Below are positions 1-64,000 of a stretch of 64,000 nt of DNA, piece after piece. This DNA is from Neopusillimonas maritima (lineage in GTDB: Bacteria > Pseudomonadota > Gammaproteobacteria > Burkholderiales > Burkholderiaceae_B): contig NZ_NQOU01000004.1 of assembly GCF_003576595.1 (NCBI RefSeq), forward strand, positions 248,001 to 312,000, read 5' to 3'. The notes beneath the pieces are model-generated. The model was not told where the DNA came from. It saw only the letters and a program-made list of their open reading frames with translations, and did no database searches. Position numbers and translations under genes: made by a program. Every line of letters starts with the position of its first letter. Within the stretch, counting starts at the first letter, position 1.

Positions 1-387
1 GGGCGCCCACAACTTACCCATTTCACGCATGCCATGGGCTTTTGCATGCTGCAACAGCTTCATGCGCTTTTCACGCTCCTGCGCACCGGCCTCCCCCGCC
101 GCGATAGGCTCATAACCCGTGTCGAGCAAAGCCAAACGCCGCACCCGTTGGGGTGCCATACGAACAACCTCAAGCGCAACCCGTCCGCCCATCGAATGAC
201 CAGCCAATGAAAAAACAGGGGCGGTCACTTCGGCCAGCACCTTTCTCGCCATGCCCTCGATGGAGCCCAGCTCGGCGTAGTGCGGTACGACCGTATCAAC
301 GCGTTGTCCCATCGCCTGACGTTGATGAACCCATACTGCGTCGTCGCACAACAACCCGGGCAACAGCACTAATGTTTCTTTCGACAT
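1..387 (-). CDS. alpha/beta hydrolase, 3' end beyond the window
   Basis: Only the first 129 codons are visible because the gene runs off the left edge. It starts at an ATG at 387. The text is an alpha/beta-hydrolase fold: an oxyanion-hole segment LLPGLLCDD near residues 8-16 and a nucleophile elbow GHSMGG at residues 63-68 with Ser65 as the likely nucleophile. There is no signal peptide, so it should be cytoplasmic. It follows galD by 15 bases on the same strand and is probably the last visible gene of that operon, where an ester or lactone hydrolase could feed ring-cleavage intermediates. Acid and histidine of the triad lie outside the window, so the substrate cannot be guessed. Confidence 0.85.
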   Translation of the reverse strand, partial: MSKETLVLLPGLLCDDAVWVHQRQAMGQRVDTVVPHYAELGSIEGMARKVLAEVTAPVFSLAGHSMGGRVALEVVRMAPQRVRRLALLDTGYEPIAAGEAGAQEREKRMKLLQHAKAHGMREMGKLWAP

Positions 388-402
388 GAAATATCCTTTG
401 AC

Positions 403-1494
403 TTAACGGTCGGCCCAAACGCCGCGCGGCACGCACACGTGGCCATCGAAAAGCCAACGTGCCGTACGAATTAATGCAGCTTGCGCCACACTCACGCCGT
501 CAGCCGTTCGTTCCAATGCAATTTCCACCCCCATATGCCCAGTGGGGTGCTCAATTTCAAGCTTAATATGATCGCCATCGGGCACCACCCCCACACCCTC
601 GCAAACCGTACCGGGCATGGCAACGGCCGTTGCCACGCTAACCGCCGCCAACACGCCAATTGACGCATGGCAACGGTGCGGAATGAAACAGCGCGTGTTA
701 ACAGCACCGCCGTGTTCAGGTGGCGACACCAAACACATTTTCGGCACCGTGCGTTCAGACACGTCACCCAGGTTCATCATCGGACCGACCTTCAGGCGGA
801 TCGCCTCGATACGCGCCTTCAGCGCCGTGTCGGCATCGAGCGCTTCCCGTGTCTCGTTACCCGTGCGCCCAAAATCCTGCGCCCGCATCAGCACCATGGG
901 CATGCCGTTATCAATGCAGGTAAGCGACACACCGTCGATGACATCCTGCCTCTTTCCAGTGGGAAAAAGTGCGCCGCAACTGGAGCCGGCAGTGTCACGA
1001 AATGCAATTGGAATAGACGCCGCCGTACCCGGCACGCCGTCTATCCGTTGATCGCCTTCATAAACAACCCGCCCACCTGGTGTAGCAACATGTGCAACCG
1101 CTATTTGCCCCGTATTGACCATATGAATGGCAACCGGCGTCACGCCCTCCTGTGCCGCCACTATTCCCGTTTCAATGGCGAACGGGCCTACACCCGCCAG
1201 AATATTGCCGCAATTCTGCCCGTAATCAACCCGCGCTTCGTTAACGACAACCTGCGCAAAAAGATAATCGACATCGGCGTCGGCACGCGTTGACGGCGAC
1301 ACAATAGCGACCTTGCTGGTTAAAGGGTCCGCGCCGCCAATGCCGTCGATTTGGCGCGGGTCGGGCGACCCCATGACAGCCAATAAAACCGCGTCACGAA
1401 CGGTGGCGTCGTCGGGTAAATCGGACGCATGAAAATAAGCCCCCTTCGACGTGCCGCCCCGCATTTGCACACAAGGAATACGCGTTTGCATCAT
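403..1494 (-). CDS. galD: PrpF-family isomerase, 4-oxalomesaconate tautomerase
   Basis: The 363-residue protein has the PrpF/diaminopimelate-epimerase-like fold. Its start carries RGGTSKGAYF at residues 12-21, and GQNCGNIL near residue 93 supplies a conserved cysteine. In gallate and protocatechuate 4,5-cleavage pathways GalD interconverts keto and enol forms of 4-oxalomesaconate before hydration. The PrpF family also contains methylaconitate isomerases, but the neighbours ligK and galB make the GalD role far more likely. It follows ligK by 11 bases. Two adjacent ATGs (1494 and 1491) are equally possible starts. Confidence 0.9.
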   Translation of the reverse strand: MMQTRIPCVQMRGGTSKGAYFHASDLPDDATVRDAVLLAVMGSPDPRQIDGIGGADPLTSKVAIVSPSTRADADVDYLFAQVVVNEARVDYGQNCGNILAGVGPFAIETGIVAAQEGVTPVAIHMVNTGQIAVAHVATPGGRVVYEGDQRIDGVPGTAASIPIAFRDTAGSSCGALFPTGKRQDVIDGVSLTCIDNGMPMVLMRAQDFGRTGNETREALDADTALKARIEAIRLKVGPMMNLGDVSERTVPKMCLVSPPEHGGAVNTRCFIPHRCHASIGVLAAVSVATAVAMPGTVCEGVGVVPDGDHIKLEIEHPTGHMGVEIALERTADGVSVAQAALIRTARWLFDGHVCVPRGVWADR

Positions 1495-1505
1495 CGCCCC
1501 GTGAA

Positions 1506-2201
1506 TTACAAATCATTCAGAGAGTTAACGTAACGCAAACCCTTGGCCTCAAGGCGCTCGCGCATGCCGTAATAATCAAGACCCAATTCCCCGGTTGCCA
1601 GCACCTGACGCGTCTTTTCTTCTTTTTCCATCCGGGCCAACGCGGCCTGAGCAACCTGAGGCACGTCGGCCACTTGCACCACTGCCACACCGTCGTCGTC
1701 GGCCACAATAACGTCGCCGGGGTTAACCAATTGGCGTGCGCAGGTAACCGGAACATTCACGGAGCCCAACGTTTCCTTGACAGTGCCCTGGGCCGAAATG
1801 GCACGCGACCATACCGGAAACTGCATTTCAGTTAATGCACGCACATCGCGACAGCCGCCGTCAATTACCAGGCCCAACACACCGCGCGCCATTAAGGAAG
1901 TGGCCAGAAGATCGCCGAAGTAGCCGTCGGTGCATTCAGACGTGGTTGCAACCACCAGAATATCGCCTTTCTGACACTGCTCAACCGCCACGTGAAGCAT
2001 CCAGTTATCGGCGGGCGGCACCAAAGCCGTAATCGCCGAACCGGCAATGCAGGCCCCCGGCCAAATGGGCCGCATATAGGGTGCCATCAGGCCCAAACGA
2101 CTTTGTGCTTCATGTACGGTTGCAGCACCTGCCTTTTGCAGCAGTGCAATATCGGCCGGGTCGGCACGGGTTACTTTTTGAACGACAACGCCTCGCTTCA
2201 T
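1506..2201 (-). CDS. ligK: 4-carboxy-4-hydroxy-2-oxoadipate aldolase / oxaloacetate decarboxylase
   Basis: This 231-residue protein belongs to the class II HMG/CHA aldolase family with an RraA-like fold. The metal and substrate segment reads GGCRDVRAL around residue 115 and is followed by the conserved [13 protein letters not shown] block near residues 160-172. The enzyme splits 4-carboxy-4-hydroxy-2-oxoadipate into pyruvate and oxaloacetate, the last step of the 4,5-cleavage route. Its ATG at 2201 overlaps the galB stop codon (ATGA), indicating translational coupling. It is also called galC or proA in other organisms. Confidence 0.92.
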
Positions 2202-2944
2202 GCCAGTTCTCCTACCACTGAGGGGGTTAAACGCATATAGCCTTCCGCATACTCGATATTTCGGGCTGCGGTAATGCCTATATTACGCTTGGCCTGCACA
2301 CCGCGCTGTTGCGCAACCCGCGTGTAGTAAGCCCATAAATGTTCTTGGCCGGCCATGCATTCAATCGCCTGGCGCTTTTTATCCCAAACATGGGTGATAT
2401 CCAGAAACGTATTCGGCACCCATTCGCACTGCTCGGTTTGATGCGGTTCAAACGCATAAACCGGCGGCGCGCCCACCACTTTCTGGCCGGGGTTGTGCCC
2501 TTCGGCCTGCGCAATAACGCGTGCCTCTTGTGCAACATGCATCGCCAAGGGGTGATCGAAGTTGTAGGGGTCTTTGACCGAATGGCTTAACACAAATGCC
2601 GGTTGCAATTCGCGATAGACATCGACCAGACGCATTAATGTTTCGTCGGAGATGCGCATGGGGTAATCACCGACATCGAAAAACTCAATTTCAGCGCCCA
2701 AAACATCGGCCGCGCGTTGTGCTTCTTCCTTGCGCGCCGATTTAACCTTATCAAGCGTCATATCGCCTTTACGCCACAGCTTGGCCGACTCACCGCGCTC
2801 ACCAAATGAAAGGCAGATCACTTTCATGCGATAACCCAGCGCGGCATGTACCGCAATCGCCCCGGCTGAACGCCAGACAAAATCGGCGGAATGCGCGCTC
2901 ACCACCAGGCCCGCGCGCTGATCTGTTGTATTTGAATTACTCAT
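2198..2944 (-). CDS. galB: 4-oxalomesaconate hydratase, PIG-L fold
   Basis: The 248-residue sequence is PIG-L/GlcNAc-deacetylase-like, but the usual AHPDD metal motif reads AHSAD at residues 17-21, as expected for GalB-type hydratases rather than deacetylases. GalB hydrates 4-oxalomesaconate to 4-carboxy-4-hydroxy-2-oxoadipate, the substrate of the next gene. It is the first gene of the galB-ligK-galD operon, 114 bases downstream of the co-oriented LysR regulator. No ring-cleavage dioxygenase (GalA, LigAB or PmdAB) is present in the window, so it must be encoded elsewhere. Confidence 0.88.
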
Positions 2945-3058
2945 TATTACCCCTCGCGAAGATACGAATCATGCAATCAAGCCAGTGTGCCAAAACTGAA
3001 CCGGAGTGACCAGTGACATCGCGCGCAGGGCAATGCGTTTTACTTATACTTATAAAAA

Positions 3059-4279
3059 TTAACTCAGCTCTTTCGCTAATATCTGGAGTTCTTGAATAAA
3101 CAGACGAATGCTTGCACTGGGGTCAGCGTCGGCACGCATCGTCAAACCAATCTGACGCGATGTTTCCTCTACCGCTATAGGCAGAATACTAAACACACCC
3201 GAAGAAATACCGTGGAAAATCTGGCGACGCGACAATAAGGCAAGCCGATTGCTATCTTGCAACAATGCCTGCAACACTATGGCGCTATTCACTTCCAGTT
3301 CAGCAGAAGGCGGGGCAACCCCCGCTGCGCGAAATGCGCGTTCGAACGCCTCTCTTGCAGGCGTGCCGCTTAACGGCGCTATCCAAGGCTGGTCCACAAC
3401 ATCGCGCAGCGTTCTCAACGCCTGCTTTTCCAACGGATGGCCACGCCGCACCACGACTGAAAGCGTATCTTCAAACAACGGTGTTTGCACAACATCACTG
3501 CCCGGCGCGCCGGGGCGCAAGGCACCCACTACGACATCAATATCAGCATGACGCAACTGGTACATCAAGCCATCGTACGTGCCATCCACAATGGTCACTT
3601 TCAGATCATGACGCCGGACCAACATGCGATCAACCGCACGCGGCACCAACACACCGGCTGATAAAGGCAAAGAACCAATGACAATCCGCCCCTGCATCCG
3701 GCCGTCGAACGCCGCCAGATCCTCACCGGCATGACGAAATTCCGCCAAAGCCAACTTCACGCGGCGCAATAAAGCCTCGCCGTTTTCGGTTAACCGGACA
3801 CCCCGTGCGGAACGCTGGAAAAGTTCGCACCCCAGCAGATGAGAAAGTTGCCGCAATGTTTGGTTGACGGCCGGCTGACTCACCCCCAGCCGCTGCGCCG
3901 CAATAGTCTCACTGCGGGTGTCACAAAAAATAATAAACGTTTGAAGATGCCGGTATCCCACCGTGTGAACAAATCGGCTTGTCGCCACCGGCGCGCCACT
4001 TTGATCATGCCCTTTCAGCTCAGTCTCGGCCAACTGAAGCTGCGCCATCGCACGCTCGGCACGATACGACAACAAACGCCCCACCGGAGTTGGCAACATA
4101 CCTCTTGCCGCGCGCTCAAACAAAGGGCGGCCCAAATCGTCTTCCAACTCCCGAATTGCGCGCGCAATAGCCGATTGCGACAACGGCAGAATCAGAGCCG
4201 CCTGAGCGGTGCTTCCCGTTCTACAGACGGCTAGAACAGAACGAAAACGGCGCAAATGAGGCGCCAGCAGGCCGGGCAT
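3059..4279 (-). CDS. LysR-type regulator with two tandem HTH domains
   Basis: At 406 residues this is about 100 longer than a normal LysR protein. The excess is a second DNA-binding unit. One winged HTH covers roughly residues 10-68 (key part SQSAIARAIRELEDDLGRPL) and another covers roughly 109-168 (SQPAVNQTLRQLSHLLGCEL). A single effector-binding domain follows from about residue 195. It lies just upstream of galB on the same strand, so it probably controls 4,5-cleavage genes. The start at 4279 has an AAGGAG ribosome-binding site that sits inside a hairpin (4282-4309). LysR-type family membership is certain; the regulated genes are inferred. Confidence 0.9.
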   Translation of the reverse strand: MPGLLAPHLRRFRSVLAVCRTGSTAQAALILPLSQSAIARAIRELEDDLGRPLFERAARGMLPTPVGRLLSYRAERAMAQLQLAETELKGHDQSGAPVATSRFVHTVGYRHLQTFIIFCDTRSETIAAQRLGVSQPAVNQTLRQLSHLLGCELFQRSARGVRLTENGEALLRRVKLALAEFRHAGEDLAAFDGRMQGRIVIGSLPLSAGVLVPRAVDRMLVRRHDLKVTIVDGTYDGLMYQLRHADIDVVVGALRPGAPGSDVVQTPLFEDTLSVVVRRGHPLEKQALRTLRDVVDQPWIAPLSGTPAREAFERAFRAAGVAPPSAELEVNSAIVLQALLQDSNRLALLSRRQIFHGISSGVFSILPIAVEETSRQIGLTMRADADPSASIRLFIQELQILAKELS

Positions 4280-4281
4280 GG

Positions 4282-4309
4282 AATGACTCCTTTCTGGGAA
4301 GGGGTCATT
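4282..4309. promoter_or_regulatory. hairpin covering the ribosome-binding site of the double-HTH regulator
   Basis: The 11-base arms AATGACTCCTT (4282-4292) and AAGGGGTCATT (4299-4309) are complementary with one mismatch, around a 6-base loop. On the minus strand one arm contains the AAGGAG ribosome-binding site lying 7 bases before the regulator ATG at 4279. The structure could mask the site in the mRNA or be a protein-binding palindrome. It could also serve as an attenuator behind the upstream gene. No long T tract follows, so a simple terminator is less likely. Confidence 0.5.
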
Positions 4310-4343
4310 TTAACGGCCGTGGACGCCGACGTCCTGAATAACA

Positions 4344-5015
4344 TTACAAAGGCATCATGCCATCGAGCACAACAACCGCGGGCTTGAGCGAATCGCCCGA
4401 CTGCACTGCTTTGACCAATGCGCTTAATGTTGTGTGCTCATACCGGTACTGCGCACACGCTTTGTAATAAACCGCCGTTACCCGCAAGGAAGGCGAACAG
4501 CCTATGCGCGTTAAGTCCTGGCTTAAACGGGTAACGCAAAAGCCACCCATGTAGCAAACCAAGGTCATGCCGTTATGCGACAACCTGACCCAATCAAGGC
4601 TCGGCTCATCGACACGCGGCGCAACAAGCGTCACACCGCGCCCAACCTGCGAAGGCATGAGGGGCAGTCGCAATGCCGCCGGATCCAGGGTGTCATCACC
4701 CACATTGACTGGAGTACGCAACCGCGCCACCGAATAACCCGCCCGCCGATAACGCCGCATCTGCCCCAACGCAACCGTTTGGCCCCGCGACTCATTATCT
4801 TGCGGCTCCAACCGGATCACGCGTGCGGAAGGCGGCGCCAGCTCAACCACACTTTGATGAACCCGCGCGTCTACCAACCACACTTCGCTTTCCTGAAGTG
4901 CACGCATGGCTCGCGACGCGGTAAGCGCAAGTGTATTGTGGTTACGTGCCCGCAACCAAAACATGCTGGTTGCGCCGCTGGAGATAAGATGGACGAAAGT
5001 ATTCATACCTTTCAT
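4344..5015 (-). CDS. degenerate uroporphyrinogen-III methyltransferase-like protein
   Basis: The 223-residue protein is recognisable as a tetrapyrrole methylase relative. The N-terminus keeps the frame of the first strand-helix (ALTASRAMRALQESEVWLVD), and the C-terminal half keeps LDW..L......TLVCYMGG and a final PAVVVLDG, equivalent to conserved stretches of CobA/CysG. All catalytic signatures are gone: the GAGPGD loop reads SSGATSM, the GGDPFIFGRG loop reads TPVNVGDD, and the PGITAA segment is deleted. It is probably not an active methyltransferase. It is the last gene of the molybdenum-hydroxylase operon. Its start is uncertain: ATG 5015 or ATG 5006. Confidence 0.6.
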   Translation of the reverse strand: MKGMNTFVHLISSGATSMFWLRARNHNTLALTASRAMRALQESEVWLVDARVHQSVVELAPPSARVIRLEPQDNESRGQTVALGQMRRYRRAGYSVARLRTPVNVGDDTLDPAALRLPLMPSQVGRGVTLVAPRVDEPSLDWVRLSHNGMTLVCYMGGFCVTRLSQDLTRIGCSPSLRVTAVYYKACAQYRYEHTTLSALVKAVQSGDSLKPAVVVLDGMMPL

Positions 5016-5089
5016 GCAAGCAAATAACGTGCCAGAAAGAAATGCTCAAACCCTATTCAGGCTAACGAGGTGATGCCGGCGCGTGCGGC

Positions 5090-6880
5090 TCAATCTGCCT
5101 CATCCCCGAACATTTCCTGCACCACTTTGGCGCGATGCGACAGCACATTCGCCTGGTTCAACGATCCTTTGTCGGTTATTTCCCGCGCGACGGCAGACGG
5201 GGGCTCAGTTGGAATGGCGTAGCAGTCAATTCGTGTGGAGCTGCCCGGATGCATGGCGTTATGACGCGCAATGGCGGCGCAAACATACTCGTGAATAGCG
5301 GGATGATGCGCCAGCGCGGCATAGTTCAAATCATTCTGCCCCACATGACGTCGGGCAACCCCCGTATCCAGAAATACCAGCAAACCAAGGCGATCCCGCC
5401 CCTGGCCGGCAATTACCACATCGGAAACCAAAGGCAATAACTCACCCATCAGCAAACCACGCAAGCGCCCAACCGATACCCAGGTGCCTGAATGCAACTT
5501 GAAATTCTCACTGATGCGGCCTTCAAAAATGATGCCTTTCGACGGTTCGCTTTCATCGGCAAGACTGGCCGCATCACCGCTGCGAAAATAGCCTTCTTCA
5601 TCGAAAACCCGTGCGGTTAAATCGGGCCGCCCCAGATAACCGGGCATCACATTCGGCCCACGCACCCGAAGCTCAAAACGTCCATCGACAGGCGCGAACT
5701 TGATTTCACAACCGGGTACCGGAATACCCACATTGTCGGCTCGATGCGATTCAAAAAACACACCGGTTGCCAAAGGCGCGGTTTCTGTCGCGCCCCACGC
5801 CGTTATCATAGGCACCCGATGCCCCCGCACCAATTCAGCCAATGCCTCAAGGTCGGACCACGTTTGTTGAGGCATGCCGGCGCCGGCATAAAACATAAGG
5901 TCAAGCCGACGAAAGAAGCTTTCACGCAATACGGAATCGTCGCGCATACGCACGACCAGTTGATGAAACGCCAACGGCACGTTGAAATGGATGGTGGGTG
6001 AAATTTCGCGCAAATTGGTAATGGTTTGCTCGAATAATGACCCTATCGGCTTACCCTGATCGATATGCAGGGTTCCACCATTGCACATCGCCAAAAAAAA
6101 CACCTCATTACCACCAAACGTATGATGCCAGGGCAACCAATCCACCAAAATAGGCGGCCGCTCAAGCACAAAAGGGAAAATCTGACGCAACTGCTGCTGG
6201 TTGGCACACAACATGCGATGCGTATTGATCACCCCCTTGGGCGCCCCCGTTGAACCCGAGGTAAACAAATATTTGGCAACAGTATCAAGGCCGACTTTGT
6301 CATTTGCCTGCGTGACCGCGTTGGTGGGCGCTGTACTTAAAACCGCATCTAAAGCGGTATGGCCGGGCACGGCTTCCGGCGTAATCACCTGCAAAGGCAA
6401 ATCGCACACTTGCACTAACTGCCCAACCCAGTCTGTTTGCCCCACGTAAGCCACGCAAGGCTTCAACGTGTCGACGCACACTTTCAGTTTGTCGTGCGCC
6501 CCTTTTTGCGAAACATAAGCCGGCGAAACAGGTGCAACCGGCACCCCAACATAAAGCGCACCCAACAAAAGCGAAGCCGTCGCCAATGAGTTTTCGGCCA
6601 AAATCAACAATGGGTTGTGCGCATCACACCCTTTATCGAGCAAAAACTGCCCCACCGACCGCGCCTGCATCAGCGCCTGCTCGTATGTTAGATGCTGCCA
6701 AGCCTGCGTTTCATCACGTTGCGATAAAAAGACCTGCCCAGGCGCCTTCTGGGCCCACGCAAGCAGGTAATCGGTAATACGCGGTGCGTACTCAGCCAAA
6801 GGTTGGCTACTACGCAAAACAAAACCGCCGTTATCCAGCGGTGAACAAGTGGTTTCAGTGGGGCCGAAGAATGTGGTCAT
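5090..6880 (-). CDS. feruloyl-CoA synthase-like acyl-CoA ligase
   Basis: This is an ANL-superfamily ligase of 596 residues from the chosen ATG; an upstream TTG at 6931 would add 17. The AMP-binding motif is LFTSGSTGAPKG and the adenine loop is AWGATETAPL. The hinge region reads GRISENFKLHSGTWVSVG, the hallmark of feruloyl-CoA synthetases, and the C-terminal catalytic lysine is in EITDKGSLNQ. Such enzymes activate ferulate or related hydroxycinnamates with ATP and CoA. No feruloyl-CoA hydratase-lyase is encoded nearby, so the natural substrate in this operon may be another aryl acid, perhaps one made by the adjacent hydroxylase. Confidence 0.82.
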   Translation of the reverse strand: MTTFFGPTETTCSPLDNGGFVLRSSQPLAEYAPRITDYLLAWAQKAPGQVFLSQRDETQAWQHLTYEQALMQARSVGQFLLDKGCDAHNPLLILAENSLATASLLLGALYVGVPVAPVSPAYVSQKGAHDKLKVCVDTLKPCVAYVGQTDWVGQLVQVCDLPLQVITPEAVPGHTALDAVLSTAPTNAVTQANDKVGLDTVAKYLFTSGSTGAPKGVINTHRMLCANQQQLRQIFPFVLERPPILVDWLPWHHTFGGNEVFFLAMCNGGTLHIDQGKPIGSLFEQTITNLREISPTIHFNVPLAFHQLVVRMRDDSVLRESFFRRLDLMFYAGAGMPQQTWSDLEALAELVRGHRVPMITAWGATETAPLATGVFFESHRADNVGIPVPGCEIKFAPVDGRFELRVRGPNVMPGYLGRPDLTARVFDEEGYFRSGDAASLADESEPSKGIIFEGRISENFKLHSGTWVSVGRLRGLLMGELLPLVSDVVIAGQGRDRLGLLVFLDTGVARRHVGQNDLNYAALAHHPAIHEYVCAAIARHNAMHPGSSTRIDCYAIPTEPPSAVAREITDKGSLNQANVLSHRAKVVQEMFGDEAD

Positions 6881-6954
6881 AAGGAGATTATCTTCTATTG
6901 ACTTCCTCAACGCCACTGAATCCCTTTGCAAACAAAGTTAAACAAGCTACGTAA

Positions 6955-7587
6955 TTAAGTGGAATAGCCGAGCACCAATACAATAATGAGTGCGGCAATG
7001 GCATACCAAATCCAGCGTTGCTGCATTGAAGGTTGTTTGCCACCCGAATCCCGGCCCGCTGCCTGCCCTTTGGATGCGGCATCTTCCGTGGGTTGCGCCG
7101 CGTTGTTCGAGGCCCCAGCACCCGACGCTTCACCCTCACCTGCACCCTCCGGCTCAACCCGCTGTTTAAAACGCTCGAAAAATTCGTCGGCCATTTTCTT
7201 GGCAACGCCGTCGATCAGGCGAGAACCCACTTGGGCCAGCCGGCCCCCGACCTTGGCCTGCACTGAATACTCCAGTTCGGTTTGCCCAGGCAAATCGCCC
7301 AAAACAACACTGGCATTGCCTTTGCCAAAACCGGCAGCACCACCCGACCCATCAAACGTTAGCGTATAAGACTCAGGTGGGTTGATATCGCCTAACGTTA
7401 ACTTGCCCTTGAATTTGGCCTTGATCGGCCCGACCGCTGCGGTCATGACAATGTCGTACTCATTTTCGCCGCTTGCCACAAACTGATCACACCCTGGAAT
7501 ACATTGCTTCAGTACCTCAGGGTCGTTCAACGCCTCCCACACCTGGGCCCTGGGCAGTTGAATAACTTGTTTTCCAATTAACTCCAC
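6955..7587 (-). CDS. CoxG-like SRPBCC protein with C-terminal membrane anchor
   Basis: The first 150 or so of 210 residues form the CoxG (carbon monoxide dehydrogenase subunit G) SRPBCC domain, with the typical PRAQVWEALNDPEVLKQCIPG opening split at residues 12-32. A low-complexity Gly/Ala/Ser-rich linker follows and ends in a transmembrane helix (IWYAIAALIIVLVLGY). CoxG helps to recruit the CO dehydrogenase complex to the membrane in Oligotropha. Here it follows the hydroxylase small-subunit gene by 9 bases and presumably anchors this molybdenum hydroxylase at the cytoplasmic membrane. Confidence 0.85.
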   Translation of the reverse strand: MELIGKQVIQLPRAQVWEALNDPEVLKQCIPGCDQFVASGENEYDIVMTAAVGPIKAKFKGKLTLGDINPPESYTLTFDGSGGAAGFGKGNASVVLGDLPGQTELEYSVQAKVGGRLAQVGSRLIDGVAKKMADEFFERFKQRVEPEGAGEGEASGAGASNNAAQPTEDAASKGQAAGRDSGGKQPSMQQRWIWYAIAALIIVLVLGYST

Positions 7588-7596
7588 ACGACCCCC

Positions 7597-8091
7597 TTAC
7601 GCCTGGCTACCGGCATTGATTCGATCAGCCGCCAGCCGAACCGCCTGAATAATTTCAGGATACGCGGCGCAACGACACAAATTGCCGGCAAGATAATGTT
7701 TGATTTCCGACTCTGTCGGGTTAGGATTGGACGCCAGCAACTGTTTACTCATCAGCAAGAAGCCGGATGTGCAAAACCCGCATTGAAATGCGCCGCAATC
7801 GATAAAGGCTTGCTGAACAGGATCAAGCTGACCCGAAGCATCCAGGCCCTCAACCGTTTCGACCTGGGTACCATCCAGGTCAGCCGCCAGCGCAAGACAC
7901 CCGCTAACCGACTTGCCGTCAACAATAACGGTACAGCAGCCGCACAACCCTTGCCCACAGCTTTCACGCGCACCGTAAAGTTCAAACGTGTTACGCAACA
8001 CATCCAGCACGGAATGATGGGTTTGCACATGGGCCTTAACAGGTTGGCCATTCAAAACAAAACTAATTTGAGTATTGTTGGATTCGCTCAT
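7597..8091 (-). CDS. molybdenum hydroxylase small subunit, two [2Fe-2S] clusters
   Basis: The 164-residue protein has the plant-ferredoxin-type cluster (CGQGLCGCC and a fourth Cys in SGCLAL) and the second all-helical cluster (CGFCTSG and LCRCAAYPEI). This is the CoxS/xanthine-dehydrogenase small subunit arrangement, which passes electrons from the molybdenum site to FAD. The ATG at 8091 is preceded by GGGGGAG and overlaps the large-subunit stop by one base, so it is preferred over the in-frame codon at 8103. Confidence 0.93.
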   Translation of the reverse strand: MSESNNTQISFVLNGQPVKAHVQTHHSVLDVLRNTFELYGARESCGQGLCGCCTVIVDGKSVSGCLALAADLDGTQVETVEGLDASGQLDPVQQAFIDCGAFQCGFCTSGFLLMSKQLLASNPNPTESEIKHYLAGNLCRCAAYPEIIQAVRLAADRINAGSQA

Positions 8092-10394
8092 CACTCCCCC
8101 CACTGGCGAAACTTGGGATCATTCGCATGCAGTTCCCGGCACACGGTTTCATATTTCATTGGCATCGACGTAAGTCGCACCCCAACGGCATCTTCGATGG
8201 CTGCCGCAATGGCCGACGCCACACCGAACGCACCACTTTCGCCGACCCCTTTGGCGCCAAACGGACCATTGTTCTGGTAGGCATCGACGGCTTCGTTGCC
8301 CATTTGGTCGGGCAAGTCGGTAATGCCTGGAATCTTGTACTCGGCAAATGACGCATTGCGAAGCTGGCCGTCCTCGTCGAACTCCATGTTCTCGTACAAG
8401 GCCGCGCCTATTTGCATAATGGCAGCGCCCGAAACTTGCGTTTCCACAATCTTCGGATTCAATGCCGTACCGCAATCAACCACGTTTTCCATGCGTACCA
8501 AACGGAACTGGCCGGTTTCCGTGTCCACCTCAACCTCAACACCGCAACCGCCAATCATCCAGTTCGGCGTGATGCTCTCGGAGTGTCCCGTTTCCTTGTT
8601 AGGCGAAATGTAATCGGGAATATAGCTGCCAACCCCAACAATATTGCCGGCCTGCATGCCGTAGCGCTGCTTAAGCAATTTGCCGGCTTCCAACGGTTCC
8701 CCTTCAGGCACACCCAACTGAGCTGCCAGCACCTTCATTTTCTCGACGGCATCTTCGGCCGCAAGGCGTACCGCGTGACCCATATGGAAGGTTGAGCGTG
8801 ACCCCAGCGTCGCCATGTCGTAAGGCGTAACGTCGGTGTCCGGACGAATGACCTTGATGTCTTCCGGATCAATGCCCAACACTTCAGCCGCCACCATCGA
8901 CATGGTGGTATTGGAAGCCTGCCCCATATCAACCGTCGACATATGCAGGAAGCAGCTGCCGTCCGCCGAAAGGGTAACCATGGCCACCGACGTGGTGGGC
9001 GCAACAAGCGCCTTGAAGCCCACACCCACACCGCGACCGCGTCGCAGTTTTTCTGTTCCACGATCAAACGGCTCATTCCATTTCATGCGTTCGGCCGTGC
9101 GATCCAATACTTCAATTAATGCCGCATCGCGCATGATGGTGCCGGTGGCATGCGGACGCCCTTCTCGCAACATGTTCAGGCGACGGAACTCAACCGGATC
9201 CATACCCAGTTCACGCGCAATAATGTCGGCCTGGCTTTCGTACGCCCACACCAACTGCGTAATACCAAAACCACGGAACGCGCCCGCCGGCGGCAGGTTG
9301 GTGTACACCTGATAGGAATCCACCCAAACGTTGTCTATTTCATAAGGCCCCGGTGCCGTAAAGCCCGACTTTTGCGTAACACGCGGGCCAATATCGGCAT
9401 AGGCACCGCCGTTCCACCACACCGTGCACTTGCGGCCCGTAATACGCCCTTCCTTATTCACCGCCGACTTGATCTTGAAGGTGGTGGCGTGCTTGGTAAT
9501 GGTGTAGAACTGTTCTTCCATGGTTAACGCGACGCGCACCGGGCGCCGTGCCAGCATGGTAAGCGCCACAGCCAGCGCTTCCAGCTTCACATACAACTTC
9601 GCACCGAAACCCCCGCCCAGAAACGCGGTTCGTACACGTACACGAGATTCCGGCCAGCGCAACAAGCGCGCAATTTCCAGGCGCACAAACGACGGGCTCT
9701 GCGAAGCAGTGTGCACGGTAATACCAGAATCCGTTAATTCACCCACCGAAATCATGGGCTCCAACGGTGTATGCATCACCTGCTGGGTACGGAACGAGTG
9801 CTCAAAAATATGGTCGGCTTCGGCAAACGCTTTTTCCACATCACCCGTGCGCACCTGGAAATCCAACGCAATATTGGTATCACGCCTTCCTGCAAGGTGC
9901 TTCAGATCGGGGAATGTGCCGGCTGGTCGCAGCTCGTCGTGCACCACTACTTTCGACTCGGCTGCCTCCACTTCATTAAAGACCGCAGGCAACTCTTCAT
10001 AGGTCACGTCAATTAGATGTGTGGCTTCTTCCGCAATATACGGGTCTTCCGACAGCACCACGGCAACAGGCTCGCCCACATAATGCACTTTGCCCACAGC
10101 AAGAATCGGCTGATCGTGAAATGCGGGCCCGAAATAGGGCTCGGGCATCACCGTCATAATATCTTCCGAGGTGATAACGGAATGCACGCCTTCCAGCGCT
10201 TCTGCTTCCGACTTATCGATAGACACAATACGTCCGTGCGCAACCGTACTGCGTAGAATTTTGGCATGCAGCATGCGCGGTAGCGTAAGGTTGTGAATGT
10301 ATTCAGCGCGGCCGCTTACTTTTGTCTGGGCCTCGAAACGACCCCGGGAACGCCCCAGTTCGCGCGTTTGATCGCGTTGCGTTTCCATTTTCAT
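8091..10394 (-). CDS. molybdenum hydroxylase large subunit (xanthine dehydrogenase family)
   Basis: The 767-residue protein binds the molybdopterin cytosine dinucleotide cofactor. Conserved elements include QVMHTPLEPM, the GGGFGAK pterin loop, and the catalytic glutamate in KGVGESGAFG near residue 715. The active-site loop reads PPAGAFRGFG, unlike AYRCSFR of true CO dehydrogenase, so despite CoxL resemblance this is not a CO-oxidising enzyme by motif. It should hydroxylate or oxidise an aromatic, N-heterocyclic or aldehyde substrate. It overlaps the FAD-subunit gene by 4 bases. Confidence 0.92.
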   Translation of the reverse strand: MKMETQRDQTRELGRSRGRFEAQTKVSGRAEYIHNLTLPRMLHAKILRSTVAHGRIVSIDKSEAEALEGVHSVITSEDIMTVMPEPYFGPAFHDQPILAVGKVHYVGEPVAVVLSEDPYIAEEATHLIDVTYEELPAVFNEVEAAESKVVVHDELRPAGTFPDLKHLAGRRDTNIALDFQVRTGDVEKAFAEADHIFEHSFRTQQVMHTPLEPMISVGELTDSGITVHTASQSPSFVRLEIARLLRWPESRVRVRTAFLGGGFGAKLYVKLEALAVALTMLARRPVRVALTMEEQFYTITKHATTFKIKSAVNKEGRITGRKCTVWWNGGAYADIGPRVTQKSGFTAPGPYEIDNVWVDSYQVYTNLPPAGAFRGFGITQLVWAYESQADIIARELGMDPVEFRRLNMLREGRPHATGTIMRDAALIEVLDRTAERMKWNEPFDRGTEKLRRGRGVGVGFKALVAPTTSVAMVTLSADGSCFLHMSTVDMGQASNTTMSMVAAEVLGIDPEDIKVIRPDTDVTPYDMATLGSRSTFHMGHAVRLAAEDAVEKMKVLAAQLGVPEGEPLEAGKLLKQRYGMQAGNIVGVGSYIPDYISPNKETGHSESITPNWMIGGCGVEVEVDTETGQFRLVRMENVVDCGTALNPKIVETQVSGAAIMQIGAALYENMEFDEDGQLRNASFAEYKIPGITDLPDQMGNEAVDAYQNNGPFGAKGVGESGAFGVASAIAAAIEDAVGVRLTSMPMKYETVCRELHANDPKFRQWGE

Positions 10395-11266
10395 GATGCC
10401 TCCTGTTGTCCGCCGCCCACTGCTGCACGCACCGCGCGCCCCAGATAAACGCTAAGCAAGTGTTTTTTGTACTGCGCGGAACCATGTTGATCGCTAACAA
10501 TATCCAAACCATGCGCGGCTTCTTCGCCTGCCTGCTTCAGCAAAGCATCAGAAAGCGGTTGCCCCACCAACAATTGAACGGCATTGTCGAGCGACGTGGG
10601 GCGATCGGTTGCCGCGCCCACGATCAAGCGCGCGTCGGCCAAGCGGTCTTGCTCCATTTTCACCACAGCTGCCAGGCCTAACGTTGGCCAGTCGTGCGAT
10701 ACGCGTGTGGTTACTTTGAAATACGCCGCTTGCCGCCCCTGCATGGGTGGCACAATCACTTTGGTAATCAGCTCATTGCCGGCCAACGCGGTTTCGTAAT
10801 AACCCAGGCACAAATCTTTCACGGGTAGCTCACGCGAACCATTCGGCCCCTGAATCACCACCGTGGCACCCAACGCGGTTAACACCGGTGGCATGTCCAT
10901 GTGGGGATCGCCATGGGCCAGATTGCCGCCAATCATGGCTACATTGCGCACCCGAATATTCGATAACGTTTTAAACGTACGCGCCAACATGGGCCAACCC
11001 TGTTGAATCTCAGGCGAGCGCTCCAGTTCTGCCAGCGTCGTCATGCCGCCAATATGCAAAGAGCCGTCGGCGGCCACTGCAATTTGGCGGAACTCATCTT
11101 CAACATGGCGCAAACTCACCAAACGTGCCGGCCGCAACACGCCGGCTTTCATCATCAGCATAATGGCCGTACCGCCGCTAACCGGCCGTGTGTCGGGGTC
11201 GTCTGCACTAAGCAGGCTAACCGCCTCGGCCAGTTGCCTGGGCTTAACGTAATCAAAAGGCTTCAT
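10391..11266 (-). CDS. molybdenum hydroxylase FAD subunit
   Basis: The 291-residue protein is a CoxM-type FAD-binding subunit. The two FAD contacts are visible as PVSGGTAIMLMMK near residues 28-40 and IGGNLAHGDPHMD near residues 116-128. It carries no extra 4Fe-4S insertion, which argues against a 4-hydroxybenzoyl-CoA reductase beta subunit. It takes electrons from the iron-sulfur subunit and passes them to an external acceptor. Order M-L-S-G matches many aerobic hydroxylase operons. Confidence 0.92.
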   Translation of the reverse strand: MKPFDYVKPRQLAEAVSLLSADDPDTRPVSGGTAIMLMMKAGVLRPARLVSLRHVEDEFRQIAVAADGSLHIGGMTTLAELERSPEIQQGWPMLARTFKTLSNIRVRNVAMIGGNLAHGDPHMDMPPVLTALGATVVIQGPNGSRELPVKDLCLGYYETALAGNELITKVIVPPMQGRQAAYFKVTTRVSHDWPTLGLAAVVKMEQDRLADARLIVGAATDRPTSLDNAVQLLVGQPLSDALLKQAGEEAAHGLDIVSDQHGSAQYKKHLLSVYLGRAVRAAVGGGQQEAS

Positions 11267-11296
11267 CAGGTTGTCTCCTTTCCCTACCCTTGTTAT

Positions 11297-12127
11297 TTAC
11301 TGCTGCACGCGGCTGCGCAACTCAGACAGCATGCGTGTAATGTCTTTCGGCACCTCAAGCGGCGTTAAATGACGCGCGCCCTCAATGGTTTTCAGGCGTG
11401 AACCCGGAATACCCTGATACAAGGCTTGCGCCATAGCCACCGGCGTGGCGTAATCTTCCGTTCCCACCACAATCGACACCGGCATGCGCAACCCCAGCAA
11501 CTTCGAACGTGCATCGAACGCCCCCATGGCATGGCAGGCGCCTTCATAGCCGGTTAAATCATTGGCCACAAACACCGCCACGCTCTCTTGCACAACCTGC
11601 GGATGACGTGCCCGGAACGGCTCACCAAACCAACGCGTTTGCTGGAAACCCACCAAACTGCCGAACCCTTCCAAACGCGCTTTCGCGGCACGGTTGGCCC
11701 AATCGGCGGCGGCATTTTCGCCGTACCAGGCGGTGGTATCGATTAAGCCCAACGCACGCGTGATATCGGCGTTATCAATGGCAAACTGCAATGCCACACA
11801 GCCGCCCATCGACGCGCCGGCCACCACCACCTGGTCAATACGCAAGCGATCAAGTAAAGCGCGAACGTCAGCCGCCATGGCGGCGATGGTATAGGGCCCC
11901 TGCGGTTTGCTTGAACGGCCATGACCGCGCAAATCAACACATAGAACGGAACCTTGTTTGGCCAATTCAGGCGCCACAAAGCGCCAGAAGGAGTGGTCCA
12001 TCGCCAAAGAGTGCAACAACACGGTGCAAGGGCCGGGCTGTTGCGACTCGAAATACTGGTAGTGCAAATTCACATTGGGTGCCACGGCCTCATTGCCGTA
12101 ACGGGGGGTACATTCAGTTGTTGTCAT
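11297..12127 (-). CDS. alpha/beta hydrolase, 3-oxoadipate enol-lactonase-like
   Basis: The 276-residue protein from ATG 12127 has LLHSLAMDHSFW as the oxyanion region, DLRGHGRS, nucleophile elbow GASMGG, a later aspartate in VGTEDYATP and a C-terminal histidine in EGARHLTPLE. This is the PcaD-like layout, with Ala in place of the usual His in the elbow (GASMGG rather than GHSMGG). It opens esters or enol-lactones. In this operon it may hydrolyse the ring-opened or esterified product linked to the hydroxylase. It lies 30 bases upstream of the FAD-subunit gene. A TTG at 12139 is a weaker start. Confidence 0.83.
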   Translation of the reverse strand: MTTTECTPRYGNEAVAPNVNLHYQYFESQQPGPCTVLLHSLAMDHSFWRFVAPELAKQGSVLCVDLRGHGRSSKPQGPYTIAAMAADVRALLDRLRIDQVVVAGASMGGCVALQFAIDNADITRALGLIDTTAWYGENAAADWANRAAKARLEGFGSLVGFQQTRWFGEPFRARHPQVVQESVAVFVANDLTGYEGACHAMGAFDARSKLLGLRMPVSIVVGTEDYATPVAMAQALYQGIPGSRLKTIEGARHLTPLEVPKDITRMLSELRSRVQQ

Positions 12128-12156
12128 ATGCTTGTCCAATTCGTTGTTGAAGCAGG

Positions 12157-12918
12157 CTAAGCCTGAGCCGCAGGCGCCACAGTGGCGTCGCCTTCGCCGC
12201 TGCGCTGCAAACCGTCGGCCACCATGCCCGAGGCCTTGGCGAACTCCAGGTAACGACGCACCAACGCGGCCGCTTTATCACGCCCTTTGGGGCAACCCAT
12301 CGCCTGCTCAATCACCGTGAAGCGCCCCTCAAGCACGCGATAGCCGGGGAACTGTCCCGCATGGGTGTTCAAGGGTTGACGTACGCCTGCAACCGTACTG
12401 ATGCCGTCGGCGTCGAAACGCTCAATCGCATCTTCCGACAAGGGATAACGCACAATCTCAGCGTTCTTCAACGTGCGCGACAAGAACAGGTCGTAAGCCG
12501 CGCCTTTGCCCACCGCCACCGTCACGCCTTCCTGATCGACATCTTCGATGGTTTTAATGGGGGAGTCTTCGCGCACCATATACGTACCTTCAATCAGCAC
12601 ATACGGCGCGGTATAGGCAATGGTTTCGGCGCGCTTGGGGTCGATGGCCAGAAACGCAATATCCCAGACGTCATCTTGCGCAGTATCAGCAACCTTGCCC
12701 GCAGTGTCGAATGACACAAACTCAACTTCCAACCCAACACGCTGTGCCAGGCCACGCGCCAGATCGGCCGAGACGCCTCCCGCCTTCCCTTCCGGCAATC
12801 GCTTGGCCAACACCGGGTTGCCATAGTTAATGGCGGCCCGAATGCGGCCTTTGGGCGCAAGCTCTTGAATGGCGTCGGGATCTGCTTTCCAGTCTGGCTC
12901 ATGTTGGTTGCTATTCAA
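12157..12918 (-). CDS. family 3 solute-binding-like protein without signal peptide
   Basis: The 253-residue sequence is a family 3 periplasmic binding-protein fold: GRIRAAINYGNPVLAKR, the DIAFLAIDPKRAETIAYTAPY hinge region split over residues 85-105, and GVTVAVGKGAAYD. It begins directly with a hydrophilic stretch (MNSNQHEPDWKADPDA) and has no hydrophobic signal segment or lipobox. No upstream in-frame extension with one was seen. No ABC permease or ATPase accompanies it. It is the first gene of the hydroxylase operon, so a cytoplasmic ligand-binding or sensory role is possible. Confidence 0.8.
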   Translation of the reverse strand: MNSNQHEPDWKADPDAIQELAPKGRIRAAINYGNPVLAKRLPEGKAGGVSADLARGLAQRVGLEVEFVSFDTAGKVADTAQDDVWDIAFLAIDPKRAETIAYTAPYVLIEGTYMVREDSPIKTIEDVDQEGVTVAVGKGAAYDLFLSRTLKNAEIVRYPLSEDAIERFDADGISTVAGVRQPLNTHAGQFPGYRVLEGRFTVIEQAMGCPKGRDKAAALVRRYLEFAKASGMVADGLQRSGEGDATVAPAAQA

Positions 12919-13081
12919 ACCACGGCTCCTTATATGAATTAATTTTTTTCATTGATGTGTTTGTTGTGAAAACAAACCAAAATATTTGCGTTCTTTTAAG
13001 CCATTACCTTCGGTAAACGGCTTGCCTTCTTCATCGTAACGGAACACAATTAAAAGAACTAACGATACTTATTCATTACAG

Positions 13082-13100
13082 GCATGAATTAAATTCATGC
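13082..13100. promoter_or_regulatory. candidate LysR operator palindrome
   Basis: GCATGAATTAAATTCATGC is a perfect 9-base inverted repeat around a single central base and contains T-N11-A (T85, A97), the LysR-box pattern. It lies 53 bases before the LysR gene at 13153 and about 165 bases before the divergent hydroxylase operon at 12918, a typical position for autoregulation and control of the divergent genes. Confidence 0.6.
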
Positions 13101-13152
13101 GAATTCACTACACCTTGACCTGTCTGTTTTCATCCTCGCCGTCCGTTAAAAG

Positions 13153-14061
13153 ATGCCCCGCAATCTGCCCTCTTTAACCAGCCTGCTTGCCTTCGAAGCC
13201 GCCGCACGTCACTTGAATTTCACGGCGGCGGGCAAAGAGCTGCATCTCACGCAAACTGCGATCAGCCATCAAATAAAAAATCTCGAAGACCATCTTGCCA
13301 CACGGCTGTTCGTACGACGTAACCGTGCACTGGTGCTAACCACCGCCGGGCAGCAGTATCTTGAATCGGTGCGGGACGCTATTGGTTTATTGCAATCGGC
13401 CACCGCAAGAACACGCGACGAAAAGTCGACCGAAGTTTTAACCATTCACTGCCTACCCACGTATGCCATGCAGTGTTTAATTCCCCGCCTGCCGGAATTT
13501 CAGGCCTTGCATCCCAACATCACGCTGCAGGTTCTCACCCACTCCACCTTCGACCAGTTCCGCCAACGCTCTTACGACATCGCCTTCCGTTACGGCACCG
13601 GCCAATGGCGCGGGCTGAAAACACAATTGCTGCAAAGCGAAGAAATCTTCCCGGTTTGCACCCCCACGCTCGCCCAAGGCATCAACCCGGAAGCCCCCCA
13701 CGCTGCCCTGGCCCAGCTGGCCCAAATTCGAACTTATTTTTCGTCCACGTACCAAGATGACTGGCCCGTATGGCTTGAAGCCGCCGGCCTGGGCAATATC
13801 GAGTTTGCCCGCGAAATCATTTTCAACTTGCAAGTTACGTCGTTGCACGCCATTGTGAACGGGATTGGAGTGGGGCTGGGCCGCACTCCGCTTATTGACA
13901 CTTACCTGCGTGAGGGCACACTAAGCGCCCCGTTCAAGTTGAAACTGAAAACGGGCTCAGGCTATTACATCGTTTGCCCTGAAGACAAAGCCGAGCACCG
14001 TCGTATCCAGGTGTTCTGGAAATGGGCCTGTGAAACCTTGGGTGCACAACCCGATGAATGA
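13153..14061 (+). CDS. LysR-type regulator, GcvA-like
   Basis: The 302-residue protein opens with the GcvA-type PSLTSLLAFEAAARHLNFT and an HTH around residues 21-45 (TAAGKELHLTQTAISHQIKN). The C-terminal effector domain is full length. It diverges from the molybdenum-hydroxylase operon and overlaps the following CoA ligase gene by 8 bases, so it probably controls both directions. A near-perfect palindrome (13082-13100) is a likely binding site. The inducer is unknown. Confidence 0.9.
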   Translation: MPRNLPSLTSLLAFEAAARHLNFTAAGKELHLTQTAISHQIKNLEDHLATRLFVRRNRALVLTTAGQQYLESVRDAIGLLQSATARTRDEKSTEVLTIHCLPTYAMQCLIPRLPEFQALHPNITLQVLTHSTFDQFRQRSYDIAFRYGTGQWRGLKTQLLQSEEIFPVCTPTLAQGINPEAPHAALAQLAQIRTYFSSTYQDDWPVWLEAAGLGNIEFAREIIFNLQVTSLHAIVNGIGVGLGRTPLIDTYLREGTLSAPFKLKLKTGSGYYIVCPEDKAEHRRIQVFWKWACETLGAQPDE

Positions 14062-15634
14062 GGCTGCAACCCACACCACCCAAGCGGGCACCTTTCAACC
14101 TATTGGCGCCTTGCTGCAACATTATGCGTGGGTCCATCCCAATAAAACCGCGCTGGTCGACGTCGACAACGGCCAACGCCTGAGCTTTAAAGCCCTGCGG
14201 CAAGCCGTCGAACAAAGCGCCCTTGCCCTTAAGCGTACCGGCCTGCAACCTCAGGAAAAGGTGGTACTCACGGGTGACAACAGTATTGCGAAAGTGATTC
14301 TATGGCTCGCCATATGGCGTGTTGGAGGTGTTGTTTGCCCGCTCGACCCCGGTTTCATTCGCGCCTCGCTCAGCACCGTGGTCAACGCAATCAAACCTGC
14401 ACTTGTACTTGCCGGCAATACACACGACCATGACCCAGCCCCAGGTACATTGCCCAATTCGATTCGCATCGTTTCTTACTGGGATACGCTCGACAACGGG
14501 GTTGTCATGCTCGACGCCCAAACAACGATAAGCACATCCACACACAGCACAAGCACTGAAACATCCTTTCCCGTAAATCAGGCTCACGACGTCGCCTGTA
14601 TTTCCTGCACGTCAGGCACCACAGGCCGGCCCAAAATCGTGGTGTACGACCATCAGGCCATGTGGCTCAACGGCCTGGACTCAATCGCTATGCTGCAACT
14701 GGACTCAAACGACCGAATGCTGGAATACCGTTCGTTGAACTGGTACTCCAGCCAGATTCTAAGTTTGATGCCGTTTCTGCAAACAGGCCTCACACTGCAT
14801 TTGGCTCGTCGATTTTCATTAAGACGCTTTGGTCAATGGATATACACACACCAACTCACCGTGAGCGTGGGCGTGCCCACGATTATTCAATTGTTATTGA
14901 AAGAGCCCATTGCACAGCATGAAAAGCTTTTGTCATCATTACGCGTCATCACATCCAGCACCGCGCCGCTTGCCATTGCACACTGGAAGGCATTCGAACA
15001 GTACTATCAGCGCCCACTCATTAACCTTTATGGCAGTACCGAAACAGGCTGGATCAGCGGCAATCGAATCCACGACCGCAAACCAGGCAGTGTTGGGCGC
15101 GTGTTGAGCTCGGTCCAGCTTAGCTTTGCCGCTCAACGCCCCATGCCCGGCGACGCCCCTATGCTGCAACCGTTTCTGGTTAATACGCAAAAAATTGCCC
15201 TGGGTTATCTGGACCCGGACGGTACCTTGCAACCGTTACGCAATCAGCCATTCCTAATGCGCGATGCCGCGCAACTGGATACTGACGGCTATTTACATGT
15301 TTGGGGGCGAACCGACGACCTCATCATACGGGGCGGGGTCAAAATTTCACCTGCCGAAGTGGAAGCTATTGTTGTGGGCCATCCCCATATCCAAGACGCC
15401 GCGGTTATTGGCATGCCCGATGAACTATACGGTATGCAAATCGTCTGTTTCTTCGTCCCTTACCAACATCAGGCCACTTCCACGGTCGACATTGTTCAAC
15501 ACTGCCGGCAAGTATTACCCCTGGAAAAAATTCCACAACACTTGATTCCGCTGTCACGCCTGCCCCGTAATCATCGGGGCAAAATTCTGAGATCGCAACT
15601 TACCTCACTGGCCCGCAATTTATTGAAGGCATAA
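14054..15634 (+). CDS. AMP-dependent acyl-CoA ligase
   Basis: This ANL ligase has 526 residues from ATG 14054, which overlaps the regulator's stop region; a GTG at 14030 would add eight residues. It shows the P-loop-like CTSGTTGRPKIVVYD, the adenine loop LYGSTETGW, the GRTDDLIIRGGVKISPAEVE hinge and a terminal catalytic lysine in NHRGKILRS. This is a full-length acyl- or aryl-CoA synthetase of unknown substrate. Position between the GcvA-like regulator and vanA suggests an aromatic acid. Confidence 0.85.
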   Translation: MNEAATHTTQAGTFQPIGALLQHYAWVHPNKTALVDVDNGQRLSFKALRQAVEQSALALKRTGLQPQEKVVLTGDNSIAKVILWLAIWRVGGVVCPLDPGFIRASLSTVVNAIKPALVLAGNTHDHDPAPGTLPNSIRIVSYWDTLDNGVVMLDAQTTISTSTHSTSTETSFPVNQAHDVACISCTSGTTGRPKIVVYDHQAMWLNGLDSIAMLQLDSNDRMLEYRSLNWYSSQILSLMPFLQTGLTLHLARRFSLRRFGQWIYTHQLTVSVGVPTIIQLLLKEPIAQHEKLLSSLRVITSSTAPLAIAHWKAFEQYYQRPLINLYGSTETGWISGNRIHDRKPGSVGRVLSSVQLSFAAQRPMPGDAPMLQPFLVNTQKIALGYLDPDGTLQPLRNQPFLMRDAAQLDTDGYLHVWGRTDDLIIRGGVKISPAEVEAIVVGHPHIQDAAVIGMPDELYGMQIVCFFVPYQHQATSTVDIVQHCRQVLPLEKIPQHLIPLSRLPRNHRGKILRSQLTSLARNLLKA

Positions 15635-15717
15635 TCATTTGGGAATTTATGCATTTTCTGCTAGAGTTCCTAAAAAATGTATATATATCAACATATTAGG
15701 CAAGCTTAAATTATTAT

Positions 15718-15791
15718 AAAAAAAAGAACTCATACGTCTTTTCGCAACATCAAATAATCGCTAAAGCGTTCTGACGCAAGTTCTTTTTTTT
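15718..15791. repeat. inverted repeat before vanA, probable terminator of the ligase transcript
   Basis: A13-base arm ending AAAGAACT (15718-15730) is matched perfectly by AGTTCTTT... (15779-15791), with 48 bases between. Within the right part GCGT-TCTG-ACGC followed by AAGTTC and nine Ts resembles a rightward intrinsic terminator for the CoA-ligase mRNA. The vanA ribosome-binding region GGAGAGAGA lies 50 bases further. The rest of 15635-15856 is AT-rich and may hold the vanA promoter. Confidence 0.5.
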
Positions 15792-15856
15792 TAAACACTT
15801 GAAATCAATTTCCGACTTCCGATACGGAATCCAAACCAAATGGAGAGAGACACAAA

Positions 15857-16906
15857 ATGTATTTGAAGAACACGTGGTACGTTGCCTGCACCCCCGATGA
15901 AATTGCAGACAAACCGTCAGGGCGACAAATTTGTGGCGAACGCATTGCGTTTTATCGCGGTAAAGATAATAAAGTTTGTGCAGTGGAAGACTTCTGTCCA
16001 CATCGCGGCGCGGCACTGTCTTTGGGGTACGTGGAAGACGGCAACCTGGTATGCGGCTACCATGGCCTGGTGATGGGCTGTGACGGCAAACCCGTTGCCA
16101 TGCCAATGCAACGCGTGGGCGGCTTTCCATGCGTTAAGCGTTACGCGGTTGTTGAGCGCAATAACTTTATCTGGGTTTGGCCGGGCGACGCCGACAAAGC
16201 CGACGAAAGCCTCGTACCTTCGTTTGAATGGGAAAACAACCCCGAGTGGGCCTACGGCGGCGGGCTGTTCCATGTGAAGTGCGACTATCGCCTCATTATC
16301 GACAACCTCATGGACCTCACCCATGAAACTTATGTGCACACCGACAGCATTGGGCAAGAGGAAATCGATGAGTCGCCGGTGAACACAGCGGTTGACGGCG
16401 ACAGTGTTATTACCAGCCGTTACATGGAAGGCATTCAACCCCCGCCATTCTGGCAATTCGCGCTAAAGCAAAACGGCGCCGACCCCACCGCTGACGTTGA
16501 GCGCTGGCAGGAGTCACGCTTCAGCCCACCCAGCCACGTACTCATCGACGTGGGCGTCGCACACGTTGGCAAGGGGGGCGTCAATGCACCTCAACAACAC
16601 AAAGCCCGTTCAATCATTATCGACTTCATTACCCCTGAAACCGAAACCACCACCTGGTACTTCTGGGGTATGGCACGCAACTTCAACCCGCAAGACAAGG
16701 CCCTCACCGGTAATATTCAAAAAGAGCATAAACGTATTTTCCTGCAAGACGTCGACGTTCTGGAAGCACAACAACGCAACCTTGAAGCCAACCCCGGCCG
16801 ACGCTTGCTGATGTTGAACATCGATTCCGGCGGCGTACAAGCCCGACGCATTATCGAACGCCTGGTCAAGCAAGAGCAGGAAGAAAACGCGGCCTCCGCA
16901 GCCTAA
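15857..16906 (+). CDS. vanA: vanillate O-demethylase oxygenase subunit
   Basis: The 349-residue Rieske oxygenase starts MYLKNTWYVACTPDEIA, as in known VanA proteins. The Rieske centre is CPHRG...CGYHG near residues 47-69. The mononuclear iron site is the DNLMDLTHETYVH segment near residues 150-162. VanA removes the methyl group of vanillate to give protocatechuate and formaldehyde, and needs the reductase VanB. No vanB is present on either side, so the electron donor must be encoded elsewhere or shared. GGAGAGAGA precedes the ATG. Confidence 0.93.
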   Translation: MYLKNTWYVACTPDEIADKPSGRQICGERIAFYRGKDNKVCAVEDFCPHRGAALSLGYVEDGNLVCGYHGLVMGCDGKPVAMPMQRVGGFPCVKRYAVVERNNFIWVWPGDADKADESLVPSFEWENNPEWAYGGGLFHVKCDYRLIIDNLMDLTHETYVHTDSIGQEEIDESPVNTAVDGDSVITSRYMEGIQPPPFWQFALKQNGADPTADVERWQESRFSPPSHVLIDVGVAHVGKGGVNAPQQHKARSIIIDFITPETETTTWYFWGMARNFNPQDKALTGNIQKEHKRIFLQDVDVLEAQQRNLEANPGRRLLMLNIDSGGVQARRIIERLVKQEQEENAASAA

Positions 16907-16915
16907 CTTGCCAAA

Positions 16916-16968
16916 GGTGCGTCCCAACCGGGACGCACCAAAAAAAGAGCCCCCGCAAAAGCGGGGGC
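16916..16968 (-). terminator. double hairpin between vanA and livF
   Basis: The right hairpin GCCCCCGC-AAAA-GCGGGGGC (16949-16968) is followed on the minus strand by TCTTTTTTT, an intrinsic terminator for the leftward liv/gentisate transcript. A second perfect 10-base hairpin, GGTGCGTCCC/GGGACGCACC (16916-16939), ends 10 bases after the vanA stop but precedes an A tract on the plus strand. It can stabilise the vanA mRNA end or stop transcription using the minus strand. Confidence 0.85.
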
Positions 16969-17004
16969 AATACCGGAGGCCTTTACAACCAGCCTTTACA
17001 ACAC

Positions 17005-17709
17005 TTAACGCGCAACACCCAACAAGTGATTCAACTTGTCGTGATCGTCACGTAACTCGGCGGCCGTGCCTTCATGCACCACCGTTCCCCGATCCAACAC
17101 CACAGCCCGCTCTGAAATAGCCAGAATAAGCTGAGGGTGCTGTTCCACAATAATCGCGCTCAGCCCCTCGTCGCGCGTGACCCGACGAATACCCTGGATA
17201 ACCTCTTCAACCAGAATCGGAGCCAAACCTTCGGTGGGCTCATCAAGCAGCAACAACTTGGGGTTCAGCACCAATGCCCGGCCAATCGCCAGCATTTGCT
17301 GCTCACCACCCGACAACTGCGTACCCATGTTCTCTTTCCGTTCGGCCAGGCGCGGGAACATCTCATACACACGATTAGGCGACCATGGGCCGGGTCGCTC
17401 AATCGCCGTTAAATTCTCGTGTACGGTTAACGATTTAAAAATATTTCGTTCTTGCGGTACCCACCCAATACCGGCCGCCGCGCGTTGATAAGGATTCAAC
17501 TTTTGCAACGGCTTGCCCAAGAGTTCGACACCGCCCTTGTAATGCTGGGTCACTCCCACAATGGTATTAATGAGTGTTGTTTTGCCCGTGCCGTTACGCC
17601 CAAGCAAAGCCAGCGTTTGGCCCTCTTCCATTGACAGGGAAATATCCTGCAACACCACCGCACCCGCGTAGCCGGCGCTTACACCTTCCATTCTCAGCAG
17701 TTCAGCCAC
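17005..17709 (-). CDS. livF: branched-chain-type ABC importer ATPase
   Basis: The 234-residue ATPase has Walker A GRNGTGKTT, signature LSGGEQQML, Walker B LLLLDEPTEG and an H-loop in VEQHPQ. It is a LivF-type subunit. It is the last gene of a five-gene transporter set and overlaps livG by 8 bases. The direct linkage to gentisate genes means the transporter probably imports 3-hydroxybenzoate, gentisate or a similar aromatic acid rather than amino acids. The terminator at 16949-16968 follows. Confidence 0.92.
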   Translation of the reverse strand: MAELLRMEGVSAGYAGAVVLQDISLSMEEGQTLALLGRNGTGKTTLINTIVGVTQHYKGGVELLGKPLQKLNPYQRAAAGIGWVPQERNIFKSLTVHENLTAIERPGPWSPNRVYEMFPRLAERKENMGTQLSGGEQQMLAIGRALVLNPKLLLLDEPTEGLAPILVEEVIQGIRRVTRDEGLSAIIVEQHPQLILAISERAVVLDRGTVVHEGTAAELRDDHDKLNHLLGVAR

Positions 17710-18490
17710 CTGCCACCTCCTTTACCAGCTCGCTTGGCTCTCCATGCCCAAGATAAACCTCTTTAACACGAGGGTCGTTGGCAATGGTTTCCGGATCCGC
17801 TTCCGTTAACAGCGCACCGTTCACCAACACCGTCATGCGAGTGGCAAAGCTGAACACCAAATCCATGTCGTGCTCAATAAGCAAAATGGATACGTCTTTA
17901 GGTAAAGCGTCAATAATGGCCAGCAGATCCTGACGCTCCCCTTCGGGCACGCCCGCCACCGGCTCATCGAGCAACAGCACACGTGGATTACACGCCAAGG
18001 CAATGGCAATTTCCAACTGACGACGCTTGCCGTAAGGCAATACATGCGTCGGCTGATTCATCACGTCTTTCAACTTGAATTGCTCAAGCAACTCATCGCA
18101 ACGATCCATGACGGCTTTGTTCGACCCCAGCAACTGCCACAACTTGCCGCCCAGACCCTGATGTTCGGATACCGTCAGTGCCAGCGTTTCAAGCGGGGTT
18201 AAGTCGTCGAACAACTGGTTGATCTGGAAAGTACGCACCATGCCGCGCTTAACCCGCTGGTGCACCGGCAAGTGGGTCACATCATCGCCTTCCAGCAGAA
18301 TCGTCCCTTCCGTAGGCTCCAACACGCCGGTGAGCAAATTAACAAAGGTGGTTTTCCCCGCGCCGTTTGGACCAATCAAGGCATGACGGGCCCCTTTGCG
18401 CAAATTCAACGTGACGTTATCGATGGCGGTAATCCCGCCGAACCGCTTCACCAAACCCGTTGCCGAGAATGCGTATTCGGTTTCAGCCAT
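17702..18490 (-). CDS. livG: branched-chain-type ABC importer ATPase
   Basis: The 262-residue LivG-type ATPase has Walker A GPNGAGKTT, Walker B VLLLDEPVAG and H-loop IEHDMDLVF. The usual LSGGQ signature is altered: the region before Walker B reads LPYGKRRQLEIA, which is common in this subfamily. It pairs with LivF under the LivH/LivM permeases. It overlaps livM by 8 bases and livF by 8 bases, indicating coupled translation. Confidence 0.92.
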   Translation of the reverse strand: MAETEYAFSATGLVKRFGGITAIDNVTLNLRKGARHALIGPNGAGKTTFVNLLTGVLEPTEGTILLEGDDVTHLPVHQRVKRGMVRTFQINQLFDDLTPLETLALTVSEHQGLGGKLWQLLGSNKAVMDRCDELLEQFKLKDVMNQPTHVLPYGKRRQLEIAIALACNPRVLLLDEPVAGVPEGERQDLLAIIDALPKDVSILLIEHDMDLVFSFATRMTVLVNGALLTEADPETIANDPRVKEVYLGHGEPSELVKEVAGG

Positions 18491-19451
18491 GTGTTTCCCT
18501 CCTGAACCAGGTCCAGGGGCGCAACAAGCGGTCGCGCCCTACCCGCATTAACACAACCAGGAACAAACCAACCCAGAAGGTCCAGTATTGCGGCGTGATG
18601 TCGGACAAAATATGGTGCAGGCCACTGAACACAATTGCCCCTACAAAACCGCCGTATACCCATGCGGTGCCGCCAATCACAACCATTAACAATACATCGG
18701 CCGATTTCTCGAAAGAAAACACTTCCAATGAGGCAAAGTTCATGCTTTGCGCTTGCACCGCCCCCGCCACACCGGCAATGGCGCCGGCAATGGTGTAAAT
18801 CAGTATGATGCGGCGCTCGGCACTAATGCCAATGGCCGTGGCACGCAAGCGATTGTCGCGAATCGCCTTCAGGCTGAAACCAAAGGGTGAATGCGCCAAC
18901 CGTCGGCAAATGAACAAGAAAACCAACAACACTACCAGCGAATAATAAGCCGCCGTAATACCGTCGAACTTAAACTGGAAAATGCCGAAGATAGGAGCCA
19001 TATCGACGCCCTGCAAACCGTCAGCACCCCCCGTCAAACCGGTTAGGTAGTTGGCTAATTCATAAAGTATCAAAGAAACACCCAAGGTCACCATAACCAC
19101 CGTCAGATGGGTACCCCTAAGTACGGTAACACTGAAGATAAGCCCACCAATACCGGCCACCACCATCCCTGCCACGAGGCCGATGATCGGATCGGGAGAA
19201 ACATGAATGCAAAACAAGCCGGCGGCATAGGCCCCCAAACCAAAGAAGGCAGCGTGACCCAACGACATAATGCCGGTGTAGCCCAGAATCAGGTCGAGCG
19301 AAATCGCATACAGCGCCATAATCGCCATTTGATTAATTAGAAACGACTGCCCTGGAAACAGCGCCAAAATCACAAACGGAACAACCCAGAAGAACGGCTC
19401 CCAGATTCTAAAGCGCGTATTACGCAACAACGTAGATTGAACGTCACTCAT
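18483..19451 (-). CDS. livM: branched-chain-type ABC importer permease
   Basis: The 322-residue membrane protein has about ten hydrophobic segments. It carries the LivM hallmark SLGHAAFFGLGAYAAG near residue 65 and the ATPase-contact loop SLKAIRDNRLRATAIG near residue 193. It forms the translocation channel with LivH, whose gene ends two bases upstream. Start ATG at 19451. Confidence 0.92.
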   Translation of the reverse strand: MSDVQSTLLRNTRFRIWEPFFWVVPFVILALFPGQSFLINQMAIMALYAISLDLILGYTGIMSLGHAAFFGLGAYAAGLFCIHVSPDPIIGLVAGMVVAGIGGLIFSVTVLRGTHLTVVMVTLGVSLILYELANYLTGLTGGADGLQGVDMAPIFGIFQFKFDGITAAYYSLVVLLVFLFICRRLAHSPFGFSLKAIRDNRLRATAIGISAERRIILIYTIAGAIAGVAGAVQAQSMNFASLEVFSFEKSADVLLMVVIGGTAWVYGGFVGAIVFSGLHHILSDITPQYWTFWVGLFLVVLMRVGRDRLLRPWTWFRRETHG

Positions 19452-19453
19452 GG

Positions 19454-20326
19454 CTATTTACTCCCTCTGGTCGCAAACAACCCTTGAGGACGCCACAAGA
19501 GCATGACAATCATTACGATATACACAATGAAAGACCCTAGTTCCGGAATGTAGTATTTGCCTGCCACGTCGGCGATACCCAGCAAGAGCGACGCCAGCAG
19601 CGGGCCGGTAAGAGACGACGTTCCGCCGATCGCCACCACAATAAGGAAATAGATCATGAATTTGAATGGGAAGGTGGGGTCAAGACCCAATACCTGCGCA
19701 CCCAGTGCGCCACCCAGCCCAGCGAGACCGGAGCCAAATGCGAACGTGGAAAAGAACACCACATTAACATTGATACCCAGACCGTCTGCCACGCGCTGGT
19801 CATCAACGGCCGCGCGCAAGCGGCTGCCAAAACGTGTTTTGTTCAATATGTATTGCAGCACGAACGCCAGCGCCACGCAGATAGCAATAATAAGAATCCG
19901 GTAATGGCCCATGGCCAGAATCTGATCGCCAATCGCAATTTCACTGCGCCCACGCAACCATTCGGGTAATTGAATAATTTGCTCGCTTGAGCCAATACTG
20001 TAATCAACCGCCGTCACGGCAATAAACGCCAGGCCGATTGAAAACAACACTTGATCAAGCGGCGGTTTGTTATACATGGGGCGATATAACGTGCGTTCCA
20101 GCACGGCACCCAACACCGCCGCCACAATAAATGCGATGGGCATGCACCACAGGAAGGGCACATCATAGTTCCGCATCAGCAGAACCGTGGTGTACCCCCC
20201 TGCCATGGCAAAGGCGCCGTGCGCCAGGTTGATGAAGTTCATCAACCCAAGCGTCACGGACAAACCAATAGCCAGTACAAACAACAGCATCCCATACGCG
20301 ACGCCGTCAAAAAGTATGGTCAACAT
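19454..20326 (-). CDS. livH: branched-chain-type ABC importer permease
   Basis: The 290-residue permease has about eight hydrophobic segments, the NFINLAHGAFAMAGGY motif near residue 30 and the coupling loop RFGSRLRAAVDDQRVADGLG near residue 166. Its ATG overlaps the livK stop by one base (TAATG). It is the partner of LivM. Confidence 0.92.
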   Translation of the reverse strand: MLTILFDGVAYGMLLFVLAIGLSVTLGLMNFINLAHGAFAMAGGYTTVLLMRNYDVPFLWCMPIAFIVAAVLGAVLERTLYRPMYNKPPLDQVLFSIGLAFIAVTAVDYSIGSSEQIIQLPEWLRGRSEIAIGDQILAMGHYRILIIAICVALAFVLQYILNKTRFGSRLRAAVDDQRVADGLGINVNVVFFSTFAFGSGLAGLGGALGAQVLGLDPTFPFKFMIYFLIVVAIGGTSSLTGPLLASLLLGIADVAGKYYIPELGSFIVYIVMIVMLLWRPQGLFATRGSK

Positions 20327-21510
20327 TACTTGGCTTCGCCTACAGCGTTAACGTTTTCAACAACATCGAACTCAACGTTGTGGTATTCATCGCCCACTTT
20401 TTTGACTTCGCGCATGTAAATGTTCTGAATGAAATCGCGATACTCAGGATCCAACGTAACCGGACCGCGTGGGCTTTCAAAGGAAAGACCTTTCATTGCA
20501 TCAACCAGCGCCATGCCCTCTGCCTTACCATCGCTCTTCTTCAGCGCTTCGTAAATAAGCTGCATGCCATCGTAGCCGGCAACACCAAAGAAGTTGGCAC
20601 GACTGGTGGGGTCAAACTTCTTGTAGGTTTCCTTGAACTTGCGATTCAATTCCGAATCATGGTTGTTTGAGTAGTAATCGGAAGTGATTGCACCCATTGC
20701 AGCATCGCCGCCTTCGTTCAGGTTGTCGTCGTCAGTAATGGCGCCGTGGCCAATCAACTTGATACCCGCTTCGGCCAAACCGCGCTGACCATACTGCTTC
20801 ATCAAGGCCGCACCGGGGCCGGCAGGCAACATCACGAACAACGCATCGGGCTTCATGTCGCGAACACGCTGCAAGAATGGAGCGAAGTCGGGGTTGCGCA
20901 TAGGTACGCGGATTTCTTCAAGAATTTTGCCGCCGCCTTCCAGGAAATATTTTTTGAATGACTCTTCCGACTCGTAACCCGGCGCATAATCAGGCACCAG
21001 CGTAACGGCTGTTTTAATGTCGTTTTCCACCGCCCACTGAGCAATACCCGAGGTAACCTGCTTAATGGTGCCGCTGGTTCGGGTAATAAAAGGCGAAGCA
21101 TTGGTAACGGTTTGCGTTTGGGCCGCCATGATCACCATGGGGGTTTCCGACTCGGTGGCAACCGGTGCAACCGCCAACGCGATTGGCGTCAGGCCGAAAC
21201 CGGCAATAACATCAACGTCGTCGTTCACAATCAGTTCTTGAGCCAGCTTGCGGGAGTTGGCAGCAACACCGCCGTCGTCTTTCAGAATGATTTCAACTTT
21301 ACGCCCGGCAACCGTATCGCCGTGGTGTTCCATATAAGCCTGAGCACCGGCATAGACCTGACGGCCGGTCGAGGCGAAAGCACCCGTCATCGGCACAATC
21401 AAGCCAACCTTGAAGGGCTCTTCAGCCGCCCGGACTTGAGGGGCCTGAAAGCCAATTGCTGCTACTGCCATTGCGCCAACCAACGTGCGCAGGAAAAAAC
21501 GCTTTTTCAT
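20326..21510 (-). CDS. livK: periplasmic substrate-binding protein of the aromatic-acid importer
   Basis: The 394-residue protein has a Sec signal peptide (MKKRFFLRTLVGAMAVAAIG..., cleavage after VRA). A type I periplasmic binding domain follows and begins FKVGLIVPMTGAFASTGRQ. Aromatic-acid binding proteins of this family are known from several betaproteobacteria and Rhodopseudomonas. Genomic position immediately after the 3-hydroxybenzoate 6-hydroxylase gene (107-base gap) supports an aromatic ligand. That gap could hold an internal promoter. Confidence 0.9.
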   Translation of the reverse strand: MKKRFFLRTLVGAMAVAAIGFQAPQVRAAEEPFKVGLIVPMTGAFASTGRQVYAGAQAYMEHHGDTVAGRKVEIILKDDGGVAANSRKLAQELIVNDDVDVIAGFGLTPIALAVAPVATESETPMVIMAAQTQTVTNASPFITRTSGTIKQVTSGIAQWAVENDIKTAVTLVPDYAPGYESEESFKKYFLEGGGKILEEIRVPMRNPDFAPFLQRVRDMKPDALFVMLPAGPGAALMKQYGQRGLAEAGIKLIGHGAITDDDNLNEGGDAAMGAITSDYYSNNHDSELNRKFKETYKKFDPTSRANFFGVAGYDGMQLIYEALKKSDGKAEGMALVDAMKGLSFESPRGPVTLDPEYRDFIQNIYMREVKKVGDEYHNVEFDVVENVNAVGEAK

Positions 21511-21617
21511 AGCTATGTCTCCGTTATCGTTTGAATTAAAACTACAACACCTATTTACTACGACACTTCTTGAAAACCCTTTAGCTCCTTTTTGGTTTTC
21601 CTAACTCAGCCACAAAC

Positions 21618-22808
21618 TCAGTCGATCTTGTCGAGCAAATTCGCGCCCTGATACAACCAATCGACTTCCCATGGAATATCGACATCGCGACTCTTGGCAA
21701 GTTCATTACGCAACAGGCGCTCACCTTCACGAGCATGCACAATGGCACCAAACAGCCGCGCCGTAGTAATAACACGCGCCGTCCTGTTCAAGCGCTGATC
21801 CTGATACTTCATGAACGCGGCGTTCACATTATTAGGTTGCTGCGCCACTTCGTGCGCCAGCACCAGTGCATCTTCCATTGCCATAATGGCACCTTGCGCC
21901 AAATACTGAAGCGTGGCGTGCGCCGAATCACCCAACAACGTCACGTTGCCGTCGGTCCAGTTGGTTGCAGGCTGTACATCGTGCAACAACCAGTTTTTAT
22001 CCAACGCAAAATATTTCAACATATCGCGCACTTCAGGCGCACATTTATCGTAAGCGGCCTTGAATTCCTCCACACCGCCGTAATCGGCCTCACCGCGGGC
22101 ATACGCCGGGCTTTGGAACGTAGCCACATTATTCATGACCGTACCGCCGCGCAAACGATATTGAACAATGTGGCAACCCGGCCCACCGTACACTACCATC
22201 GAATTCAAATATTCTTTATTGGAGATTTCCTCTACAGGAACCAGGCCGCGGTACACCACATAACCGGTAGAGCGGGGGGTGTCACCCACAATGCGGGCAC
22301 GCGTTTTTGAGCGCAAGCCCTCGCAACCAATCATGGCACGCGCCTGCATCGTACGACCGTCGCTGCAATTGACTTCAACATAGCCATCGCGCTGTTCGTA
22401 ACTGTCGACCTCGCCTTCCTCGAACGAGAAGTGCGGTTCGCGCCGGCAGGTTTCAACCAGCGCCGCATGCAAATCGCGACGGTGCACCACAAAGTAAGGA
22501 TACTTGTAGCGGTCGACAAAGCGATCTTTCAACTGAATGCGCGATACTTCCTTCAAGTCGATGGCATCGACCAGAATCAGCGCGTCCGGATAAAACACCT
22601 GGGGCTCCAGAATTTCCATGACCCCAAGCTTTTTCAAAATAGCATGACCATTCGGCGCAATCTGAATGCCATAGCCAATTTCGCCAATTTCAGGCGCGCG
22701 CTCCAGCACTTTCACCGGAAGGCCCTTGCGTGCCAACGCCAGGCCTGCACAAAGGCCACCAATGCCACCCCCTGCAACAATAAACGGCAGGTTGTCTGCT
22801 GAACTCAT
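21618..22808 (-). CDS. 3-hydroxybenzoate 6-monooxygenase (flavoprotein)
   Basis: The 396-residue class A flavin monooxygenase has the N-terminal GGGIGGLCAG nucleotide fold and the GD motif LLGDSAHATLQYLAQGA near residue 285. Start ATG 22808 has GGGAG nine bases upstream and is preferred to the GTG at 22814. In the same operon as gentisate 1,2-dioxygenase, the expected reaction is NADH- and oxygen-dependent para-hydroxylation of 3-hydroxybenzoate to gentisate. A salicylate 5-hydroxylation role is less likely because known enzymes of that type are Rieske systems. Confidence 0.85.
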   Translation of the reverse strand: MSSADNLPFIVAGGGIGGLCAGLALARKGLPVKVLERAPEIGEIGYGIQIAPNGHAILKKLGVMEILEPQVFYPDALILVDAIDLKEVSRIQLKDRFVDRYKYPYFVVHRRDLHAALVETCRREPHFSFEEGEVDSYEQRDGYVEVNCSDGRTMQARAMIGCEGLRSKTRARIVGDTPRSTGYVVYRGLVPVEEISNKEYLNSMVVYGGPGCHIVQYRLRGGTVMNNVATFQSPAYARGEADYGGVEEFKAAYDKCAPEVRDMLKYFALDKNWLLHDVQPATNWTDGNVTLLGDSAHATLQYLAQGAIMAMEDALVLAHEVAQQPNNVNAAFMKYQDQRLNRTARVITTARLFGAIVHAREGERLLRNELAKSRDVDIPWEVDWLYQGANLLDKID

Positions 22809-22920
22809 AACCACTCCCTTTCACCGGGATGCTGAAATCGCAGAGACGACAACACCCCTGGGGCCCTTTTGCCCCATTTAGACACAATTCAAATTTGCTG
22901 ATTAAAACTAAAGCCGGTAC

Positions 22921-23970
22921 TTAGCCGATTTGCTCACGCCACAAATCAAGCGCTTGCTGCGCAGGACGATCGGAATAGCTGAACAAAACGGCATCATCGC
23001 CATCGTCGATTTCAAAGTGGTACGGCAACCAAGACGGACAAACAAGCACATCTTTCGGACCGAACTCGAGCACCTGACCATTCACCACACAGCGCCCGGA
23101 GCCTTCAACCGCAACATAAATCGTTGAATCGGTTGAACGATAAGGACGGCCTTTAAAGCCCTTGGGCATCAGCTGCATGAACTGACCCATGGTTGGCATG
23201 GCCCAATCACCGGTTACCGGATTGGTGTACTGCAGTTTATGGCCCCAGCACTCATTCAGCGCCCCGAAGCGACGCATCGTTTCCAATGCCTCGCGCGTGC
23301 GTTCGTAGGGATACCAGAACAGCGGCGATGTTTTGGAACGCGCCTTGTATTCAACCGGCTTCATGGTGTTGCCGAACTCAGCCAGGTTCGTGCCCGCTTC
23401 AACGTTCGTTTCCTGGCTGTGTTCCTCGCCTTTTTCCATGAACTGCGCGTCGAACAGTTCCACGATGGCCAGATCCAGACCGTCGAGCCACACCATGGGC
23501 TCATCGGACGGATTGCCGTGATCGTGGAAGGTCCAGGAAGGCGTAATCACAAAATCGCCCACGTTCATGGTGACTTTTTCACCCTGAACGGCGGTATAAG
23601 CACCCGAACCATGCAGAATAAAGCGCAAGGCCGACTGCGAATGACGATGGGCAGGCGCAACCTCACCCGGCATAATCAGCTGCAAACCCGCGTACAAACT
23701 GTTGGTGATACGGGTTTTTCCGCGCAATGCCGGGTTCTCAAGAACCAGTACACGGCGCTCAGCCTCCATCGCCGAAATCAAGCCACCCGCTTCAAGTAGC
23801 CACGGGTAGCTTTTTTCCCATTTCCATACATGCGGCGCCGCTTGTGTTTGAGGAAGCGGCGTTACGATGTTATGTAACACTTCCCACAAGGGCGTCATGC
23901 TTGCGCCGTCGATTTTCTTGTAAAAAGCTTCGCGATCGGCAACGTTATTAACGGGATGAGGTGCATTCAT
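22921..23970 (-). CDS. gentisate 1,2-dioxygenase
   Basis: The 349-residue bicupin has the iron-binding motif PAHRHSQSALRFILHG near residues 108-123 and a second, less conserved cupin toward the end. Length and layout match gentisate dioxygenases, which open gentisate between the carboxyl and 2-hydroxyl carbons to maleylpyruvate. It follows the hydrolase gene by 33 bases and precedes the monooxygenase gene by 112 bases. Confidence 0.93.
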   Translation of the reverse strand: MNAPHPVNNVADREAFYKKIDGASMTPLWEVLHNIVTPLPQTQAAPHVWKWEKSYPWLLEAGGLISAMEAERRVLVLENPALRGKTRITNSLYAGLQLIMPGEVAPAHRHSQSALRFILHGSGAYTAVQGEKVTMNVGDFVITPSWTFHDHGNPSDEPMVWLDGLDLAIVELFDAQFMEKGEEHSQETNVEAGTNLAEFGNTMKPVEYKARSKTSPLFWYPYERTREALETMRRFGALNECWGHKLQYTNPVTGDWAMPTMGQFMQLMPKGFKGRPYRSTDSTIYVAVEGSGRCVVNGQVLEFGPKDVLVCPSWLPYHFEIDDGDDAVLFSYSDRPAQQALDLWREQIG

Positions 23971-24003
23971 AATTGTCTCCTGCCTAATGTGCGTCAGGGT
24001 GTA

Positions 24004-24864
24004 TCAGGCTGACTCAACGGCAACATACATGCGGCCGATTTTTTCGAATTCAGCCATAATGGTGTCGCCGGGTTTAACCGGGCCGACACCTTCCGGTGTT
24101 CCAGTGTAAATGACATCACCTGGATGCAGGGTATAAAAAGCCGACGCATACTCAATCAGTTCAGGAATATCCAAAACCAGATCTTTCGTATTGGCCTTTT
24201 GACGATCTTCATCGTTTACTGTCAGATGAAAACCCAACTGGGTGGCATCACCCATTTCATCGGCGGTTACCATCCAGGGACCCAGCACGCTGTAGGTATC
24301 AACCGATTTGCGCAGGCTGCGCTCTTCCGGGCCGCGAACCGTCATGTCCAGACCAATGGAATAAGCGGCGATGTGATCCCAGGCGTTTTCTTTCTTAATG
24401 TTGGTGCCAGGCTTACCAATAATAATGGCCAGCTCGATTTCGTGGTCGTTGCGGCGGTCGTGGTGACGCACCTTAACGGGTTCGCCGGCGCCGATTAAGG
24501 AACTGGTTGCCTTCAGGAACAAACCAATTTTTTGAATTTCCAGAACCTGGTTGCTATGGTGAATGGCTTCGTCGCTGCGGGCTTCCTGCAAATGTTTCAG
24601 GTAGTTCACCGGCGCAGCCACCAACTTGCCAGGGTTGGCAATGGGGCTTAGAAACTTGACTTCGTTCACCGCCTTGGAAGACGCGTTCGGCAACACAGCT
24701 TCAATACGTGCGCGAACCTTGTCTAAATTTGCGATGAGCAAATCGTGCGTGGGCAACGGGTAACCCGCAGGCGCCGGAATGGCATCGAGTGCTTCGGTTA
24801 CATCAAAAACGCGATCATCTTTAACCACGCCTAATCGATTGTCGTCGTAACGGCAAATACGCAT
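24004..24864 (-). CDS. fumarylpyruvate or maleylpyruvate hydrolase (FAH family)
   Basis: The 286-residue protein from ATG 24864 (AGGAG seven bases upstream) is a fumarylacetoacetate-hydrolase-family enzyme. Metal ligands are in HDRRNDHEIELAIIIG near residues 125-140, and the C-terminal motif is GDVIYTGTPEGVG. It is the first gene of the gentisate operon and should split the ring-cleavage product into pyruvate and fumarate or maleate. No maleylpyruvate isomerase gene is nearby, so either it acts directly on maleylpyruvate or the isomerase is elsewhere. Confidence 0.9.
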   Translation of the reverse strand: MRICRYDDNRLGVVKDDRVFDVTEALDAIPAPAGYPLPTHDLLIANLDKVRARIEAVLPNASSKAVNEVKFLSPIANPGKLVAAPVNYLKHLQEARSDEAIHHSNQVLEIQKIGLFLKATSSLIGAGEPVKVRHHDRRNDHEIELAIIIGKPGTNIKKENAWDHIAAYSIGLDMTVRGPEERSLRKSVDTYSVLGPWMVTADEMGDATQLGFHLTVNDEDRQKANTKDLVLDIPELIEYASAFYTLHPGDVIYTGTPEGVGPVKPGDTIMAEFEKIGRMYVAVESA

Positions 24865-24937
24865 GTCTACTCCTGTTAGTAATAACTCAAGTTTCCAGGA
24901 TTGTACGTTTCGCCGCAATACGCTGCCCTAAATACCC

Positions 24938-24958
24938 ACTATTGCATTTCTTAATAGT
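24938..24958. promoter_or_regulatory. candidate LysR box of the gentisate operon
   Basis: ACTATT (24938-24943) and AATAGT (24953-24958) form a perfect inverted repeat around nine bases and contain T-N11-A (T942, A954). It lies in the 145-base divergent intergenic region, 52 bases before the LysR gene and about 75 bases before the hydrolase gene. This is the expected place for a NagR/NahR-type regulator. Confidence 0.65.
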
Positions 24959-25009
24959 AGTGCGGTTAAATCAGTAATATCCCGAATACCGAAATGCGAT
25001 TATAAATAA

Positions 25010-25948
25010 ATGGCCCAGAACAAACTCGATCTTTATGACTTTTTGTTATTAAAGGAAATACGTGCCGCCCGTAGCGTCACCGGCGCCTGCGAACAGGTTG
25101 GGTTAAGCCAGCCCGCAATTAGCGTGCGGCTGGGCCACTTACGCGAACACTTCGGCGACCCGCTGTTTGTGCGGACCTCGGAAGGCATGATGGCCACTCC
25201 CTTTCTGGAAAACCTGCTGCCCGACATTGACCATGCCATTAATTTGCTCAACCCGGAAGGTGGGGCCTATAAGCCTTTCGACGCCGGCACCTCCACCCGC
25301 CGGTTTCGCCTGGGCCTGAGCCATGTGGCGCAGTTGGTCATGCTGCCCGAACTGCTCGCCCTATTGAAAGAGTCCGCGCCCAAAATAAAGATTGATTCGG
25401 TCGACCTCGACAGCATGACACCCAGCCTGCTGGAAAACGGGAAGCTTGACCTTGCTATTGGCTACACCATTGATTTGCATAGCGGCTTCTATCAACAACG
25501 TTTGTTTGCCGAGAATTATTCCTGCATTTTGCGTGCCAACCATCCCCGCGTCATTGATACGCTCACGAAAGAACAATTTCTCCAGGAAGAGCACCTGGCG
25601 TTGGTCGCCCCGGCTACCGGGCACTCAAGACTCGACAAGGCGCTGGAAGAGCGCGGCGTTGAGCGCAAAATTGCAGTCAAAGTGTCATCGTTTCTGGGCC
25701 TGGAGCAAATTATTACTTCAACCGATCTGTTGGCGATTGTGCCGTCGCGCCTAGGCAGAACGCTGGCTTTGAACGGCAAGATCCGCATCATGAACCTGCC
25801 GTTCCCCTCTCTGTCTTACGAGGTGCGGCAATACTGGCATGGTCGCTATCACTACGATTCGGGCAATAGCTGGCTGCGCAAGCTGATCTTTGAAAAATTC
25901 ACCAACTTGCCACCTGTTTTCACCAATTTAATTATGAGTCGTGGCTAG
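25010..25948 (+). CDS. LysR-type regulator of the gentisate operon, NagR/NahR-like
   Basis: The 312-residue protein has an HTH at about residues 20-45 (TGACEQVGLSQPAISVRLGH) and a C-terminal region ending SLSYEVRQYWHGRYHYDSGN, the pattern of NodD/NahR/NagR/DntR-type regulators that sense aromatic acids. It diverges from the gentisate operon. The inducer is probably 3-hydroxybenzoate or gentisate. Only the family and the position are directly seen. Confidence 0.88.
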   Translation: MAQNKLDLYDFLLLKEIRAARSVTGACEQVGLSQPAISVRLGHLREHFGDPLFVRTSEGMMATPFLENLLPDIDHAINLLNPEGGAYKPFDAGTSTRRFRLGLSHVAQLVMLPELLALLKESAPKIKIDSVDLDSMTPSLLENGKLDLAIGYTIDLHSGFYQQRLFAENYSCILRANHPRVIDTLTKEQFLQEEHLALVAPATGHSRLDKALEERGVERKIAVKVSSFLGLEQIITSTDLLAIVPSRLGRTLALNGKIRIMNLPFPSLSYEVRQYWHGRYHYDSGNSWLRKLIFEKFTNLPPVFTNLIMSRG

Positions 25949-26165
25949 CCGCCCTATTTATTTCAGTGGAAAAAAGGGGCGTCGGGCATAATTTGAAGCA
26001 CTTTCCGGTTATGCTCTTTCCTCACCAGCTACCATTTGTTAAGATTTTTGCCAATTAGCAATAAAGCAATAACAAACCCTTGGGCCGTCACCATTAACAC
26101 AACAAAGTACCCGCCTACCCGCCGGCCATTCCATTTAAAGCATCCTCGCCCATTCGGAGACACTA

Positions 26166-28337
26166 GTGAAAACATACGCGGCCAAGCTGCTCCTTGCATG
26201 CGCCCCTCTGGTTCTGGCTGCTTGCGACAGCGGCAATACGTCATCGTCTAATGCAAGCCAAACACCGAATATTCTGTTCGTGATTATGGACGATGTGGGT
26301 ATCGACCAAATGGCCTCGTTCGGCTATGGCGGCCTTACGCCGCCGCGTATGCCAAATATCAACGCCGTTGCCCAGGCAGGCCTTCGTTTTCGCAACGCCT
26401 GGGCTATGCCGGAATGCTCTCTTGGCCGTGCTTCATTCTTTGTCGGGCAATTCCCCCCCCGCACCAACATTTATCAAGCCATCGGGCCTAACGACCTGGC
26501 TAACTCTCACGTGTCACCGTTTGCCACCACGGCGCCAAAACTCCTGAAGAAAGCCAACTATGAAAGCGGCTTGTTCGGCAAATTTCACTTGGGCGGGCCG
26601 GAGAATAACGAAGCCGGCAACGCGGCACCCCACACGTTGGGATGGGACTACTTCTACGGTTGGCTGGGCGGCTTACCTGGATCAATTGACACCACGGCGG
26701 GGGGCCTGGCGGCTCTAGACACCCACAAATGTGGCTTTCTTCCAAGACAAAACAGGGCGGGAACCGACTTCGGGGCGTGTTTCAAGCCCGACAACAGTTG
26801 TACCGACATCAGCGTAACCGGGCCGGCACCCCACGAAGACGCACCAGGTCTGCAATGTATTGATTCAGGCGGCGTATTTGCGCCCAATCAAACGTGTAAC
26901 GACCCTCGACCCGGCTGGGTCAATTTCAATCAGGAAAATGCCTACTATGTTTCGCCGCTGGTCATCAATGATGGCAGCTACGTAGAAGAGGTACCCTTAA
27001 CCGATATGCGTGCGCGAGGTTACCGTACGCGCATTGAAACCGATGCCGCTATCGACTGGATCAAATCCCGGCCTGCCAACCGGCCCTGGATGGCCACCGT
27101 AAGCTACACGTCGGCACACACCCCATGGCAACAACCCCCTGTCGGCCTGCTATCCGAAAACACCATTTCGCTTCGTGACAGCCTGGATTGCGGGGCAACG
27201 GGTGCAGGCCGCCTGCTACAGAATCAGATGATCGAAGCAATGGATGCGGAACTTGGGCGTTTAATGGTTGAAACAGGACTGGCCCAATGGGACAGTAACG
27301 GCCGGCTTGTTTATAACCCTGCTGCATCCAACACCACCATTGTTATTGTGGGCGACAACGGCACGCTGGGCACGGCAGTCAAACAGCCTTTTTCACCCTC
27401 TGAAGCCAAAGGGACCGCTTATCAAACCGGTGTTTGGACACCGCTTATCGTGGCCGGCCCGCAAGTACAAGCACCCAATAGAGATGTAGAAAACATGGTC
27501 AACATGGTTGATGTGTTTCAATTTTTCGGGGAAGTAGCCAACTTAAACGTTCACGACGAAGCAGTGCAAACGCTCGACTCCACCAGCCTCATGGCTTATG
27601 TGCAAAACCCGGGCCAGGAAACCTTGCGTACTATCAATTTTGCAATGGGCAGCTTTAACTATCAGGCGAACAACACGCGCAATGCCCCATGTGTGATCAG
27701 CACCAGCTGCACCCAAATTCCCGTATCAAAGAGCGTTTGCGAAGACAATCAAGGTGTATGGTGGGGGCCGGGTTACGACGACCCATCGGTTGTGGATAAC
27801 GGTGGCACGGGATACAGCATGTGCTGGGAAGTGAACAAAGCACTGGCCAATGACGGACAAAACCAAGTGACGATCAATCCGGAAACCTCCATCGGACTTC
27901 GTAACGAACAATATAAGTTGGTTCGCAATATTACGCAGGAATACGATGCGTCCACCCCTAACAGCCCGCGTACTGTCACCGAGGAGGAGCTCTACCAAAT
28001 CAACCAGGACAAAAACCGCCCCTTGCTGGACACACCAGACCGTGACTTGCTGCAGGCACCTACGCCCCAAACACTGGCTATCTACGACGATTTGAAGAAA
28101 AAAATGGATCAGGTATTGGCTTCGAATCCGCTGTGCCCGGGAGACGGCAACCTGGATCGGGTCGTCAACGGTGACGATGTGGAACACTGGGCCCGCATTG
28201 CCCGCGAATGGGGGAAATCCAGCATGTACGACTTCATGGTAAGCGGCGCGTTCGACGGCCTGACCAACGCCACTGACGGCAGCATCATTCAGAACAATCT
28301 GAACACGAATTGCGATCCGGTTTATGCGATTTACTAG
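26166..28337 (+). CDS. lipoprotein sulfatase with dockerin-like C-terminal repeats
   Basis: The 723-residue protein starts at GTG 26166 with GGAG eight bases upstream. It carries a lipoprotein signal ending LVLAAC (Cys20). The sulfatase domain shows the metal site IMDDVG at residues 40-45 and the formylglycine region PECSLGRASF with Cys84. The motif is CSLGR where CxPxR is usual. Residues 656-716 hold two calcium-loop-like repeats, GDGNLDRVVNGDD and FDGLTNATDGSII, resembling a type I dockerin. The next gene encodes the matching modifying enzyme. Substrate is unknown; the alkylsulfatase and arylsulfatase types cannot be separated from here. Confidence 0.85.
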   Translation: MKTYAAKLLLACAPLVLAACDSGNTSSSNASQTPNILFVIMDDVGIDQMASFGYGGLTPPRMPNINAVAQAGLRFRNAWAMPECSLGRASFFVGQFPPRTNIYQAIGPNDLANSHVSPFATTAPKLLKKANYESGLFGKFHLGGPENNEAGNAAPHTLGWDYFYGWLGGLPGSIDTTAGGLAALDTHKCGFLPRQNRAGTDFGACFKPDNSCTDISVTGPAPHEDAPGLQCIDSGGVFAPNQTCNDPRPGWVNFNQENAYYVSPLVINDGSYVEEVPLTDMRARGYRTRIETDAAIDWIKSRPANRPWMATVSYTSAHTPWQQPPVGLLSENTISLRDSLDCGATGAGRLLQNQMIEAMDAELGRLMVETGLAQWDSNGRLVYNPAASNTTIVIVGDNGTLGTAVKQPFSPSEAKGTAYQTGVWTPLIVAGPQVQAPNRDVENMVNMVDVFQFFGEVANLNVHDEAVQTLDSTSLMAYVQNPGQETLRTINFAMGSFNYQANNTRNAPCVISTSCTQIPVSKSVCEDNQGVWWGPGYDDPSVVDNGGTGYSMCWEVNKALANDGQNQVTINPETSIGLRNEQYKLVRNITQEYDASTPNSPRTVTEEELYQINQDKNRPLLDTPDRDLLQAPTPQTLAIYDDLKKKMDQVLASNPLCPGDGNLDRVVNGDDVEHWARIAREWGKSSMYDFMVSGAFDGLTNATDGSIIQNNLNTNCDPVYAIY

Positions 28338-29451
28338 AATGAATCGATATCAGTGGGCGGTCGCCGGGGTCGTGGGAATTGCACTGGCCGCAGGCTTCAT
28401 TCTGACCCAAACGAACGGGTCGTCCCAAGAGGTCACAAAACCCACCGTCATTATCGGCGACGGCGAAATAGGCCCTGAGGGTATGGCGTGGATTCCATCG
28501 GGTACGTTCCTCATGGGCAGCGACAGCGAACTGGCACAACCCAACGAGCGGCCCACCCACTCCGTTCACGTCGACGGTTTCTGGATTGACACGACTCACG
28601 TTACCAACGCGCAGTTTGCAAAGTTTGTTGAGGAAACCGGGTATATCACCACGGCAGAACGTAAGCCCGATTGGGAAACAGTTCGCGTGCAATTACCCCC
28701 CGGCACCCCTAAACCACCCGATGATGTTCTTGTGCCGGGTGCCATCGTATTCGTGGGCACCAACAAACCTGTACCCCTGAACCAGTATTGGGCATGGTGG
28801 CGATACAAGCCGGGTGCGAATTGGCGCCACCCCAAAGGCCCTGGCAGCACCATTGAAAACAAACCAGACCATCCCGTTGTTCAGGTCAGCTATGAAGACG
28901 TTCAGGCCTATGCAAAATGGGCCGGCAAACGCCTGCCGACTGAAGCAGAATGGGAGTACGCCGCCCGGGGCGGAAAAGAGCAGGCCAACTATTCCTGGGG
29001 TGATGAACTGATGCCCAACGGCCAGAGAATGGCCAACTACTGGAACAAGGAAGACACCGTGTTTCCCGTGGTTAACCCCGCTGCCGGCGACGGTGTCGAC
29101 ACCCTGCCGGCCGGATCCTTCGCGCCCAATGGTTACGGTCTGTATGACATGACAGGAAATGCATGGCAGTGGGTGAAAGACTGGTATCGCATTGATTACT
29201 TCGCCCAACAGGCTCAAAAAGACGAGGCATCAATCCGTAACCCGCAAGGCCCTGCAACATCGTTCGACCCCTCTCAACCCGGCACGCCGGCCGATGCGCC
29301 CAAGCGCGTTATTAGGGGCGGGTCCTTCTTGTGCGATGAAAGCTATTGCCTTTCCTACCGGCCCAGTGCCCGACGCGGAGCCGACCCATACAGCCCTATG
29401 TCGCATCTGGGTTTCCGTTTGGTCAAAGACGCACCGCCACCCGGCTCTTGA
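28324..29451 (+). CDS. membrane-anchored formylglycine-generating enzyme
   Basis: The 375-residue protein overlaps the sulfatase gene by 14 bases. It has an N-terminal anchor (AVAGVVGIALAAGFILTQ) and a complete FGE-sulfatase domain: MAWIPSGTFLMGSD near residue 57, RLPTEAEWEYAARGG near residue 200 and the two active-site cysteines in GGSFLCDESYCLSYRPSARR near residue 337. FGE oxidises the sulfatase cysteine to formylglycine. The anchor places its domain in the periplasm. An internal ATG at 28339 would remove five residues only. The pairing is strong evidence that the neighbouring sulfatase is the client. Confidence 0.9.
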   Translation: MRFTRMNRYQWAVAGVVGIALAAGFILTQTNGSSQEVTKPTVIIGDGEIGPEGMAWIPSGTFLMGSDSELAQPNERPTHSVHVDGFWIDTTHVTNAQFAKFVEETGYITTAERKPDWETVRVQLPPGTPKPPDDVLVPGAIVFVGTNKPVPLNQYWAWWRYKPGANWRHPKGPGSTIENKPDHPVVQVSYEDVQAYAKWAGKRLPTEAEWEYAARGGKEQANYSWGDELMPNGQRMANYWNKEDTVFPVVNPAAGDGVDTLPAGSFAPNGYGLYDMTGNAWQWVKDWYRIDYFAQQAQKDEASIRNPQGPATSFDPSQPGTPADAPKRVIRGGSFLCDESYCLSYRPSARRGADPYSPMSHLGFRLVKDAPPPGS

Positions 29452-29468
29452 ACCACCATCAAAACCTC

Positions 29469-29510
29469 GCCCATTATCACTGAATCATCTGATTCATCTC
29501 GATAATGGGC
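29469..29510. repeat. nested hairpin between convergent genes
   Basis: Outer arms GCCCATTATC and GATAATGGGC (29469-29478 and 29501-29510) are perfect complements and enclose an inner perfect palindrome TGAATCA-TC-TGATTCA (29481-29496). The structure spans the gspF stop codon and starts 18 bases after the FGE stop. It may terminate or protect both convergent transcripts. No T tract follows, so factor-independent termination is uncertain. Confidence 0.5.
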
Positions 29511-30688
29511 ATCATGATCGCCAAAACAATCACCAGCACCACCAGCCCCATTAGCAACGTCAGCAGAGGCTCAAGCAACGCCGTCATCGTCACCGCCCGG
29601 CGCTCAACGTCCTGGCCGAGTGATTGCGCTGCGCGCTCAAGCATTTCGGGCAAGCGGCCCGTTCTTTCGCCGCTATCGATCAAATGAATAAGCAACGGCG
29701 GAAACACCTGGTGCGACTTCAGGGCCGCTGCCAGGGGGCTACCCTCGCGCACCCGACGCGCCGCTTCATTTGCCGCTTGCTGGAGCCGACGGTTAGTTAA
29801 GGTGCGGGTTGCCGCAGGCAGCGCGGTCACCAGCGGAACGCCGCTGCCGGCAAGAATGGCCAACGTGGCCGCGTACCGTGCGGTATTCATTTCTTTAACA
29901 AAGCGGCCCACAAAAGGCAGGGTTAGAATCCGCGCGTGCCAGCGCAAGCAGAACGACGGCAGCCGCAACAATCCGCGCCAGCCCGCATAAAGCAAACCCA
30001 TTACAACAACCGTCACGCCGCCCCAATGCTGAACAAAATCGCTTACCACGAGCAACATCCGGGTGAGAAGCGGCAGTGCCTGTTGCGTTTGATTAAACGC
30101 GCCAACCACCTGGGGCACAACATAAATCAACAGAAACGTAACGATGGCCATGGCAACAAACATCACGACGGCCGGATAAATGAAAGCGGTCATGACTTTA
30201 TTACGCAATTGACTTCTTGACTCCACATACGTCGCCAATCGTTCCATCACCGCCGCCAATTCGCCCGACGTTTCGCCCGCTTCAACCAATGCAAGATAAA
30301 CCGGCGGAAAGGCGCGAGGATGCACCGACATCGCCTCGCACAAACGGTGACCGGCACGAATATCGGACCGAACGGCGGCCAGCACCGCCGCGGCCGGATG
30401 TGATTCCAATTGATCGATAATGGCGCCCAGCGCTGCCTCCAGAGACAACCCCGCCGCCAGCAAACCAGCCAACTGGCGTGTAATCCAGCCTAAATCCGTA
30501 TCACTTAGCTTTAAGCTGCGCCTGAACCACTCGACCCGGTTTGAGGCCCGGCTGACCGGGTTTAATGACAGCGGTAATAAGCCGCGTGCCCGCAAAAATT
30601 GCCGTGCACTGCGTTCCGTATCGGCATCGACCAGTCCGCGCTCTACCTGGCCGTTTGCTTTCGCTGCTTCGTACCGATAACTGGGCAT
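29477..30688 (-). CDS. gspF: type II secretion inner-membrane platform protein
   Basis: The 403-residue protein starts with the GspF/PilC hallmark YRYEAAKANGQVERG and has three hydrophobic segments near residues 170, 215 and 375. The two T2SSF domains are both present (ALVEAGETSGELAAVMERLA and LIDSGERTGRLPEMLERAA). GspF forms the core of the inner-membrane assembly platform and works with the GspE ATPase. It is the last gene of the leftward gsp operon. Confidence 0.95.
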   Translation of the reverse strand: MPSYRYEAAKANGQVERGLVDADTERSARQFLRARGLLPLSLNPVSRASNRVEWFRRSLKLSDTDLGWITRQLAGLLAAGLSLEAALGAIIDQLESHPAAAVLAAVRSDIRAGHRLCEAMSVHPRAFPPVYLALVEAGETSGELAAVMERLATYVESRSQLRNKVMTAFIYPAVVMFVAMAIVTFLLIYVVPQVVGAFNQTQQALPLLTRMLLVVSDFVQHWGGVTVVVMGLLYAGWRGLLRLPSFCLRWHARILTLPFVGRFVKEMNTARYAATLAILAGSGVPLVTALPAATRTLTNRRLQQAANEAARRVREGSPLAAALKSHQVFPPLLIHLIDSGERTGRLPEMLERAAQSLGQDVERRAVTMTALLEPLLTLLMGLVVLVIVLAIMMPIIEMNQMIQ

Positions 30689-30710
30689 GTCTGTCTTTCT
30701 TCCCGTTTAC

Positions 30711-32132
30711 TTAAGTATCGCGCGTAACACGCAGCAGCTCTTCCAACGTGGTAACGCCTTGCTCAATCCAACGCTCCCCATCTTCGCGCAAGCTACGCAA
30801 CCCGTTGTCACGGGCGTGATGACGCAAGCCCTGTTCATGAGCGCCGGAATGAATCATCTCGCGTGCGGCATCATCAACCACAAACAATTCGTGGATACCG
30901 GTACGACCGCTATAACCTGTATGGGCACAAGCCACACACCCCGCTGAAGAAGGTAACGCCACGCCGCGGCCATCCACCTCCTTGCACGAAGGGCAAAGCT
31001 TTCGAATCAAGCGCTGCGCCAACACACCTTGCAAGGTAGAGGCCAGCAGGAAAGGCTCAATACCCATATCAATTAAGCGCGTCACTGCCGATACGGCATC
31101 ATTGGTATGCAGCGTAGCCAAAACCAAATGACCTGTTAAAGACGCCTGGACGGCAATCTGCGCCGTTTCCAAGTCACGGATTTCACCAATCATGATGACA
31201 TCGGGATCCTGCCGCAAAATGGCACGCAGTGCCTTGGCAAACGTTAATTCGATGCGCGCATTCACCTGAGTCTGCCCAATTCCCGCCAGGTCATATTCAA
31301 TCGGGTCTTCGACCGTCAGGATATTGGTGGTGGCGGTATCAAGTTGCGCCAGCGCGGCATACAGCGTGGTTGTCTTCCCGCTTCCGGTGGGGCCGGTTAC
31401 CAAAACAATGCCATGAGGCAGATGCAACAGACTATTTAACCGGCTCAAAACATCGGGCGCCATGCCCAGCCGTGTGAGCTCCAGGCGTCCGGACTCCTTA
31501 TCAAGCAAACGCAATACCGCGCGCTCGCCGTGCACAGTCGGTAGCGTAGACACCCGCACATCAATAGGACGCTTGCCCACACGCAACGCGATTCGCCCGT
31601 CTTGCGGCAAACGCTTTTCCGCAATATCCAGATTGGCCATGATTTTGATTCGGGAGACCAACGCGTTATGCAAAGCCCGACGCGGATTCACAATATCGCG
31701 CAGGGTGCCGTCAACGCGATAACGCACAACAGAATAGGTTTCAAATGCCTCCAAATGCACGTCGCTGGCCCCGTCGCGCACCGCCTGCGTAAACAAGGCG
31801 TTAATCATGCGAATGACGGGTGCATCATCGGCCATCTCAAGCAAGTCTTCCACCTCGGGAATGGCTTGCATTAAACGATCAAGATCAATTTCATTGGCGG
31901 CGGCATCCACCACTGCTGCCGCATCCCCGGTCTGCGCATACACCGAGGCCAGTAATGTGTCGAACGTCTCCTCGGCAATACGCCGTGTCGGCAGCTCACC
32001 GAAACGGCGCCGCAGTTCAATTAGAACCCAATCCGAGGCGCGTTCCGACAACACCACCGACACGCCCTCGGGAGTGGCCTGAATCAGCGCACGATGCGCT
32101 TGCGCCCAGGTATAAGGCACACGTGGCGTCAT
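30711..32132 (-). CDS. gspE: type II secretion ATPase
   Basis: The 473-residue ATPase has Walker [11 protein letters not shown] near residue 244, the Asp box [10 protein letters not shown], Walker [13 protein letters not shown] and the zinc-binding CPSC...CVAC pair near residues 389-413. It powers pseudopilus assembly. It is slightly shorter than the Klebsiella and Vibrio proteins, with a reduced N1 domain. Its ATG overlaps the gspD stop by 4 bases. Confidence 0.95.
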
Positions 32133-34519
32133 GATGGATTAGTTTCCGTTGATTGATCTGGACTGAAACCGCGCAAATCGAGCAGGCCGGTGCCGGGATT
32201 GCGATCAACGGCAGGCAGCGGCGCCACGTCGGCATCAGATGCCAACCAGGAGGCATCGTCCGGCAAGTTGGCCCGTACGGCTCTCATGTAGTTGTAGCGA
32301 TCCAGCGTAATGCTCGCGCTGTCTTGCGCATTGCGAATGATGTGGGGCCGCAGGAATACCATCAGGTTGGTTTTTGTGCGGGTGCGGCTATCGTAACGGA
32401 AGAGCTGCCCAATACCGGGGATGTCGCCCAACAACGGCACTGAGCTGGTCGAGGTTGACAAGGTATCTTCCAACAGCCCCCCCAGCACAATAATCTGCCC
32501 GTCATCCACCAACACATCGGTTTCCAGCGCGCGTTTACGCGTAACCAATCCGTTCAGCGCACTCGATGCACTGGCGTCGATATCACTCACTTCCTGATAC
32601 AGCGCCAGCTTGACCGTACCTCCTTCCGAGATTTGCGGACGAATCCTTAAAGTCAGGCCCACATCTTCACGCGAAACGGTTTGGAATGGATTGCTCGCAC
32701 CGTCGCCGCTGGTGGTGTATTGGCCGGTCACAAACGGCACTGTCCTGCCCACCATAATGCTGGCCTCTTCATTATCAAGCGTCAGCAAATTAGGTGTCGA
32801 CAACACATTGGCATTGCCGTTCGACTGCAGCGCACGCGCCAGCACGGAAAGATTCAGCACCTGGTTACCCAGAATATTTACGGTGCCGCGAACCACACCC
32901 AAACTCAGACCCTGAGCCAAAGTGTCGATTGAACTGGCCCCGGTTCGATTCAAGCCGCTGCCACCCAAGTTGGCACCACCGAAGAAAGACGAGCCGCCAT
33001 TTTCAATATCATTCGCGCCCAACATCCACTGAATACCCAATTCAGCCGCATCATCCGCATTCACCTCAACAATCAGGCTTTCAACCAGCACCTGGGCCCG
33101 GCGTTGATCAAGCTGATCGATCACTTCACGCAAGCTGCGATAAAGCGGTGGCGGTGCAGCAATAATTAAGGTATTGGTTGAAGGGTCCGCCTGTATCGTT
33201 GCGCCGCCGGCACTAAATGAAACGGGCTGCGACCTGCCGGTGCGCGAGCCGCTACCGCCGGCCTGCATGCTATCAAGCATGGCCACACCCGGCATCGAGG
33301 CCGCCCCGCCAACCGAATTTACCGGCAACGCCCCGCCGTCCTGCTCGAGAGACTCATCCATCAGCTCGCCAAGGCCATTCGGATCGGAAACCTGAGCACG
33401 ATTACCGTCGCCCGAGCCTGCATGGCCCTCGAGCGCACCACGTAAAACCTCAGCCAACTCCGTCGCCTGCGCGTTCCTTAAATACACAACGTGCAAATTT
33501 CCCCCGCCCGACTCCGGACTATCGATACGACGAATCAAGTTGCGCGCCTGCGCCAGCTTTTCCGGACTGTTTGCCCGCAATAAAACAGCATTGCTGCGCG
33601 GATCGGCCACCACCACAACCTGGCCCTGACTGTCACCACCCCGGCGATTACCCAACAATTGGTTTGCCAAAGCCGCCACATCAAGCGCGACGCCGTGACG
33701 GATCGGCATGACATCCGTACTCATGGAGTCGGGTGTATCAATACGCTCAATGACCTGGGCAATGCGCGCCAGATTATCGGCATAATCCGTTACCACCAAC
33801 GTATTGTTCGATGGATAGGCATTGATGGTGTTGTCGGGCGCGATCATGGGGCGTAGAACCGGGACAAGGTTTGCCGCACTCTCATAACGAAGCTGGAACA
33901 CGCGCGTTGCCAATTCGCCCCCGCCCTGTGACCCATCGGCCACCTGCACACCCTGCAACTTGGCATCCGCCTCGGGCACGACACGGGTCACCCCATTCAC
34001 ATCAACCGCCGCGAAACCGCGCATGCGCAACGCCGCCAATAGCATTTCATAAGCTGTCTGCGAATTCACCGGGGTTTCCGATACCAGCGTAAGCTGCCCG
34101 TTCACGCGCGGGTCCACCACGAAATTACGGCCCGTAAATTGCGCCAACGCCCGCACCACGCCGCTCACGTCTGCCTCAACAAAGTTGAGCATCGTAGTCG
34201 CGCCGTTATCATTCGCCGGGGCACGAGCCTGACCCTCGCGCTCGGTATTGTCGGTATCCGACATTGCATTGTCCCGCTCATACCGAACCGGCGGCACCGA
34301 TTGCGACACCGCGTTAGGCGGCGCCGTCACGCGCCCCTCGCTTGCCGTCGCAGAAGTGCGAACAACCAAAGGGGACGGGCCCGAACCTACGGAAGACTGA
34401 TTCATACCCGCACAACCGGCCAGCAAGCCCAATAAGGTCAAACCGGCAATAAGTTTGCCCTGCCCGGCAAGGCCCGGGGTATCAACACGCGCACTAGTCA
34501 ATGGATGTCTCCAGATCAT
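32129..34519 (-). CDS. gspD: type II secretion secretin, lipobox-bearing
   Basis: The 796-residue secretin has the N0-N3 domains ([20 protein letters not shown] near residue 113) and a C-terminal secretin domain ending in the [14 protein letters not shown] motif. The N-terminus ends its hydrophobic segment with [12 protein letters not shown], a lipobox with Cys36, so the protein is probably lipidated, as in the self-piloting HxcQ of Pseudomonas. No pilotin gene is visible in the cluster. It forms the outer-membrane channel. Confidence 0.93.
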
Positions 34520-34536
34520 TATTTCTCTTTCTTCAT

Positions 34537-35313
34537 TTATGGATTCGCACGATACCGCAACCGCGTTTCCCCGTTTCGATACGGCCCCAATGTCGCCAAT
34601 AAATCTTGCAGCGCCGCCTGTGTTTGCGCCCCCACACCAGGGGCGGAACGGGCAACCACCTCGAAATTAAAATCAACCCTACCGTGAATAACGCCGTTGC
34701 CCTCAAGAAGCAATGGGCCCTCCGTTGTTTTCAGGCCCATTTCCACCGACCCCGGTTCACCTTGCGTTAGCGTCAACACATATTGGCCCATGGGACGAAC
34801 CCGCGTTAACGACGACGACGCATTGAGCCAGTCGAGACGCAACAACTCGGCTCCCTGCGCGCGCTCAGCCTGGCCCAGAAACGACGCCGGCCAACTTGCC
34901 CGCAACACCCCACCGGGACCCATGGCCGCAATCCGGGCATCCAGTGTCGACAACACCAGCGCCGGCATTTCCAGCGACTGCCCCGATACACCCATGCCCG
35001 ATAAGGCCGGTGCAAGGAGCAAGGGTCCATTCAACCAAGGATGCTCAACATACCATTGCGGGCGCGGCAGCCAGCCACTATTGCCCCAAACCAATCGCCA
35101 CTCAACCGGCGTGGGCACAGTGCGCATTCGGCCCTGAACACCGACGGCAATCGTGGCACGCCCCTGCCACACCGTACCATCGGCATCCACAATAGACAAA
35201 GGCCAATTTGACGGCACCCACGACATCACCCACCGTGCAGGCAGCACGGCAAACGCAGCAGCGCCTGCAACAAGCAGGAGCCCCGCCACCTGAGCAACAA
35301 TACGCCGCCTCAC
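34537..35313 (-). CDS. gspN: type II secretion protein N
   Basis: The 258-residue protein has an N-terminal membrane segment (VAGLLLVAGAAAFAVLPARWV) and the GspN pattern of a beta-rich periplasmic domain, with DADGTVWQGRA near residue 43. The role of GspN is poorly known and it is missing from many systems. The start is a GTG that overlaps the gspM stop (GTGA). Confidence 0.85.
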   Translation of the reverse strand: MRRRIVAQVAGLLLVAGAAAFAVLPARWVMSWVPSNWPLSIVDADGTVWQGRATIAVGVQGRMRTVPTPVEWRLVWGNSGWLPRPQWYVEHPWLNGPLLLAPALSGMGVSGQSLEMPALVLSTLDARIAAMGPGGVLRASWPASFLGQAERAQGAELLRLDWLNASSSLTRVRPMGQYVLTLTQGEPGSVEMGLKTTEGPLLLEGNGVIHGRVDFNFEVVARSAPGVGAQTQAALQDLLATLGPYRNGETRLRYRANP

Positions 35314-35900
35314 GAGGCCGCCTCACTGGGCTGCTGCAAAATTACTTCGCCGCTGAGCTGATCAGGCTGTGCCCTGCCCGACACGACAGCCCGTGCCAAA
35401 TCAGCCGCATGGATCTGCAAACGCAAGGCGTAGGGGACGTCAGACAACCAAGCGAGCACATCGGCAGCGTTGGCGTTAGAAAAAACAATCAGCCAGCGCC
35501 AATTGGCTTGCCCACCCGCCCCCTCTTCCAGCAACTGAACCCGCGAACTTAACCCTGCGCTTTGCAGACTTTCCTCTATGGCACCACGCATCTGCTGATC
35601 AGGGATCGCGCCGGACACTTGCCGACTTAACGACTTTGCCTCAACAACCAAAGCTTGAATCTGCACCAGATCGGTGCGCAACTGCGGTATCGATACCTGT
35701 GCTTCATCAATCGTTTTTAACGCCGGACTCACAAGCAAAATCCAAACCGTTACAAGCAATAAAAAAGCCGCGCAAAAGCCAACCAGCCCACGCTCACGCG
35801 CGTTCAAACCCGCCCACCGAATTGAGCCATGTTGCACTAAAGACGCGCCGCGTATGCGAAGTGTTTGGGCCTGTGACCGCAACCTGAAAAGAAAACTCAC
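35310..35900 (-). CDS. gspM: type II secretion protein M
   Basis: From the GTG at 35900, overlapping the gspL stop (GTGA), the protein has 196 residues. One transmembrane helix (GFCAAFLLLVTVWILLVSPA) precedes a small periplasmic domain, the normal GspM layout. It binds GspL in the inner-membrane platform. A longer reading to 35942 would need a TTG inside gspL and is less likely. Confidence 0.88.
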   Translation of the reverse strand: MSFLFRLRSQAQTLRIRGASLVQHGSIRWAGLNARERGLVGFCAAFLLLVTVWILLVSPALKTIDEAQVSIPQLRTDLVQIQALVVEAKSLSRQVSGAIPDQQMRGAIEESLQSAGLSSRVQLLEEGAGGQANWRWLIVFSNANAADVLAWLSDVPYALRLQIHAADLARAVVSGRAQPDQLSGEVILQQPSEAAS

Positions 35901-36919
35901 CGTTGCGCTCCTTCGCTCACTTGATTCCGGCTGAAACGCCAAATATTGTTGTTCTTACCTTCGTCGCGACTCAAGGTCAGACCTTGTTGTTCAGCTGTCA
36001 GGCGCACTGTTTCAAAAGCCGCTCCAGCCCCGGTATTTTCCACCAGCACAAGCGTTAGCACTTGATCCTGGTAACGCAGGGCTTCAAGCTGAATATCGTA
36101 TGGCCCAAGCAATGCTGCGACACCCAAACCCAGCGGAATGAAATCACTTTGCACGGCTGACCCCGTTGCCCGCAACAACGCATCACGCTCATTCTGTGCC
36201 TGACGCAACGGATCAATCACCACGCTCATCTGCGGGAATGCGTTTTGCACCTCGCGTACCGCCTGATCACGCAAACCTTCCATCTCCCGGTTCAATTGAT
36301 TGGCATAAAGCTGCAAACCCGCCAACCACACCAGCACAGCCGCCGCGACCCAATACAACGTCGATTTCCATTGCCTGACCGGCGAATGCGGGCGCCACTT
36401 TGGCCGCGCAAAGGACCAATCTGGAAGAGGCGTTTGCCAGCGCGCGTCAACCGGCAAAGCAAGCTGCCGACCCGGATGAGGATCACGCTGCGGCAATGCG
36501 TGTGCCAGCGGCGTGATCCGTTGTACGTTCAAGCCCAAGCGCTCCAGCATCTGCCATCCATGCAGCACGGCTTTGCGATCCACCCAGGCAACATCCACCC
36601 CGCCTTCACTGCCTCTTGGCCCATACGCAATACACAAATCCTCTACATTGCTTAACGTCAATGGCTCAACGCATGCATTAATTGCGTCTTCACGTTGTGA
36701 CGACCGAACCGGCGGAACCTGCACGGTGGCCACAACCGCATCGTCGGGATGCAGAATCGCCTCGACCCAATCAGCCCCAGTGCCTTGCGCGAGCGACTCC
36801 AGCGCTTGCTCACCACTACGCAGCAAACGTCCCCCTCGATCAAACAAGGCAAAAGCCACTTTCGTCGTTCTATCAATTTGATCCAGTTTCGGCAAAGCGA
36901 GTCGCAGGCGGGTTTTCAT
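35897..36919 (-). CDS. gspL: type II secretion protein L
   Basis: The 340-residue protein has an actin-like cytoplasmic domain, one transmembrane helix near residue 190 (TLYWVAAAVLVWLAGLQLYA) and a periplasmic ferredoxin-like domain. It links the GspE ATPase to the membrane platform. The N-terminal half is diverged from enterobacterial GspL but size, topology and position are standard. Confidence 0.9.
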   Translation of the reverse strand: MKTRLRLALPKLDQIDRTTKVAFALFDRGGRLLRSGEQALESLAQGTGADWVEAILHPDDAVVATVQVPPVRSSQREDAINACVEPLTLSNVEDLCIAYGPRGSEGGVDVAWVDRKAVLHGWQMLERLGLNVQRITPLAHALPQRDPHPGRQLALPVDARWQTPLPDWSFARPKWRPHSPVRQWKSTLYWVAAAVLVWLAGLQLYANQLNREMEGLRDQAVREVQNAFPQMSVVIDPLRQAQNERDALLRATGSAVQSDFIPLGLGVAALLGPYDIQLEALRYQDQVLTLVLVENTGAGAAFETVRLTAEQQGLTLSRDEGKNNNIWRFSRNQVSEGAQR

Positions 36920-36920
36920 A

Positions 36921-37832
36921 TTAATGTTCTATCCAGACAACAGCAGGCGGATTCTGTCGGGTACGATGCATCAACGCCTGCACAGTGGTTAAAGCCTCAC
37001 CCAAGGACACCACACCGGAAACCTTGAACCAATCACTTCTTATTCCTATCGCGACCGCCAGGTTGCCCCCCCTCATTTGTGTACGATTCAAAAAATCACC
37101 CCGGCTATTGAACCATTGCCCCTCATCGCGCGCTTTGACCAACCCCCGCGCAGCGGCCAGACCCAACTCCGGCATCAGCGCACTTAGCAGTTCAGCGGGT
37201 GCGGTATTCACGTTAACAGGCCCCCGTTCAGGCAAAATCGTAATGTAATCTTTAATACGCATGATCGTCTGCACGGAAAAACCATCAACCCCTTCCAGGT
37301 CGCGCAAAGTGCGCAGACCAATCGGACCTTGTTGCGTTATTTGCGCTTGCTGCGAACCGGCAATACGCTGCGCAACCACCATAGCCAATTCCGGGGCCAC
37401 GCCCAGCATTGAAAACAGGCGACGCAATACAGACACCGCGTCCGGCTGTATTTGACCCTCGACCGCCAACGCATTCAAATTGAATTTCCCCTGCTCATCT
37501 TCGATTTGGCCGGACACCTGGGCACTGCGAGTGCCATCCGGCAACGGCACTTCAAATCCCACAATTGCCTGCGACCACACCCCATTCGGCACGGTTAAAG
37601 CATGACGTCTCGCGTCATTAATCAACATCACGCGGGCCCAATCGAGCCCACCCCGCAATAACCACTCCGCCTGTGCGCGATCGCGTTCTCCAACAAGCAA
37701 TCTGCTTAGCATGGCCTGTTGTTGAACCATACTTGCCGCCATCATTGAAACAGCCGCCACCACCACCAATGCGCCCACCACCGCCATGCCGCGCTGCATC
37801 GAGAACGTGTTAGGTCGACGGCGGGTGCTCAT
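36921..37832 (-). CDS. gspK: type II secretion minor pseudopilin K
   Basis: The 303-residue protein has a prepilin-type start (MQRGMAVVGALVVVAAVSMM) with Gly before the hydrophobic helix, and the large GspK domain with FNLNALAVEGQ near residue 115. GspK lacks the usual Glu+5 of other pseudopilins, and here position 5 is a valine, as expected for the tip subunit. ATGA overlap with gspJ. Confidence 0.92.
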   Translation of the reverse strand: MSTRRRPNTFSMQRGMAVVGALVVVAAVSMMAASMVQQQAMLSRLLVGERDRAQAEWLLRGGLDWARVMLINDARRHALTVPNGVWSQAIVGFEVPLPDGTRSAQVSGQIEDEQGKFNLNALAVEGQIQPDAVSVLRRLFSMLGVAPELAMVVAQRIAGSQQAQITQQGPIGLRTLRDLEGVDGFSVQTIMRIKDYITILPERGPVNVNTAPAELLSALMPELGLAAARGLVKARDEGQWFNSRGDFLNRTQMRGGNLAVAIGIRSDWFKVSGVVSLGEALTTVQALMHRTRQNPPAVVWIEH

Positions 37833-38377
37833 GGCAATAACACCACCTTCCGAAATACAGCGGGCGCGCCATTATCGATGCGGACAACGCTTACCTCGAA
37901 CCCTTTCAGCCCTGTTTCGCTCGCGTCTGAATCCAGTGTTTCCGTCGGCGACACCCATTGCTGCTCAGCGCCCCACTCACGCAGGGAGAATGAGGCAATA
38001 TCCTCCAGTACGACTTCATAACGATTCAATTCCGGCATCGGCAAAGTGTATGACGGATCACTGACCGCCCTTAGCAAACGTGAGCCGTCCTGACGCCACT
38101 CAACCAACTGCCAAGCACCATTTTCCCGGGTGCGAACTATAGACAAAACAGGCGAGCGCCAAAGCACGCCCACATGACGCTTCAAATCATGTTCAACCTG
38201 ACCCAACACCCTTGCCAAAGACTGCGTATCCTGAATGCGTGTCTGCAAGATTTGAACCGAACGATCCGTCATGTCGAGCGCGCGCCAGGAAATCACACTC
38301 AGCAAGGCCATGAGTGCCAGCGCCACCAAGATCTCTATCAACGTTAAGCCGCGTTGCGCAGGTGTGGCTGCACTCAT
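37829..38377 (-). CDS. gspJ: type II secretion minor pseudopilin J
   Basis: The 182-residue protein has the prepilin cleavage signature QRG|LTLIEILVALALMALLS with Glu at +5. A GspJ globular domain follows, including QVEHDLKRHVG near residue 72. It is part of the pseudopilus tip complex I-J-K. ATGA overlaps on both sides. Confidence 0.92.
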   Translation of the reverse strand: MSAATPAQRGLTLIEILVALALMALLSVISWRALDMTDRSVQILQTRIQDTQSLARVLGQVEHDLKRHVGVLWRSPVLSIVRTRENGAWQLVEWRQDGSRLLRAVSDPSYTLPMPELNRYEVVLEDIASFSLREWGAEQQWVSPTETLDSDASETGLKGFEVSVVRIDNGAPAVFRKVVLLP

Positions 38378-38745
38378 GGCAGCACCGATAACAAGCCGTT
38401 CAACTCGCCCAATACCGGGCCAGCGCCCAAACGGGCACGCACCGTCACAAGACGAAAATTGGCATTGATCGTATCGGCAAAAACCTGTTCACACACAAAA
38501 TCCAGGCCACCTTGCGGACACGGCTGAAAACGACGCCCCGGAGCAGGCATTTCGCGCGACAAACGCAGTTCGGCTACCCGGTTTTCTACCGCTTGCAACG
38601 CCAACGTGCGTTGCTGCAAGGCACGTGTGCCGTCCACGCTCAAGCCCAATGCCCGCATGCCCGCCGCCAAAGCAATACCCACAATCGCCAACGCAATCAG
38701 CACTTCAACCAATGTAAAACCCGATTGATGCGAATAACCGCTCAT
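38374..38745 (-). CDS. gspI: type II secretion minor pseudopilin I
   Basis: The 123-residue protein has the prepilin signature SG|FTLVEVLIALAIVGIALAA with Glu at +5 and the GspI pattern LQAVENRVAELRL near residue 44. It is the organising subunit of the pseudopilus tip. ATGA overlap with gspH. Confidence 0.92.
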   Translation of the reverse strand: MSGYSHQSGFTLVEVLIALAIVGIALAAGMRALGLSVDGTRALQQRTLALQAVENRVAELRLSREMPAPGRRFQPCPQGGLDFVCEQVFADTINANFRLVTVRARLGAGPVLGELNGLLSVLP

Positions 38746-39260
38746 GGCAGCACCCGATACTGCCCCTGGGCCGAACGCACTATCCGGACCTGAGTCAAAC
38801 CATTATCCAGCTCAACCACCCGGGGACCCGACATCCATTCACGGTTGAAAACCGGTGTAATGGGCGGATCAACACGAACACGCACCGGCTCTTCAGATTG
38901 CCAGGCACGCGCCCGCAAGGTTGGATTACGCTCAGTGAGTGCTTGATGATTCAAATCGACATAACGCGCCAGATCGGCCGGCAGATACGGGGTTTGCAAA
39001 ACCGACTCGAACTTAAAGCCGTTTGCCCCATACCGCCAGGCAATAGCCGTTGCCTGTTGGCGCGCCTGCGCTTGAGCCGCCGTAAAAAGCTGCGACAACA
39101 CCTGCGCGTCTTGCTTCAATAGCCGGCGCTCACGGCCCGCCACCAGGCCAACCCCAACCAAAGCCGCCGTTGTCCCCATAATAGCCAGCACAACCAGCAT
39201 CTCCAGCAGGGTAAACCCTTTTTCAGCGCGACTATTGCGACCAGGATCCGATATCCGCAT
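38742..39260 (-). CDS. gspH: type II secretion minor pseudopilin H
   Basis: From ATG 39260 (AAGGAAAAG just upstream) the protein has 172 residues and overlaps gspG by 29 bases. The prepilin signature is KG|FTLLEMLVVLAIMGTTAALV with Glu at +5. A longer reading to 39326 would put 22 odd residues before the leader and is rejected. It connects the tip complex to the GspG shaft. Confidence 0.9.
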   Translation of the reverse strand: MRISDPGRNSRAEKGFTLLEMLVVLAIMGTTAALVGVGLVAGRERRLLKQDAQVLSQLFTAAQAQARQQATAIAWRYGANGFKFESVLQTPYLPADLARYVDLNHQALTERNPTLRARAWQSEEPVRVRVDPPITPVFNREWMSGPRVVELDNGLTQVRIVRSAQGQYRVLP

Positions 39261-39666
39261 CTTTTCCTTCGCCGCCCGGGCGCCCGTCTGCCCCCAAAGA
39301 GAACACATCCACTTCACCATGCACACCCGGATTCAAATATTGATAGGGTGTTCCCCAAGGGTCATTCGGCAAACGTTCCAAATAGGCTTGCCGCCCTGCC
39401 TGCGCCGAATCGCCGGCGCCCATTAGTGCGTTTAAACCTTGCTCGTTATTCGGATAGCGGCCATGGTCAAGCCGATACAACTTCAACGCCTGCATGAGCG
39501 AACCAATATCCTGACGGGCGGCAATGGCACGCGCCTGATCGGGGCGACCCATTAAATTAGGCACAATTAAAGCGGCCAATACACCCATAATGACCACTAC
39601 CACCATAATTTCAATCAACGAAAAACCGCGTTGGCGGTTCAATCTTCTTTTACGCGAGGGCATCAT
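39232..39666 (-). CDS. gspG: type II secretion major pseudopilin
   Basis: The 144-residue protein has the leader RG|FSLIEIMVVVVIMGVLAALI with Glu at +5 and the conserved ALKLYRLDHGRYPNNEQGL segment. It ends with the calcium-loop region FSLGADGRPGGEGKDADIGS. It builds the pseudopilus shaft. It is the first gene of the eleven-gene leftward operon. Confidence 0.95.
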   Translation of the reverse strand: MMPSRKRRLNRQRGFSLIEIMVVVVIMGVLAALIVPNLMGRPDQARAIAARQDIGSLMQALKLYRLDHGRYPNNEQGLNALMGAGDSAQAGRQAYLERLPNDPWGTPYQYLNPGVHGEVDVFSLGADGRPGGEGKDADIGSWSQ

Positions 39667-39739
39667 TTACTTAGCCTGATATAGAAAATAGCCCGTTATC
39701 ATGACAGACATAAACAGGTTTTGAATATATACCTTATTC

Positions 39740-39769
39740 TTGACGGTAAAAACCGATGTTTGCCATTAT
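39740..39769 (+). promoter_or_regulatory. candidate sigma-70 promoter for gspC-gspO
   Basis: TTGACG (39740-39745) and CATTAT (39764-39769) are separated by 18 bases, 77 bases before the preferred gspC start. The match to the housekeeping sigma consensus is good at -35 and moderate at -10. The gspG promoter must lie in the same region (39667-39824) on the other strand. Confidence 0.4.
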
Positions 39770-39845
39770 TTTTCAGTAGTGTTTTTGGTTGTAGTCATGG
39801 CAAACTCACGTTGCCGACAAAGCAATGCTGCCTCCATCCTATCTC

Positions 39846-40295
39846 ATGACGATTCAAACATTCTCTACAGACCCTGTTGCGCCGCGCGTTGTACGTACCA
39901 TTGCCGTTATCGCTCTGGCCGCGGGCCTGGGCATCTGGGCGGCGCTATTGCTCGCCCCCACCCCCCAAAAGCTTGCGCCCGTTTTGTCGACTTATTCCGC
40001 CAATCCCGGCATTCAGCCCATGGCGCAATGGTTCGGCGGGCGAACGCTTGGCATAAAAATTGATCTTGTCGGGGTTATTGCCAACACGGGCGGGCAAGGT
40101 GCGGCACTGCTCAGCATCAATAATCAACCTGCGCGTACGTATCGCAACGGCCAATCTCTCGCGCCTGGCATTTTTCTTGAAACGGTGTCACACAACGGTA
40201 TCACCATCAGCCAGGATGGCGTGGCTGAAGATATTCCCATTACCCGCCAACAAGCCAACTATCCCAATGGCTTCATCACCCAGAACGCAAACTGA
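39846..40295 (+). CDS. gspC: type II secretion protein C, short form
   Basis: The 149-residue protein from ATG 39846 has one transmembrane helix (TIAVIALAAGLGIWAALLLA) and the homology-region domain (IDLVGVIANTGGQGAALLSI and PARTYRNGQSLAPG). It ends without a PDZ or coiled-coil domain. GspC couples the platform to the secretin. A start at 39825 would add seven residues. The gene diverges from gspG and is followed by gspO after five bases. Confidence 0.88.
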   Translation: MTIQTFSTDPVAPRVVRTIAVIALAAGLGIWAALLLAPTPQKLAPVLSTYSANPGIQPMAQWFGGRTLGIKIDLVGVIANTGGQGAALLSINNQPARTYRNGQSLAPGIFLETVSHNGITISQDGVAEDIPITRQQANYPNGFITQNAN

Positions 40296-40300
40296 CATTT

Positions 40301-40981
40301 ATGTGGGAATGGGAACCTTGGGGTCTTAATCCGGCGGTCAGCATTGCAGCTGCTTTAATGTGGTCTTGGGGGCTCACATGGTTATTGCGCCAAGCCGCCT
40401 TGCGGCTCGTTGTACAAATCAACCCTCGACTTACCCGGCAAAATCCACTCCTCGATTTTTCCGCGCACATTCCAGTGTGGCTCATAACAACGCTCACCAC
40501 TTTAATCACGGTGTGGCTTCTAGGACCGACACCCGTTGGGTTGGCAGTCATCGTCTTCAATAACGTACTGGTCACGCTTGGATGGGTCGACGCTCGGACG
40601 GGTCTGCTTCCCGATTTGCTTACGCTGCCCCTGTTGTGGCTGGGCCTGCTGGTTAATCTGAACGGGGCACTCACTCCCTTGCCCGATGCGGTGATTGGCG
40701 CCATAGCCGGCTACTTATGGCTATGGATCACCTTTCACGTCTTTTTCAAAACCACAGGCAAAGCCGGTATCGGGCAGGGCGACTTCAAGCTGCTGGCCGC
40801 CCTGGGCGCCTGGTTGGGTTGGATGGCTTTACCCTGGGTGCTGCTGCTTGCTTCCATTACGGCGTTGGTTTGGGCCGGCATCATGAAAATGCGAGGCCAC
40901 CTTAAGCGCGGCCAGGCAATCAGCTTCGGCCCCTACCTTGCGGCAGGGGGCATTGCCATCATGCTTTATCTGTTGGCTTGA
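40301..40981 (+). CDS. gspO: prepilin peptidase, peptidase domain only
   Basis: The 226-residue membrane protein has the two catalytic aspartates in LGWVDARTGLLPD near residue 96 and GIGQGDFKLLAALGAWLGW near residue 151. It lacks the N-terminal cytoplasmic methyltransferase domain with its CxxC pairs, found in full-length PilD/GspO. It should cleave pseudopilin leaders. N-methylation would need another enzyme or may not occur. Confidence 0.88.
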   Translation: MWEWEPWGLNPAVSIAAALMWSWGLTWLLRQAALRLVVQINPRLTRQNPLLDFSAHIPVWLITTLTTLITVWLLGPTPVGLAVIVFNNVLVTLGWVDARTGLLPDLLTLPLLWLGLLVNLNGALTPLPDAVIGAIAGYLWLWITFHVFFKTTGKAGIGQGDFKLLAALGAWLGWMALPWVLLLASITALVWAGIMKMRGHLKRGQAISFGPYLAAGGIAIMLYLLA

Positions 40982-41025
40982 TTATTTGAAAGCCACAGTC
41001 GGTAAACGCACTTAATTGCGTCGCT

Positions 41026-42351
41026 CTATTTACCCAAACCCGCGCACAAAGCCTCAAAGCAATCCGGATCCAATGCTGTGCCTACCGTCCCGCGCATGAT
41101 CTCCAGCGCCTTATCCACGGGTATCGCACTTTTATACGGACGTTCCGCAGTAATAGCGTCGAAAATATCGGCGGTGGTAATAATGCGCGTTTCCAGCCGA
41201 ATGTCTTGCTCCGTCAGGCCACGGGGATAACCGGCACCGTCCAGCCGTTCGTGGTGCGCGCCGGCAACACGGGCAAGCTCATTAAAGGCTGAAATACGAC
41301 CGAGTATCGTCTCGGTATAACCGGCATGCCGCTTCACGGCGGCCCACTCTTGCTGATCCAAACTACCCGCCTTGTCGAGCACACTGTTGCTCACCCCGAG
41401 TTTGCCCACGTCATGCAATAACGCGCCACGTTTAAGCCAGCGCCGACTCGATGCAGATAGCTCCAGCCGGTTTGCAATCATGTCGGCATACTGCGCCACC
41501 CTGACACTGTGACCACTGGTGTACGGGCTTTTGGCGTCCACCACTTCACCAAAAGCAGCGGCAATATCATCCAAATAATCTTCATCGAGAACGACTTGAT
41601 GATGCAACGGCTCCAAATCATGCACCGCGCCGTCGATAGCCGGCGAAGACAACATATCCCAGAAAAGCGGGTCACGCGAAACCGCGTCGAAAGCCTTTAC
41701 CAGCGCCGGATCGAACCAGCGCCCCGAACGCAGGTTAATTTCATCCAGGGCGGCCTGTGCGCCACCTTCGGTATGAAAGACATCAATCACCTGGGCAAGC
41801 AAGGCAATACGCGAATAAATGGGAATCTGATCGGCAACAAGACCGTCGGGATAACCTTTACCGTTGTAATGTTCATCAAGGCTGCGAATACCCTCGGCAA
41901 CTTCAACAGGGAACCGCAACAAACGTGCGATCTCGGCGCCGCGCTGGCAACGCGTTGAAATCAGTTCCTGTGTGAGCTCATCGGCATTGCGAATAACGCT
42001 CATGACACGCCTGAACCGGTCGGCCAAGCCCTCGCTCAAACCCGTATGACCCAGCACGAACGACAACGCACGCGGCTTGCTGTCGCCGACTGTTTTAAAG
42101 CCCTTTTTGAACTGTAGATCGTCGGTAAGATAGAGTTCGCAAATGCGCGCCGCATTGCTGCTACACCCCAGATCCTTCAGCAGCAATGTGTAATAAAGTT
42201 CCCAAAGCTGCTGTTGCGATAAGCCGATTTGGCGGCCAATATGCATACCGATCCAGCAACAACGCACACAATGGCCCGGTGGCTGTCCTTCTGTGATGTC
42301 AAGCGCATAGCTGAACGCGCCCATCAACTCCGAAAGTTTCAATGTTTTCAT
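41026..42351 (-). CDS. tandem HD-GYP domain protein
   Basis: The 441-residue protein from ATG 42351 has two HD-GYP halves. The C-terminal half is complete: GHSVRVAQYA, LLHDVGKLG and HHERLDGAGYPRGL. The N-terminal half keeps HYNGKGYPDG but its HD pair reads KD (LLLKDLG), so it is probably inactive or binds a metal poorly. HD-GYP proteins hydrolyse cyclic di-GMP or related cyclic dinucleotides. No receiver or sensor domain is present. An earlier ATG at 42375 lacks a better ribosome-binding site. Confidence 0.85.
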   Translation of the reverse strand: MKTLKLSELMGAFSYALDITEGQPPGHCVRCCWIGMHIGRQIGLSQQQLWELYYTLLLKDLGCSSNAARICELYLTDDLQFKKGFKTVGDSKPRALSFVLGHTGLSEGLADRFRRVMSVIRNADELTQELISTRCQRGAEIARLLRFPVEVAEGIRSLDEHYNGKGYPDGLVADQIPIYSRIALLAQVIDVFHTEGGAQAALDEINLRSGRWFDPALVKAFDAVSRDPLFWDMLSSPAIDGAVHDLEPLHHQVVLDEDYLDDIAAAFGEVVDAKSPYTSGHSVRVAQYADMIANRLELSASSRRWLKRGALLHDVGKLGVSNSVLDKAGSLDQQEWAAVKRHAGYTETILGRISAFNELARVAGAHHERLDGAGYPRGLTEQDIRLETRIITTADIFDAITAERPYKSAIPVDKALEIMRGTVGTALDPDCFEALCAGLGK

Positions 42352-42521
42352 TGTTGCCACCACACAATGCAGCATTGTGTTTTAAATGGGTTTTGGGCTT
42401 AAGGTTGCCGCGAAACTTGATCATACGCGTTGCTCTTACGCGGCACAACGGAATTTCCCACGCAAGGACTTGCAATCAGCCGATTGCAAACCTGCCGCCC
42501 CACCACCCAGAATATTGATCT

Positions 42522-44201
42522 TCACTTTGAGGCCTCCTGCGCCAATTTTTCTGCAATAAGAGCACGTAAAGCGGCGCGGTCAAGCTTGCCCACCCGTGTT
42601 ACGGGAAACGAATCGCATGACTCGATGCGTTCGGGCAATTTATATTTGGCCAGGCCTTTTTCAAGTAAGAACGCACCCAGTTCTTTCACCGTGGGCAACG
42701 TGCATCCTTCACGTGCAATCAGAAACGCACAAGCTTTCTCGCCATAGATTTCGTCCGGCATGGCCACCACCTTGCCATCGGCAATGGCGGGGTGACGGGC
42801 AATCAAATGTTCAATATCTTCGGTTCCAAATTTCTCTCCGCCCCGGTTGATGTTGTCGCGCATACGGCCTTCGAAGCAGTACACCAGTTCGCCATCGATA
42901 CGGCGCGCACGCACCATGTCCCCGGTTCTGAAGAAGCCGTCGGGCGTGAAGCTCACAGCGTTAATGTCGGGCGCGGAGTAATAGCCCTGTAACGACGAAG
43001 GCCCGCGAAAGCAAAGTTCGCCCACTTCATCCACTGGCAGCTCATTAATGCCACCGGGCTGAAGAATACGTATTTCATCGTGCGGTGAGCACCGCATACC
43101 GATACTGCCGTGGCGAATCTCGGCCGAGGCGCCGGGCGTGCCCGTTAAGATCAGGCCCTCGGTAATGCCGAACATATTGGTTGAGCACACACCTGTGGCC
43201 CGCTCAATCGACTCTGCTCCCATAAGCGTAAACAACATCTTCAACGATGACAGATCATGTTTCGCAACATGCGGATAAGAAGCAATGGCGGGCGCATGCG
43301 GGCCGATCGTAAAGGCAAACTGCACCTTCTCGCGTTCAATCATGTCGAAGTAGCGCGCTACATCCCAACGTGGCATCAATACCGTTGTTGCAGGGTAAAT
43401 GACGGCCCGCACAATCGAAAAAAGCATGCCCGCGTTATGCAGAACAGGCAAAGCCCAAATACCAATATTCCCAGCTTCCATTTCATATTGGTTGCACCAA
43501 TCCCGCCCATGCGCCAGGTACTCACCATGAAAACGGGGAATAATTTTCGGTACACCCGTTGAGCCCCCGGATAACTGAAAAGCCGCCACATCGCCCGCAC
43601 TGAACTCGTCGGATGTATCCAAAGCGGGCAACGATTCAGCACACAAATCGTCAAGTGTGTGCACACCCTCAACTGTCTCTCCACCCGTCGAAATAACATG
43701 GGGAATATCGTGGCGCTTGGCCATATCCGCCGCAAATGACAGCAAGTCGAAGTTGCCGCCCGCATCCTTCTGCACGAAATAACCTTTGGGCTGTGTAAGT
43801 TTGGCTAACGTGCCAATTTCAATTTCACGAAATTGCGGAATACTGCATACGGGAATGACCCCCGCTTTAAAGCAACCAAACAATGCAATAGCGGTTTCAA
43901 TATTGGTGCCCATTTGAAACATCGCGCGATCGTGCAAACGCAAGCCCAGCTTGCGCAACGCAGCTGCCAAACGGTCGGTTACCGCATCAAGCTGCGCGAA
44001 AGTAATTCGGCGCTCATCACACACATAGGCGACTTGATCGGGTGCAATTTGCGCCGCATCGCGCAGCGCCTGGCCCATTGTTCTGCGCTCCCACGCGCCG
44101 CACCCGGTATAGAAACGTGCTTTTTCGGCATCGGGATAAACAACCCCGTCGATACGATTAAGTGGTTGAATCACTGCTTTGTCCCCCTTGTTTTCGATCA
44201 A
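42522..44201 (-). CDS. aryl-acid adenylate-forming ligase, EntE/DhbE-like
   Basis: The 559-residue protein is an ANL ligase close to 2,3-dihydroxybenzoate- and salicylate-AMP ligases, with P-loop SGGSTGVPKII, MFGITEG and the hinge GRMRDNINRGGEKFGTEDIE. The aryl-binding asparagine of the HN motif is kept (HNAGMLF), but the later Ser/Cys specificity position is Phe. The catalytic lysine is in RVGKLDRAAL. There are no siderophore synthetase genes nearby, so a catabolic ligase making salicylyl- or hydroxybenzoyl-CoA is possible. Monocistronic. Confidence 0.82.
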   Translation of the reverse strand: MIENKGDKAVIQPLNRIDGVVYPDAEKARFYTGCGAWERRTMGQALRDAAQIAPDQVAYVCDERRITFAQLDAVTDRLAAALRKLGLRLHDRAMFQMGTNIETAIALFGCFKAGVIPVCSIPQFREIEIGTLAKLTQPKGYFVQKDAGGNFDLLSFAADMAKRHDIPHVISTGGETVEGVHTLDDLCAESLPALDTSDEFSAGDVAAFQLSGGSTGVPKIIPRFHGEYLAHGRDWCNQYEMEAGNIGIWALPVLHNAGMLFSIVRAVIYPATTVLMPRWDVARYFDMIEREKVQFAFTIGPHAPAIASYPHVAKHDLSSLKMLFTLMGAESIERATGVCSTNMFGITEGLILTGTPGASAEIRHGSIGMRCSPHDEIRILQPGGINELPVDEVGELCFRGPSSLQGYYSAPDINAVSFTPDGFFRTGDMVRARRIDGELVYCFEGRMRDNINRGGEKFGTEDIEHLIARHPAIADGKVVAMPDEIYGEKACAFLIAREGCTLPTVKELGAFLLEKGLAKYKLPERIESCDSFPVTRVGKLDRAALRALIAEKLAQEASK

Positions 44202-44276
44202 TAATAGACAGGAAGGGTTATAAATACAATGAAGGAACTATTATTATTACTATTCACCATTTAAATAGTTTGGCTC

Positions 44277-44921
44277 ATGCTCAGTATCAACAATCTCAGT
44301 AAACACTACGACGGCCATCTGGTATTCCAGGGTTTAACATATACGTTCGAACCGGGATGTTTCGCACTATGCGAACAAGAAAGTACCGGTAAATCCACCT
44401 TGCTGGGTATTGTTGCAGGGCTCATCAAGCCCGACTCGGGCGACGTTTTTATCGACGGCATCTCATTAACAAAAGATCCGAAACACGCCAAAAGCCGAAT
44501 CGCCTATGTACCCGACAACACCATGGAATTTCCCATGGAAACGGGCCGCTGGCTGCTGGAAAAAGTCGCGTCAGAGAAAAACGCGAACATCGATGACGAC
44601 GTACTCGACTTGGCATCCAGGCTCGAGCTGACGCCGCATCTGGACAAACGCTTTGAACAAATGTCGACGGGCATGCGCCGCAAGGTTTACCTTACGGCAG
44701 CCGCAATCGGCAACCCTGCCGTTGTAGTTTTAGACGGCGCCACAAGCGGATTAGACGCACGCGCCTGTGCCGTCGTGGCAGAGCAATTCAAAATCTGGGC
44801 TAAAGATCGCGTCGTCCTGTTCGTCAGTTTCGACTTCGATCTGGTGCAAGCCTGCGAGGCGGCCACCCTAGAAATCACTCGCCTTCACGCAGCGTTACGC
44901 GACGAGGCTGCCTCGCGCTGA
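44277..44921 (+). CDS. degenerate stand-alone ABC ATPase
   Basis: The 214-residue protein has the ABC fold but altered catalytic motifs. Walker A reads CEQESTGKST, losing the first and internal glycines. The signature reads MSTGMRRK. Walker B ends VVLDGATSGLD, with the catalytic Glu replaced by Gly. The H-loop histidine is Phe (VSFDFD). ATP binding may persist but normal hydrolysis is unlikely. There is no permease gene next to it. The last 37 bases overlap the end of the convergent ABC-F gene. Confidence 0.8.
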   Translation: MLSINNLSKHYDGHLVFQGLTYTFEPGCFALCEQESTGKSTLLGIVAGLIKPDSGDVFIDGISLTKDPKHAKSRIAYVPDNTMEFPMETGRWLLEKVASEKNANIDDDVLDLASRLELTPHLDKRFEQMSTGMRRKVYLTAAAIGNPAVVVLDGATSGLDARACAVVAEQFKIWAKDRVVLFVSFDFDLVQACEAATLEITRLHAALRDEAASR

Positions 44922-46558
44922 CGCTTGGCTTCCTCTAACAGATAGACCTGATAATCGTCCAAATCGCCATCGAAGTCTTGAATTCCGCCACGCGACACCA
45001 GCCAGAATTCGTCGCAAACCGAACGCAACAAGGCACGGTCATGGCTGACCAACATCACCGAGCCTTCAAACTCATTCAAAGCCACACTCAGTGCCTCGCG
45101 GGTTGCCAAATCCAAATGGTTGGTGGGCTCATCAAGTAGCAGCAAATTAGGGCGCTGCCACACAATCATGCAAAGCACCAAACGCGCTTTCTCACCGCCG
45201 CTCATGCTGCCAACCGCCTGCTTGACCATATCGCCACTGAAATTGAAGGTGCCCAGAAAATTACGCAAACCCTGTTCGCGGCATTCCATGGCACTGGGAC
45301 GCACCCCGGCGGGGGTGTCTCGTACCAGGCGTATCATGTGTTCCAGCGGATTTTCGGCAGGCCGCAGAACGTCGAGTTCTTGCTGGGAAAAATAACCGAT
45401 ATTCAAGCCTTTCCCGGTAATGATTTCACCCGCAATAGGCTGCAACGCCCCCGCAATGGTTTTCACCAACGTCGACTTGCCCTGCCCATTCGCGCCAAGA
45501 ATACCAATACGGTGTCCCGCCAAAACAGAACGATTGGCGTTCTGAACGATTACCGTAGGCGTCGCATTAGAGGGCGCATCCTCCGGCGGCGGATAACCAA
45601 AGCTAGCAGCAGTAATCGCTAACATGGGGTTGGGCAGATTAAGCGGTGCTTTAAAGCCAAACTGGAACTCGGCATCTGCCAGAACCGGCGCAATTTTTTC
45701 CATGCGCTCAAGGGCCTTAACACGGCTTTGTGCCTGTTTGGCTTTACTGGCTTTTGCCTTGAAACGGTCGATAAACTTTTGCAGGTGAACCACCTTTTCC
45801 TGCTGCTTCGCATGGGCCGCCTGTTGCAACGCCATTTGTTCCGCCCGCATGTCTTCAAACTTGCTGTAATTGCCGCCGTAGCGTACCAACCTGCCATTGT
45901 CGATATGCAGCGTCACGTTAGTCACGGAATCCAGAAACTCCCGGTCATGACTAATAACAACCATTGTCCCGGCATAATTCTTAAGCCACGCTTCCAGCCA
46001 TACCAACGCATCTAAATCCAGGTGGTTGGTCGGTTCATCCAACAGCAGCAAATCCGACGGGCACATTAACGCGCGCGCCAATTGCAGGCGCATACGCCAG
46101 CCGCCCGAGAAACTGTTCACCGGCTTGTCGAGTTCAGCCACACTAAAGCCCAGCCCCAGAATCAGGGCCTGAGCCCGCGAAGGTGCATCGTGTGCGCCGG
46201 CGTCGTGTAATGCCGTATAGGCGTACGCCATGCGCATGCCATCGTCACTTTCCTCAGACGCCGTCACTTCGTGTTGGGCCGCCAGCAAAACCGTATCGCC
46301 CTCCACGACGAAATCGGTCGCACTTTGTTCCGTTTCCGGCATGTCTTGCGCCACTTGCGACATACGCCACTGCGCCGGAATAGAAAATTCGCCACCGTCG
46401 TCGTGCAAGGTGCCGTTCAACAAAGCAAATAACGAAGACTTGCCCACGCCGTTACGCCCCACCAGACCCACTTTCTCACCGGGATTCAGCGAGACGGAGG
46501 TTTTATCAAGCAATACTTTGCTGCCGCGACGCAAGGTCACGTTTTTAAGGATAATCAT
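44885..46558 (-). CDS. ABC-F family ATPase, YheS-like
   Basis: The 557-residue protein from ATG 46558 has two ABC cassettes, with Walker A GRNGVGKSS and GANGQGKST, signatures FSGGWRMR and MSGGEKAR, and Walker B LLLLDEPTNHLD twice. The inter-domain linker is rich in Lys, Ala and Gln. ABC-F proteins act on ribosomes rather than in transport. Length and linker fit the YheS group. A longer reading to 46771 contains no conserved sequence and is rejected. Confidence 0.9.
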   Translation of the reverse strand: MIILKNVTLRRGSKVLLDKTSVSLNPGEKVGLVGRNGVGKSSLFALLNGTLHDDGGEFSIPAQWRMSQVAQDMPETEQSATDFVVEGDTVLLAAQHEVTASEESDDGMRMAYAYTALHDAGAHDAPSRAQALILGLGFSVAELDKPVNSFSGGWRMRLQLARALMCPSDLLLLDEPTNHLDLDALVWLEAWLKNYAGTMVVISHDREFLDSVTNVTLHIDNGRLVRYGGNYSKFEDMRAEQMALQQAAHAKQQEKVVHLQKFIDRFKAKASKAKQAQSRVKALERMEKIAPVLADAEFQFGFKAPLNLPNPMLAITAASFGYPPPEDAPSNATPTVIVQNANRSVLAGHRIGILGANGQGKSTLVKTIAGALQPIAGEIITGKGLNIGYFSQQELDVLRPAENPLEHMIRLVRDTPAGVRPSAMECREQGLRNFLGTFNFSGDMVKQAVGSMSGGEKARLVLCMIVWQRPNLLLLDEPTNHLDLATREALSVALNEFEGSVMLVSHDRALLRSVCDEFWLVSRGGIQDFDGDLDDYQVYLLEEAKRQREAASSRNAA

Positions 46559-46764
46559 TAAGGGCAGATCTTTATTTTGAATGCACAAACCCCTTAACCA
46601 AGGTGGGCTGGGATCTGAACAAAGGATGGTGCGGCGGGGGCCAACTGGGCGGCGCACCTGGAAGCAGGGCGCTAAAACCGCGCAAAAACAGCACGAATTG
46701 TAGCATTTGAGGCTTTCTACCGTATATTCTGTGCTATACGCAGGCCTTACCGAAAGGAAAAAAC

Positions 46765-46962
46765 ATGGCAAAAAAGAACACGCTGGATCCCGATGAAGCA
46801 GCGCTTATTCAATGGTGTATTGAAGTAGAAGGCCTCCTGGTTGCCGCAGGCGCAACCGTGCGTCAGGCGCAGGAACATATTGAAGAACAGGCCGAATGGT
46901 TTACCGACCTGTTTTACGACGGGCTAACGCCTGAAGAGGCGGCGAAGGAGGCGCTGAATTGA
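46765..46962 (+). CDS. small acidic hypothetical protein
   Basis: The 65-residue protein begins at ATG 46765 with AAAGGAAA just upstream. It is predicted to be largely helical and acidic, ending YDGLTPEEAAKEALN. No domain is recognised. It diverges from the ABC-F gene and precedes higB by 64 bases, so it may be transcribed with the toxin-antitoxin pair or independently. Confidence 0.6.
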   Translation: MAKKNTLDPDEAALIQWCIEVEGLLVAAGATVRQAQEHIEEQAEWFTDLFYDGLTPEEAAKEALN

Positions 46963-47026
46963 AGCAGACCGTATCAAAAGCATGGGGAGCTGTTGTGTCG
47001 TGTGCCGCTACGCAGTACAATATATT

Positions 47027-47305
47027 ATGATTAGGCGTTTCCGCCATAAAGGACTTGAGCATTTCTTCGTAACGGGTTCAATGAAGGGAATCCAACCTAA
47101 TCACGCCAAAAAATTAGGGCAAATTCTGCGCGTTCTGGACGTCGCTGTATCGCCGGCCGAACTAAATCTACCCGGCTTCGGGTTGCATCCGTTGCACGGC
47201 AATCTTGAAGGACATTGGTCAATTGTGGTTAACGGAAACTGGCGTATCACGTTTGTTTTTGAAGGGCAGGATGTAGATATAGTCGATTATCAAGACTATC
47301 ACTAA
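47027..47305 (+). CDS. higB: HigB-type mRNA interferase toxin
   Basis: The 92-residue protein from ATG 47027 has the RelE/HigB pattern: FRHKGLEHFF, LHPLHGNLEGHWSIVVNGNWRITFVFEG split at residues 52-78, and a final DYQDYH. HigB cleaves mRNA at the ribosome. The toxin-first order with the antitoxin 11 bases downstream is typical of higBA. An earlier in-frame start at 46982 adds unrelated residues. Confidence 0.92.
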   Translation: MIRRFRHKGLEHFFVTGSMKGIQPNHAKKLGQILRVLDVAVSPAELNLPGFGLHPLHGNLEGHWSIVVNGNWRITFVFEGQDVDIVDYQDYH

Positions 47306-47316
47306 TCGAGAAAGAC

Positions 47317-47616
47317 ATGAGTACCTTGCATCACCCACACCCTGGACACACCTTGCGCGATCAAGTAATTACGCCGCTCGGCTTATCAGTCAGCGAAGCG
47401 GCGCAAAAGCTGGGTATGTCCAGAACTGCCCTTTCTCGTGTGATTAACGGCAAAGCCGGCATCAGTGCGGATTTGGCTATCCGCCTGGAGATGGCAGGCA
47501 TCAGTACCGCCCGGTTTTGGACTGCACTGCAAACAGAATATGATCTTGCGCAGGCCCGCCTGCACAAGCAACCCCCTATTGCACGACTGATGCCTGATGT
47601 ACCGTTTACCTCATAA
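47317..47616 (+). CDS. higA: HigA-type antitoxin
   Basis: The 99-residue XRE/HTH protein has its recognition region at LSVSEAAQKLGMSRTALSRV near residue 24, followed by INGKAGISADLAIRLE, the HigA hallmark. It binds HigB and represses its own promoter. The stop codon lies three bases from the stop of the convergent hydrolase gene. Confidence 0.92.
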   Translation: MSTLHHPHPGHTLRDQVITPLGLSVSEAAQKLGMSRTALSRVINGKAGISADLAIRLEMAGISTARFWTALQTEYDLAQARLHKQPPIARLMPDVPFTS

Positions 47617-47619
47617 TCA

Positions 47620-48750
47620 TCATGACTTCGGCATCGGCAAGGCCGGCGGGGTTATTTCAGAGTTCAGCGGTGCACTTACAATCTCTTTGGCATTCAAATC
47701 GAACGAATTCAGATCAATACCGCGCAACACCTGATTGTCGTACGTCTTAACGTAGTACATGCCATTGGAAAGATCTGCCACGGTCGACCACTGCGTATAT
47801 TCAAGCGGATCATCGCCTTGATCTTTTTCGCGCACCCAGCCTTTTGGAATATCAAAGTTATTCAGAATATGCTCGGCCAAGCGCACACTTTCGGGGCCGC
47901 TTGCCACCGGCTCAACACTCATGGTTAAGCCAAGCGCGCGAATGAAACGCGAGGGGGGCGTGCCGTCGCCAGGGATACCCAACAGACCCGAGCCTTGTCC
48001 AAAGGGCGAAATTGTCATGCCATCCAACTTAAGTGGCTCCGCATTCACACTTGAAAGCTTGACGTAGTTACTTAGGTTCGTAAGGTGCCAATCGAAAGTC
48101 GGTGAGTTCGTCATCACGCCCACGGGGTTGTCGTACACCTTCAACTTGCCATCGATAGGCTCAACAACCAACGACGCCCCACTTGCATCATGCAGTGTGT
48201 AATGCAGCGGCGGTGCAATTTTCAGCGCCTCCTGAATCACCTTCACAACAGCCACTTCGTTATTGTTAATGGCCGCTTTCACCTCTTCCACCGTTGCAAA
48301 GTTCGTCAATGCCCAGGTTAAGAAATCCCAAGGGGCAAGCGACTTGGCCGGATCCGCTTTGGCGGGGTCAGCGTAGTTGGCAAAGCCGGGGAAATACAGC
48401 ACGCCGCCTGCCAAACCTTTCTCGTTCATGCCGTCAACCAATGTACTCATGCCAAGCCCATTCAAACCCACGGCAGCATATTTGCCTGTCCAGGTCATCG
48501 CTTCCTTACCATCGGGGCCGATGGAAGACAGCTTATGGTTGCGCGGAATCACCATGGCTTTTGAATCCATGGAAAAACCGAACTCCATCGTGCGGCCATA
48601 AACCGACCCGCCATCGCTTGTAGGAATTAAAAAGCTCGTGCAAGCCGACGCAACATGCGGTGCCAGCATGGCTGCAGTCAGCAACGCTGCGGCAGTTTTG
48701 CGCACGGAACGGCGCCAGGAAAAAGTAGAAGACGAAACGCTGGAAGGCAT
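47620..48750 (-). CDS. penicillin V acylase / bile-salt-hydrolase-like Ntn hydrolase, secreted
   Basis: The 376-residue protein has a signal peptide ending SVRKTAAALLTAAMLAPHVASA. Cleavage exposes Cys37 (CTSFLIPTSDGG) as the N-terminal nucleophile. The family-C59 pattern includes YGRTMEFGF, GMNEKGLAGG and LGIPGDGTPPSRFIRA. Gram-negative members of this cluster often degrade acyl-homoserine lactones or penicillin V. Substrate here is unknown. It lies in the periplasm and is probably transcribed alone. Confidence 0.88.
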   Translation of the reverse strand: MPSSVSSSTFSWRRSVRKTAAALLTAAMLAPHVASACTSFLIPTSDGGSVYGRTMEFGFSMDSKAMVIPRNHKLSSIGPDGKEAMTWTGKYAAVGLNGLGMSTLVDGMNEKGLAGGVLYFPGFANYADPAKADPAKSLAPWDFLTWALTNFATVEEVKAAINNNEVAVVKVIQEALKIAPPLHYTLHDASGASLVVEPIDGKLKVYDNPVGVMTNSPTFDWHLTNLSNYVKLSSVNAEPLKLDGMTISPFGQGSGLLGIPGDGTPPSRFIRALGLTMSVEPVASGPESVRLAEHILNNFDIPKGWVREKDQGDDPLEYTQWSTVADLSNGMYYVKTYDNQVLRGIDLNSFDLNAKEIVSAPLNSEITPPALPMPKS

Positions 48751-48864
48751 AGGGTAAAGTCCTTTCTTTCGTTGTATGGATTAAGCTTCAACCAGGGGTA
48801 AAGCCGCATCCCTAAAGGGACTCCCCCGTGCCCGTGCGGGCATGCTGCGAGGATAACATAGCGG

Positions 48865-50049
48865 TTAACTTCGCCGACGTTGCCAGAACGGCTGATCAGC
48901 CCAGCGAGGCTGCATGCCGTAATAATAATTTCGTTGCGTTAAATACGTTTGCCACAATTGCTGCTGTTGCGCGCTATATTGACCAATATAAGTGTTGCTG
49001 CTGCTTAACCCTGCTGCTTTTTCTTCAAAGTCACTTAACGCGTAATGAATCATATGCCCGGCATGGCTGGCGGTTCTAAGCGCCTTGTCGATACCTTGTG
49101 AAGACAGCGGGTCGTAAGCTTGCGCCGCATCCCCCACCGCCATCCAGGCATCACCGCAAAACGCTTGTAAACACTGGCTGTTAGCCGGTGCACCGCGAAT
49201 CGTGCCGCAAGGTTGGTAGCCCTTGGATTCAAGCAAAGGCCCAATATGGGTCGAGTCGCCCAGCAACGCGTCGAAGCCTTCCCGGCGCGCCGCCATTTTG
49301 GCTGCCGGTAAATCTTTATCGGAATGAAACACCACCAGGCGCATAGGTTCGCCGCCTTCAACAGCCGGTAAGCGGTTGCTATACCACCACCCATTAGGCG
49401 CCGCCTCAATCCGTGTGTAGTGCTCCTCATCGGGGTTCGCACAGGAAAACCATTGTGCATAGGCGAACAACTGGTCGTTATCGGGAACCGGCTGAACACC
49501 CAACGCCTTGGCCACCGCAGCCCGACGACCGGTGCAATCGACCAGATAGCGCGCACGAACCTGCATTGTTTGCGTTTCGGAACGAAGCGTTAATTGCCAA
49601 TTAAAATCGGCGTCTGTGGTCGTATGCACGCAGGATTCGAAGCGCACCTCTTCAAGCAGCGCAGCACCCGCCGCAACGGCCTTTTCCCGAAGGGCCTTAT
49701 CAAAAGCCAGTCGTTCAACGCACAAACCGAACCCCGTCGACGTAAAAAAGAACTCAGTGACATCGGGCTGTTCGGATGCCCAAACCGAAACATTCCCGGC
49801 CGTTCTAAAAACGCCTGGAAAATTTTGTGACGGGTCTTCAATATTGCCCAGGAAATGCTTAACGATACCGATGGAAGCAGGGGGCAGCGATTCGCCCAAC
49901 TTGAAGCGGGGGGCGGTTCGCTCCTCTACCAGCAGCACACGCCGGCCAAACCCGGCCAGCGTGATCGCGGTTGCAGCGCCTGCCGGCCCCGCCCCCACAA
50001 TCACCACATCCCACGTACCATCGGCCGGGTCGAACTGCGCTAGCGACAC
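48865..50049 (-). CDS. LodB-like flavoprotein
   Basis: The 394-residue FAD protein has VVIVGAGPAGAATAI at residues 15-29 and the second FAD motif AWMAVGDAAQAYDPLSSQGI near residue 300. It starts with GTG 50049, three bases after the LodA-like gene's stop. LodB-type flavoproteins are required for forming the cysteine tryptophylquinone cofactor in LodA-type oxidases, probably by hydroxylating the tryptophan. The pairing and order support that role here. Confidence 0.85.
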   Translation of the reverse strand: MSLAQFDPADGTWDVVIVGAGPAGAATAITLAGFGRRVLLVEERTAPRFKLGESLPPASIGIVKHFLGNIEDPSQNFPGVFRTAGNVSVWASEQPDVTEFFFTSTGFGLCVERLAFDKALREKAVAAGAALLEEVRFESCVHTTTDADFNWQLTLRSETQTMQVRARYLVDCTGRRAAVAKALGVQPVPDNDQLFAYAQWFSCANPDEEHYTRIEAAPNGWWYSNRLPAVEGGEPMRLVVFHSDKDLPAAKMAARREGFDALLGDSTHIGPLLESKGYQPCGTIRGAPANSQCLQAFCGDAWMAVGDAAQAYDPLSSQGIDKALRTASHAGHMIHYALSDFEEKAAGLSSSNTYIGQYSAQQQQLWQTYLTQRNYYYGMQPRWADQPFWQRRRS

Positions 50050-50052
50050 AAA

Positions 50053-52053
50053 TTATGATGCTTTGGTCGACGGCTTGTTCAAGGCCGGATCGCGCTCTTG
50101 CTCGGTGAACACAATCGACCCTTTATCCTTCACGAAACTACCGTCGCTATTCTTCATGGGCAACACCATGCCCAATCTCGGCCAGGCATAATCCATTTGC
50201 TGGTAACCGTCGGTAGACGAAAGCGGTTCGCCCTCTGCATCGTAGCCACGGAACCACTCTTTGTGTGTTCGGGTTTGCGTTGCCGGGTCGTATTCAAACA
50301 CCACCTCGGGCCGTTGTGTGGGCCACCAAGCTTCGTTGCACGACCAGAAATCGCCCTGCCACGGGCTGGACATATACGCAGCCAGCGAACCCGCCTCGAC
50401 ATCTTTACCCACACGAAACGCCTCAGCAAAATACTCGCGGTAAATAATCAAGTAAGGAAACTCGATACCTGGGTGGAAACCGCCCCCAATGGTGGGTTCG
50501 AGTGCTGAACTATCCAAGGCATGCGGTTGCTCGTTCAACGGCAACTGATCGAACGGTTTGGGTTCAATGGGTGTGCCGACATCGAAGTTACCGTCGGCCC
50601 AATTCTGCATGTGTTTCAACTGCCAATCGGTCAGGCTTAGGAACTGGTCTGGCAAGTCGATGCCCAATTGCTCATTCTGCAAAGGTTTACCGCCCGTGCC
50701 CCACAACTTGGGCATTTTGGAGGCGTCTTCTTCGCGTTGGAACTCTTCGTTCTTCCAACTGGTGGGCCGCTGAGGGGGAGGCGGCATGAGCGAATCAACC
50801 AACTTGCCGTTCTTCCCGGGCGCATGACGCATTAAGCTATAGATTCGTTGCCGAATGGGCTTCATCTGTTCGCTTGGGTCGGACAACAACTTCAGATAAT
50901 CGGCGTTCAGCAAATTACCCGGCTGGTTCGGGCCATGGGCACGCCCCTTTGTTTCACTTGTCAGGCCCGCCGCCTCGGCGCTCACCCAGCCATAATTCAC
51001 CGCATTGGCGAAGATCGGATACACATCGCGGTAGAAATTCGTTTTCTGGTTGGCGTACGGATACGACTCGGGGAAGGCCTCGTACACGCGATCGCGAATC
51101 GACACCACGTGATACATGTAGGGAGAATACTTTGGCGGCGCGGTCACCACCCAGGCCCCATTTGTAGGGTTGCGCGTGCCGTCGTCCATTTCCGATTTCA
51201 CGTTATCGCGCGTGCTCAGCACCGTGCCGTCGTTCAACGTCACGGTAACGTCGATTTCGCCGCCACAGGTGTCGTCCCACCAACCTGGAATATTGAAATA
51301 AGCAAACTGGTTCGTTAGTGGGTTCTGGCCATTATCGGGCCCATTCGGCGGCGACATGGTTTCACTGGGGTTCGACATAATCACCTTGGGCGTGGTGACA
51401 CTTTCGCCTTTCCCCGGTGCGGCCACAAATATCAATCGGCCTTGGTCATCAACGCGAAGCTGCCCCAGTTCAATATCTTTCGCCGCAGTGTAGGTCACTT
51501 CCACTTCCTTGGAAGGATCCTTCGGCGTAAACCCTTCAAAACGCAACTCTCCGGGCAAGGTGCCTTTCTCGATACCCGTGAAGACATCGCCCTTCATGAC
51601 GACCGGGTCTTTCTGACCCGAAGCAATCGTGTGCACACCCGGATCAATAATTAATTGATCGCGCTCAATGGGCTTCTTTCCTGGCTGAATAGACGGGTTA
51701 CGCAACTTATCGGGGTCGAACAAATAAGCGCCCTGAAACGCATAATTGGCCGACTTCATATTGCGCACATGAACCCGCCAGCGCAAGGATTTGACCGCGT
51801 CTGAGTCGGACGTTAGCTCGCCGATGACTTTATCGTTGGCGTCGTAGGCATACACCCGGTAGCGCTGCGCCTGACGCTTCAACCGCGCCTGGCCATCGCG
51901 GTAGGTGCCGCCGTTGGGCCCTGGGCCGCCGCTACCGCCCGGATCCACCACAACCCCCGGCGCTTCAGGGCCGATAAAGAATTCGTCGCTGTTCCCCAGC
52001 CTGGCAAGGCCGATACCAGGATGAATGCGAATGCGCTTAATCTGCTCGGACAC
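50053..52053 (-). CDS. LodA-like cysteine tryptophylquinone oxidase
   Basis: The 666-residue protein begins with the family hallmark IKRIRIHPGIGLARLGNSDE. The cofactor region has Cys572 in WSCNEAWWPTQRP and a candidate partner Trp624 in YAWPRLGMVLP. LodA and GoxA proteins are amino acid oxidases (lysine, glycine) making hydrogen peroxide, and often act as antibacterial factors. No signal peptide is present. Together with its flavoprotein and the Tat mini-protein upstream, it forms an operon. The substrate is unknown. The 52-residue spacing between Cys and Trp is from reading only and needs an alignment. Confidence 0.88.
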   Translation of the reverse strand: MSEQIKRIRIHPGIGLARLGNSDEFFIGPEAPGVVVDPGGSGGPGPNGGTYRDGQARLKRQAQRYRVYAYDANDKVIGELTSDSDAVKSLRWRVHVRNMKSANYAFQGAYLFDPDKLRNPSIQPGKKPIERDQLIIDPGVHTIASGQKDPVVMKGDVFTGIEKGTLPGELRFEGFTPKDPSKEVEVTYTAAKDIELGQLRVDDQGRLIFVAAPGKGESVTTPKVIMSNPSETMSPPNGPDNGQNPLTNQFAYFNIPGWWDDTCGGEIDVTVTLNDGTVLSTRDNVKSEMDDGTRNPTNGAWVVTAPPKYSPYMYHVVSIRDRVYEAFPESYPYANQKTNFYRDVYPIFANAVNYGWVSAEAAGLTSETKGRAHGPNQPGNLLNADYLKLLSDPSEQMKPIRQRIYSLMRHAPGKNGKLVDSLMPPPPQRPTSWKNEEFQREEDASKMPKLWGTGGKPLQNEQLGIDLPDQFLSLTDWQLKHMQNWADGNFDVGTPIEPKPFDQLPLNEQPHALDSSALEPTIGGGFHPGIEFPYLIIYREYFAEAFRVGKDVEAGSLAAYMSSPWQGDFWSCNEAWWPTQRPEVVFEYDPATQTRTHKEWFRGYDAEGEPLSSTDGYQQMDYAWPRLGMVLPMKNSDGSFVKDKGSIVFTEQERDPALNKPSTKAS

Positions 52054-52095
52054 GGCTTCTTTCCTTTAAAAATTGTGCTTAAAAAATAAGGCTGC

Positions 52096-52383
52096 CTAAC
52101 CGGCGCTCACGATTTTCCAATCGAGTAAGTCGGCCGATGCCACCTTATACCGATTACCAAAATGCTCGATGCTGGCGTAGGTGAGCCCGGCGGATTGCGT
52201 ATGAGCCTGTACCGAAAAGCCCCCGCCGAAGCTAGCTTTGATTGATTTTTCAATACGCGCGTTCATTGTCGCGTTCTGCACATTATTTGCATTAGCGACT
52301 TGTGCGGCCATAGCCATGCCCGGCACCATTAACGTTCCCGCCGCAGCACAGCCCTTAATGAAATCCCTACGCTTTATGCCCAT
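52096..52383 (-). CDS. small Tat-exported protein in front of the LodA-like gene
   Basis: The 95-residue protein starts at ATG 52383 with AAGGGGCGG upstream. Its N-terminus is a twin-arginine signal, KRRDFIKGCAAAGTLMVPGM, with cleavage near AMA. The remaining 65 or so residues (ARIEKSIKASFGGGFSVQAH...) match no family I know. It lies 42 bases upstream of the LodA-like gene in the same direction. Because that oxidase has no export signal, the small protein may help to carry it across the membrane or act as a chaperone or cofactor partner. This is inference. Confidence 0.7.
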   Translation of the reverse strand: MGIKRRDFIKGCAAAGTLMVPGMAMAAQVANANNVQNATMNARIEKSIKASFGGGFSVQAHTQSAGLTYASIEHFGNRYKVASADLLDWKIVSAG

Positions 52384-52508
52384 TTGCACCGCCCCTTAAT
52401 TATTGCGCCCTTGGCATGGGCGCTGCTTGTTTAGCAAACTACATCAGAATAATGAAACCATTATGAAACGAGCTCCGTTTGAAGTCTAGACCTGTGCCCG
52501 CAAATGCA

Positions 52509-53240
52509 CTAATCGCGCCCCGCTTTTGCAATGGCATCAGCAATTGCCTGCGGGTCGGTAAACCACACCTCGTGGCTCCCGCTACACTCAACATAACGAA
52601 ACAGCCCCAGCTTCTCCGACAAACGCGGATGCCAGCCCAGGCTTTGCGGCAAGGCGGTGTCTTCGCGACAATTTACATAACTCTTCGGAACAGGACTGGC
52701 CGCCATAGGTTGGCTTAACACAACGCCGTCTTGAAACGTTTTATAAGGATGCGGATTCAGCTTTTCATAGGCGCTGGTGGCCAAGCTTAACGAAGCATCA
52801 TTAATGAACGCCTCGCGCCATACCGGAAACGGCAACATCACCGCACCATTGTTCTGCGCTGAAACCGCATCGAAAAGCTCAACATAATGCGGCGGTACCA
52901 AATCATTCAGCGCCTCGCCGGGATCAGGCACAAACGCATTCACATAAACCAAGCGTGCCAAACGTTCGGGGCGTAAATCCGCCACCCGCGAAATCACCAT
53001 ACCGCCGTAGCTGTGGCCCACCAAGCGAACTTCGCTCAAATCATGTTCGTCGAGGTACGCCGCCAGCGACTGCGCCGCGTCTTCCAAACCAATAGTGGCA
53101 CGATCATCGCCGGGCCGGTTTCCCGCCAAAGTAGGGCACATGACCAAATGGCCGCGCGAACGAAGATGCTCTGCTGTGGGCTCAAGCTCCGCCCCCGTAT
53201 GCCAAGCTCCGTGAACCAACACATAAGTTAATTGCGTCAT
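52509..53240 (-). CDS. alpha/beta hydrolase, methylesterase-like
   Basis: The 243-residue protein has the opening YVLVHGAWHTG and nucleophile elbow GHSYGG near residues 75-80. The later aspartate region reads CREDTALPQ, and the terminal histidine lies in CSGSHEVWFTDPQ. It resembles plant-type methylesterases and hydroxynitrile lyases found in bacteria. It is cytoplasmic and monocistronic, starting at ATG 53240 with AAAGGAGA upstream. Its substrate is unknown. Confidence 0.83.
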   Translation of the reverse strand: MTQLTYVLVHGAWHTGAELEPTAEHLRSRGHLVMCPTLAGNRPGDDRATIGLEDAAQSLAAYLDEHDLSEVRLVGHSYGGMVISRVADLRPERLARLVYVNAFVPDPGEALNDLVPPHYVELFDAVSAQNNGAVMLPFPVWREAFINDASLSLATSAYEKLNPHPYKTFQDGVVLSQPMAASPVPKSYVNCREDTALPQSLGWHPRLSEKLGLFRYVECSGSHEVWFTDPQAIADAIAKAGRD

Positions 53241-53354
53241 GGTGCGTCTCCTTTAGTGGTTTTGAAGACAATGCTAGCAGAAGCAACGACGATTAAGAAG
53301 TGATCAACAGCTGGCCGGCGGCATGGTGAATCATCCCGGCTCAGCCAGAGCAAG

Positions 53355-54092
53355 TTACGTTAGCCCCTGTTCATTCGGGCCGCGCTGTCGAAGAAAATGT
53401 AAAGATTTACCCCTTGCCAACACAGCATTAACGATGCGATCGCAACGTGCACCGTCGAATGAAAATGCATCGTCCAGCGTCAGATCAATATCGTTCGCCA
53501 AACTCGCACGTAACAGGCTGCGGGCTCGATGGTATCGAGTGCGCACGGTTGCCTCCGGCATTTTTAGTGCCAACGCAACTTCTTGTGTCGTTAACTCCTC
53601 CACGGCACGTAACACAAACACTGTTCGGTACAAGTCGGGCAGCTGCTCAATATGCGCCTCTATGATCTTGCGCAACTGCGCCCGCATTGCAAACCGTTCA
53701 GGTTGTTGGTCGGACTTATCCGTTAACGAAGCCTGCACTTCAGGATCAGGTGAATTGATGGTGGTATCCAAAGGAATAATTTGAGCACTTTTACGCCGCA
53801 ATCGCCCAAGCGCCTCGTTCACGACAATTTGTACTAACCAAGTTGAAAGTTTGGCCTCCAGGCGAAAATTGGGTAACGCTTGCCAGGCTCGCAAATAGGC
53901 CTCCTGCAGCGCATCTTCGGCCTCTGTATCGCTGTTCAAAATGCTACGCGCCGTTCGAAATAGCAGCCGATTATGGCGGCGCATAATTATTTCAAAGGCT
54001 TCGTCGTTGCCAAGTGCAGCAGACGCGATGAGCTCTTTTTCCGGCGTAGCCTCTGAATAAATGAGGGGTGTTCTTAATTGTGTGGTTTGCAT
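53355..54092 (-). CDS. ECF-type RNA polymerase sigma factor
   Basis: The 245-residue protein has sigma region 2 (DTEAEDALQEAYLRAWQALP) and region 4 (LPDLYRTVFVLRAVEELTTQEVALAL across residues 151-176). An extended tail of about 45 residues after region 4 (DIDLTLDDAFSFDGARCDRI) is unusual and could be a built-in regulatory part. No anti-sigma gene is adjacent. It is the last gene of a four-gene operon with folE and two periplasmic-protein genes. Confidence 0.9.
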   Translation of the reverse strand: MQTTQLRTPLIYSEATPEKELIASAALGNDEAFEIIMRRHNRLLFRTARSILNSDTEAEDALQEAYLRAWQALPNFRLEAKLSTWLVQIVVNEALGRLRRKSAQIIPLDTTINSPDPEVQASLTDKSDQQPERFAMRAQLRKIIEAHIEQLPDLYRTVFVLRAVEELTTQEVALALKMPEATVRTRYHRARSLLRASLANDIDLTLDDAFSFDGARCDRIVNAVLARGKSLHFLRQRGPNEQGLT

Positions 54093-54099
54093 GGCAACC

Positions 54100-54819
54100 C
54101 TAAATTAAATGCCTATAGAACTCATCCCGAAGTGCTTTATCATCTTTGAAAGCACCGCGCATGACAACATTTTTCATCAAGGCGCCATCGTCCTTAATGC
54201 CTCGCCAGTGCATACAAAAATGGCTCGCTTCCATCACCACGGCCAAACCATCCGGCTTTATATGCTGTTCCAATTCATCGGCAAGCATCATGACCGCCTC
54301 TTCCTGTATTTGCGGCCGGCTCATAATCCACTCACAAATGCGTGCGTACTTGGACAAGCCAATTAAGTCTGACGATGCGTTGGGTCGCACACCGATCCAC
54401 ACCTTGCCCATAATAGGGCACAAATGATGTGAGCAAGCACTACGTACTGTGATCGGCCCCACCACCATCAACTCGTTTAGTTGTGAGATATTTGGGAACG
54501 CCGTTATTGAAGGCGCGTGTTCATAGCGCCCTTGGAACACTTCGCGAATAAACATTTTGGCAACACGTTTTGCAGTGTCGGCAGTGTTGTGGTCATTCTC
54601 AACATCGATCACCAGGGCCTTGAGCATTTCACGCACACAACTTTCGACTTCTGCATGCAGCGCGTGCATTTCGCCGTTTTCTATAAACGCAGCAATATTG
54701 TCATTGGCATGATAGCGGTGCCCGGCGGCAAGCAGTCGAGAGCGGATCCGATCTGAGACGCGTGAGCTTCCCATAAAAGGACGATTTTCTATAGGAGGGG
54801 TCGGTAAGGTTGCAAGCAT
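54100..54819 (-). CDS. folE: GTP cyclohydrolase I
   Basis: The 239-residue protein has the zinc site RSACSHHLCPIMGKVWIG near residues 126-143, the downstream Cys in EASHFCMHWRGIKDDGA and the GLSKYARICEWI motif. It makes dihydroneopterin triphosphate from GTP for folate and pterins. Linkage to an ECF sigma gene seven bases downstream suggests a stress-induced, perhaps light- or oxidation-related, second copy. That last point is inference. Confidence 0.93.
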   Translation of the reverse strand: MLATLPTPPIENRPFMGSSRVSDRIRSRLLAAGHRYHANDNIAAFIENGEMHALHAEVESCVREMLKALVIDVENDHNTADTAKRVAKMFIREVFQGRYEHAPSITAFPNISQLNELMVVGPITVRSACSHHLCPIMGKVWIGVRPNASSDLIGLSKYARICEWIMSRPQIQEEAVMMLADELEQHIKPDGLAVVMEASHFCMHWRGIKDDGALMKNVVMRGAFKDDKALRDEFYRHLI

Positions 54820-54827
54820 GGGTAAAT

Positions 54828-55346
54828 TTAATCTCTATTCTTCAGAATGCCGGCAACATCGGGAAAACCAGCAACCGCCGCAGCCGGCAATAACGCGTCG
54901 GTCGTTGCGTAGGGCCGCACTGAGGCATCGACATGTCCAACCACGATTCGGCCGACCATGCCCGCATGCTCATGGGGGATGCAAAAGTAGTCGTAAATAC
55001 CCGGCTTATCGAACTTTAGTGCAAAAGATTCGTCGGGCATTAAATAGCCGGAATCCCAAGACGCGGCTCCGCCGGGAATTCGCAGGGGTTTGCCATTGTC
55101 GGGATGATAGGCAGTGACCGTATGAACATTTCCCACCTCATGATTGACCCATCTAACGGTTTGGCCGGGTTGTATGAACAAACCACGCGGACGAAACCAA
55201 ACATGTGCGCCAGATGCAGCGCCGGACATGCTGATTTCAACCGCTTCAGCGGCAACAGAACGCCTGGAAAAAAGGGCTGACAGCAACAGGCCGGCGCCAC
55301 CCGATAGCAAAGCGCGCCGGCGCGCATTATCGACGAACGCTTTCAT
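54828..55346 (-). CDS. secreted cupredoxin
   Basis: The 172-residue protein from ATG 55346, overlapping the upstream stop (ATGA), has a signal sequence with RRRALLSGGAGLLLSALF, possibly Tat-type. The copper site is His in NVHTVTAY and the loop YFCIPHEHAGMVG, giving Cys, His and Met ligands as in plastocyanin and pseudoazurin. It probably carries electrons or copper in the periplasm. The gene lies eight bases before folE. Confidence 0.88.
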   Translation of the reverse strand: MKAFVDNARRRALLSGGAGLLLSALFSRRSVAAEAVEISMSGAASGAHVWFRPRGLFIQPGQTVRWVNHEVGNVHTVTAYHPDNGKPLRIPGGAASWDSGYLMPDESFALKFDKPGIYDYFCIPHEHAGMVGRIVVGHVDASVRPYATTDALLPAAAVAGFPDVAGILKNRD

Positions 55347-55771
55347 TTGGCAACCCGGCTTTCCGCATTTGCCGGTACATTCCAAAGCACGATATGAATG
55401 TGTGGCTCGGCAACGCCGGGGTGGCCCGCGTTATACACAATATCAACGTGATCAACCGACCCTGCAGGCGCTTTTAAATCATTCAGATTCATATCCGGTG
55501 TCATAAGCGACAACGGAATCATATAGGTGGTGTTAACCAGCTTACCGTCGCGGTCGTAACCCAGAAAAGGGCCGGCGGGCAGGCTGTCTGGATCGACAAA
55601 AAGCTGCCCCATACCCGGGATGAAATCCGGCAGTTTCACCAATGAACTCACTGCTTTGTGTGGCGCAGGAGGAGGAGCCTGCAACACTGAAGGCTCTGCG
55701 GCGGCAACACCGCCGACGGTAAAAGCAAACGTAGCAGCTGTTGCAGCTGCAGCAATAACAGGACGAATCAT
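55343..55771 (-). CDS. secreted protein of unknown function with histidine-rich motif
   Basis: The 142-residue protein from ATG 55771 (GGAG ten bases upstream) has a signal peptide MIRPVIAAAATAATFAFTVG with cleavage near AAA. The mature part ends with HVDIVYNAGHPGVAEPHIHI, whose histidines could bind a metal. It is the first gene of the cupredoxin-folE-sigma operon. It resembles a small periplasmic family of unknown role seen next to ECF sigma genes, but I cannot name it with certainty. Confidence 0.7.
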   Translation of the reverse strand: MIRPVIAAAATAATFAFTVGGVAAAEPSVLQAPPPAPHKAVSSLVKLPDFIPGMGQLFVDPDSLPAGPFLGYDRDGKLVNTTYMIPLSLMTPDMNLNDLKAPAGSVDHVDIVYNAGHPGVAEPHIHIVLWNVPANAESRVAK

Positions 55772-55881
55772 GAGGATGCTCCAAAAGTGCGTGACGGGAG
55801 TCGCCACGTCTTACCCATTAGATGCAACCACCTTTGATTCCGTTTCAACGCTCATTGATATTTAACGCCCAATCACCCCGT

Positions 55882-56358
55882 TTAATCAAAACCCGCGAGT
55901 AACTGATCAGACGACACCGTATTGCGGAAATGATGTTCCCACAACCGCACCCCAAGCTGCCCGGATCGGTCTAACGACGAGCCAACCGTTAAATCCGTTA
56001 CCAGCGTGGGATGCAACCCGGCATCAAACAGCGCAAAGCCCGCCGCCAGCACACACGTTTCTGTTTGAACACCACACACTAGAACGCGATCTGGATTAAA
56101 GCGCTTCAAATAGGCCAACACTTCCGCAGGCGGCGTATAACTATGCTTAACGAATACCTGATCCGGCACCACCAAACACGTGTCTTGCGCTGCAGGCCGC
56201 CAGCCCAACTGACTCTGGAAGGGTGTGTGCACCTCGTCGTGTAATTCAATTGTGGCAATAGAAGGGATATATTCAATCACGCGTTCAATACCCGCCACCA
56301 ACCAATTGGGGGGCGAAAAGGTCGATTGCACGTCAACAACAAGCAGTATCTGGCGCAT
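55882..56358 (-). CDS. isochorismatase-like cysteine hydrolase
   Basis: The 158-residue protein has the triad of this family: Asp in LLVVDVQ at residue 9, Lys in VFVKHSY near residue 71 and Cys in CGVQTETCVLAAG near residue 102. These enzymes act on amides or isochorismate-like ethers. It is shorter than nicotinamidase and the substrate is unknown. Monocistronic; followed by the start of the sigma operon. Confidence 0.86.
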   Translation of the reverse strand: MRQILLVVDVQSTFSPPNWLVAGIERVIEYIPSIATIELHDEVHTPFQSQLGWRPAAQDTCLVVPDQVFVKHSYTPPAEVLAYLKRFNPDRVLVCGVQTETCVLAAGFALFDAGLHPTLVTDLTVGSSLDRSGQLGVRLWEHHFRNTVSSDQLLAGFD

Positions 56359-56646
56359 GGCGCTGTTCCCGTTTCATATTCAAGGTCGTCGCGTTAGCGG
56401 CTTTTTATCACCACCGGTATTAACGGCTTAAGCTGCCCCGAACCGGCCGCATCCAAGGCAATAATCGCCAACTGATCCAGTATCCGCAGGCAAAATATGC
56501 GGCGCTGGGCGCTGGGCTTGCCGCCGCCGGAACCCCCCATGGTCCAGCCGCACTATAAGCCTGGCGACCCATATCGTGTTTGGATTTGGGCTGTTTCTTT
56601 GCGTAAAGGTTATTGCCTGAATCCAAACGTCGCAAGACAGAGCCTG

Positions 56647-57261
56647 TTAATTTGCCGCGTCAGGCGCTTGCAATACCGTAAAAGTAAGCGGGTTATAAGT
56701 CTTTTCATCCCCTTCGGTGACGGTTTCAAAGAAAACCGCATCCAGCCCCATTAAGAACCGGTGTGATGCATCGGCCCAGCAATTTACCGCCATGTCGTAA
56801 CGGTTCTCGCCTTTCTTGGCACATTCGTACCTGGCATTTTCCTTTGCTTTGTACAAATCAAAAAGCATCACGGCCACGGCATCGTTTTTGACTTTATCAA
56901 TGCATGCTTCAATAAGCCCATAAGGTCCCATCGAACCCCATGACGTTGTATTCAGCTTCCGATCCCAACAGCTCTTAAAGTCCTGCTCAACCGCAGGCTT
57001 ATTGGCAAGCACGAAATCAACCACCTCATTGCCCCTTTCCAAATCGTCTTCCGTAGGGCCGCCGCTAATCCCACTGTTCGATGCCGCGTAGATTCGGCTC
57101 ACAAGCGCGGCACGCGCCATATCGGAAGCCAGTGTTTCATTCCTGCGCTCCAAGCTAGCAATCTGTTCTTGCAGCGTTTGATTTTCTGTTTTCAACGAAA
57201 TGTAGAAATAGGCAGCAACAGATACTGCGGCAATGAATGCCAATAGCAACGCACGTTTCAT
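56647..57261 (-). CDS. membrane-anchored protein of unknown function
   Basis: The 204-residue protein begins with a membrane segment (ALLLAFIAAVSVAAYFYISL) and a short coiled coil (TLQEQIASLERRNETLASDM). A mostly helical periplasmic domain with four cysteines (SCWDRK, EACIDK, YECAKK, NCWADA) follows, which may form two disulfides. Start ATG 57261 is favoured by AAGGA. The 56373-56646 gap downstream shows nothing convincing. Confidence 0.7.
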   Translation of the reverse strand: MKRALLLAFIAAVSVAAYFYISLKTENQTLQEQIASLERRNETLASDMARAALVSRIYAASNSGISGGPTEDDLERGNEVVDFVLANKPAVEQDFKSCWDRKLNTTSWGSMGPYGLIEACIDKVKNDAVAVMLFDLYKAKENARYECAKKGENRYDMAVNCWADASHRFLMGLDAVFFETVTEGDEKTYNPLTFTVLQAPDAAN

Positions 57262-57366
57262 CGTCATCCTTAGCCAGAAATGAATTTTAGGTTAGCGACG
57301 CACTTGATAAGATACTACCTTCCAACTAAGGCGCCACACCCGTACCAGGGTACAAAAGGATAGTAA

Positions 57367-57831
57367 ATGAACATATGGGTTGATGCCGATGCGTGCCCCG
57401 CCGTGATCAAAGACATTCTTTACAGGGCGGCGCAGCGATCACAACTGCCGCTCACGCTCGTGGCCAATCAAATGCTGCGCACGCCGCCATCACCTTTGAT
57501 CCGCGCCGTGCAGGTGCCGCGAGGCTTCGACGTGGCCGACGACTACATTGTTGAACGCAGCACTACCGGCGACCTGGTCATTACCGCAGACATCCCGTTG
57601 GCCAGCGAGGTTTTGAATAAAGGCGCGCTGGTACTGAACCCGCGCGGCGAGCGTTACACCGCCGACAACATCAGCGAGCGGCTGTCGATGCGCGACATGC
57701 TGGATGAATTACGTAGCAGTGGCGTTGATACCGGCGGGCCGGCGGCGTTCAGCCAGGCAGACAGAAGGGCGTTTGCCGGCGCGCTGGATCGAATTTTGCA
57801 GAAAGTGGTGCGAGAAAAATTACTTGCCTAG
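57367..57831 (+). CDS. YaiI/YqxD-family protein (UPF0178)
   Basis: The 154-residue protein has the family hallmarks [24 protein letters not shown]-like [18 protein letters not shown] and [11 protein letters not shown]. It is a PIN-like nuclease fold of unproven function. The last 12 bases overlap the end of the convergent soxR gene. Confidence 0.92.
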
Positions 57832-58296
57832 TTCCACATTCGCCTCAATTCTCACCGGCCCTGAGCCTTGTTCGGCTAGCTTGTCTTCGGGGTTATAAAG
57901 CGTGCATCGCTCAAGCGACAGGCAACCGCATCCGATGCAGTCGCTCAGGTTGTCACGCAACTGGATCAAGCTAGCGATCCTTTCATCCAGATCTTCTTTC
58001 CACTTGGATGACAGCAGCCTCCAATCCTTTGCGGTGGGTGTTCTTCCTTCCGGCAGGGTGCTAAATGCATCCTTAATGGCAGCCAGCGGAATGCCCAGCC
58101 GCTGCGCGACTTTAATAACTGCTACCCGTCGCAACACGTCTCGCGAATAGCGGCGCTGGTTACCGCTATTACGACGACTTTTGATCAAACCCTTTGATTC
58201 ATAGAAATGCAGCGTCGAAACCGCAACGCTGCTTCTGATAGCAACCTCGCCGACCGAAAGATTTTGCGATAGTGAATTTTCAGAACATGTCGACAC
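57820..58296 (-). CDS. soxR: redox-sensing MerR-family regulator
   Basis: The 158-residue protein has the MerR HTH ([20 protein letters not shown]) and the C-terminal SoxR iron-sulfur cluster [15 protein letters not shown] 58296 with AAGGGGG eight bases upstream is the preferred start; a GTG at 58305 would sit too close to that site. It is activated by superoxide or redox-cycling compounds. A canonical SoxR box lies 14-44 bases upstream on the divergent side. No soxS is seen, as is normal outside enterobacteria. Confidence 0.93.
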
Positions 58297-58309
58297 TTCG
58301 TCCACCCCC

Positions 58310-58340
58310 TTGACCTCAAGTTCACTTGAGGTTTTAGACT
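58310..58340 (+). promoter_or_regulatory. SoxR-controlled promoter
   Basis: TTGACC (58310-58315) and TAGACT (58335-58340) have a 19-base spacer, the unusual length of MerR-type promoters. The spacer holds the palindrome CCTCAAGTTCACTTGAGG (58314-58331), which differs by one base from the E. coli soxS box. It drives rightward transcription toward the reductase remnant and the N-acetyltransferase gene. Confidence 0.9.
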
Positions 58341-58378
58341 GCCCTCATTGTTTAGTCAACCGTAATGAGGGAACAAAC

Positions 58379-58456
58379 ATGCAAAGCAAAATTAATATTG
58401 CGCTTACCTACGGCAGCGCGCGTGAAGGTCGATTTTGCAATAAGGTGGTCGAATGA
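58379..58456 (+). pseudogene. 5' remnant of an NADPH-dependent FMN reductase gene
   Basis: A 25-codon reading frame with GAGGGA ribosome-binding site starts at ATG 58379. It contains YGSAREGRFC, the FMN-phosphate loop at the start of NADPH-dependent FMN reductases, and stops in the ATGA shared with the next gene. About 150 residues of the normal protein are missing. A deletion seems to have joined its promoter and start to the acetyltransferase gene. It may still be translated as a short leader that couples to the next gene. Confidence 0.7.
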
Positions 58457-59280
58457 CGGACATCACGCCTTACCTGGACCTCATTCATTATGACGGCACA
58501 CTTGTGCCATCTTCCAGAACGCTTTACCAATTGCACCTGCGGCATACACACACCATTCCTTTTGAAAATCTCTCTCCTCTTACCGGAGAAGAAGTGCGGC
58601 TGGACATCCCCTCTTTGCTGGAAAAATTCACAGTACGGAACCGCGGTGGCTATTGTTTTGAGCACAACACCGTTTTCCAGCATGTGCTGCAACAGCTCGG
58701 TTTCAAAACCGTTAACCTTGCTGCGCGAGTGCGGTTGAACGAGTCAGATGAAGTCATCACGCCCCGCAGCCATATGCTGTTGCTGGTGGAGGCGGATGGA
58801 CAACAATGGGTTGCCGATACCGGTTTCGGCGGCATGTCCCTACCTGTCCCTATACGGTTTTCCGTCGATGAAATTCAAGACACGCCGCATGGGCAATATC
58901 GCCTGGGGTTCGACAGCGGAATCTATCGCCTAGAAGCCCGGATCAAAGACGAATGGAAGGTTCTGTATATATTCGACCTGGCTGCGCACTATCCGCCTGA
59001 CTACGAGGTATACAACTGGCATGTTTCACGTCACCCGTCTTCCTACTTTGTCACAGACCTGGTCGCAGCCCGTGCCGCGAAGGAAGGGCGCCATGTACTG
59101 CATGACACGCAGTACTCCTTTTATTCACTGGCAGGTGAAGTAGAAAAGCGGCAACTCCACTCCGTGAATGAAATCAAGGAACTACTGGAAAATACATTTC
59201 GCATCCGAACCGACGGCGTGCCGGGACTCGATGCACGACTGGATGCACTGCTCGCCGCAGGAAAAAACAGCAATCTGTAA
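58453..59280 (+). CDS. nat: arylamine N-acetyltransferase
   Basis: The 275-residue protein has the NAT triad: Cys in RNRGGYCFEHN near residue 69, His in PRSHMLLLV near residue 107 and Asp in VADTGFGG near residue 122. It transfers acetyl from acetyl-CoA to arylamines and hydrazines. Its start overlaps the stop of the reductase remnant, so it is expected to be read from the SoxR-controlled promoter, linking it to redox-active aromatic compounds. Confidence 0.92.
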   Translation: MTDITPYLDLIHYDGTLVPSSRTLYQLHLRHTHTIPFENLSPLTGEEVRLDIPSLLEKFTVRNRGGYCFEHNTVFQHVLQQLGFKTVNLAARVRLNESDEVITPRSHMLLLVEADGQQWVADTGFGGMSLPVPIRFSVDEIQDTPHGQYRLGFDSGIYRLEARIKDEWKVLYIFDLAAHYPPDYEVYNWHVSRHPSSYFVTDLVAARAAKEGRHVLHDTQYSFYSLAGEVEKRQLHSVNEIKELLENTFRIRTDGVPGLDARLDALLAAGKNSNL

Positions 59281-59352
59281 AAGACGACAATAAAAGCAAG
59301 ATGGGTGGCGCAGCTAGCTACCCACCGACAACCTCGCGCCAATTACATCGTC

Positions 59353-59826
59353 TCAGACAAAACCTATCCAGCGGCCGGCTATGAGGACAGAAAGCCAAAG
59401 AATGGCGGATGTGACAGCCAAGGTTCGAACTCGCACCGATGGCCGGCCGCTGCGCAGGGCTGCATTAAAGTGCTCGCCGTGATGCTGAAGTGCAATGTTG
59501 CAAATTGCCAGTACAAGCAATGTGACCTTCAAAAGGAAAGCTGGATTCTCTGCGTACTCCACCGGCTTCACTGAGAATAACCAAAGCCCTGTCGTCACTG
59601 CGAGTGCGGCGCCCGTTGCCGCTGCGCGTACAAGAAAGGGGCCAAGGGTCGGCAGATCCCGTCCACGCGTTGAGCGCAAAAGAAGTAAATCGAGCGGTAG
59701 TATCGCGCCAAGAAGTAGCCCAATACCAAGGATATGGGCCGCATTAACAACGAGATAGGCGACCCAGTATTCCTGCAGGAAGGCGGCACCGGGCCAGCCG
59801 GAAATGGCTTGCAGAAAACCTGTCAT
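59353..59826 (-). CDS. integral membrane protein of unknown function
   Basis: The 157-residue protein has four predicted membrane helices, including AAHILGIGLLLGAILPLDLL and TLLVLAICNIALQHHG. Histidines in the helices and the loop (AHILG, QHHGEH) could bind haem or metal. It resembles small DUF2214-like proteins, but the assignment is tentative. It follows a 48-codon reading frame by ten bases. Confidence 0.65.
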   Translation of the reverse strand: MTGFLQAISGWPGAAFLQEYWVAYLVVNAAHILGIGLLLGAILPLDLLLLRSTRGRDLPTLGPFLVRAAATGAALAVTTGLWLFSVKPVEYAENPAFLLKVTLLVLAICNIALQHHGEHFNAALRSGRPSVRVRTLAVTSAILWLSVLIAGRWIGFV

Positions 59827-59836
59827 CGCCGTGTCG

Positions 59837-59983
59837 TTATTGCTTGATGCGTTCTGGATACATGTCGTACTGTTTGCCGCCGACCGTAATGCGAACGGCT
59901 TTTATATGCGCCTTGTTCGGCTTGAGAAAATTAGCGTCAAGACGACTGTTAGGAGCGGCGAACGCGAATATAGCTTTTGCCAC
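59837..59983 (-). CDS. possible 48-residue protein or 3' remnant
   Basis: A reading frame from GTG 59983 to TAA 59837 encodes a 48-residue product ending VRITVGGKQYDMYPERIKQ. An in-frame stop precedes it closely. The ending resembles the C-terminus of small secreted DUF6152-like proteins that often accompany the type of membrane protein encoded next. The signal peptide and main domain are missing, so it may be a truncated gene. Confidence 0.35.
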   Translation of the reverse strand: MAKAIFAFAAPNSRLDANFLKPNKAHIKAVRITVGGKQYDMYPERIKQ

Positions 59984-60068
59984 TCTCGGACAAGTCGTTC
60001 AGCAGCAGTATCAATTGAAAGAAAGGACATTGAGATCTCGGCGATTATTTTTGCTTCTACCTAACGTA

Positions 60069-60097
60069 GTTTATCCCGCAGAACCTGCGGAATAAAC
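60069..60097. repeat. 13-base-arm palindrome
   Basis: GTTTATCCCGCAG (60069-60081) and CTGCGGAATAAAC (60085-60097) are complementary at 12 of 13 positions around AAC, with a further A-T pair outside. No T tract follows on either strand. It could be a recombination end, a transcription hairpin or an operator. Confidence 0.6.
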
Positions 60098-60407
60098 TGG
60101 GCTGTGCGGGGCACTCTGGACACTGAATTATCCTGGAAGTGGCTTATAGCATAGGTTTGCAGGCGGTTACTATTTAAATATTCCAAATATGAGAGTCTTT
60201 TACTGGCAGACGTCAACTGGGGTAGCTATAGCTGCCTACTGCCTTTTTCTGCGGCTCGATACTAACAGCGGCAGTTCAACAATGGCAGCCTGCATCTTAC
60301 TGGGCGAGCGAGATGCCTCCATATGTAACGAAAGACATGGGTTTATGAGAAAATGCCAACTACAGAGTAAGTGGCGAGATTGTGAAAATGAATATGTCAC
60401 AAGCACC

Positions 60408-60461
60408 TAAGAGGAGACGCGATGTTATGCAGCAACATCGCCTGCCTCTAACACGTTAAGT
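60408..60461. repeat. attC-like inverted repeat ahead of the small membrane protein
   Basis: Inner arms GCGATGTT/AACATCGC (60419-60426, 60434-60441) are perfect. Outer arms TAAGAGG/CCTCTAA (60408-60414, 60445-60451) match at six of seven, and the two blocks are separated by unpaired bases. GTTAAGT (60455-60461) fits the integron core GTTRRRY. A matching RYYYAAC core is not clear, so the identification is weak. Confidence 0.35.
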
Positions 60462-60473
60462 CTGAGGAGCGGA

Positions 60474-60830
60474 ATGCAAAGCATCATTCAGGTTTTGAGG
60501 GAGGGCTGTGGCCGAGATCGGCTAGCTGTGGTCGCAGACATTCTTTCTATTCTTGGGGTTTCGTTCGCAGCCGTTGTAGGCGGCGTACTCACCCTTACCA
60601 CAACACTAAATGTCAGCAATCTAATTGGTGCAGTAATCATTTCGTTGCTGTCGCTGGCCGGCTCCGCCGTGGTCTTAGTCGGATTCCTAGCAGTTTCTGG
60701 CTGGCTATCGAGAAAGGCCTCCAATGTCTGGCTGCTGCAATTCGCTCTTTGGGCGATTTTTTCCGCCCTATTTTTATTAGCTATTTTTGCTTGGTATGAA
60801 ATGATCAGTTCGTTTCGCTTTTCCAAATAG
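60474..60830 (+). CDS. small membrane protein, possible gene-cassette cargo
   Basis: The 118-residue protein has a clean GAGGAG site five bases before ATG 60474. It has three hydrophobic helices (ILGVSFAAVVGGVLTLTTTL, LIGAVIISLLSLAGSAVVLV, LLQFALWAIFSALFLLAIFA). No family is recognised. The gene lies between two imperfect hairpins and near repeats GTTAAGTCTGAG/CTTAGTCTGAG, the arrangement of an integron-type cassette. Confidence 0.55.
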   Translation: MQSIIQVLREGCGRDRLAVVADILSILGVSFAAVVGGVLTLTTTLNVSNLIGAVIISLLSLAGSAVVLVGFLAVSGWLSRKASNVWLLQFALWAIFSALFLLAIFAWYEMISSFRFSK

Positions 60831-61066
60831 CGGATCGAATCAACAACTTAAGCAGACCAGCTATACCGGCTGCTTAGTCTGAGCCTCGAACAACTGTTAT
60901 ACCGTGTTGAGTCCAGCGGAATTAAGGGTCATGGTTACTGTAAAGTAGCCATCAGGCGTTGAAAATCGAGCGGTTTTAACGGACCGAACTCTAACGCTAA
61001 GTTTTGACCACAGTAGGCCCGAAGCCCTCGACTGGAAGCTTTGGCTGAATGTCCGTTTCGGGTCGA
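60831..61066. other. non-coding stretch with hairpin between membrane protein and IS relic
   Basis: Contains a hairpin TAAGCAG...CTGCTTA (60849-60855 and 60870-60876) with an extra-helical base, just after the membrane-protein gene. It could terminate transcription or be part of a recombination site. No gene is supported here; a 64-codon leftward frame crossing into the IS end looks spurious. Confidence 0.4.
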
Positions 61067-61989
61067 GGCTGTGTGGAAACGCGTCAGGCACTTGATACGA
61101 ACTAATTAAGACAGCATAAACGACGCGAATTGATTAGTTCGGCCCGCAGGACAATCGAGTCATTGACGAATGAGGGAGCTGCCAAGGCCACTCCAGAAGG
61201 CTGCAAATGAGGCTTAGTGGGGCTGATTGAGCATTAGCCGGGCTTACACCCTCATCAGCTTCATTGCACTTACGGTGCCGTCGAACCCTAGAATGCTGAT
61301 CACTCGCCAACTCTTAAAGGTGCCAAACACGTGCTCAACCGTTTTGCGCCTGATCGTCATGGATTTCGGCGATTGGTCCAGACGGCGTTGCACCGTCTCG
61401 AGTACTTCTTCGTGCTACCAGCGTGAGATACGCCGGTAAACACTAGGCGTGCACTGAGATTTGATTGAACACTGCTTGCACGCACTGCTCCAGTAACGAC
61501 GAATAAGCATGCAGCTCTCCTCACGGGAGAACCGGTAGATGGTGCGCTGTCCCGCTGGACACAGCGTACTCATCTTCTTCCATAAATGAAAACAGTTTGA
61601 GCTCTCGGCATAGAGCCACGAATTGACGACAGACATTACGGATACCAGCGCCGTTGTTTCGACGGAAAGCGGCGACTGGACTGGATACAGTTGAGGTAGC
61701 CATATATGTAGATACTCAGAAGAACGGCCGGATGATAGGAGGGGCGACCGGTATTGGCGGGCGTTGCCCCTTGAAACCCCAACGAAGCCAAGTCCAGTTC
61801 GCTGACAAAGGCTTCAACCACTCGTATTGGGTTGTCTTCGCCGATAAAGTCATCCAAGCACTCTGGCAGTAGCGTCACTTGCCGCCTGTCTTGACCGGTG
61901 ATGTATCTGGACATATTGAATCTCCACTCAACATGCTTAGACCTCTACTTCGAGCTGATCACCCAGAAAATGAGGGTTTTCACACAGCC
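61067..61989 (-). mobile_element. deleted IS1182-family insertion sequence
   Basis: Terminal inverted repeats are visible: GGCTGTGTGGAAACGCGTCA at the left end (61067-61086), and the complement of GGCTGTGTGAAAACCCTCA at the right end (61971-61989), identical in the first nine and most following positions. The element is about 920 bases, roughly half the usual length. Its transposase gene is broken by deletions and a stop codon, so it cannot move on its own. Confidence 0.75.
61244..61914 (-). pseudogene. IS1182-family transposase, internally deleted
   Basis: The N-terminal part (RYITGQDRRQVTLLPECLDD, then TGRPSYHPAVLLSIYIYGYL) is clear. After QSSRR a deletion joins to IRNVCRQFVALCRELKLF from the middle of the protein, then another to CPAGQRTIYRF and RRYWSSACKQCSIKSQC near the end. 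The last part, RRKTVEHVFGTFKSW, is read after an in-frame TAG (61415-61417). Frame changes occur at the junctions. The catalytic domain is largely missing. Confidence 0.85.
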
Positions 61990-62651
61990 CCCACCCAAAG
62001 CGGCGAGAAGCGGAAATTCGCTTGGTTAATTCCAGTGTCCTGTGAAGACTGATTTGAGTTATTCATAGCTCTGTACCTGAGCGACAGCAAACTGTTTTTT
62101 ACCGGTCCTTGGATACCTGGTCAATTGGAGTCAGTGGTGCCTTCATTCTTCAGTTCAGCAAACTTTTCGGCCAGGCGACGCCATACTCTACTGTGAATTG
62201 GTCGGCCGGTACTTCAGAGACCGAGCAGGCCGCCGCGAGGCCATATCAGCTCGGTATTTTCCGTCAAGGCGACTGCCATTGAACACACGGCACAGGGCCT
62301 AGTGAGGAACAACTTACTGACGCCCCCCACCCGGAAAATCCAAACAGCTCAAACCTGCTGTACGTTGACATACGGCAGGTTTGAGATAAATGCACTTTTG
62401 CTGCGTGGGTGGAATGGAGACTGTTATTTCGTTTATTTCGTTTTTCTCTGTTTCGGCATAGAATATAACTTTGTATAGTCAAAGTACTAAAATTCAGAAT
62501 AAGTGTCCCAACGCAGTTCCTCCAGAAACGACCCGATGGACGGGAGGTTCAGATGGCCATCCACGGGCAACGTGTACTTGCCTCCTGTCTTTCGGGGCGG
62601 AGCAAGACCTAGCGGATTCAGGTCTTCGGTGACGGCGACCAAGTATACGAG
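61990..62651. other. 662-base stretch with scrambled fragments
   Basis: No intact gene is supported. The minus strand at about 62129-62230 reads RRLAEKFAELKNEGTTDSN before a stop, which looks like the tail of a lost protein. A strong palindrome lies at 62348-62385. The remainder is low in coding signal and seems to be debris between transferred elements. Confidence 0.5.
62348..62385. repeat. 15-base-arm palindrome
   Basis: CTCAAACCTGCTGTA (62348-62362) and TACGGCAGGTTTGAG (62371-62385) pair at 14 of 15 positions around an 8-base loop. It has no T tract. The compact size and high symmetry suggest a protein-binding or recombination site, or a structured RNA end. Confidence 0.6.
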
Positions 62652-62865
62652 ATGAAGCTGTCTACCTCGACATTCCGTCTTGTAGAAGAAATTCTGCTTG
62701 GAATAGCCAATGGAAGAACAGTCCGGATCGTGCCTGTGCACGCCGAGCTGACTACGCAGGAAGCTGCAGATCTGCTCAATTGTATCGAGGCCTCACATGG
62801 TGAAGCTGCTGGAGGATGGGGAATTGAGCGATCAGGCCCAGAAGCTGAAGATGGGGTACGAATGA
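62652..62865 (+). pseudogene. frameshifted excisionase-type (HTH) antitoxin
   Basis: The frame from ATG 62652 encodes RTVRIVPVHAELTTQEAADL, then LN, the start of the HTH of excisionase-type antitoxins. One extra T near 62781 breaks the frame; in the next frame the match continues as VSRPHMVKLLEDGEL and ends QAQKLKMGYE. The middle piece with the wing of the HTH is also missing. The antitoxin is therefore both frameshifted and deleted, and no toxin gene follows. Confidence 0.75.
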
Positions 62866-62927
62866 CATTTCATATCGTCTAATCCTTGGGGCGCGCGCTC
62901 AATGATGAATGCATGGAAGATAGACAA

Positions 62928-64000
62928 TGCCTGTTCCGATAATCGATCTATTTGCAGGGCCGGGGGGACTTGGTGAGGGGTTCGCCTCGTTGAAGGGGCA
63001 CAGACAACAGCCGTTCTTCGAGATCGGTCTTTCTATCGAGAAGACCGCAGTTGCGCATCGCACGCTGACATTGAGGGCAGTGTTCAGACGCCTGCGTGGC
63101 ACGAAGGACATTCGGCATTACTACAGCTACGTGCAAGGCAAGATCGATGAGGCTGAATTCCGCGCAATCCCGGCTGTGGAAAGTGCCTTCGAGCATGCCT
63201 CAAAGGAAGCAAGGTGTCTGGAACTCGGCAAGTCAGATGAGGCCGCCATCGATGCCGAGATACGAGCCGCACTGAAAGGTCAGGAAACCTGGGTGCTCAT
63301 CGGTGGCCCGCCATGTCAGGCGTATTCCCTTGCTGGCCGCTCCCGCCGGGCGAACGACAAGAACTTCCACAAAGATGAAAAGCACTTCCTCTACAAGGAG
63401 TACCTGCGGATCATCCAAGTACACAAGCCAGCGATTTTCGTGATGGAGAACGTCAAGGGGTTGCTCTCGTCGAAGCACTCCGGCAATCCGATGTTCGAGA
63501 GGATAGTTGCTGACCTGTCCTCCGCTACAGAAGGCCTCGAATACGAGATCCGCTCCTTCACGAAGCCTGGCAACAGTGACTCTCTGGAGCCTGCTGACTA
63601 CCTTATTCATTCCGAACGCTATGGCATACCTCAAAACAGACATCGCGTGATTTTGCTTGGCGTTCGAAAAGGGCTTGGCATTCCCCAGCACAGACTGCTG
63701 ACTCCCGTTGCAAGACCCGCAACTGTCAGGCAGGCCATTGACGATCTGCCAAAGATCAGAAGCCGGTTGTCCAAGGACGATTCGCTCGACGCATGGCGCA
63801 AGGCTATCTTGGCTGCTCCGGCTTACGTCAAGGGATGGAAAACGGAAAACGAGTCCACCATGATCGACTCGATGCGAGAGTTCGCGGCCTCGGCGACCAG
63901 CGTCACAACGGGTAGTTCCTTCATTGCAAAGGAATACAAAAGGACAAGGAAGCAGACAGAGCTTCAGAAGTGGCTGCATGACCGAAGCCTGGGGGGGGTG
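62928..64000 (+). CDS. DNA (cytosine-5-)-methyltransferase, 3' end beyond the window
   Basis: The open frame from ATG 62928 (GGAAG upstream) runs to the right edge, giving 357 residues. C5-methyltransferase motifs are in order: I DLFAGPGGLGEGF at residues 7-19, IV GGPPCQAYS with catalytic Cys130, VI FVMENVKG at 171-178 and VIII PQNRHRVILLG. The region between motifs I and IV is about 60 residues longer than in compact enzymes. It methylates cytosine in DNA, probably as part of a restriction-modification or phage-defence locus beyond the edge. Confidence 0.93.

Follow-up and report, generated by a model that had tools for sequence, protein, structure and literature searches.

The window, a stretch of 64,000 nucleotides of the Neopusillimonas maritima genome, contains three co-directional genes that follow one another on the minus strand. 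The first (52096..52383, ATG start) encodes a 95 aa protein with a predicted twin-arginine (Tat) signal, referred to here as the mini; an upstream GTG is an alternative start and would give 97 aa. The second (50053..52053, GTG start) encodes a LodA/GoxA-family protein of 666 aa, and the third (48865..50049) a LodB/GoxB-like FAD maturase whose GTG start lies three bases past the lodA stop. Coordinates and strand were re-derived and agree with the initial annotation, which had described the three co-directional genes and placed a LodB-like flavoprotein three bases after lodA. The closest models of this flavoprotein are indeed the maturases LodB and GoxB (NF038171, 218.3 bits; NF038174, 211.1 bits), with scores under the equivalog cut-off of 400 bits in both cases. 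LodB already accounts for the known maturation step. Promoter and terminator scans of the unit returned three candidates of each kind, no more than expected by chance, and thus neither favour nor oppose a single transcript. Across loci, the stretch between mini and lodA measures 12 to 154 bases; no common RNA fold was recognized by eye when each stretch but the shortest was folded alone.

The LodA-like protein matched the Pfam domains LodA_N (148.3 bits, cut-off 26.3) and LodA_C (89.0 bits, cut-off 25), and scored below the NCBIfam equivalog cut-offs for LodA (108.8 of 600 bits) and GoxA (202.6 of 750 bits). With both Pfam domains, a Cys/Trp pair matched to C516 and W581 of LodA, and an adjoining LodB-type gene, it falls within the LodA family. 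Against the family of quinohemoprotein amine dehydrogenase, it reached only E 0.03, below the cut-off. Foldseek searches with a linked mini-LodA model gave LodA structures as the best matches (2ymw, 3wev, 3weu) and GoxA next, with an E-value of 1.5e-22 at best and a TM-score of only about 0.4. No further LodA paralogues were found in the window genome at E 0.001.

In LodA, the cofactor residues are C516 and W581 (PMC4417212). The initial annotation had proposed Cys572 and Trp624 as the corresponding pair, of which the cysteine stands (codon 50338..50340, minus strand; invariant in 63/63 aligned family members). Trp624 was rejected because it is kept in 54 of the 63 sequences, as opposed to all 63 for Trp577 (codon 50323..50325, minus strand), which lies in WWPTQRP, a WWPxQxP motif matching the YWWPPQSP of LodA that contains W581. 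Cys572 and Trp577 are therefore the predicted cofactor pair, from which cysteine tryptophylquinone (CTQ) would be formed. Their spacing differs from that of LodA, with 5 positions from Cys572 to Trp577 compared to 65 from Cys516 to Trp581. The proposed lack of an export signal on the LodA-like protein was confirmed: its start sits only a few residues before the conserved IRIHPGIG, and there is consequently no room for a signal.

The mini, which had been described as a 95-residue protein with a twin-arginine signal, carries such a signal according to the NCBIfam model TIGR01409 (27.2 bits, cut-off 16.7); the Pfam model TAT_signal scored below its threshold (16.7 bits, cut-off 22.7). The predicted signal peptide, MGIKRRDFIKGCAAAGTLMVPGMAMAA, corresponds to 52303..52383 on the minus strand, with a cleavage site placed by eye from AMA. 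Its motif RRxF[ILVFM] was kept in 30/30 aligned minis at identities down to 30%. Here and below, Tat signals were called from family models and motifs rather than with a dedicated signal-peptide predictor. The mature domain (52099..52263, minus strand) is modelled as the end of a helix and a four-stranded sheet, with block-mean pLDDT values of 89-95 for residues 41-95. Six of its residues (I48, F52, G53, F56, I72, and W89) are invariant among the 30 aligned minis, and the median dN/dS of the mature protein was 0.21 (77 of 105 pairs usable). Given this dN/dS value and the counts of conserved neighbourhood below, the arrangement is not due to chance.

Searches against Pfam and NCBIfam (E up to 10) placed the mini above the cut-off for the Tat-signal family only; the Pfam scan gave the sub-threshold TAT_signal match and one chance match. 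No PDB structure matched its fold in Foldseek at E 0.001 or better, the top sub-threshold matches being Dsb proteins (E 0.12 and 0.2), followed more weakly by DUF2874 proteins. Likewise, none of these searches (Pfam, NCBIfam, Foldseek PDB) linked it to known hitchhiker families, i.e. MelC1 or the small subunits of gluconate and glucose dehydrogenases.

A mini missing beside close LodA homologues had been named as evidence against a joint role of the two proteins; this check did not refute the proposal. Within the bacterial family, the mini lies directly upstream of all 19 close LodA copies with upstream sequence. When 84,980 genomes were scanned with sequence patterns, 34 of the 36 loci of this LodA branch had a mini upstream, once with a split frame; contigs are partly shared between the two sets. 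These loci span alpha-, beta-, and gammaproteobacteria. The two scan loci without a mini comprise (i) a contig edge and (ii) a true absence in Gilvimarinus (L072), whose LodA is 66% identical and has no Tat-like signal of its own; no mini was detected elsewhere in that genome at E 0.01, in a search run without a positive control. Mini-bearing LodAs form one supported branch of the tree, with a single loss inside it. All strong mini matches adjoin LodA: the 268 family genomes gave 19 of them and the 398 phylum genomes 2, including the window's own. Searches of these two sets and of 369 class genomes turned up no complete mini lacking a LodA neighbour. A decayed mini remnant without lodA occurs on a Nitrobacter plasmid; it is the one annotated homologue seen, and it is named only by its signal sequence. 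Apart from L072 and this remnant, mini and LodA thus appear to be genetically inseparable.

Weaker, partial mini matches were recorded in 5 cases in the class genomes (E 2.9e-5 to 8.1e-4) and in 13 in the phylum genomes (E 8.5e-4 to 0.0094), while 70 of the 268 family genomes gave weak matches only (E 3.5e-4 to 0.01). None of the 18 class and phylum hits had a LodA match beside it, nor did the two family loci inspected (L150 and L152). Four of the 18 were rejected as orphan minis, being Tat signals of larger enzymes, and most others were 22-42-residue matches inside frames of about 470-590 aa. Four of these frames, read individually, presumably encode adenosylhomocysteinase. Hits L095 and L131 are short frames with a GGGF motif (32 and 54 aa) and could be either chance matches or remnants.

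LodAs of the mini-bearing branch begin at the LodA_N domain. Among nine distant LodA-like proteins of the same bacterial family, six were fetched whole: three bear RR signals of their own, a fourth has a KR variant, and the remaining two lack both. A sister group (L084-L090) and 16 distant LodA-like proteins have neither a mini nor a Tat signal of their own (one chance ORF per set). Since LodA-like proteins with neither mini nor signal exist, the missing signal on LodA is by itself no proof that a carrier is needed. Cytochrome-type neighbours were also recorded. A secreted five-CxxCH protein is encoded next to and after lodB in 8/8 basal branch members; in the sister group, lodA is preceded by a gene for a one-CxxCH protein that is lipoprotein-like in most cases. 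The five-CxxCH protein was not seen in the available flanks of the 29-row subgroup containing the window and, as a search without a positive control found no homologue in the window genome, it was rejected as a part of the window's system. TatC is encoded in the window genome.

Taken together, we consider it probable that the unit is a Tat hitchhiker operon, in which the mini would carry the folded CTQ enzyme to the periplasm. The arrangement expected of a hitchhiker is present, with a Tat signal on the mini and none on LodA, and the sequence basis consists of the kept gene order, the invariant RRxF, the signal-less LodA, and the single LodA branch. Binding, export, and cofactor formation are inferred. 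LodA would fold in the cytoplasm. There, by analogy with LodB/GoxB, the LodB-like flavoprotein may help to turn Cys572 and Trp577 into cysteine tryptophylquinone. The mini would bind the folded LodA via its small helix-plus-sheet domain and provide the complex with its sole Tat signal, leading to joint export of both; the mini probably remains as a small subunit of the exported enzyme, for which O2 or a cytochrome would be the candidate electron acceptor. The Tat signals borne by some LodA-like proteins themselves, as against the signal on the mini here, and the five-CxxCH neighbours of basal members are consistent with such a role. The linked mini-LodA model (mean pLDDT 66) recovers the LodA fold and yields no interface score.

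Several known systems resemble the unit in part. GoxA, a group II LodA-like glycine oxidase, also combines a LodA/GoxA-family enzyme with a LodB-type partner, but its Tat signal, reported together with activity in the culture supernatant (PMC3948610; PMC4417212), is on the enzyme itself, whereas in the window a second, small protein bears it. The LodA of Marinomonas mediterranea (group IA) shares the domain architecture, the CTQ cysteine and tryptophan, and the LodB-type partner; in print, it belongs to a two-gene operon for which no mini is described (PMC4417212). Operons of group ID include a small gene of unknown function (PMC4417212), yet that gene encodes 138-142 aa with no domain reported and lies between lodA and lodB, whereas the mini has about 95 aa, a Tat signal, and a position upstream of lodA. 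MelC1, the Streptomyces tyrosinase caddie, is described as a small helper with a Tat signal; its gene lies immediately upstream of that of an oxidase which lacks a signal and is carried out by MelC1 (PMC2758597). Its cargo is a copper enzyme, unlike the predicted CTQ enzyme of the window, and mini and MelC1 were compared via the Pfam scan rather than by direct alignment. In another reported system, which also has a three-haem cytochrome subunit, the catalytic subunit depends on a Tat hitchhiker gamma subunit to fold and be secreted (PMC6719666); that gamma subunit comprises five alpha-helices, compared to one helix and four strands modelled for the mini. Finally, quinohemoprotein amine dehydrogenase (gamma subunit QhpC) is a CTQ enzyme reported to acquire its modification in the cytoplasm and to work in the periplasm (PMC7876137), but its CTQ subunit exits via an ABC transporter after leader cleavage, unlike the Tat route proposed here.

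Alternatively, the mini could be a dedicated periplasmic subunit or regulator (e.g. an inhibitor or an electron-docking piece), with LodA leaving by another route. The existence of LodA-like proteins lacking both mini and Tat signal, the retention of LodA without a mini in L072, and the well-predicted folded domain besides the signal would fit such a function. We regard it as unlikely, given that branch LodAs show no other visible signal and that the mini, the decayed plasmid remnant excepted, was seen only with branch LodAs and always upstream. Somewhat less likely still is a cytoplasmic maturation chaperone for LodA or LodB, with the Tat signal serving in proof-reading and LodA export being secondary: RRxF is invariant in the 30 aligned minis, and the literature assigns the known maturation step to LodB, even if Tat helpers that activate their cargo have a reported precedent in MelC1 and copper (PMC2758597). 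That LodA stays cytoplasmic while the mini is exported alone for an unrelated task, their linkage reflecting shared regulation only, is improbable in view of the linkage across three classes with kept gene order and one clear loss, and of the secreted five-CxxCH proteins adjoining basal members, even though the linked model yields no interface score that would point to binding.

If the mini is a Tat carrier, the branch LodAs may, as a tentative and rather doubtful extension, be periplasmic CTQ dehydrogenases rather than mainly peroxide-making oxidases, docked by the mini to c-type cytochromes, as with the five-CxxCH proteins of basal members and the one-CxxCH proteins of the sister group. The finding also raises the possibility that cytochromes receive electrons from some members of the LodA family. 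No earlier report of a Tat-signal mini-protein paired with a LodA-type enzyme was found in the literature. As far as the cited accounts go, the recorded exit routes of CTQ enzymes are the Tat signal on GoxA and the ABC exporter for quinohemoprotein amine dehydrogenase (PMC3948610, PMC4417212, PMC7876137), to which a separate Tat carrier would add a third. The mini would then possibly be needed for producing active enzymes of this branch, and small proteins whose annotation names nothing but a signal sequence would gain a function.

The three genes lie on the minus strand in the co-directional order described in the initial annotation: a 95-residue protein with a twin-arginine signal (RRDFIK; 52383-52096), hereafter the mini-protein, is followed after 42 bases by a 666-residue LodA-like protein (52053-50053) and, 3 bases further on, by a LodB-like flavoprotein of 394 residues (50049-48865). 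In the LodA-like protein, LodA_N and LodA_C both scored far above the Pfam cut-offs, while in NCBIfam it reached the equivalog cut-off of neither LodA nor GoxA. For these reasons, it is best described from its sequence as a LodA/GoxA family member of neither named type. It is also the single LodA_C match in its genome. The flavoprotein is closest to the NCBIfam models LodB and GoxB, under their equivalog cut-offs. Located 114 bases past lodB in the same direction is a gene for a choloylglycine-hydrolase/penicillin V amidase family protein (47620-48750, minus strand), with a signal-like N-terminal stretch ending just before Cys37; it was absent among the listed neighbour clusters common to at least four relatives. 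A HigB-like toxin gene and then a helix-turn-helix antitoxin-like gene occupy 46982-47616 on the plus strand. A plastocyanin/azurin-type copper protein (54828-55385, minus strand) has a Tat-like N-terminus (RRRALLSGG) and is neighboured by a GTP cyclohydrolase I gene and a sigma-70-region (ECF-like) gene.

LodA-family matches (E 1e-10) were detected in 27 of 268 genomes of the window's bacterial family, 29 in total, consisting of 20 close copies (window included; 73-100% identical) and 9 distant ones. Close LodA homologues lacking the small gene were looked for, since their existence would speak against a dedicated partner. Of the 20 close copies, 19 were accompanied by the mini-protein, and the locus of the last (L035) is cut by a contig end. 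A non-exhaustive genome scan with two short peptide patterns yielded 46 loci, some on contigs shared with the family scan. Three fragments (L081, L083, and L091) were set aside, and the seven loci of the sister group (L084-L090; LodA 36-44% identical) were without a mini-protein; at the remaining 36 loci, it was found upstream in 34. The other two were L073, where the sequence extends just 113 bases upstream, and the Gilvimarinus locus L072, with no mini-protein there or genome-wide at E 0.01 in a search run without a positive control. At L069, counted within the 34, signal and mature part are in two frames (5546-5909 of a complete genome record), split by sequencing error or decay. Organisms in the scan included Alcaligenaceae, Nitrobacter, Bradyrhizobium, Phyllobacterium, Acidocella, Salipiger, rhodobacterial MAGs, and gammaproteobacteria. 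One genome (G516) carries two mini-lodA copies (L021 and L044), with LodAs 83% and 79% identical to that of the window.

The window's mini-protein was aligned with 29 of the 34 from the genome scan (n = 30; L050, L066, L069, L075, and L077 left out). RRxF[ILVFM] was found in all 30, at identities to the window's protein down to 30%, and the mature domain keeps I48, F52, G53, F56, I72, and W89. Its median dN/dS was 0.21 (15 sequences; 77 of 105 pairs usable). The protein modelled by itself consists of one helix plus four strands; block-mean pLDDT was 89-95 over residues 41-95 and low in the signal part. The fold had no significant PDB match, and no Pfam or NCBIfam family except the Tat signal exceeded its cut-off.

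Searching for the mature domain beside lodA in other genomes, as initially proposed, gave 19 strong matches (E < 1e-23) in 18 of the 268 family genomes. LodA lies at the locus of 18 of them and also adjoins the remaining one, which is the second copy in G516. Among 398 phylum genomes, one strong match besides that of the window was obtained, and it adjoins LodA; in 369 class genomes, that of the window was the sole one. Weak partial matches also occurred in all three sets (E 2.9e-5 to 0.01), and all 18 of the class and phylum sets and two loci of the family set were inspected. None of these 18 had a LodA match in its locus, and they look like chance, apart from two short frames, L095 (32 residues) and L131 (54 residues), which carry the SIK/GGGF-type motif of the mini-protein, likewise lack a LodA match within the locus, and are chance or remnants. 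A plasmid collection contained one truncated mini-protein, from Nitrobacter hamburgensis (L162; NC_007959.1, 84638-84856). This copy is a remnant; the 12 kb read around it held no LodA match and is rich in insertion sequences and transposase genes. No complete mini-protein was found without LodA.

In a quick maximum-likelihood tree of 63 LodA-family proteins, for which the tool warned of long branches joining among distant rows, the mini-bearing LodAs formed one branch of 37 rows (SH-aLRT 99), with L072 and the contig-edge row L073 inside. The labels mini-protein, own Tat signal, or neither required three changes (L073 left out), a number compatible with a single gain of the mini-protein, a loss of it in L072, and a further change leading to the own-Tat rows. 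The lack of an export signal, initially noted for the window's LodA-like protein, extends to the branch, whose LodAs start a few residues ahead of LodA_N. For distant LodA-likes, 20 regions were fetched, including 6 of the 9 from the window's bacterial family. Own Tat-like signals were present in L112, L114, and L115 (RR) and in L117 (KR version), all four from that family. A Tat-like ORF occupies the mini-protein position at 34 of 36 branch loci; a small one within 1.5 kb was seen at one of the 16 other distant LodA-likes and at one of the seven loci of the sister group, in each case 3′ of the lodA start and with no resemblance to the mini-protein. Tat signals on mini-protein and LodA are complementary, though not universal. 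A signal-less LodA alone is no proof of a carrier, because LodA-likes with neither mini-protein nor own signal exist. The sister-group LodA frames, with neither, measure 1062-1225 residues (L086 cut at 961).

A five-CxxCH protein is encoded 3′ of lodB in all eight branch rows (L072, L074, L076-L080, and L082) outside the window's 29-row subgroup, in a stop-to-stop frame of 645-1262 residues about 2.1-3.3 kb past the lodA start. By eye, the L082 copy has a Sec-like and the L072 copy a lipoprotein-like signal. Pfam gave these two copies sub-threshold cytochrome matches of poor coverage, so that haem binding rests on the motifs. Possibly, the protein acts as electron acceptor of the quinoenzyme. 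None was seen in the flanks examined for the 29-row subgroup, and no homologue was found in the window genome. Near L046 and L050, two unlike proteins of 280-290 residues have two CxxCH motifs each. In the sister group, a mostly lipoprotein-like one-CxxCH protein precedes lodA at five of six loci with enough upstream sequence; at the sixth (L084), the protein is present and its open frame stops ahead of the motif.

The cofactor residues were originally given as Cys572 and Trp624. When 63 LodA-family proteins were aligned (window, 43 genome-scan loci, and 19 from the distant-LodA regions; L081, L083, L091, and L111 left out as fragments or partial), Cys572 was retained in every row, as was Trp577, whereas Trp624 occurred in 54. 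Position 576 is Trp in 52 and Phe in 11 rows, and Trp600 is present in 61. Moreover, WWPTQRP of the window's protein matches YWWPPQSP of LodA, the site of its W581. For both reasons Trp624 was ruled out and Trp577 takes its place. The distance from Cys to Trp is 5 positions in the window's protein, in contrast to 65 in LodA.

The Tat system is a route for folded proteins. LodB-type maturation in the cytoplasm would yield a folded LodA enzyme, which could then be co-exported in complex with the mini-protein via the latter's Tat signal. We infer that the mini-protein binds LodA and that both are exported together; co-export would be the simplest account, because the sole Tat signal sits on the mini-protein. 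TatC is present in the window's genome, and a linked mini-LodA model returned no interface measure. Maturation by LodB, GoxB, and QhpG is described in PMC7876137 and PMC4417212, with the cytoplasmic site in print for QhpG and assumed for LodB. Similar co-export is described for MelC1 and tyrosinase (PMC2758597), the glucose dehydrogenase gamma subunit (PMC6719666), and PaoABC (PMC4273604). Searches of the open-access literature, in which subscription papers are largely missing, turned up no description of LodA-like genes with a Tat-signal partner encoded upstream. The available text of a 2015 survey (PMC4417212), in which the word 'upstream' is absent, mentions Tat motifs in group II LodA-like enzymes and a small gene in group ID, which differs from that of the mini-protein in sitting between lodA and lodB. 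Tat hitchhiker carriers and the LodA enzyme family are known; judging by the literature searched, such a carrier beside LodA-like proteins would be new.
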